Source: a virus. Taken from it: 22,597 nucleotides of DNA. Shown piece after piece: positions 1 through 22,597 of the stretch. Location: positions 1 to 22,597 of IMG/VR virus record IMGVR_UViG_3300035180_000242; one strand, 5' to 3'. Every line of letters begins with the position of its first letter. Position 1 is the stretch's first letter. The translations under genes and the position numbers were made by a program. The notes under the pieces are model-generated. The model searched no databases. It saw nothing but the letters and a program-made list of their open reading frames with translations, and was not told the DNA's origin.

Positions 1-378
1 AAACATTGAATCATGCATATCTTTATGACTTGATTTCTTACCGTTTATTTGAATCCAATTAGCATTGCCATGCTTAGCCGCCCCCATCTTTAACACTTCC
101 AAGAAGTCTAAAAACTCAGGTTCCATATAGTTATATAAATCATTAGTGTCATTCTCATGGTCGATTAAACTGTCTTCTTCGTATAAGCCAAGTAATTGAT
201 TTTGTTCAACTAATAACCCTAAGATTTCTTCCCTTTCATCTTTTGACAGCTCTACATTTTGTCTAGCACCATCTATGTAGTGTTCGTAGTCTGCTATAGA
301 CATACTTCTAAGACGATACATCTCCTCATCTTGCTCAGCCTGTCGTTGCGCTTCTCTTTGCTCTTCATAGTGCGACAT
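1..378 (-). CDS. Partial DUF5664-like protein (possible dATP/dGTP diphosphohydrolase), N-terminal 126 residues
   Basis: An open frame starts at ATG 378 and runs off the left edge, so only 126 codons are visible. A GGAGG at 391-387 sits 8 nt before the ATG and fixes the start. The first 70 residues are charged, Glu/Gln-rich and probably helical. Near the edge comes a block containing KMGAAKHGNANW and then SSHKDMHDSMF. This resembles the AKKYG..NW...(R)HL pattern of DUF5664 proteins, which are often annotated as dATP/dGTP diphosphohydrolases in phages. That family would trim the nucleotide pool, which suits a position at the end of a replication operon. The metal-binding C-terminal part is outside the window, so the activity is inferred. 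It could instead be another MazG-like phage protein. Confidence 0.5.
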   Translation of the reverse strand, partial: MSHYEEQREAQRQAEQDEEMYRLRSMSIADYEHYIDGARQNVELSKDEREEILGLLVEQNQLLGLYEEDSLIDHENDTNDLYNYMEPEFLDFLEVLKMGAAKHGNANWIQINGKKSSHKDMHDSMF

Positions 379-439
379 TATAAGTGCCTCCAAGTTCGTC
401 CAACCCTAATATCACTAATACACCTTTTATATGCTGATG

Positions 440-1078
440 CTACATATTCTTCGCCGCCCACACGCATAAACGACTCCTCACGCCTTCAGGCAAACTTATA
501 AGTTTTATAAAGTCTTCCGATATTGACGCTTTTATTAAGAACGCTAGAGCATTGTTATCAACACTAAGCCTCTTATTGTCAATCTGGGAATTATCACCTA
601 GCACTATTATCTTAGTATTTTCACCCGCCCTTGTCAAGATAACTTTCATTTGTTGGGTGGAAATATTTTGGGCTTCGTCAACTATCAGGTATCTATTAGT
701 TAAACTACGACCTCTCATATGCTGCATTGCCATCATTTTTAATTTAGAAGTTACAAAGGATTCCGTTTGTTTTGAATCCCCTATTAAATACTCAAGATTG
801 TCTAATAATGCCCCGCACCATGGGAGTAGCTTATCATCTACTGTACCGGGCAGGAATCCCATATCATCCCCTACAGATACTGGGGCGCGTGTGAACATAA
901 TCTCTTTGTATTGCTTACTCTCTAGCACATGCTCAAGCCCTGCAGCTAATGCTAGTAACGTCTTCCCTGAGCCTGCAACACCTTCCAACACCACTAAATC
1001 AATAGAGCAGTCCAATAAAGCCTTGATGGCATCGTCTTGCCCTGCATTCTTACCCTTTACACCGTATGCTTTAGCCAT
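440..1078 (-). CDS. phoH: PhoH-like P-loop ATPase
   Basis: A 212-residue cytoplasmic ATPase of the PhoH family. The Walker A motif GVAGSGKT is at residues 33-40, followed by the PhoH-type segment with FTRAPVSVGDDMGFLPG at about 62-78. Walker B, YLIVDEAQN, is at 130-138, and the sensor-like segment IIVLGDNSQID follows at about 157-167. Length and motif order match the ATPase core of phage PhoH proteins, without extra RNA-binding or PIN domains. The start codon overlaps the upstream stop (TAATG), and an AAGGA lies 5' of it, so the gene is translated as part of the leftward operon. PhoH is common in phage genomes, but its role in infection is not settled; RNA or nucleotide metabolism is usually proposed. 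Confidence 0.92.
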   Translation of the reverse strand: MAKAYGVKGKNAGQDDAIKALLDCSIDLVVLEGVAGSGKTLLALAAGLEHVLESKQYKEIMFTRAPVSVGDDMGFLPGTVDDKLLPWCGALLDNLEYLIGDSKQTESFVTSKLKMMAMQHMRGRSLTNRYLIVDEAQNISTQQMKVILTRAGENTKIIVLGDNSQIDNKRLSVDNNALAFLIKASISEDFIKLISLPEGVRSRLCVWAAKNM

Positions 1079-1467
1079 TATGCCCTGTCCTTATCAAAAT
1101 ACTTCTTAAATAAATCTGGCCCTGAGTCCTTAGGAAGACTACTAGTCCACTCACTTCCGCTGGACATATACAACACACCAGCGCACCATCCAGCATCATA
1201 GTCACCACTAAACGTAGTAACTAAATCATTCACAACCTCACCAGCCACATTTGGGAACTTCTTAACAGCTTTTTTTATTATTTTAGCAAACACTACCGTA
1301 TCTTGCTTAGTTGTTAGCCAGAGATATGTATATCCATACCTAAGTGTCCCGTATTTCTCTTTTATATGTGCGTTCCTTTTTGTTATTCTACAGAACATCT
1401 TCCCTATGTATGCCTGAGCTTTATATAGCTCTTGCCAATATGGCCATTCACCACCCCAGTCATGCAT
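1078..1467 (-). CDS. Hypothetical protein, 129 aa
   Basis: I do not recognise this protein. It is 129 residues, soluble in appearance, rich in Trp and Tyr near the N-terminus (HDWGGEWPYWQELYKAQ), with a basic centre and an acidic, Lys-rich end. The start at 1467 overlaps the stop of the preceding gene as TAATG, and a GAGGGG lies 8 nt upstream, so the start is well supported. Its own stop overlaps the PhoH start in the same way. This tight coupling and its position make it a genuine member of the replication operon. No catalytic motif or membrane segment is visible. Confidence 0.75.
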   Translation of the reverse strand: MHDWGGEWPYWQELYKAQAYIGKMFCRITKRNAHIKEKYGTLRYGYTYLWLTTKQDTVVFAKIIKKAVKKFPNVAGEVVNDLVTTFSGDYDAGWCAGVLYMSSGSEWTSSLPKDSGPDLFKKYFDKDRA

Positions 1468-1778
1468 TAGCGTGGCCCCTCTAGTGTTATGTAGTGCTCA
1501 ATAAAGCCCGGCCCGCGGCCTTCAATCTCTTTCTCGACAAAAACAAACCCACGCTCTTTGAGGTGGGCCACTTCCTTAGTATCATCATCACCTATGAATG
1601 GCCCCGTCTCTAGTCCTATAGACACAATACCACCATGGGCGCTGCTGAAGTAGGCTACAGGTATGTCGTCAATATATATTGTAGCGTCTTGAAACCCATC
1701 GTACCCAGAATTAAACTTAATAGAGGGTGTTACTCTAGCTATAGGCCTAGCCCCCTTTGGAACGAAATCAATTGTCAT
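1467..1778 (-). CDS. Hypothetical protein, 103 aa
   Basis: Unrecognised 103-residue protein with alternating hydrophobic and polar stretches suggesting a mainly beta fold (for example DATIYIDDIPVAYF) and an acidic GDDDTKEV segment. I place the start at ATG 1778, not at the in-frame GTG at 1784. GAGGA at 1790-1786 is 7 nt before the ATG but only 1 nt before the GTG, and the ATG forms a 4-nt ATGA overlap with the upstream stop. The stop overlaps the next gene's start as TAATG. Function is unknown. Confidence 0.72.
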   Translation of the reverse strand: MTIDFVPKGARPIARVTPSIKFNSGYDGFQDATIYIDDIPVAYFSSAHGGIVSIGLETGPFIGDDDTKEVAHLKERGFVFVEKEIEGRGPGFIEHYITLEGPR

Positions 1779-2212
1779 GACCACATCCTCTCTATATGTT
1801 TATTTAAATAATCCCACGCGTAAGCTTTACGTGCTTTTACAATGTCGTTCTGTTTATCATAGGCTAGTTTAATCATTTTGTCAAGTAACTCCTTATTTCC
1901 CAGATATTTTACAGTAAATCTGCCGCCTTCTACACTATATTTCATCTTTGTGCGGAGGTAGGTGTGTGCGGGGTATTCATAATCCCCGTACGCCCGTTCT
2001 ATAAGCCCAGCACAATACATCGCTTGTTTGTGTCTCTTCTTCTTATTCACATGAAACTGGTCTGCTAGCTGGTCTTTGGCATGTTCACGTAGCAGTATAA
2101 CTAATGCATCAATAGTAAACTGCGAGTCCCACCTACGCCAGCCCCAAGCAAGACGTAAAAATAAAGGCAAATTCCTAATAAATGCCTTTACGTTGTAGTA
2201 TAGATCGGTCAT
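1775..2212 (-). CDS. Hypothetical protein, 145 aa
   Basis: A 145-residue, mostly helical, basic protein. The N-terminal part, with FIRNLPLFLRLAWGWRRWD followed by a helical stretch to LREH, recalls small phage proteins of unknown function that share a W.WD....DALL pattern. I cannot assign a family name. Cys67 lies in a helix followed by the tract GLIERAYGDYEYP. The start overlaps the HNH gene stop by ATGA, with AAGG 6 nt upstream. The stop overlaps the next gene by ATGA. It is a firm operon member but functionally unassigned. Confidence 0.75.
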   Translation of the reverse strand: MTDLYYNVKAFIRNLPLFLRLAWGWRRWDSQFTIDALVILLREHAKDQLADQFHVNKKKRHKQAMYCAGLIERAYGDYEYPAHTYLRTKMKYSVEGGRFTVKYLGNKELLDKMIKLAYDKQNDIVKARKAYAWDYLNKHIERMWS

Positions 2213-2634
2213 TTTCTACCTTCCCTCTGTAGTTTAGTCTCTTTTAAGTGGCACTCTTTGCACAGTATTTCATAGTCACTAGGAGACTCACAAAACAACC
2301 GTTGCAGAAATTGCAACACATCGTCATAGCTCTTTAGACTACCACACGCAACGATATGATTAATCTCAACTTTAGCCCTAACCATCCACTCTTTACATGC
2401 CTTACATTGATACTCTTTTTTTATTCTTTTATTAGTGCCTGTATAAGGTCGCCAGGCTGCTTCTAATGCCGCTAGTGCTGGCTTCCAAAACTTACTTGCG
2501 TTACGCAGAGAGGAACGAATCTTAGCCATGTGCTCACTCTCAGTCTCCCACCCACCATTCCTAGTAAGTGGGACGCCACGTGCAGAGTAATACACCCCAT
2601 CTATAAGCTTACGAGTTCTAGCTTTCTTTGTCAT
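2209..2634 (-). CDS. HNH endonuclease-like protein
   Basis: A 141-residue protein with a C-terminal HNH-type beta-beta-alpha-metal fold. Two cysteine knuckles, C77-x2-C80 and C125-x2-C128, would hold a structural zinc. The segment KVEINHIVACG (H93) supplies the first HNH histidine, and ILCKECHLKETK (H129) the last. The usual central Asn, five residues before C125, is Asp120, so catalysis may differ. The N-terminal 70 residues are basic and could bind DNA. Homologues in phages include free-standing homing-type nucleases and replication or packaging nickases. Its place between exonuclease and PhoH inside the operon fits recombination or DNA processing, but this is inference. ATG 2634 has GAGG just upstream, inside the preceding gene. 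Confidence 0.82.
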   Translation of the reverse strand: MTKKARTRKLIDGVYYSARGVPLTRNGGWETESEHMAKIRSSLRNASKFWKPALAALEAAWRPYTGTNKRIKKEYQCKACKEWMVRAKVEINHIVACGSLKSYDDVLQFLQRLFCESPSDYEILCKECHLKETKLQREGRK

Positions 2635-2812
2635 TCATTTCCTCGTCCTGTTGCCTAAACCATTCTTTAGCTTCATCAAACCTTCCTGCATAGTACCCTT
2701 TTTCAAAGGACTGGGCTAAATAATTAGCTATTCTATAACGGTCGATATTACTGAGATTTGCAAAATCCACGCTAACCGACTTCTCAAAGTCTGGGAGCAC
2801 TCTTTCTGTCAT
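2618..2812 (-). CDS. Hypothetical protein, 64 aa
   Basis: A small acidic, probably helical protein of unknown function, with a segment SFEKGYYAGRFDEAKEWFRQ. I choose ATG 2812 because AAGGAG lies about 7 nt upstream. An in-frame ATG at 2833 would place that same sequence inside the gene and increase the overlap with the exonuclease. With this start it overlaps the exonuclease 3' end by 29 nt and the HNH gene by 17 nt, longer overlaps than elsewhere in the operon. That makes it slightly less certain than its neighbours. Confidence 0.65.
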   Translation of the reverse strand: MTERVLPDFEKSVSVDFANLSNIDRYRIANYLAQSFEKGYYAGRFDEAKEWFRQQDEEMNDKES

Positions 2813-3566
2813 TAAATAACTCCTTCGGGTCATAGTTATTCTTGATTTTCCACACTTCTAGTAAAGCGTAGAACAGATTTATAAATTTGTCAAATTGATT
2901 ACATTCAATCAACTTACATTCCCCTAACGTGTCTTTATGCACGCTTATGAATAAGTTGAATCTACGTGTCGTCTCAGGGAGCTTAAGACCCACTTGATAC
3001 GCTGCTAGCTGTATCTTATGATCATCATATTGTACTATTTTACCTATCTCATCCTTGTCTTTTGTCTTGTAGTCAATGATGACATAGTTGCCTTTCCCGT
3101 CATGCCCATATAAATCTACACGCCCACCAAAGCCGTCTGTGTGTGCAAATGATGCTTCAGGTATCCATTCGTAGTTAATGAACGTCTCACGTATGAGCTT
3201 TGTAGCCACGTTAGTCTCTTCATGGTTCCCGTATCCATCTTTGAAATAGTTCTCCATGAGGTCATGCACTTCATTACCGCGTTGTGCCGCTGCTTCCCTC
3301 ACTTTCTTTGATTGTGTTATTAAATACTTCTTATACTCTTCTTTATCCCACAGTCCGTGATAAAAAGGCGTGTCAATGCACGCCTCTATAAGTTGGTTTT
3401 GTAGCCAGAAAATTAATGCTGGCTTGGATTGCACATCCATCACCGTGGTTACAGAAGGCACAAGCTTAAGCTTTCTTGCGTCAGCGATTGTTGTCCCACG
3501 TGTCTTGCCGTTCTTGCCAACTACTTCATAGCACGTGTCGCCATTTAGCTTATAATAATGCGCCAA
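2784..3566 (-). CDS. PD-(D/E)XK exonuclease (RecB/Cas4-like nuclease fold)
   Basis: A 260-residue nuclease that probably degrades DNA ends during replication and recombination, the role of gp6 in T7-like phages. Signature pieces are in order: RGNEVHD with H101, GGRVDLYG with D151, IIDYKTK with D165 and K167, and the QLAAYQ helix starting at Q186. This is the H-D-(D/E)xK-Q pattern of the RecB-type PD-(D/E)XK superfamily. No iron-sulfur cysteine cluster is visible, which argues against a true Cas4. The start is TTG at 3566: GAGG lies 6 nt upstream and no nearby ATG exists. It follows the SSB gene after 18 nt, consistent with joint action on single strands. Confidence 0.87.
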   Translation of the reverse strand: MAHYYKLNGDTCYEVVGKNGKTRGTTIADARKLKLVPSVTTVMDVQSKPALIFWLQNQLIEACIDTPFYHGLWDKEEYKKYLITQSKKVREAAAQRGNEVHDLMENYFKDGYGNHEETNVATKLIRETFINYEWIPEASFAHTDGFGGRVDLYGHDGKGNYVIIDYKTKDKDEIGKIVQYDDHKIQLAAYQVGLKLPETTRRFNLFISVHKDTLGECKLIECNQFDKFINLFYALLEVWKIKNNYDPKELFNDRKSAPRL

Positions 3567-3584
3567 AATACACCTCTTTAGTTA

Positions 3585-4106
3585 TTACCAATCACCCGTA
3601 TCCGTAGTAACATCTTGACTATGTGATGTTGCTTGCTCATCCGCTAAAGCTAATAAGTCGGAGATGCTGGTGTCTGTGGTATCAAATGTAATTAAGTTTG
3701 TCACCATCACCGATTTAAGTCGTAAGGCTGTTACTTTACGTCCTTTGATTGGAGCTAGTTCAACTAATACAACACCTTCAGAGCCATTAGCTATTTTACT
3801 CTCCAGCTTATTTCCTTTGATATCGATCACAGCAGGATCAGGGAACGTATACTTACCTTTGATTTTACTAGATTTTAGACGTATGTACGTAGTACCGTCT
3901 TCAGAATCGCGTAATGTTGTAAGGCGGGGAATCCCCTTTTTAAGTAGCTCGTCAAACTGAGCTTTAGAGCATTCTACTTCAATGCTATATGAACAATTCT
4001 CTGGCTCATTATCATCGATCTCGAATGGTTTACGAGCCGTGTTTGGTGGTACGCTTGCCCAACGTAATTTACCTTTGAATGTAATCTTTTCGTTTATTGT
4101 ACTCAT
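3585..4106 (-). CDS. Single-stranded DNA-binding protein with acidic C-terminal tail
   Basis: A 173-residue protein that likely coats single-stranded DNA during replication. The body is beta-rich, with basic stretches such as RLKSSKIKGKYTFPDP and PIKGRKVTALRLKS that could line an OB-fold groove. The last 20 or so residues become acidic and end DVTTDTGDW, with a terminal aromatic residue. T7 gp2.5 also ends in an acidic tail with a C-terminal aromatic residue that contacts polymerase and helicase. Sequence resemblance to a named family is modest, so the call rests on the tail, the size and the location between polymerase and exonuclease. AAGGA lies a few nucleotides before the ATG, beside the preceding micro-gene's stop. 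Confidence 0.75.
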   Translation of the reverse strand: MSTINEKITFKGKLRWASVPPNTARKPFEIDDNEPENCSYSIEVECSKAQFDELLKKGIPRLTTLRDSEDGTTYIRLKSSKIKGKYTFPDPAVIDIKGNKLESKIANGSEGVVLVELAPIKGRKVTALRLKSVMVTNLITFDTTDTSISDLLALADEQATSHSQDVTTDTGDW

Positions 4107-4109
4107 TAT

Positions 4110-4232
4110 CTACTTCCTTCTGATTTTAGATATTAATAGATTCCCCAAATCAACAGCACTACCTACCAATGTCTTACTTGTCTTGTGTTCTACAATTAAT
4201 ACGACCACTACTACTAATATTGCTGCTATCAT
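4110..4232 (-). CDS. Small single-pass membrane protein, 40 aa
   Basis: This small ORF encodes about 40 residues. It starts with a strongly hydrophobic stretch, MIAAILVVVVVLIV, followed by a basic tail ending LLISKIRRK, so it looks like a single-span protein with a cytoplasmic basic end. I prefer ATG 4232 because GGAGAGG lies directly upstream. An in-frame ATG at 4244 would add MERQ but has no such site. The stop is 3 nt from the SSB start. The preceding micro-ORF has a similar GGAGAG-N4-ATG context and a similar hydrophobic start, suggesting tandem duplication. Function is unknown; holin-like or membrane-anchoring roles are possible. Confidence 0.6.
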   Translation of the reverse strand: MIAAILVVVVVLIVEHKTSKTLVGSAVDLGNLLISKIRRK

Positions 4233-4246
4233 CTGCCTCTCCATAA

Positions 4247-4324
4247 TTAATCAAATATAGCTACTGCCACCGCTAATGTTATCGCTACTACCATTACTAA
4301 TAATATCAATGTTGTTGCTACCAT
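4247..4324 (-). CDS. Hydrophobic micro-protein, 25 aa, overlapping polymerase 3' end
   Basis: A 25-codon frame encodes MVATTLILLVMVVAITLAVA plus VAIFD, almost entirely hydrophobic and long enough for one membrane span. GGAGAG is 4 nt before the ATG. It lies in the +1 frame relative to the polymerase and overlaps its last 24 codons. There the polymerase reading is low-complexity Asn/Ser/Gly, as if shaped by the other frame. It is followed immediately by a second hydrophobic micro-gene. The protein is too short to assign. Its translation is inferred from ribosome site, hydrophobicity and synteny. Confidence 0.5.
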   Translation of the reverse strand: MVATTLILLVMVVAITLAVAVAIFD

Positions 4325-7300
4325 TTGTCTCTCCTACGCTGTTAAAATCATATTTCTCCATGTGCCCAAAATCACCCCCTATTTCAATATCTACGGGGAA
4401 CTTAAACGGCACATCTAAACCAAACCTCTCTTTAAATATCTTTGGCACATCTTCTATCGTGTCTTTGAGCCACTTTAGACATGGCTTCAGAACATCTTCC
4501 CTAACATACAACCATTTTGAATCGTGTATCTCGTTAATCATTTTTATTCTATCCCCCTTGCCTAGCAGGGCCTTTAATAATGCTGTGGTGCTGCATGCCT
4601 GAACATCTGACGCAGTCCCCTGCATTGGGAAGTTCTTAGGCTGTGTAAAGCTAAAGCTCTCACTCACATTACCGTGAAAACTTCTCCCAGAATTAAGGAA
4701 GTGATACTTCTTACCTGTAGGGGATACATAATACCCAACCCTACGTTTATACTGCTCATTATATACTATCTCCTCAGATTTGTCAAATATCGGCAGTAAT
4801 TCTATGCCATTACTAATTCTAGCCCCATCCTTACCTCTTTTCTGGCTAGCTGGTATATTGCTCGCCAGACTTAAATGCATGTTATGTTCTAGCCCCTCTC
4901 TAACACTCACCCCAAAGTTAGCTGCATCAGCATATGTTTCTTTTTCTTTTTCGAATATCTTCTCAACAATACCTATATCTAGCCCTGTACTTTCCGCCAC
5001 TTTCTTAGGCATGGCTCCATAGGCCATCTGGTACGAGACAGTTTTAGCATATGTACGTTGCTTGTTCCAATATTCATCGCCATCTATCTTGCACAATTTA
5101 TAGAGCTCGTCATAGGTCTTGTCTTCGTTATAATAGCCAAGTCGTACAACATGCAAATCTGTACCATCTAGTAAATGCTGTGTTAAGAGTTTATCCCCTG
5201 AGAGCATTGCCAACACCCAGATTTCTAGTTGTGCGAAGTCGATCTGTACACACTTCCACCCCGGAGGGGCTACAAACAAGCTATGTAAATCCTTCCCGAA
5301 CTGATTACGCTTACTAACATTCTGTAAGTTAGGGTTGGAGCTGCTTAGCCTCCCCGTAGCCGTTAAGGTGTTGTTAAAGTTTGGGTGCAATACACCGCCT
5401 ACGCTTCTATCAATAAACGCTTGACAGTATGTCTTTGCAGCCTTCTTGTACATCATTGATTGCTTTTGATACTCGCAGTACTGTTTAAGCTTAGGGTTTG
5501 TCGTTTTAGCGGCAATCTTTTGCATTGTCCCATCATCAGTGCAGTACAGACCAAGCTTTTTACTTGCACTAGATATGCTTGCAGGAACTCGAAACCCTGA
5601 TATGTGTACAAGCTTTTCAACGTTTTTGTATTTATCTTTGCCGTTTTTGTATTGTCCAATGCATTCCCTCTCTACAATTTTAATATCCCCGCCAAACAGT
5701 ATCGCACTCTTATGGTCGGGGCTGTTAATATTAAACTCTGGTAGTCTTGGGTCAGTCCAAAACTCCTTAACGACATTCTGAGCCATTTCTAAATACTCTA
5801 AATGCTTTAGATTAAACTCTTGTAGAGTTTTCTCGCATCTCTTAATGTCAACTTGTATACCAGTCACTTCCATATTTATCAAAGCTAGCAGATAGTCATT
5901 ATACAGCTCGATGATGGGCATCATACCTTCTTTTTCTGCCCTCACTTTCTGTAACTCATAAATCTTGAGTGGCGTAGAGCCATCAGTGTGGCAGTAATAC
6001 TCGTATAAAGCAAACATACGCTTACATCTATCTCTAGCAGCCACTATCTTATCAGCACCTACACCTTTCTTATACAAAGCGCTAATACGGCTAGGCTTCT
6101 CTACTTCATTAAGATACTTAAGCTGAAGCTCAGCAAGAGAGCTAAACGCATGTTGCTGGCCTGTAAGTAGGTATTCTGCAACTTGACAATTGCCTGTCAC
6201 CTGTACCTGACCACCATGCCTAATAACAATCATAGAACTAGGGACAGTTACGCAGTAGACGCGTCCGTTGTAATCAACCTCGGATTTTGTCATGCTATTC
6301 TGCACGCAGTAATCTTTATTAACTATGGATACACGCTTATCATTTAGTAAGGCTCGTCTCCCGGCTAAAGAGGCTATTATTTGCACTTTTTCTAAAGATT
6401 CTGATCTATACGAATAATATTCAATAGTGTCTTGGGACGTTTTATGCCCATCCCAATACTGCAGCTCCTCTATAAACACTAACTTTTGATGTAAAGTCAT
6501 CAATACTGGGTCTATATTACCAAATACCTTAACATCTTCGATTAGTTTCTCAGCTCCTAATAACCGCGCCCTGTAGGTACTACCGGATGTGTTAGTACCC
6601 CCCCTAAGTTCCAATCCAGCCTCGTAGGCAAGGTCCTTTAGCCTATCAACTTTACGCTGCTTACTAAACTCAAACTGCACATAACCTTGTTTAGTTATAT
6701 AGGCATCTGCTTGTATTGCTACAATCAACCGAAGCTCTGTATCCGTAAAATCAAGACCACTACCATCATGCAAACCTGCTAGTAATGCTTTATGGTGACT
6801 GAATAGACTTGTCTTTGAGTTAGCAGGTTCAAGCCTTAGTTTGCCGTACTTAAACGTCCGAACAACACGATGATGGTCTGGGGTTGATAGATGGTTTATG
6901 TGACGTCCATTACTTAAGCTTAGTAACTTACCATTATAGGGCTTGTCTATATAAGCCACAGGTCGTACAAAAGTAATAGAGCCATCTGTATTATACTGGG
7001 CTACTTCTAAACCCCTTTCTAGATTATCAAATCTCTGCCATCCTTTGGATGTAAGGATCTCTGTCCCCCCCGTAAAGCAATCCCAAATCTTCCCACCACC
7101 CAACAGAAACTCACGTAATTGTTCGTCATGCCATATATATGACAAGTCAAATCCTATATTGTGTCCTATGATTAAATCGACGCCACGAAGCCAATTACGA
7201 GACCCACATAGTTTACGCTTGAATCCCTGCTTATTATGTAACACTTTAACATTGTCTACACTTAGCCCTATGATTTGGGTATATATATCATTCTCAGGCC

Positions 7301-7367
7301 CACGAAAGGTCGGACCGTGTATAGATGTAGATATACTAGACTCAAAATCTAATGATATTACGTTCAT
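4251..7367 (-). CDS. polA: Family A DNA polymerase with 3'-5' exonuclease domain, intein-containing precursor
   Basis: The replicative DNA polymerase, 1038 codons; removal of the intein (residues 97-393) would leave 741 residues. The proofreading domain has Exo I D7/E9, Exo II N70 and D74 (GHNIGFD), and Exo III Y458/D462, all intact. The polymerase domain has TATGRLSSSNPNLQN at about 670-683, motif A with D710 and E715, motif B R771/K775/Y779/Y783, and motif C IHDS with D949. There is no 5' nuclease domain. Y779 aligns with Phe762 of E. coli Pol I and Tyr526 of T7 polymerase. Motif C has Ser950 where many relatives have Glu. The last 30 residues are low-complexity and overlap a micro-ORF. The ATG overlaps the helicase stop by ATGA. 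Confidence 0.97.
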   Translation of the reverse strand: MNVISLDFESSISTSIHGPTFRGPENDIYTQIIGLSVDNVKVLHNKQGFKRKLCGSRNWLRGVDLIIGHNIGFDLSYIWHDEQLREFLLGGGKIWDCFTGGTEILTSKGWQRFDNLERGLEVAQYNTDGSITFVRPVAYIDKPYNGKLLSLSNGRHINHLSTPDHHRVVRTFKYGKLRLEPANSKTSLFSHHKALLAGLHDGSGLDFTDTELRLIVAIQADAYITKQGYVQFEFSKQRKVDRLKDLAYEAGLELRGGTNTSGSTYRARLLGAEKLIEDVKVFGNIDPVLMTLHQKLVFIEELQYWDGHKTSQDTIEYYSYRSESLEKVQIIASLAGRRALLNDKRVSIVNKDYCVQNSMTKSEVDYNGRVYCVTVPSSMIVIRHGGQVQVTGNCQVAEYLLTGQQHAFSSLAELQLKYLNEVEKPSRISALYKKGVGADKIVAARDRCKRMFALYEYYCHTDGSTPLKIYELQKVRAEKEGMMPIIELYNDYLLALINMEVTGIQVDIKRCEKTLQEFNLKHLEYLEMAQNVVKEFWTDPRLPEFNINSPDHKSAILFGGDIKIVERECIGQYKNGKDKYKNVEKLVHISGFRVPASISSASKKLGLYCTDDGTMQKIAAKTTNPKLKQYCEYQKQSMMYKKAAKTYCQAFIDRSVGGVLHPNFNNTLTATGRLSSSNPNLQNVSKRNQFGKDLHSLFVAPPGWKCVQIDFAQLEIWVLAMLSGDKLLTQHLLDGTDLHVVRLGYYNEDKTYDELYKLCKIDGDEYWNKQRTYAKTVSYQMAYGAMPKKVAESTGLDIGIVEKIFEKEKETYADAANFGVSVREGLEHNMHLSLASNIPASQKRGKDGARISNGIELLPIFDKSEEIVYNEQYKRRVGYYVSPTGKKYHFLNSGRSFHGNVSESFSFTQPKNFPMQGTASDVQACSTTALLKALLGKGDRIKMINEIHDSKWLYVREDVLKPCLKWLKDTIEDVPKIFKERFGLDVPFKFPVDIEIGGDFGHMEKYDFNSVGETNGSNNIDIISNGSSDNISGGSSYI
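6189..7079 (-). other. Intein with LAGLIDADG-like homing endonuclease domain, inserted in the polymerase exonuclease domain
   Basis: A 297-residue in-frame insertion splits the extein sequence KIWD from CQVAEYLLTGQ. Block A begins at Cys97 (CFTGGTEILT). Block B is TPDHHRV with T162 and H165. The C-terminal blocks read NGRVYCVTVPSS and VQVTGN, ending at Asn393, with Cys394 as the +1 nucleophile. The usual penultimate His is Gly392. The middle region carries two degenerate LAGLIDADG-type motifs, LIVAIQADA (D221) and FIEELQYWDG (D306), which keep the acidic residue. All catalytic splicing residues are present except the penultimate His, a substitution that some inteins tolerate. The polymerase needs splicing to bring the Exo II and Exo III residues together. 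Confidence 0.95.
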
Positions 7368-8629
7368 AATAATTCCCGGTATAGGCTGAACTGCTCGTTA
7401 AGTGTGCATGTTGTAGATACATGTGAGCCACGTTTCTTTTTAGTTGTACTAACATAACGCACGCCCGGCATATCATCATCCATGCCTATCATAATCATGC
7501 AGTATGCCGCCCCCTGCTTACCACTCTTACTGTTAGCTAAATCTTTATCCTTCAAATGCTTGCGATGCTTAAACTCACCTGTATTCTTATCTTGATAACT
7601 TGTATTACCTGTTTGACTAGTTCCTAGTATAGGATAGCCATCATTTGCAATACCGCGCACATCTTGGTACAGCTTAGTTAAATCAATAATAGCATCGCTG
7701 GCAGATAATTTATCTAACATATCTACAATTATAATAGACGGATTGTATTTGTCAATCTTTTTACGTATTTTAAATAAATCTGCATTGCTACGTATCTGCA
7801 TGCCAATAAACAGCTCTGGATCGTACGTTTTTGCGTAGTGCTTACTCACCTTATCCCAATCCGCTACTATCTGCTCAAAGCCGCCATGCACTTTGTCTTT
7901 ATACAAATTAGACAGGAACCGGCCCGCTAAGTCTTCTTTAGTATCTTCAGACGTACAATACAATATCGGCCTGTCTATTTTAGCTTTGTGAAGATGCTCA
8001 AATACGTGCACTGCTTGCGAGATACAAAACGCACTCTTGCCGGCGTTGCTATCAGCAGCCACAACAATAAACTGACCAGCCATGTGACTCCCAAGGCTAG
8101 ATTGGAGGGATGGAAGGAACCAACTAAGGCCATTGCTGCTATCCAGTACAGATAAATCGAGAGTATCAATTTTAAAAATGTCATTGTCATCCTTATTAAT
8201 GTACTGTGACTTCTTATCATCTAGCTCTTTAAGTATAATGCCAATCTTCGCCTGGTCAAACCCCTCGGCTATCACTTGCTCTATAGCGTCAGTGGCTTGT
8301 CGTTCTAATAAGTTAATGTAGACGTTAGGGCCTACCTCAGCATTCTCTATCAACGGAAACACAGTCTCTCTATAGTACTGCAGGTCTTCCCCTATCTCAT
8401 CCCTACGATGCCACACTGATGAGAAGTCAGAATAAAACGTATTAAAATCAATATCCTTATGCTCTGGATACTTATCATAGTACTTCTTGTAATCGTCTAA
8501 TAAGTTCTTAGTTATGGGTATTAGACGCTTTAGGTCTAGGCATAGGCTGAACTGGTCATAATTATAACGACTAGTCATACTCTTTAGCAATGCAGTCTCA
8601 AGCTCTATATCATCTTTTTTAATTGTCAT
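7364..8629 (-). CDS. DnaB-like replicative DNA helicase
   Basis: A 421-residue RecA-fold helicase that would unwind the template ahead of the polymerase. The first 150 residues are helical, corresponding to the DnaB N-terminal and linker region. The ATPase core has Walker A ADSNAGKSA at about 192-200, then YCTSEDTKEDLAGR with E228 in the position of the DnaB catalytic Glu. Walker B, SIIIVDMLD, has D303. A conserved Gln/Thr segment GTSQTGN is at 336-342, and KKKRG near the C-terminus could supply the arginine finger. It lacks a fused primase; that activity is encoded two genes upstream. GAGG lies 7 nt before ATG 8629. The stop overlaps the polymerase start. Confidence 0.92.
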   Translation of the reverse strand: MTIKKDDIELETALLKSMTSRYNYDQFSLCLDLKRLIPITKNLLDDYKKYYDKYPEHKDIDFNTFYSDFSSVWHRRDEIGEDLQYYRETVFPLIENAEVGPNVYINLLERQATDAIEQVIAEGFDQAKIGIILKELDDKKSQYINKDDNDIFKIDTLDLSVLDSSNGLSWFLPSLQSSLGSHMAGQFIVVAADSNAGKSAFCISQAVHVFEHLHKAKIDRPILYCTSEDTKEDLAGRFLSNLYKDKVHGGFEQIVADWDKVSKHYAKTYDPELFIGMQIRSNADLFKIRKKIDKYNPSIIIVDMLDKLSASDAIIDLTKLYQDVRGIANDGYPILGTSQTGNTSYQDKNTGEFKHRKHLKDKDLANSKSGKQGAAYCMIMIGMDDDMPGVRYVSTTKKKRGSHVSTTCTLNEQFSLYRELL

Positions 8630-8632
8630 GTG

Positions 8633-8791
8633 CTACCTCTTAGCTTGTTGTCTGCGTTCTTCACGGTACATAATTGCTTCTATGCGTATAGTGTCCTTAA
8701 GTATATTACCAAGTACTTTTAAAAGGCTTATACCAATGCACGCTAATACAACTTGGAATGTTAATATTGTTACAAGTATTATCTCAATCAT
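8633..8791 (-). CDS. Small membrane protein, 52 aa
   Basis: A 52-residue protein starting MIEIILVTILTFQVVLACIG, a clear transmembrane segment, followed by a charged helix ending MYREERRQQAKR. The start at 8791 has GGAGAG 5 nt upstream and overlaps the AAA+ gene stop by 8 nt. The longer frame that begins further upstream lies inside that gene and is not needed. The membrane segment followed by a basic tail resembles the 40-aa protein at 4110-4232 in design. It may be a holin-type or membrane-tethering protein; nothing in the sequence decides this. Its position between ATPase and helicase suggests expression with replication. Confidence 0.65.
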   Translation of the reverse strand: MIEIILVTILTFQVVLACIGISLLKVLGNILKDTIRIEAIMYREERRQQAKR

Positions 8792-9758
8792 AATCACTCT
8801 CCAGCAGCAGTAGGTTATCATCAAGCCCAGACTCAAATTCGAGAGATAAATAAATCTTATCAACTTCACGTTGTAAATATCTAACACCCTGCGTACTCTT
8901 AACTGCTTTAGCTGCTAACAAGGAAATGTCTTCATCTATCATCTCTACATTAAATATGCCAAGTTGTGCTAAGTCTCTATATTTCTGTGCCAATACACGG
9001 TCTCTAAGAATGTCCTCGAACTGAGTGGCTTTAAACACATCTAGTTCAATGATTGTATTCATACGTCCTACAATCTCCGGAATCAACCCACAAGCCAGCA
9101 CTTTCTCCTCAATGTCAATCTCTTTAGCTGCTTTCTCGTCATGGGCTTTATGGTTGTGGTGGAACCCAATACCTGCCGGACTCTCCGCTTTATTCTTTGT
9201 AATATCCTCGAACGCCCCTGCGAATACATAACTAACGCCGGCAAACTCATCTTTGCTATCAAATAATGTTAAGAAACTACTTTGTACGTGCTTATTCCAA
9301 TTACCACTACTACTGAAACTAACACCAAGTTTATCAATCTCGTCAATAAATACTACTGTCTGCTCAATGGCATACTCAAGATATGGGTAATCTTCTGGAT
9401 ATAATGTACACATCTCACGAGCGTTATCTGTAATCATCCTTTGAAAATCTTCTGGCTTAATGCCCCCACTGGCCCCTGTAGGGTTTAAACGTGTAGCGTC
9501 AATCTTTAATAGTGGAAATCTACTGATCTTCTGCAGGCTCTGAATAAGATGTGTTTTACCATTGCCACTTCGCGCAATTAATAGCACTTTCAGCGGCGAT
9601 ACTATGAACTCATCGTCCATCCCCTGAATGTACTTCTGACTAGTTCTTAATTTAGCTCTGTTAAGCATAACAATAAGAGCTTTCTTTGCTTCTTGATGAC
9701 CTGTGACGTATTCATCAAGGGCTGCTAACAACATCTTGTTACTTTGCCGGTGTCGCAT
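8784..9758 (-). CDS. ClpX/HslU-like AAA+ ATPase
   Basis: A 324-residue AAA+ protein strongly resembling the ATPase core of ClpX but lacking its N-terminal zinc domain. Motifs: VTGHQEAKKAL at 18-28, Walker A ARSGNGKT at 62-69, Walker B VVFIDEIDKL at 135-144, a pore-side stretch ending in AGAFEDI, the box VII-like LIPEIVGRMNTI with Arg232, and sensor-2 GVRYLQREVDKI near 291-302. ClpX remodels or unfolds proteins, and ClpX-type proteins dismantle phage nucleoprotein complexes such as Mu transpososomes. Lying between primase and helicase, this copy may act as a helicase loader or replisome remodeller, or could redirect host ClpP. I see no clear IGF-type ClpP-binding loop. GGAG lies 7 nt before the ATG. 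Confidence 0.87.
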   Translation of the reverse strand: MRHRQSNKMLLAALDEYVTGHQEAKKALIVMLNRAKLRTSQKYIQGMDDEFIVSPLKVLLIARSGNGKTHLIQSLQKISRFPLLKIDATRLNPTGASGGIKPEDFQRMITDNAREMCTLYPEDYPYLEYAIEQTVVFIDEIDKLGVSFSSSGNWNKHVQSSFLTLFDSKDEFAGVSYVFAGAFEDITKNKAESPAGIGFHHNHKAHDEKAAKEIDIEEKVLACGLIPEIVGRMNTIIELDVFKATQFEDILRDRVLAQKYRDLAQLGIFNVEMIDEDISLLAAKAVKSTQGVRYLQREVDKIYLSLEFESGLDDNLLLLESDYD

Positions 9759-10524
9759 GATGTGCTCCTATTGTCTCTTTTAATTCGCTTGGGCTATAGG
9801 CCTTTGGGTCTTGCTCTGCTATAATGTTCTTAATAATTTTAGCGTCCAATTGTCCAAACCCGTATCGTCTATTTGTATAGTGTAGTATAGAATTGAGAGA
9901 ATTGCAAATCTTTTTTGCAGATTCTTGCCCAGAATTAGTTTGTTTTGTATAATCATTGTCTAGCCAAACTAGAATATTATCATATTGCTTAAACCAAAGC
10001 TTTAAATATTCGTAGCTCACTTTAGTACCCCAAAGGCATACACTGTGTACATGTTCAGCTAAGCGTATGGCGCTTATAAAGTCTTCTACTATCACTAGTA
10101 TTCGTGATTCGCGAATTGCGAATAGTGCCGGTACTTTAACCCCCGACGATACTATAAGCCTGGGCTCTGTATTCCAACGGGTCTGATAGCATACAAGCTC
10201 ACCATCTTTGTAATATGGGAGTATAAGCCCACGATTTCCAGTTTCCAAAATGGAATATTTCTTAATCAGTGCCGCATCGACATAATATTTAGCCAGCCAT
10301 TTTAAATTAACTATTGAGAATTTAGACGGGTCTGAACAAGCCTCAGGGAAATCCTTAACTCTATGAACCGCGCTATTTGATACTGTAAAACTATGATCGT
10401 AGAATATAGTGTAGTTACATGAGAAACAATGAGCTCCATTCTCATACGTACAAAATGGTTTGCCTTTATGCTGCAACCCACAGCTAGGGCAGTTGACACT
10501 AGACGTTAAGAATGTCACAGCCAA
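9739..10524 (-). CDS. DNA primase, zinc ribbon plus TOPRIM domain
   Basis: A 261-residue primase resembling the primase half of T7 gp4. An N-terminal zinc ribbon has C12-x2-C15 and C33-x2-C36, with an extra C25. The TOPRIM fold follows, with VIVEDFISAIRLAE (E147) and the metal-binding pair D189-x-D191 in ILVWLDNDY. No helicase domain is fused; the DnaB-like helicase is separate downstream. The initiation codon is TTG at 10524. GAGG at 10535-10532 is 7 nt upstream, no in-frame ATG precedes the zinc ribbon, and a GTG at 10518 would be poorly spaced. It overlaps the preceding gene by 10 nt. Confidence 0.92.
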   Translation of the reverse strand: MAVTFLTSSVNCPSCGLQHKGKPFCTYENGAHCFSCNYTIFYDHSFTVSNSAVHRVKDFPEACSDPSKFSIVNLKWLAKYYVDAALIKKYSILETGNRGLILPYYKDGELVCYQTRWNTEPRLIVSSGVKVPALFAIRESRILVIVEDFISAIRLAEHVHSVCLWGTKVSYEYLKLWFKQYDNILVWLDNDYTKQTNSGQESAKKICNSLNSILHYTNRRYGFGQLDAKIIKNIIAEQDPKAYSPSELKETIGAHHATPAK

Positions 10525-10856
10525 TCACCATCCTCTAACAGCTCTTCATACGTTTTGTACGAAATATAGTTTGTGTAGTCTTTAGCATTATTAACAATAG
10601 CGTCTAAAATCTCTGATGGAACTATACACTCATTCTTATGTTTTATATATGTATTACCAGCAAAATACTCTGCGGCATCAGCCTTCTGAGCATCATCACC
10701 ATAATGTAAATCATGTACAGCAGCTAATATAATAGCATATCTAAGACGTATATCACCAACCACTAGGTTTATCTCGTAGTCTGCCTTCTCATCTAAGTAT
10801 TTACATAGTGCTACATAGACAGTGTCTAACTTATACCTGAATTTTCTTTTTTCCAT
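10515..10856 (-). CDS. Hypothetical protein, 113 aa, first gene of the replication operon
   Basis: A 113-residue, mildly acidic, helical protein with no motif I can name. It begins MEKRKFRYKLDTVYVALCKYL and ends in an acidic, Tyr-rich stretch ending DGDWL. It is the first gene after the structured leader and directly precedes the primase, whose start it overlaps. AAGGG lies upstream of ATG 10856. As the promoter-proximal gene it may be an early regulatory or replication-initiation factor, but that is inference from position only. Confidence 0.75.
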   Translation of the reverse strand: MEKRKFRYKLDTVYVALCKYLDEKADYEINLVVGDIRLRYAIILAAVHDLHYGDDAQKADAAEYFAGNTYIKHKNECIVPSEILDAIVNNAKDYTNYISYKTYEELLEDGDWL

Positions 10857-10951
10857 TGTATTCCCTTAAGTTGCCTTGATACTATAAGCTTATACTTGTT
10901 TACATTACATTGCAAGTAATATTGTAATTATTTTTATTATTTGCTTATTTT

Positions 10952-11174
10952 AGGCAATAGAGGTCACTAGATACCTTTAGTTGACCCTTAAGCATCTTCC
11001 GGCATTCTATGTCATCCCTCAAGCAAATTATTCGGAACACATTGAGGCTAGTTAAACCTCTTTCCCTTATCGCTGTCAGTGTCTTAAGCGAGTATGTTAC
11101 GTCAACATAAACCCGTTTTCCATAGCCCTCTACGAGGCGTCTATTGCCCCGGTATCAAAGGGCATGCTTAAGAG
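10952..11174 (-). ncRNA. Structured leftward leader RNA with predicted pseudoknot
   Basis: This 450-nt stretch between divergent operons holds no convincing gene. Read leftward it contains two long-range helices: 11174-11164 with 10995-10985 (11 bp, one U-G) and 11149-11140 with 10961-10952 (10 bp, one G-U). Their strand order makes them cross, which is an H-type pseudoknot topology. Both extend through G-U pairs only in the leftward direction, which argues for a leftward RNA. Local hairpins lie between the long arms: 11137-11127 (CCTC-GTA-GAGG), 11109-11093 (6 bp), 11091-11070 (5 bp) and 11060-11044. It would form most of the 5' leader of the replication mRNA. No known RNA family is recognised. 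It could also be an origin region. Confidence 0.5.
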
Positions 11175-11188
11175 ATGGCTGTTACCGA

Positions 11189-11216
11189 TTGTTATTTATA
11201 CACGTTGAGGTATACT
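11189..11216 (+). promoter_or_regulatory. Candidate upstream rightward promoter
   Basis: TTGTTA at 11189-11194 and TATACT at 11211-11216 are 16 nt apart. It would fire rightward, upstream of the stronger promoter. Its -10 belongs to a series of TATACT copies at 11211, 11245 and 11277. It is a weaker candidate, supported by sequence only. Confidence 0.35.
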
Positions 11217-11240
11217 AGCAAATCATTCGTGTGAGACACC

Positions 11241-11269
11241 AGTATATACTATGTTGACAAACAAAGCAA
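11241..11269 (-). promoter_or_regulatory. Leftward sigma70-type promoter for the replication operon
   Basis: On the minus strand, TTGCTT (11269-11264) and TATACT (11246-11241) are separated by 17 nt, a good sigma70 match. Transcription would start near 11234, giving a leader of about 380 nt before the first replication gene. It overlaps the rightward promoter, so the two should compete for polymerase. A weaker alternative further downstream is TTTGCT (11222-11217) with TATAAA (11200-11195). Confidence 0.55.
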
Positions 11270-11282
11270 ATTAGTGTATACT
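11254..11282 (+). promoter_or_regulatory. Strong rightward sigma70 promoter for the lysis operon
   Basis: TTGACA at 11254-11259, a 17-nt spacer and TATACT at 11277-11282 are near consensus. Start near 11289 would leave an 18-nt leader before ATG 11307. The -10 sits inside the near-palindrome TTAGTGTATACTAA (11271-11284), which is a plausible operator. Confidence 0.85.
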
Positions 11283-11306
11283 AAAGCATGTCAGAGAGGA
11301 GAGCAT

Positions 11307-11528
11307 ATGCAGAAGGAATTTGAAATACATTGCTACGATGAGAAAGAGAATGCTATTGATCGTATTACTGATATAGCATTCCACGCAGGGAAAGATTCTT
11401 GTGGATGTATGTTTAGCAACAAAGGGGTGCATACAGTTTATGGCGCAGGTAAGCATTCTGATGCTGTACGTGTATATAGCGCGTTAAAAGCAAATAACAT
11501 AAATATTATATTTTGTGTGGGGGTTTGA
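11307..11528 (+). CDS. Hypothetical protein, 73 aa, upstream of lysozyme
   Basis: First gene of the rightward operon; 73 residues beginning MQKEFEIHCYDEKENAID. I choose ATG 11307 because GGAG lies just upstream and the mRNA should begin near 11289. An in-frame upstream ATG at 11274 overlaps the promoter -10. The protein has four cysteines (a CGC pair centrally) and a segment AVRVYSALKANNINIIF that looks like an alpha/beta element. There is no membrane segment, so it does not look like a holin. The stop overlaps the lysozyme start by one base (TGATG). Function is unknown. Confidence 0.72.
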   Translation: MQKEFEIHCYDEKENAIDRITDIAFHAGKDSCGCMFSNKGVHTVYGAGKHSDAVRVYSALKANNINIIFCVGV

Positions 11529-12079
11529 TGGAACTGTCAAAGATGGGAATTTGTGAACTTGCTAGTTATGAATGTTTATGTTTATCTAAATACTTAGATA
11601 GTGGAGGCGTACCTACTATAGGCATAGGGAGTACAGTTAGTGATATTAAAGACCTTCCGTTATGGTCTTATGACAAAGAAATAACAATGGAAGAAGCAGT
11701 TGAAATATACAAGAAAGGGCTTGTTAAATATGTTGCTGCTGTCAATAGAGCACTAACTAAATTATCAATTCCTCAAACACTATTTGACGCATTGGTTTCT
11801 ATCTGCTACAATATAGGAACACAAGGAATGGCTACTAGCACATTCATGAAGCGTGTTAACGCTGGAGAGAGTTTAGATAGGATTGTAGAGGCAATGGCTA
11901 GATGGAATAAAGACAATGGTGTTGTTGTGAAGGGGCTTATTAATCGAAGAGCTAAAGAAGCTAGATTGATACTCACTGACCAATACAGCAGTGGTGGGAT
12001 GGTTGGACTTACGCCTGTAGTTAATAAGAAGCCTGTGTATAGTAAAGCTGTGCAGATTGACTTGATGCAATATCTTTAA
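11528..12079 (+). CDS. GH24 lysozyme (endolysin, N-acetylmuramidase)
   Basis: A 183-residue peptidoglycan hydrolase that cuts the glycan strand to release progeny. It follows the T4-lysozyme pattern: E15, D24 and T30 have exactly the E-x8-D-x5-T spacing, within SYECLCLSKYLDSGGVPTIG. Family markers further on are FDALVSICYNIGTQG, STFMKRVNAG and GLINRRAKEARL. The Gly usually following the catalytic Glu is Cys16. There is no signal peptide or SAR segment, so a holin should be needed, yet none lies next to it. ATG 11528 is chosen because it couples to the upstream stop and has GGGGG before it. The last 30 residues form an extra tail beyond the catalytic core. Confidence 0.93.
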   Translation: MELSKMGICELASYECLCLSKYLDSGGVPTIGIGSTVSDIKDLPLWSYDKEITMEEAVEIYKKGLVKYVAAVNRALTKLSIPQTLFDALVSICYNIGTQGMATSTFMKRVNAGESLDRIVEAMARWNKDNGVVVKGLINRRAKEARLILTDQYSSGGMVGLTPVVNKKPVYSKAVQIDLMQYL

Positions 12080-12097
12080 CAAGCTCAAGTGAATATG

Positions 12098-12127
12098 TTG
12101 AAATAATAGTGTATTGAGTTGTATAAA
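12098..12127 (+). promoter_or_regulatory. Candidate promoter before the small-protein pair
   Basis: TTGAAA at 12098-12103 and TATAAA at 12122-12127 are 18 nt apart, in the gap after the lysozyme stop. The spacer contains TAGTGTAT, half of the palindrome seen at the main rightward promoter. The evidence is sequence match only. Confidence 0.45.
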
Positions 12128-12158
12128 TTAGGTATATTAACACGAGGGAGTGAATATT

Positions 12159-12395
12159 ATGGCTGTTAAGAAACAGAATAGAAATAAAGGATCTGCTCAG
12201 AATAAAGCTTATATATCTGAGAATAGAGCACTGAAGAATAAGAAGATTAAGATAGCTAAACACCAAAAGGAGCATCCGAATGACACGCAGCAAATTGGAA
12301 CTACCCCCAACTACACAAGCAAAAAGTCAACCGGATACTTATTCGGAGCAGTTCAAAAAGGACTTTCGCCTACTCGTAAAAAGTCTAGCAACTGA
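12159..12395 (+). CDS. Small basic protein, 78 aa
   Basis: A very Lys/Asn-rich protein beginning MAVKKQNRNKGSAQNKAYIS, with a central stretch AKHQKEHPNDTQ resembling the H.K.HPND pattern of small phage proteins of unknown function. Its charge suggests nucleic-acid or ribosome contact. ATG 12159 is preferred over GTG 12150 because GAGGGAG at 12144-12150 is 8 nt before the ATG. The 3' 116 nt overlap a second gene in another frame, and the C-terminal part here is less family-like. Function is unknown. Confidence 0.65.
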   Translation: MAVKKQNRNKGSAQNKAYISENRALKNKKIKIAKHQKEHPNDTQQIGTTPNYTSKKSTGYLFGAVQKGLSPTRKKSSN

Positions 12396-12465
12396 AGACA
12401 TAGCTCAAGTGTTAAAGATTAGTGAACAGGAAGTTAGAAGAATAAAAAGGACGTTAGGAATTTAA
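12280..12465 (+). CDS. Small helix-turn-helix-like protein, 61 aa
   Basis: A 61-residue protein whose C-terminal half, TEDIAQVLKISEQEVRRIKR, has the spacing of a helix-turn-helix (Ile-Ala, hydrophobic turn around Ile-Ser, recognition helix with Val and Arg). The N-terminus is polar and Pro/Gln-rich. AAGGAG 8 nt before ATG 12280 is one of the best ribosome sites in the window. It starts inside the preceding gene in the +1 frame and overlaps it by 116 nt. The stop codon lies in the 5' arm of the tRNA-like element. A small DNA-binding regulator is plausible; the target is unknown. Confidence 0.62.
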   Translation: MTRSKLELPPTTQAKSQPDTYSEQFKKDFRLLVKSLATEDIAQVLKISEQEVRRIKRTLGI

Positions 12466-12525
12466 GTTTGTAGCCTAGAGGCTAGGCGTTTTACATACGT
12501 TGGTTCGAATCCAACCAAACTTAAA
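12461..12525 (+). ncRNA. tRNA-like element lacking a normal anticodon arm
   Basis: The ends pair perfectly for 10 bp: TTTAAGTTTG with CAAACTTAAA. Inside come TA (positions 8-9 of a tRNA), a D-arm GCCT-AGAGGCT-AGGC with the conserved GG, and a perfect T-arm GTTGG-TTCGAAT-CCAAC. Only 11 nt (12488-12498) separate D- and T-arms, where 17 or more plus a variable loop belong; at best they make a 2-bp stem with a 7-nt loop. Acceptor and elbow are therefore intact and the anticodon arm is essentially missing. No CCA is encoded. It may be a decayed phage tRNA or a functional tRNA mimic. Confidence 0.65.
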
Positions 12526-12785
12526 TGTTAGCTAGGCTGAAATGCTTAGTGATCACCGGTGAAGCCTATGGCGAGTATTTGATATTTAACTATATTAGTA
12601 CTAAGGGTTGGGGAATCCTAGCCGCGTTAAGCTGAAATATTCCGGCGGGCAATGCCACAGAGTCCGTAATGAAGCCTTGATCAAGCTAGTAGCACTCTTA
12701 CAACTCTGCGAGTATAAACGACGAGTAGCGGGAAGAGAATAGCAATAATAATATAGTGCACCGCTTAAATAAAAAGCACTAAACT
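12526..12785 (+). other. Non-coding, palindrome-rich stretch, possible structured RNA
   Basis: About 260 nt without a convincing gene, between the tRNA-like element and the terminator. It holds two perfect 10-bp palindromes, TCACCGGTGA (12553-12562) and CTTGATCAAG (12676-12685). It also has pairing arms TAGGCT/AGCCTA (12533-12538 with 12563-12568), GCTAGG/CCTAGC (12531-12536 with 12617-12622), ACTC-TGC-GAGT (12703-12713) and TAGTGC/GCACTA (12754-12759 with 12776-12781). GCTGAAAT and TGAAGCCT each occur twice in the same order. It may be a phage non-coding RNA ended by the following terminator. No family is recognised. Confidence 0.4.
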
Positions 12786-12815
12786 AAAAAGCCCCTTAAT
12801 TGGGGCTTTATTTTT
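12786..12815. terminator. Bidirectional Rho-independent terminator
   Basis: AAAGCCCC and GGGGCTTT pair for 8 bp around a 6-nt loop. A T-run follows on the plus strand (TTTATTTTT) and on the minus strand (GGGGCTTTTTAG). It separates the converging rightward lysis operon from the leftward virion operon. Confidence 0.93.
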
Positions 12816-12841
12816 ATGTCTAATATGGAATTAAGCTTCGT

Positions 12842-14083
12842 CTATATTGGAAGCCTTGTAGCCAGCTCATTAGGCGTTATAAATCCTGCCGGCCTGTTCT
12901 TACTGTCTGCTGTAAACACGCTTTGATTAGTCACAGCACCCACCGGCAAGTTACTGCTAGCTGGGTTTCTGTTATACATATACCACCCACCACCCATAAG
13001 TGTTCCAATCCGCACCTTCAATCCTGTAGCTATAGATTCTAAATCAAGAATACTAGCTCCGTTATTAAATTGCAGTGGTATATTTAAATCTTCTGGGTGA
13101 GGAACCCATTGCCCTATGTTCCCCATATTGAAAGGAGCTACGATAGGTCCTAGTGCAGTTAATAATGCTAATTGTGTTAGTCCTAAATCTGGATACCAAG
13201 AGTTCTTTGGTGCTACGATGGCACATCCAGTGGATGGATTGCCTGCAGATATACAACTATGCCTATACCAGGTGGCGTTATATTCGTAAGATGATATGGC
13301 TCCACTTGATACATTCCTAAACGTTATAGTAAAATACTGTGTCCCGCTTGTAGTACCTGTATGAGATGATGGTGAGCATCCAGTTACTATTGAATTATTA
13401 CCAGCGTTATAATAACCAACTGTCGCCTCTGCAGCAATACTAGCAGCTGATGCTAGGGTAGAGCCTTCTGCATTAAGTGCGTATGCTCCAACTATCTCAT
13501 AGTAATAATCTGAATCCCAAGAAGTATCAGTTCCGGGATCAAACGAGCCACTCCATGAGCTAGGTGCTAGCATAGATAACACTGGGTCATTCATGTGTAT
13601 AAGCATAGCACGTGACCCTGTAGTAAGACCCGTGATAGTGTTGATTACTATGTCACCCGCAATTTCTGGAGGGCTTTTCCCGTAATTGTCTTTCTTATTA
13701 TTAAGCAGACTTTCGGCGTCATACCACCCATCCTTAGATGTATTGTCACCGCTTGCTATGTCGTCAGAGCCTCCCATATGACCTACGCCGCCAGTGCGAG
13801 GTGAGCCTCCATCAGTTGGATAATCTTTAACTGTGTCTTCCCCAGCTCCTTCCCCAATACCCCCACCGATATCACCAGATTTGTCAATAATACCGTTAGT
13901 AGAGCTTTGCCCAGTACTAGATACACCCTTAACATAGTCATTATAAGCTATTCCACGAGTTCCGGGAACTGGTGTTCCGGAGCCTTGTTCAACTTTTGTA
14001 GACAATTGACGTATGGCATCTAATAATTCATGATATTTACTAATACGCCTTATATCATCACCAAAACTAGACATTTTTTTCAT
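12842..14083 (-). CDS. Tail-associated protein, 413 aa, last gene of the virion operon
   Basis: A 413-residue virion protein of unrecognised family. Residues 1-35 are charged and helical (FGDDIRRISKYHELLDAIRQL). Residues 60-125 are a Gly/Ser/Asp-rich linker. From about 135 a folded, beta-rich domain begins, with Cys-containing segments and a C-terminal part ending FITPNELATRLPI. The architecture (anchor helix, flexible linker, globular end) suits a tail fibre or tip protein, but that is inference. GAGG lies 2 nt before ATG 14083 and 11 nt before ATG 14074, so either start is possible. It has its own 110-nt upstream region with a candidate promoter and palindrome. Confidence 0.7.
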   Translation of the reverse strand: MKKMSSFGDDIRRISKYHELLDAIRQLSTKVEQGSGTPVPGTRGIAYNDYVKGVSSTGQSSTNGIIDKSGDIGGGIGEGAGEDTVKDYPTDGGSPRTGGVGHMGGSDDIASGDNTSKDGWYDAESLLNNKKDNYGKSPPEIAGDIVINTITGLTTGSRAMLIHMNDPVLSMLAPSSWSGSFDPGTDTSWDSDYYYEIVGAYALNAEGSTLASAASIAAEATVGYYNAGNNSIVTGCSPSSHTGTTSGTQYFTITFRNVSSGAISSYEYNATWYRHSCISAGNPSTGCAIVAPKNSWYPDLGLTQLALLTALGPIVAPFNMGNIGQWVPHPEDLNIPLQFNNGASILDLESIATGLKVRIGTLMGGGWYMYNRNPASSNLPVGAVTNQSVFTADSKNRPAGFITPNELATRLPI

Positions 14084-14144
14084 TTCCTCAAAAAAACCAC
14101 CTCCGTAAACGCTCTAGGTTGAACGATCTGGGTGTGGGTGATGC

Positions 14145-14160
14145 GTTAGTGTACACTAAC
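14145..14160. promoter_or_regulatory. 16-bp perfect palindrome, candidate operator
   Basis: GTTAGTGTACACTAAC is a perfect inverted repeat in the gap before the 413-aa tail gene. Its 14-bp core TTAGTGTACACTAA differs by one base from TTAGTGTATACTAA over the -10 of the rightward promoter at 11271-11284. Both copies cover a -10 in the same register. Confidence 0.6.
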
Positions 14161-14177
14161 TTTATCTATTCGTATAA
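14148..14177 (-). promoter_or_regulatory. Candidate leftward promoter for the 413-aa tail gene
   Basis: On the minus strand, TTATAC (14177-14172), an 18-nt spacer and TACACT (14153-14148) resemble a weak sigma70 promoter. The -10 lies inside the 16-bp palindrome. It would allow this last gene to be transcribed separately from the rest of the virion operon. Confidence 0.4.
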
Positions 14178-14193
14178 CGCTTATATGTAAGCT

Positions 14194-16173
14194 TTAGCCG
14201 TATGACTGATAAACAGTGTTGTCATTAGGTATGTTAACATTGTAAGTTACTGATTTTGTTAATACTTTATTATCCGTTAGATTTGTTGGTATTGTAGGGC
14301 TATCAACAACAAAGCTTTCTGTGTAGTTAGTGCGTATATAGTTACCACCTATGCTTCCACCTGACTTAAATGTCCATACATTGCCGATATACCCATTCCA
14401 AGCAGATGCCCCAGATGCTGCCGGGTCTTCCCCTAGATGTGTATCTAGTACAGCTCCGAACACATTGTTGATAGCTCCTTCTGCCGGCACAGTTGGGATG
14501 GCCAAAGAAGTTTCTGATACAGTGGTTGTACCACGATATTGCATTAGTGATATATCCGTGTAGCTATCACCACTAGCACCACCACTACTATCGCTTATAC
14601 CCATAACATGAGTTATACTGTAAACCTTGCCTTTACCCCTAACCCACTTACCAGTTAACGATGCTGTATGCCTTAGCTCAATGCTGGGGAGCAATGGGAC
14701 TTGAAACACCATCTTATTACGTCTATGTGACTTAAGAATTTGTGTACGCGCTTTTTGCAGTGCGCACATATAAACGTCATTAAACTTATTTCTATCAGTA
14801 ACACCATCTATATGGAATGATGCGCCCATTGTATAGCTGTATGCCGTAGCTGATGTAAAATCATCGTAGGCATCAACGGCAGTGTACCCATATGATTGGT
14901 CCGACGGAATTTCTCCATACTTAGCGACAGACTCTGGGGATGTTACGGAAACAGTGTAGCTTTCTTTTATATTCTGATTGTATCGTTTATATGAGAACCA
15001 ATTAGCTCCCATAGCGTAACGCTTAGAGTTATCAGCTATAATTGTTGGCACTGATCTATATGTAGGATTACCACTACTATCAAGTACTGGCCTACCGTTA
15101 CTGTCTAGTATCTGCGCATTCTGTACACCAGTCTCTATCAGGCTCCATGCAAGCCATGTACCATCGCAGTGATAGAATCCAGATGCCAGCTGGTTAGTGA
15201 AATCAAATGAATCATTATCCACAAGCCATCCCGCAGACTGTGCCGCTGCTCTAATCATGTTCCTCGAAGGGCATGTAGGCATGTCTTGCAAGAATGGGCA
15301 CACAGTGTTAGCGTATGGATGCAACCATGAGGTGTAGCACTGCGCTTGGTGATGCCGTACATACCCGTACTCTAAAGTTATATTAACCTTATTTATTATC
15401 TGGCTAGAGCTGTCCATAATTAGTTGTGGTTCACGTCTATACACACTAGAAGAACCGAATGTGTAGTCTGGCGTTGTCTTAGCTGTCCAGCTTGTTATGC
15501 TATAATTGTTACTACTATCGAAATCAAGGCTAGCTGGTATCGTTGTCATACGCTGAGTTATTCTATCAGCAGCATTTAGATTAGTGCCTAGAACGCCTTC
15601 CGCATAGTATCCGATGTAAGGCTCAATAGATGCTAGATTCCCTAGCAGTACACGCCTATCTGCTGTGCAGTTAAGAGTTAGTTTCTCTTCAAATACGTTT
15701 AGCTCCGGAACATCTACTAAGCCCGTGAATAGCTTAGTAACAACGCCATCCTTCTTAACACTGATAGTAACAGGCTTTGCTTGATAGTCATATAATGTAT
15801 AAGTGTTTGGGTATAATATAATGCTAAACGATGCTGTAGTATTTGACCCTTCCGTCTTAGTTACTTTAATAGAGCCAGTTAACTCCCTTGCGGCGAGAGT
15901 CTTACCACCAACAGTGATTATAGGATCCCACCCATTCCTGTTATAGAATGAATCAGACGCTGGGGTTGTTATAACCTTACCTACCCTAATTAATGATGAG
16001 CCTGTGTAGTCATATGAAATTACTTTATAAACTCTAGCTATGTAATTTGAATACACAGCACCCATAACAATATCTTTACCGAAAGTAAGGATACTTTGGC
16101 TATCATATGTTATATCACTTACTGTGTAATCATTTAGTATTTCACTATTAAGTGTAGCATTGTTTAAAGGCAT
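14194..16173 (-). CDS. Tail tip / baseplate hub-like protein, 659 aa
   Basis: A 659-residue virion protein. The N-terminal 200 residues are beta-rich, with a segment ELTGSIKVTKTEGSNTTASF followed by LFTGLVDVPEL, reminiscent of the hub or distal-tail beta domains of siphophages that connect the tail tube to the tip. A middle region contains several Cys and Trp residues (CYTSWLHPYANTVCPF, CPSRN), and the C-terminal 130 residues are Gly/Ser/Thr-rich. No peptidase or lysozyme motif is visible. It follows two fibre-like proteins and the tape measure, as expected for a hub or tip component. The exact family is not certain. Ribosome site is weak (GAGA), but the ATG comes 1 nt after the upstream stop. 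Confidence 0.72.
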   Translation of the reverse strand: MPLNNATLNSEILNDYTVSDITYDSQSILTFGKDIVMGAVYSNYIARVYKVISYDYTGSSLIRVGKVITTPASDSFYNRNGWDPIITVGGKTLAARELTGSIKVTKTEGSNTTASFSIILYPNTYTLYDYQAKPVTISVKKDGVVTKLFTGLVDVPELNVFEEKLTLNCTADRRVLLGNLASIEPYIGYYAEGVLGTNLNAADRITQRMTTIPASLDFDSSNNYSITSWTAKTTPDYTFGSSSVYRREPQLIMDSSSQIINKVNITLEYGYVRHHQAQCYTSWLHPYANTVCPFLQDMPTCPSRNMIRAAAQSAGWLVDNDSFDFTNQLASGFYHCDGTWLAWSLIETGVQNAQILDSNGRPVLDSSGNPTYRSVPTIIADNSKRYAMGANWFSYKRYNQNIKESYTVSVTSPESVAKYGEIPSDQSYGYTAVDAYDDFTSATAYSYTMGASFHIDGVTDRNKFNDVYMCALQKARTQILKSHRRNKMVFQVPLLPSIELRHTASLTGKWVRGKGKVYSITHVMGISDSSGGASGDSYTDISLMQYRGTTTVSETSLAIPTVPAEGAINNVFGAVLDTHLGEDPAASGASAWNGYIGNVWTFKSGGSIGGNYIRTNYTESFVVDSPTIPTNLTDNKVLTKSVTYNVNIPNDNTVYQSYG

Positions 16174-16174
16174 C

Positions 16175-16990
16175 TTATCGTTCTCTGCGAGCTGTTATGG
16201 ACCCTGCCACCGTGCATGTTGATACCGCATAGCTTATTTGTGCTACTAAATACACCGTTGTTGTAGATGCAAGACTTAAGCGTTGACTAGGCACTGGCCC
16301 GCCAACAAGTAGCCCTGCAGCACCTGCCGGTGCGACTGTCTGTAATCCAGCTGCCGGCAGTGTAGCACTAGTAGTACTAATTCCTCCAGATGTATACAGT
16401 GTAGTAGTCGTTCCTGCCGCCTGAGCTTGAACAGAGCCAAATACATCCCAGTCACCTGCTGGCAATGATATTGATGTAACGTTAGTCAATGTGCCTGATG
16501 TTATAGCCACTGCCGATACAGTGCTTGTAACTACTTGTCCAACAACACCTACAGCAGCACTACTATTAGTTGTTACAGCCACTAATGAGGCTGAAGGCAG
16601 GCCTGTAGCATTAGTTAGTGTTAAGCTTGCGGGGGTTCCTAGTGTAAGGGTAGAGGCACTTAGGTTAACTACATCCCCAGTAGTACTCACCATATCTGCT
16701 TTTCTGTCTAAACTGTTAGCTGTAGCCCTTAGGTCTATAACAGCACCTGCTGTAAATGCTCGTGCTGTCGTTGATTCCTGAGCTCTTGTTATTGTGAATA
16801 CACTACCAGCAACTGCTGTAACCGTAACTATTTCTATAAAGCCGCTTTGTGATATTGTTATTCTGAACTCTTCACTTGCCGCTATTGTCGGAAATCCTGT
16901 AGCACTAGTAACTGTTAGTGACGTGCTAGAAGATAGAATATCTGTCAGCAGTGTCGTACTTACATTATTTGCATGATATCGTCTTGTCAT
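16175..16990 (-). CDS. Tail fibre / tip protein, 271 aa
   Basis: A 271-residue Ser/Thr/Ala/Val-rich structural protein. Residues 1-95 form a domain common to phage tail proteins: short beta strands with TSLTVTSATGFP, then EEFRITIS, and ITRAQESTTARAF leading to a LRATA boundary. The C-terminal half includes SISLPAGDWDVFGSV followed by a GGISTTS stretch, typical of trimeric fibre ends that bind receptors. The start overlaps the stop of the preceding gene (TAATG). It probably forms part of the tail tip with the 204-aa and 659-aa proteins. Assignment rests on recognisable domain patterns rather than a catalytic motif. Confidence 0.77.
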   Translation of the reverse strand: MTRRYHANNVSTTLLTDILSSSTSLTVTSATGFPTIAASEEFRITISQSGFIEIVTVTAVAGSVFTITRAQESTTARAFTAGAVIDLRATANSLDRKADMVSTTGDVVNLSASTLTLGTPASLTLTNATGLPSASLVAVTTNSSAAVGVVGQVVTSTVSAVAITSGTLTNVTSISLPAGDWDVFGSVQAQAAGTTTTLYTSGGISTTSATLPAAGLQTVAPAGAAGLLVGGPVPSQRLSLASTTTVYLVAQISYAVSTCTVAGSITARRER

Positions 16991-17604
16991 TATACACTCG
17001 ACTGTTTAACTGCGTTGATATTAATTCCGAGCTCTGGTGTAGCTGCACTTGATGAAACTGTTGTCAATGCATTTGTAACGCGAACATAGAACAATACGGC
17101 ATTAACTGGCTGACTTAAGATTATTGTGCCGAGTGTCAATGATGCTCCAGCAGTTGCACTGTCAAGCCCTATTGACGTCGACGCTAGTTTCATTTCATTA
17201 ACTGAGCTAGTAGTTGATACTAATGTCCAGACACATGTACCGTCTGTAGTGGTTCCACCTAATGTAGTTCCAAATGTAGGGGCTGATGCACCAGTAGTCC
17301 CCGCTGTAGTACATACATATCTATACCCGTTTGGTGTTGCTGGGCGTATTGATGCGTTTAAAGCATATGCTGTTGATGCTACCCATGACGGTAGTATATA
17401 CGTTGGTGTTATTACTATTGGGTCAACACCTGGATTTGATGATGCTCTGAGTTGTTGCCCTGTATCTGTACATCCAAGATAGAAGTAGTAGTCATGATAT
17501 CCGTCTGACAAATCACTTTGTGCTGATATTGTAAGGTCTGTAGTCGCAACGGACGTAAGTCCTGCGTCTGAATATAAATTAAATGTTAAGCTTCCTAATG
17601 CCAT
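16990..17604 (-). CDS. Tail protein with carbohydrate-binding-like repeat domain, 204 aa
   Basis: A 204-residue virion protein immediately after the tape measure. The middle, about residues 74-128, has the pattern W.A.TAYALNASIRP, NGYRYVCTTAGTTGASAPTF, and TTTDGTCVWTLV. This small module recurs in phage tail and fibre proteins and resembles carbohydrate-binding modules. The flanking parts are beta-rich and contain no enzyme motif. GGAGG lies 7 nt before ATG 17604. A role in the tail tip or host-surface contact is likely but inferred. Confidence 0.72.
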   Translation of the reverse strand: MALGSLTFNLYSDAGLTSVATTDLTISAQSDLSDGYHDYYFYLGCTDTGQQLRASSNPGVDPIVITPTYILPSWVASTAYALNASIRPATPNGYRYVCTTAGTTGASAPTFGTTLGGTTTDGTCVWTLVSTTSSVNEMKLASTSIGLDSATAGASLTLGTIILSQPVNAVLFYVRVTNALTTVSSSAATPELGININAVKQSSV

Positions 17605-17607
17605 TTC

Positions 17608-19017
17608 TTAGCCTCCACTAGCCATAGTTGATGACGCTTCTTTTTGTGCAATGTTTTGTACAACATCACCTACGATTTTCATAGCTCCACTAGAACTCGC
17701 GAACACCCTCATCATCCCGCCTTCGTCAACTGTTATCTTTAGCTCATTAGAACCACGCGCTCCAGCAGCATCTGTTATCTGTTTCTGTAATAACTCATAT
17801 GCCCTAATCATACCAGCGTTAGAGTCACCATTTTGCAGGCCGTCATAACTATGTGCTATAGATTTTAGGGATGCCAAGTCTGATTGTATCTGCACACCGT
17901 TTAGTGTCGCCCCCTCAGCCATCAATGATTTTATTTCATTAGCTATTTCAGTGAAGTTTTTGTCTGTTATCTCTTTCTGAGGGGTTAGTATACTATTAAG
18001 ATATTCCTGTCCAGATTGACCGCCAATACCTAATGTCTTATTTAAGACCTCGCCATTACCCATCTCTCTTAGAGCTGCAGCAGCTACGCTTGCAGCGCCA
18101 CCAGTTTCGTCGAGGTTGCTGCTCAATGATTGCATAGCAACACCTAGTTTACCCATCCATCCTGCTACATCAGGCATATCACCTAAAGAGTGCTGGCTAT
18201 TGAATACTGATGTAGATGCATCTGGTAGATCTTTACCAACCTCCCCGCCAATACGCATACTAGAAACTTGAGCTAGATGATCTTTGTTGTAGCCGTAGTC
18301 GCCATCTAAAACATCTAATGCCGTATTTGCTGTGTCTACTAGAGGAGCACCATAGTTAAGGAAAAGCCGTCTCTTGAAGTTTTCGTATTTAGTGGTTAGC
18401 TCATCAACACGTTTATCAACAGCATCGAATCCTGACGTATCTACAGGGCCACCTAACTTGTTAAGGTCTTCCCTAAATCCTTTCATACCTTGTCTGGCAA
18501 GGGATATTGTATCTTGGAAATTCTTACCAAATAACTTAGTACCTATATTAACTCTTGAATACTCATCTAAATTCTTCATACTATCATATATCAATGATAG
18601 GGCCTCGCTGGTATCCATGAGTTTTAGTTTTGCTTGATCTAAGCCGAGCTGGGAGAATAGAGGAGATTTGCTAGTATCGGACAAACTAATACGTAGCTTT
18701 TTAATAGTAGCCTCTAAGCTTCCCATCTCTACGTCCGAGCGTTTTGCCGCGAATTCTAGGTATTGGAAATTCTTTGAGGATATGCCGAGACGTTCAGCGG
18801 ATGCTGTTAGCTTGTCTATGCTATCGTACCCATCTTTAAATGTACTAAGTGTTTCTTTGCCTATAGCCACGCCAGCTAGAATACCTCCGGCTTTACTAAA
18901 TGACTCGGAAACTTTATTACCAAATGATCGTGCCGCTGATACAGCATCATCGAGTCTGGCTTTGAACTGTGCATTATCTGCAACAATACGTGTTAGTAAT
19001 ACATTCTCTTGTGTCAT
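17608..19017 (-). CDS. Tape measure protein, 469 aa
   Basis: A 469-residue tape measure protein, which sets tail length and is ejected during DNA delivery. The N-terminal part matches short phage tape measures: a helical start with DNAQFKARLDDAVSAARSFG, a hydrophobic segment AGGILAGVAIGK at about 43-54, then SAERLGISSKNFQYLEFAAK and a long helical region. At roughly 1.5 angstroms per residue it predicts a tail of about 70 nm, short for a siphovirus. The start overlaps the GT chaperone stop by ATGA, the usual gene order (chaperones, then tape measure). No lysozyme or peptidase motif is visible. Confidence 0.88.
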   Translation of the reverse strand: MTQENVLLTRIVADNAQFKARLDDAVSAARSFGNKVSESFSKAGGILAGVAIGKETLSTFKDGYDSIDKLTASAERLGISSKNFQYLEFAAKRSDVEMGSLEATIKKLRISLSDTSKSPLFSQLGLDQAKLKLMDTSEALSLIYDSMKNLDEYSRVNIGTKLFGKNFQDTISLARQGMKGFREDLNKLGGPVDTSGFDAVDKRVDELTTKYENFKRRLFLNYGAPLVDTANTALDVLDGDYGYNKDHLAQVSSMRIGGEVGKDLPDASTSVFNSQHSLGDMPDVAGWMGKLGVAMQSLSSNLDETGGAASVAAAALREMGNGEVLNKTLGIGGQSGQEYLNSILTPQKEITDKNFTEIANEIKSLMAEGATLNGVQIQSDLASLKSIAHSYDGLQNGDSNAGMIRAYELLQKQITDAAGARGSNELKITVDEGGMMRVFASSSGAMKIVGDVVQNIAQKEASSTMASGG

Positions 19018-19591
19018 TTTTTACCCGGTCTTATTGTGTTTAAGAATGCTCGCATTTTATCAGCGTGGTAATCATCACTCTTTTCTGATTCGACTATATC
19101 ATTAATTCTGTTTGCTTCTTCTGGGTCTTGTATCTTAAAGTATGCTACCCATTCCATGAGCTCGCTAGCGTCCATCTTATCCCCAATCTCCGCAACTGTC
19201 ATACCAAGCTCTTTTGCTAAAGAGAATACAAATTTACGGAGTGGACGCTTTACTAGTTTTTTGCTAAATTCTCTACATCATTTGACTTCTGTTTATTTAG
19301 ATCTAATATCTCATTCACTAAATGAAATAGATTCTTAGAACTCTTTTGCTTCAGTAGGTCTAAATCATCTATGGTAAATAGCTTATTATTATTATCATCT
19401 ACACAAGCAGATAGTATTAAGTGCAAAGCCATCTCTATTTCTTTAGGCTCTGTAGCTAGGAATGCATCATATTCTAATTGTTCATGAACAGAAAGGGCAC
19501 GGATTTTAACATCCCCACCCCATTCAGGCATAGCAACGAGCTTTTCCTTAAGGTCGTTACTAGCAAATATTTGATGTTTATTAATTGACAT
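19014..19591 (-). CDS. Tail assembly chaperone GT, made by -1 ribosomal frameshift
   Basis: A predicted 192-residue fusion: the 112 residues of the G-type chaperone followed by 80 residues read in the -1 frame. The shift site A-AAA-AAC lies directly before the TAG stop. After the slip the protein continues LVKRPLRKFVFSLAKELG, MTVAEIGDKMDASELMEWVA and ends TIRPGKK. This is the usual T-type pattern with an ELG.TV.E core followed by an EW.AY helix. Known G/GT pairs bind the tape measure and recruit tail tube subunits. A separate start for the T part at 19202 is unlikely, since the conserved part begins upstream of it. Transcription continues directly into the tape measure. Confidence 0.88.
19253..19591 (-). 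CDS. Tail assembly chaperone G, 112 aa
   Basis: The unshifted chaperone product, 112 residues. It contains VAMPEWGGDVKIRALSVHEQ, the PEWGG.V.VR.L pattern typical of phage tail assembly chaperones, then a helical acidic region and ends LAKN. It sits between the major tail protein and the tape measure, as G does in lambda. The ribosome site is weak (GGAA about 12 nt upstream). In related phages most ribosomes stop here and a minority shift to make GT. Confidence 0.87.
   Translation of the reverse strand: MSINKHQIFASNDLKEKLVAMPEWGGDVKIRALSVHEQLEYDAFLATEPKEIEMALHLILSACVDDNNNKLFTIDDLDLLKQKSSKNLFHLVNEILDLNKQKSNDVENLAKN
19256..19262 (-). other. -1 frameshift slippery heptamer A-AAA-AAC
   Basis: On the minus strand the zero-frame codons GCA AAA AAC TAG contain the canonical X-XXY-YYZ heptamer AAAAAAC immediately before the stop. 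The stop itself may promote pausing. I see no strong downstream hairpin. Confidence 0.9.
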
Positions 19592-19637
19592 TTATATGTG
19601 TTTCCATATTTTGTTTCGTACAATATACCACACCTTG

Positions 19638-19654
19638 GGAGTTAAATCAACTCC
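19638..19654 (-). other. Stem-loop at the end of the major tail gene
   Basis: GGAGTT and AACTCC form a perfect 6-bp stem with a 5-nt loop. The hairpin includes the major tail protein stop codon and is not followed by a T-run, so it is not a strong terminator. It could protect the abundant tail-tube mRNA or cause partial read-through into the chaperone gene. Confidence 0.4.
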
Positions 19655-20078
19655 ACACAGGTTCTCCCGTGACGCGTAGTGTCGTAGTACCAACAGCAAC
19701 TCCATTGGCCTCTACAGAAACTTCCATCGACAATACATACACTGTTGCAGTCCACACGTTCTTAGTGACTGATGGGTTTGTAGCTGGGAGGGTTATAATA
19801 AACTGTTGTGCTGTCTGTCCATCCATAGCATTGTACAAAGCAATCTGTCCTGCATCATCTAAATTCCAGTTATGGTTTAATGTTACAGAACCGAAGTCTT
19901 GTAGTCCCATTCTGAATTCACGAGCAGTACTTGCTAAAGTGGTTACGTCTATTTCAGCCGCTTTACCTGAGCCTATGCCTGAGACTGATTTAACGCCACT
20001 AATAGTTATGGGACTAGACCCACCAACTGTGTCTGTTGAAAATGTTGTACCTTGAGATAAAATAGCTGGAGCTGCCAT
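19647..20078 (-). CDS. Major tail (tail tube) protein
   Basis: A 143-residue beta-rich protein that should stack in rings to form the tail tube. The stretches ISGVKSVSGIGSGKAAEIDV, TTLASTAREFRMGLQDFGSV and TLNHNW are typical of siphophage tail tube proteins: a conserved ID.T.L.S...E...GL.D.G loop, then a strand pair. Its length is usual for the short tube family without an extra C-terminal Ig domain. AAGGA lies upstream of ATG 20078, and the gene is followed by a 6-bp hairpin. Position between tail terminator and assembly chaperone supports the call. Confidence 0.88.
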   Translation of the reverse strand: MAAPAILSQGTTFSTDTVGGSSPITISGVKSVSGIGSGKAAEIDVTTLASTAREFRMGLQDFGSVTLNHNWNLDDAGQIALYNAMDGQTAQQFIITLPATNPSVTKNVWTATVYVLSMEVSVEANGVAVGTTTLRVTGEPVWS

Positions 20079-20115
20079 TTTTGTTTCCTTTAATTAATGT
20101 TACGTGGTTAGTGAT

Positions 20116-20511
20116 TTATGCTACGCAAAGGTAGTTTACTTCTACATAGCAATGACACCAAGATTCTATTCGTTGTATAGGTGAGATGCTAATATTTTGA
20201 ACGTGTACAACAGTGCTACTGGATACTAAGCTTTGACGTTTAAAGCCATCTCTTATTATATCTGCAAGTAGTAATATTGGGGCTGTTCCTTTCTTTAACT
20301 GCGTGTATATATCTATTTGATACAAACCTTGATGCATATCTTCATTATTTAATGTAAGCAGTGTAGAACGTGCTGGCAGTAGTGTTGGTCTTATGTAAGA
20401 CGTTCCTTGCGCCGGCTCATTCTGAATATTTTGATAAAAGATTGCTGGTAGTCCAGATAGTGATGCAAGCTTAGCGTTTAATGCATTCTGGATGTTGTTA
20501 AATACACTCAT
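20116..20511 (-). CDS. Tail terminator protein (DUF4128-like)
   Basis: A 131-residue protein matching the DUF4128/tail-terminator pattern: a helical start (FNNIQNALNAKLASL), then PAIFYQNIQNEPAQG, SYIRPTLLPARS, and GLYQIDIYTQLKKGTAPI followed by a helix LLADIIRDGF. The terminator caps the growing tail tube and joins it to the head. It overlaps the gp10-like gene by ATGA and precedes the major tail gene, the standard order. No unusual feature is visible apart from the Cys-rich end (WCHCYVEVNYLC). Confidence 0.82.
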   Translation of the reverse strand: MSVFNNIQNALNAKLASLSGLPAIFYQNIQNEPAQGTSYIRPTLLPARSTLLTLNNEDMHQGLYQIDIYTQLKKGTAPILLLADIIRDGFKRQSLVSSSTVVHVQNISISPIQRIESWCHCYVEVNYLCVA

Positions 20512-20873
20512 ACTTTATGCTTCCGTTTAACTTCATCTAATATCGAACCAAACTCTTTGACGCTTATGCGCATCATGCCAGATGGTGCTTGTGTGCTATA
20601 GCCTGTTTCAACTCTGTAAGCGTAAGGCTGTAAATTCTCTATAACTATTTCACCTGTATTATCGGTGATTGTCCAACTAGCTTTTAATGTTCCCGGCGTG
20701 TAGCCTGCATGAGCTGGCCAGTTCCATAATGATGGGTCACCGACTGGTGTACGATCTACTATGTTGTTATACAGTATTTTGCTAGCTTCACGTATTATTT
20801 TCATATCTTCTTTAACTACTATGGCACACTGCCCAGTAAACTTCTTTTCCCAATCAGCTACATTAACACTCAT
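20508..20873 (-). CDS. HK97 gp10-like neck / tail completion protein
   Basis: A 121-residue protein with the characteristic TPVGDPSLWNWPAHAGYTPG stretch followed by TLKASW, known from HK97 gp10-like proteins of the head-tail interface. N-terminal residues form a long helix (IVVKEDMKIIREASKILYNN), and the C-terminal segment YAYRVETGYSTQAPSGMMRI completes the family pattern. It sits between head closure and tail terminator genes and overlaps both (TAATG and ATGA), consistent with neck assembly. Confidence 0.85.
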   Translation of the reverse strand: MSVNVADWEKKFTGQCAIVVKEDMKIIREASKILYNNIVDRTPVGDPSLWNWPAHAGYTPGTLKASWTITDNTGEIVIENLQPYAYRVETGYSTQAPSGMMRISVKEFGSILDEVKRKHKV

Positions 20874-21226
20874 TATTGCCTCAACTGTACTTTATACATT
20901 ACATTAACACCCTGGTCAGAAACTGTTTGAACATTAACAGCTGTGAGCACTTTAGAGCCTACAGTGAATATGTCATTAACAAGTGGTGCTGTAGTTGACG
21001 AGAATATCAAGAGCGTATCTGATTGTTTAATAATAGCGTTATCAACCTGTGATGCGTTGTAAGCAGATGGGTAGCCATAGCCACTGTATGTTGTGTCTGT
21101 ACCTTCAGTAACTGTACCTGTAGCTGAATCAAACGAAGCCACTACGTCACGTACCACTGTTATACTTTGCCCAAACTTCGTTAGCATGCTTAAGGCTGCT
21201 GCTGACATGTCCGATGCGAAACTCAT
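20873..21226 (-). CDS. Head closure / stopper-like protein
   Basis: A 117-residue beta-rich protein of the head-completion type: LTKFGQSITVVRDV, SFDSATGTVTEGTDTTY, AIIKQSDTLLIF, and VNDIFTVGSKVLTAVNVQ, a pattern shared with small siphophage proteins between adaptor and neck genes. It is expected to seal the portal channel. I start it at ATG 21226. An in-frame GTG at 21235 lies inside the adaptor gene and only 1 nt after its AGGA. ATG 21226 follows the adaptor stop by one base. Confidence 0.77.
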   Translation of the reverse strand: MSFASDMSAAALSMLTKFGQSITVVRDVVASFDSATGTVTEGTDTTYSGYGYPSAYNASQVDNAIIKQSDTLLIFSSTTAPLVNDIFTVGSKVLTAVNVQTVSDQGVNVMYKVQLRQ

Positions 21227-21227
21227 A

Positions 21228-21722
21228 TCATCCACGTCCTACGTTAACAACATTACCACTATTACCACCGCCAGCTAGTAGTTTCCACATGACGTTCTTA
21301 ATCTTACGATTGATTTCATATTGTGGGGAGCCGGGTTGGTATTCTATCTCAAGGGAATCTACTTTCTGGCGCAACACTTGTACTGGGATGTTTTGCATCG
21401 GGTCATTGCCTTGGTCAATTGCCATAATGCATTCGGCAAGGCCTTTCTTTAAATCATTTGGTATAATTAAAGGGTCTACATAGTACCCGTCTATTATAAC
21501 ATTATACCGCGGCCATTGCAACCCCTGATTACGAGTTAATTTAGACCCTTTGTAGGATAATGTTTCTATGTAGTCCATGGCTTTGATAATTAAAACGCTG
21601 ACAGATGTTTGGAATGTATATTGTCTATCCTTAGCATACTGAATAACATCAGCAACAGACAGATAGCTATTAGCGCCAGATACATTGCTTCCGGTCTCTA
21701 CTATAATACTTGTTATGCTCAT
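21228..21722 (-). CDS. Head-tail adaptor (DnaT-like domain protein)
   Basis: A 164-residue connector protein. The opening VETGSNVSGANSYLSVADVI and the later GLQWPRYNVIIDGYYVD followed by IPNDLKKGLAECIMAI form the signature of the phage family often labelled DnaT-like. In practice these are head-tail adaptors bound to the portal. The C-terminal Gly/Asn-rich tail is flexible. It is not expected to be a replication protein despite the family name. The start overlaps the preceding stop by ATGA. Confidence 0.85.
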   Translation of the reverse strand: MSITSIIVETGSNVSGANSYLSVADVIQYAKDRQYTFQTSVSVLIIKAMDYIETLSYKGSKLTRNQGLQWPRYNVIIDGYYVDPLIIPNDLKKGLAECIMAIDQGNDPMQNIPVQVLRQKVDSLEIEYQPGSPQYEINRKIKNVMWKLLAGGGNSGNVVNVGRG

Positions 21723-22081
21723 AATGTCACCCCGGGATACACTGTAATAGTGCCTTGAATAATTCTTGACTTAATACTACCTACTGTCTGTACTATATCA
21801 TAGACTAAGCTCATAGTTTCACTAGGACCATCTCCTGGAGCAAACAAAGATGCTGTCTGGGCATTAGTTAACGACAGTGTAAATGTCCCTAGTGCTGGAT
21901 TAGCATCTGGTGTGCATATAAATGATAACAATGGGGAGTCATCAGCAGCAGATATTTTAATCATCGATGCAAATGTGTAGCCTGTAATATTAATGGCTAC
22001 GCCTGTGTCGTCTTTCAATGTAATTTTCTGGGCATAATCTGCACCACATTCTACACTTAAATTTAATGTTGCTGCTGTCAT
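21719..22081 (-). CDS. Virion structural protein with BppU-like N-terminal-type domain, 120 aa
   Basis: A 120-residue beta-sandwich-like protein: LNLSVECGADYAQKITLKDD, INITGYTFASMIKIS, FTLSLTNAQTASLF, and a terminal SRIIQGTITVYPGVTL. This pattern (polar start, D.TG....TGY.....I, later LT..QT..L, final G.V.V.P.VT) recurs in small phage proteins related to the N-terminal domain of baseplate protein BppU. Located before the head-tail connectors, it may be a head or neck decoration rather than a baseplate part. Function is not established. Confidence 0.65.
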   Translation of the reverse strand: MTAATLNLSVECGADYAQKITLKDDTGVAINITGYTFASMIKISAADDSPLLSFICTPDANPALGTFTLSLTNAQTASLFAPGDGPSETMSLVYDIVQTVGSIKSRIIQGTITVYPGVTL

Positions 22082-22082
22082 G

Positions 22083-22187
22083 TTATTTTTCCATAACTGT
22101 TAATTCGCCAGAGAAGAACGTAAAGGTTGTTGCTGCGCAGAATATATAGTGACCTTGATTTCCTGCAAAGTACTTATTAGACGTCAC
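22083..22187 (-). CDS. Possible 34-aa ORF with GTG start
   Basis: A short frame starting at GTG 22187, which overlaps the glycine-rich protein stop as GTGA, and ending 1 nt before the next ATG. It encodes MTSNKYFAGNQGHYIFCAAT followed by TFTFFSGELTVMEK, a beta-like peptide. It fills the gap exactly, which favours a gene, but no good ribosome site is visible and it could be chance. It might also be a displaced C-terminal segment of the upstream protein reached by frameshift. Confidence 0.35.
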   Translation of the reverse strand: MTSNKYFAGNQGHYIFCAATTFTFFSGELTVMEK

Positions 22188-22597
22188 CAACTCATTACAT
22201 AGACTACGCCATTACCGCCCGTACCACCAGCGCCGCCTAAGCCGGGGTTCATTCCTACACCCCCACCGCCACCGCCACCGCCGTGTGTACCACCGTTTCC
22301 TCCAGCTCCGCCGTTAGTGGAGGCTGTAATTGTTGTACCGCCGCCTCCTCCACCAGCCCCACCTGAAGCTGTGTTGCCGTTTGTTCCTGCTGACCCCGCT
22401 GTTGGAGCTGCACCGTCTGTACCTACAGCACCTCCCGAACCCGCGACGTATAGATTAGACGAGCCTCCAGCTGCTCCAGCTACTATTGCGGGGGTAGCAT
22501 TGTGGTGACCTCCTGTACCTCCACCGCCTCCTCCTCTTAAAGAAGATCCTCCTAAACAAGACGTGGGATTTGCAGTGGAGCCCGGCGCCCGGGCGGG
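22184..22597 (-). CDS. Glycine-rich virion protein, C-terminal 137 residues (partial)
   Basis: The open frame enters from the right edge and ends at 22184. It is dominated by Gly (runs of up to eight) with Ala, Thr, Ser and Asn and ends GGTGGNGVVYVMSW. The ending matches the glycine-rich domains at the C-terminus of phage fibres and adhesins, which fold as stacked polyglycine helices. It lies upstream of the head-tail connector genes, so it may be a head fibre or decoration rather than a tail adhesin. The N-terminus is outside the window. The last 17 bases of the window are all G or C, unlike the surrounding DNA. Confidence 0.75.
   Translation of the reverse strand, partial: PARAPGSTANPTSCLGGSSLRGGGGGGTGGHHNATPAIVAGAAGGSSNLYVAGSGGAVGTDGAAPTAGSAGTNGNTASGGAGGGGGGTTITASTNGGAGGNGGTHGGGGGGGGVGMNPGLGGAGGTGGNGVVYVMSW

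Follow-up and report, generated by a model that had tools for sequence, protein, structure and literature searches.

A conserved structured RNA element heading unrelated operons in environmental phages, a candidate operon leader

The locus and copies of the element

This study concerned an intergenic locus in a 22,597-base virus record (IMGVR_UViG_3300035180_000242, positions 1 to 22,597), the whole of which is referred to here as the window. A sequence-only reading of this DNA had described the locus as free of genes, and positions 10857-11306 were indeed a divergent intergenic stretch without genes, flanked by a 113-aa gene running leftward and, on the other side, a 73-aa gene and a lysozyme gene running rightward. 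The leftward operon comprises, in order, the 113-aa gene and genes for a primase, an AAA protein, a DnaB-like helicase, DNA polymerase A, an exonuclease, and PhoH. The DNA polymerase A gene (window 4251-7367) appears to bear an intein, inserted between CFTGGTEIL... and ...VTGNC, and PHROG matches over this putative intein were to PhoH-like and ribonucleotide reductase families. A conserved RNA element occupies much of the gene-free stretch and is separated from the next gene by about 90 nt of A/T-rich DNA (Table 1).

A leftward promoter with an untranslated leader of 380 nt had been proposed for this locus. A promoter-like site is present, with an estimated transcription start at ~11234 and an implied leader of ~378 nt, but it matches the consensus only partially (Table 1). 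In four copies of the element the match is 11-12/12 (TTGACA, 16-17 nt spacing, TATAAT or TATACT); promoters were scored against the sigma70 consensus. The distance from the -10 box to the conserved CACG that opens the element is 8-16 nt in 7/7 copies. The proposal of a leftward structured leader starting near 11234 is supported. A strong rightward promoter (TTGACA-17-TATACT, 11/12) at window 11254-11282 overlaps the -35 region of the leader promoter.

Protein searches with the window primase and AAA genes recovered L002 (a near-identical twin of the window), L003, L004, L005, L022, and the L010 contig. The window leader matched L004 and L005 over 55 nt at 85% identity, and pattern scans with this core added L010, L012, then L024 (from the same record as L022), and then L029. 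Seven homologous copies of 276-350 nt were identified in six distinct environmental phages, besides the copy in the twin, and six independent copies were used for statistics. Phage G002 carries two diverged copies (L012 and L029), which head two different operons. A covariance model (R1) built from the core recovered exactly the known copies, at 68.8-83.9 bits, with the next best at 13.4 bits; high scores for the copies from which R1 was made are to be expected, and the informative part is the gap to the rest of the records. Looser viral scans also produced false matches falling inside genes (L011, L013-L017), which were rejected.

The earlier statement that no known family is recognised holds against Rfam 15: neither the window nor its relatives gave a match at gathering thresholds, and at E values up to 5 or 1 there were only unrelated, chance-level matches or none. 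The Rfam models of GOLLD, ROOL, and OLE did not match the element, and ARAGORN detected no tRNA or tmRNA in the window. Identity as a group I intron, ribozyme, or tmRNA was rejected, since neither Rfam nor ARAGORN supported it. No relative turned up among 50,697 phage records when the window region, the elements of L005 and L012, and a 56-nt core served as nucleotide queries. Nothing similar to the L005 element was found in plasmids, and 84,980 bacterial and archaeal genomes gave nothing in two pattern scans; the viral and genome scans used exact patterns, which would miss distant relatives. The element is apparently an RNA family that has not been described so far.

Table 1. Features of the RNA element and its surroundings, in window coordinates
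Feature	Position	Strand	Remarks
First gene of leftward operon	10515..10856	-	113 aa; no family found
Whole conserved RNA element	10945..11232	-	287 nt from CACG to 3' motif, plus one 5' base; homologous copies L004, L005, L010, L012, L024, L029
Sigma70-type leader promoter	11241..11269	-	TTGCTT-17-TATACT; 8/12 consensus match
5' conserved block	11178..11232	-	CACGAATGATTTGCTAGTATACCTCAACGTGTATAAATAACAATCGGTAACAGC; ungapped alignment of seven copies, 33/59 columns invariant
P1 hairpin	11200..11232	-	stem (A)CACG 11232-11228 / CGTG(T) 11204-11200; conserved 23-nt loop
Tentative P3, 5' strand	11185..11188	-	UCGG, with CCGA 11035-11032 just before P2 3' strand; from window/L010 consensus fold
P2, 5' strand	11165..11177	-	CAUCUCUUAAGCA; 13 bp with 11025-11013
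P2, 3' strand	11013..11025	-	UGCUUGAGGGAUG; pairs with 11177-11165
Pk, 5' strand	11151..11156	-	GAUACC, in loop of hairpin GCCCU 11163-11159 / GGGGC 11150-11146; pairs with GGUAUC 10975-10970
Pk, 3' strand	10970..10975	-	GGUAUC, in loop of 3' hairpin; crosses P2
10-bp helix of the earlier reading	10952..11149	-	GGGCAATAGA/TCTATTGCCT, 11149-11140 / 10961-10952; present in window
Local hairpin	11070..11091	-	UCGCU/AGCGA; L010 GCGCC/GGCGU, two compensatory pairs
Local hairpin	11044..11060	-	GAGG/CCUC; L010 GCAG/CUGC, two compensatory pairs
3' hairpin	10961..10987	-	GGGUCA 10987-10982 / UGACCU 10966-10961; carries Pk 3' strand; one-sided change in L010
3' motif	10945..10960	-	CUAUUGCCUAAAAUAA; identical or two changes in L024, L004, L005; shorter form in L029

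Fold of the element

The folding energy of the window element was only mildly unusual (z of -1.8 on the RNA strand and -0.6 on the opposite strand), and values across the copies, from -0.35 to -2.66, were unremarkable, so the case for a structure rests on comparison. Every copy opens with an ungapped conserved block of ~54 nt, CACGAATG...AACGTGTNTAAANAAYAAT, containing the P1 hairpin. The P1 stem is invariant in the seven copies except for its closing pair (G-T in L012), so that its pairing is predicted rather than demonstrated by covariation. A conserved leader peptide beginning at the ATG in CACGAATG was rejected, the frames ranging by eye from ~3 to 24 codons among the copies.

The block is followed by P2, a long-range helix that begins 54-60 nt into the element in all copies and spans 7-13 bp. 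Its position is the same in 7/7 copies while its letters are unrelated, as many as five kinds of pair occurring at one position: the window helix has 13 bp with two G-U pairs, and the strands elsewhere are UAUCUUACAC/GUGUAAGAUA in L010, CUUGAAUAUCAGC/GCUGGUAUUCAAG in L012, CUCCUACCAUAGC/GCUGUGGUAGGAG in L029, CACAAGC/GCUUGUG in both L004 and L005, and UAAGUGGGCA/UGCUUAUUUA in L024. Shuffling gave p = 0.001, 0.001, 0.001, 0.004, 0.018, and 0.031 for the six independent copies, values that are optimistic in that the position ranges were picked after seeing the data, though all six agree. When partners were permuted among copies, the observed sum was reached by the true assignment only (1/720), indicating that the strands prefer their own partners. 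The G-U pairs of P2 occur on one strand only. The conserved block has also been considered as a DNA operator, an inverted repeat (ACACG...CGTGT) just after +1 with the remainder folding by chance, in keeping with a P1 stem that hardly varies and whose pairing is unproven. Such a reading is most improbable, as the 23-nt spacer is conserved too, and was already disfavoured by a P2 that forms in every copy, from unrelated letters, with its G-U pairs confined to one strand.

The helix Pk crosses P2 and would complete a pseudoknot, which is supported by the comparison, if less strongly than P2. At the aligned position L012 pairs as GAGACGG/CCGUCUC, and AGAGGGG/CCCCUCU is among the other Pk pairings. 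Own-partner pairing was reached by 2/720 permutations, the minimum possible given that the window and L010 are identical there; p values for single copies were 0.02-0.22, and the scan of L029 preferred another helix. A pseudoknot had been claimed from two crossing helices of 11 and 10 bp; in the comparison the crossing pair is P2 and Pk rather than one involving the 11-bp helix. That helix exists in the window (CTCTTAAGCAT/ATGCTTAAGGG, 11174-11164/10995-10985) and does cross the 10-bp one; it shares its 5' strand with P2, in which that strand has a better partner, giving 13 bp. The 11-bp helix was rejected as a conserved pairing, having no equivalent in L010, the nearest homologue, or in other copies. 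A switch between P2 and the 11-bp helix is conceivable, and L012 likewise offers an alternative partner for the P2 5' strand, but at a different position. The 10-bp helix is weakly supported as a conserved feature: its 3' strand is conserved, the position of its partner varies among relatives, and p was 0.015 in the window, 0.020 in L024, and 0.1-0.9 in the others. The observation that G-U pairs lengthen both helices only when read leftward was confirmed, each reaching its full 11 or 10 bp with one G-U pair on the minus strand, against 9 bp for both on the plus strand.

Several local hairpins of the window show compensatory or one-sided changes relative to L010 (Table 1), and the consensus fold of these two copies contains eight compensatory pairs in nested hairpins and more in P2, so that the compensatory changes expected of relatives were found both there and, for P2, across the seven copies. 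Equivalents of the 3' hairpin are visible by eye in L012 and L005. The tentative P3 would also cross P2, and in other copies 3-4 bp are possible by eye, with G-U changes. The element is almost certainly a real structured RNA. At the level of sequence, comparison among the copies establishes the predicted fold (P2 firmly, Pk less firmly), its strand, promoter-like sites at a nearly constant distance, and use before unrelated first genes.

Boundaries and genetic context

The ends of the element show in a comparison of L004 and L005, which are identical at 345/350 positions of the element (98.6%) but at only 60/88 (68%) of the adjacent upstream promoter stretch and 481/624 (77%) of the Mom gene that follows. 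Three genes close by differ at 29-38% of third codon positions. The edges of the identity are sharp and coincide with +1 and the 3' motif. The simple reading of this pattern would be purifying selection. Recombination is a caveat because the helicase genes of these two (6884-8152 in both L004 and L005) are 100% identical. Neighbouring genes differ by ~15%, and the helicase identity may mark a recent recombination tract or shared stretch. The near-identity over the full length suggests that the entire fold matters, beyond what a short polymerase contact would need.

In 6/7 copies the 3' end of the element is followed within ~10-20 nt by a ribosome-binding site and ATG, and in most relatives the 3' motif precedes the ribosome-binding site by a few bases. 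This arrangement would suit a translational, riboswitch-like switch, in which the conserved block would recognise a ligand or protein, while access to the nearby ribosome-binding site would be governed by the 3' hairpin, Pk, and 3' motif. Leaders that bind ligands or proteins typically combine a sizeable conserved block with helices that vary, and a tentative helix in L029 (CTGGGCAA/TTGCCTGG) reaches into the ribosome-binding site. We consider such a switch unlikely, however: the downstream genes have no common function, the start codon in the window lies ~90 nt from the motif, and the helix using the motif is inconsistently placed.

The first genes behind the element are unrelated, encoding the 113-aa protein in the window, Mom in L004 and L005, an N6/N4 methylase in L012, an HNH protein in L029, and proteins of 75-82 aa in L010 and L024, which argues against control of one gene. 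In two phage lineages, DNA-modification genes lie directly behind the element (L004:3383-3994, Mom family; L012:6712-7440, N6/N4 methylase), maybe by coincidence. Of the two G002 copies, one precedes an operon of methylase, TerS, and TerL genes, the other an HNH-lysozyme-AAA operon. Another region of G002, on the minus strand between the genes for lysozyme and AAA (L038:5808-6074), has a consensus promoter (TTGACA-17-TATACT), ~240 nt of structured sequence (z -2.9), and a strong intrinsic terminator, which mark out a candidate small RNA gene of its own; no Rfam family matched it above the gathering score.

This diversity did not bear out the earlier tie to the replication operon, as the G002 copies head other operons, and L003 has a replication operon in which an R1 scan found no copy of the element. 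The AAA protein of L003 is the closest to that of the window (79%). At the position of the element, the intergenic region of L003 (L003:4255-4644) is A/T-rich and bears promoter-like sites, pointing to loss or replacement of the RNA. For the same two reasons a replication origin, or its primer RNA, which had been among the options raised, is very unlikely. The divergent intergenic position at the head of a replication operon, the adjoining A/T-rich DNA, and a sign change in GC skew at ~11 kb would fit an origin, but the skew goes with the strand of the genes, the operon behind one G002 copy serves packaging, and the A/T-rich part is missing from L010 and L012.

Proposed function and comparison with known phage RNAs

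The element probably controls expression of the genes behind it. A cis function at the level of the whole operon is fairly likely, given the unrelated first genes and the two diverged copies at two operon heads in one phage, and seven copies with one fold on one strand are in its favour. As a whole, the best explanation at present is a tentative one, that of a structured operon-head leader acting on the polymerase in cis. A pseudoknotted RNA of ~290-350 nt, made by the host sigma70 RNA polymerase, would form the extreme 5' end of the operon transcript, fold on emerging at +1, and most likely modify the elongating RNA polymerase. The 5' conserved block may be the polymerase contact surface, with P2 and Pk holding the shape, and the outcome would be antitermination or anti-pausing, as with HK022 put RNA. 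Antitermination specifically is a possibility put forward with some doubt. Against this, a search of the leftward operon of the window turned up no convincing intrinsic terminator downstream, and so no sign there that antitermination would be needed; put RNAs are far simpler in build, and the nearest relative, L003, manages without the element.

Such a leader has to be weighed against a noncoding RNA acting in trans. Its own strong promoter would drive its synthesis, cleavage within the A/U-rich 3' motif (UUGCCUAAAAUAA) would free it from the operon transcript, and it might then serve, for instance, as a decoy for a protein or the polymerase, or as an RNA scaffold, as has been suggested for GOLLD and ROOL. 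The strong promoter with a 5' end at +1, the constraint over the whole length in L004 and L005, the conserved, A/U-rich 3' edge, the variable context of an element that is optional (absent from L003), and the ~90 nt of A/T-rich DNA before the next gene in the window are all consistent with this. On balance a separate RNA seems rather unlikely: the element has no terminator of its own (no T run follows it), its 3' end adjoins a ribosome-binding site in most copies, an arrangement for which a separate RNA would have no use, it is always on the same strand as the following operon, and both copies in one phage are at operon heads.

HK022-type put RNA suppresses termination via the zinc-binding domain of the polymerase beta' subunit. 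In HK022 the RNA is ~70 nt long with two stem-loops, and putL and putR stand at the heads of two operons (PMC9378689). This is the closest working analogue of the element, which would likewise be a non-coding phage RNA at the start of operon transcripts. G002 has two copies at the heads of two operons, as HK022 does, and one copy was found in each of the other records, most of which are fragments. The element differs in its length (276-350 nt), its crossing long-range helices, and its sequence. The lambda nut sites, RNA elements early in phage operon transcripts that act in antitermination and need the N protein, are alike in position but much smaller, and any boxA/boxB likeness of the element appears superficial. 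The T4 gene 32 leader has a pseudoknot upstream of the ribosome-binding site and controls one cognate gene, as other autoregulatory leaders do, whereas the genes behind the element are unrelated. To our knowledge, few phage RNAs of this size have a comparatively supported pseudoknot, and the best known, GOLLD and ROOL, are without known function. GOLLD, ROOL, and OLE are likewise large and structured; phages carry two of them, and their folds include pseudoknots and kissing loops (PMC12286853). They are longer than the element (many GOLLD exceed 800 nt) and often lie near tRNA islands, while the window is without a tRNA.

It is conceivable, if somewhat speculative, that the element represents a new class of large RNA, built on a pseudoknotted core and placed at +1 of unrelated operons, that would either reprogram the host polymerase for the operon by itself or be freed to work as an RNA machine of its own. 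With ends that are clearly marked, a promoter of its own, and a known gene context, the family lends itself to tests with small reporters of action in cis or in trans, and on antitermination or translation. If antitermination proves true, the element would be a second protein-free phage antiterminator beside put, and one structurally unrelated to it.
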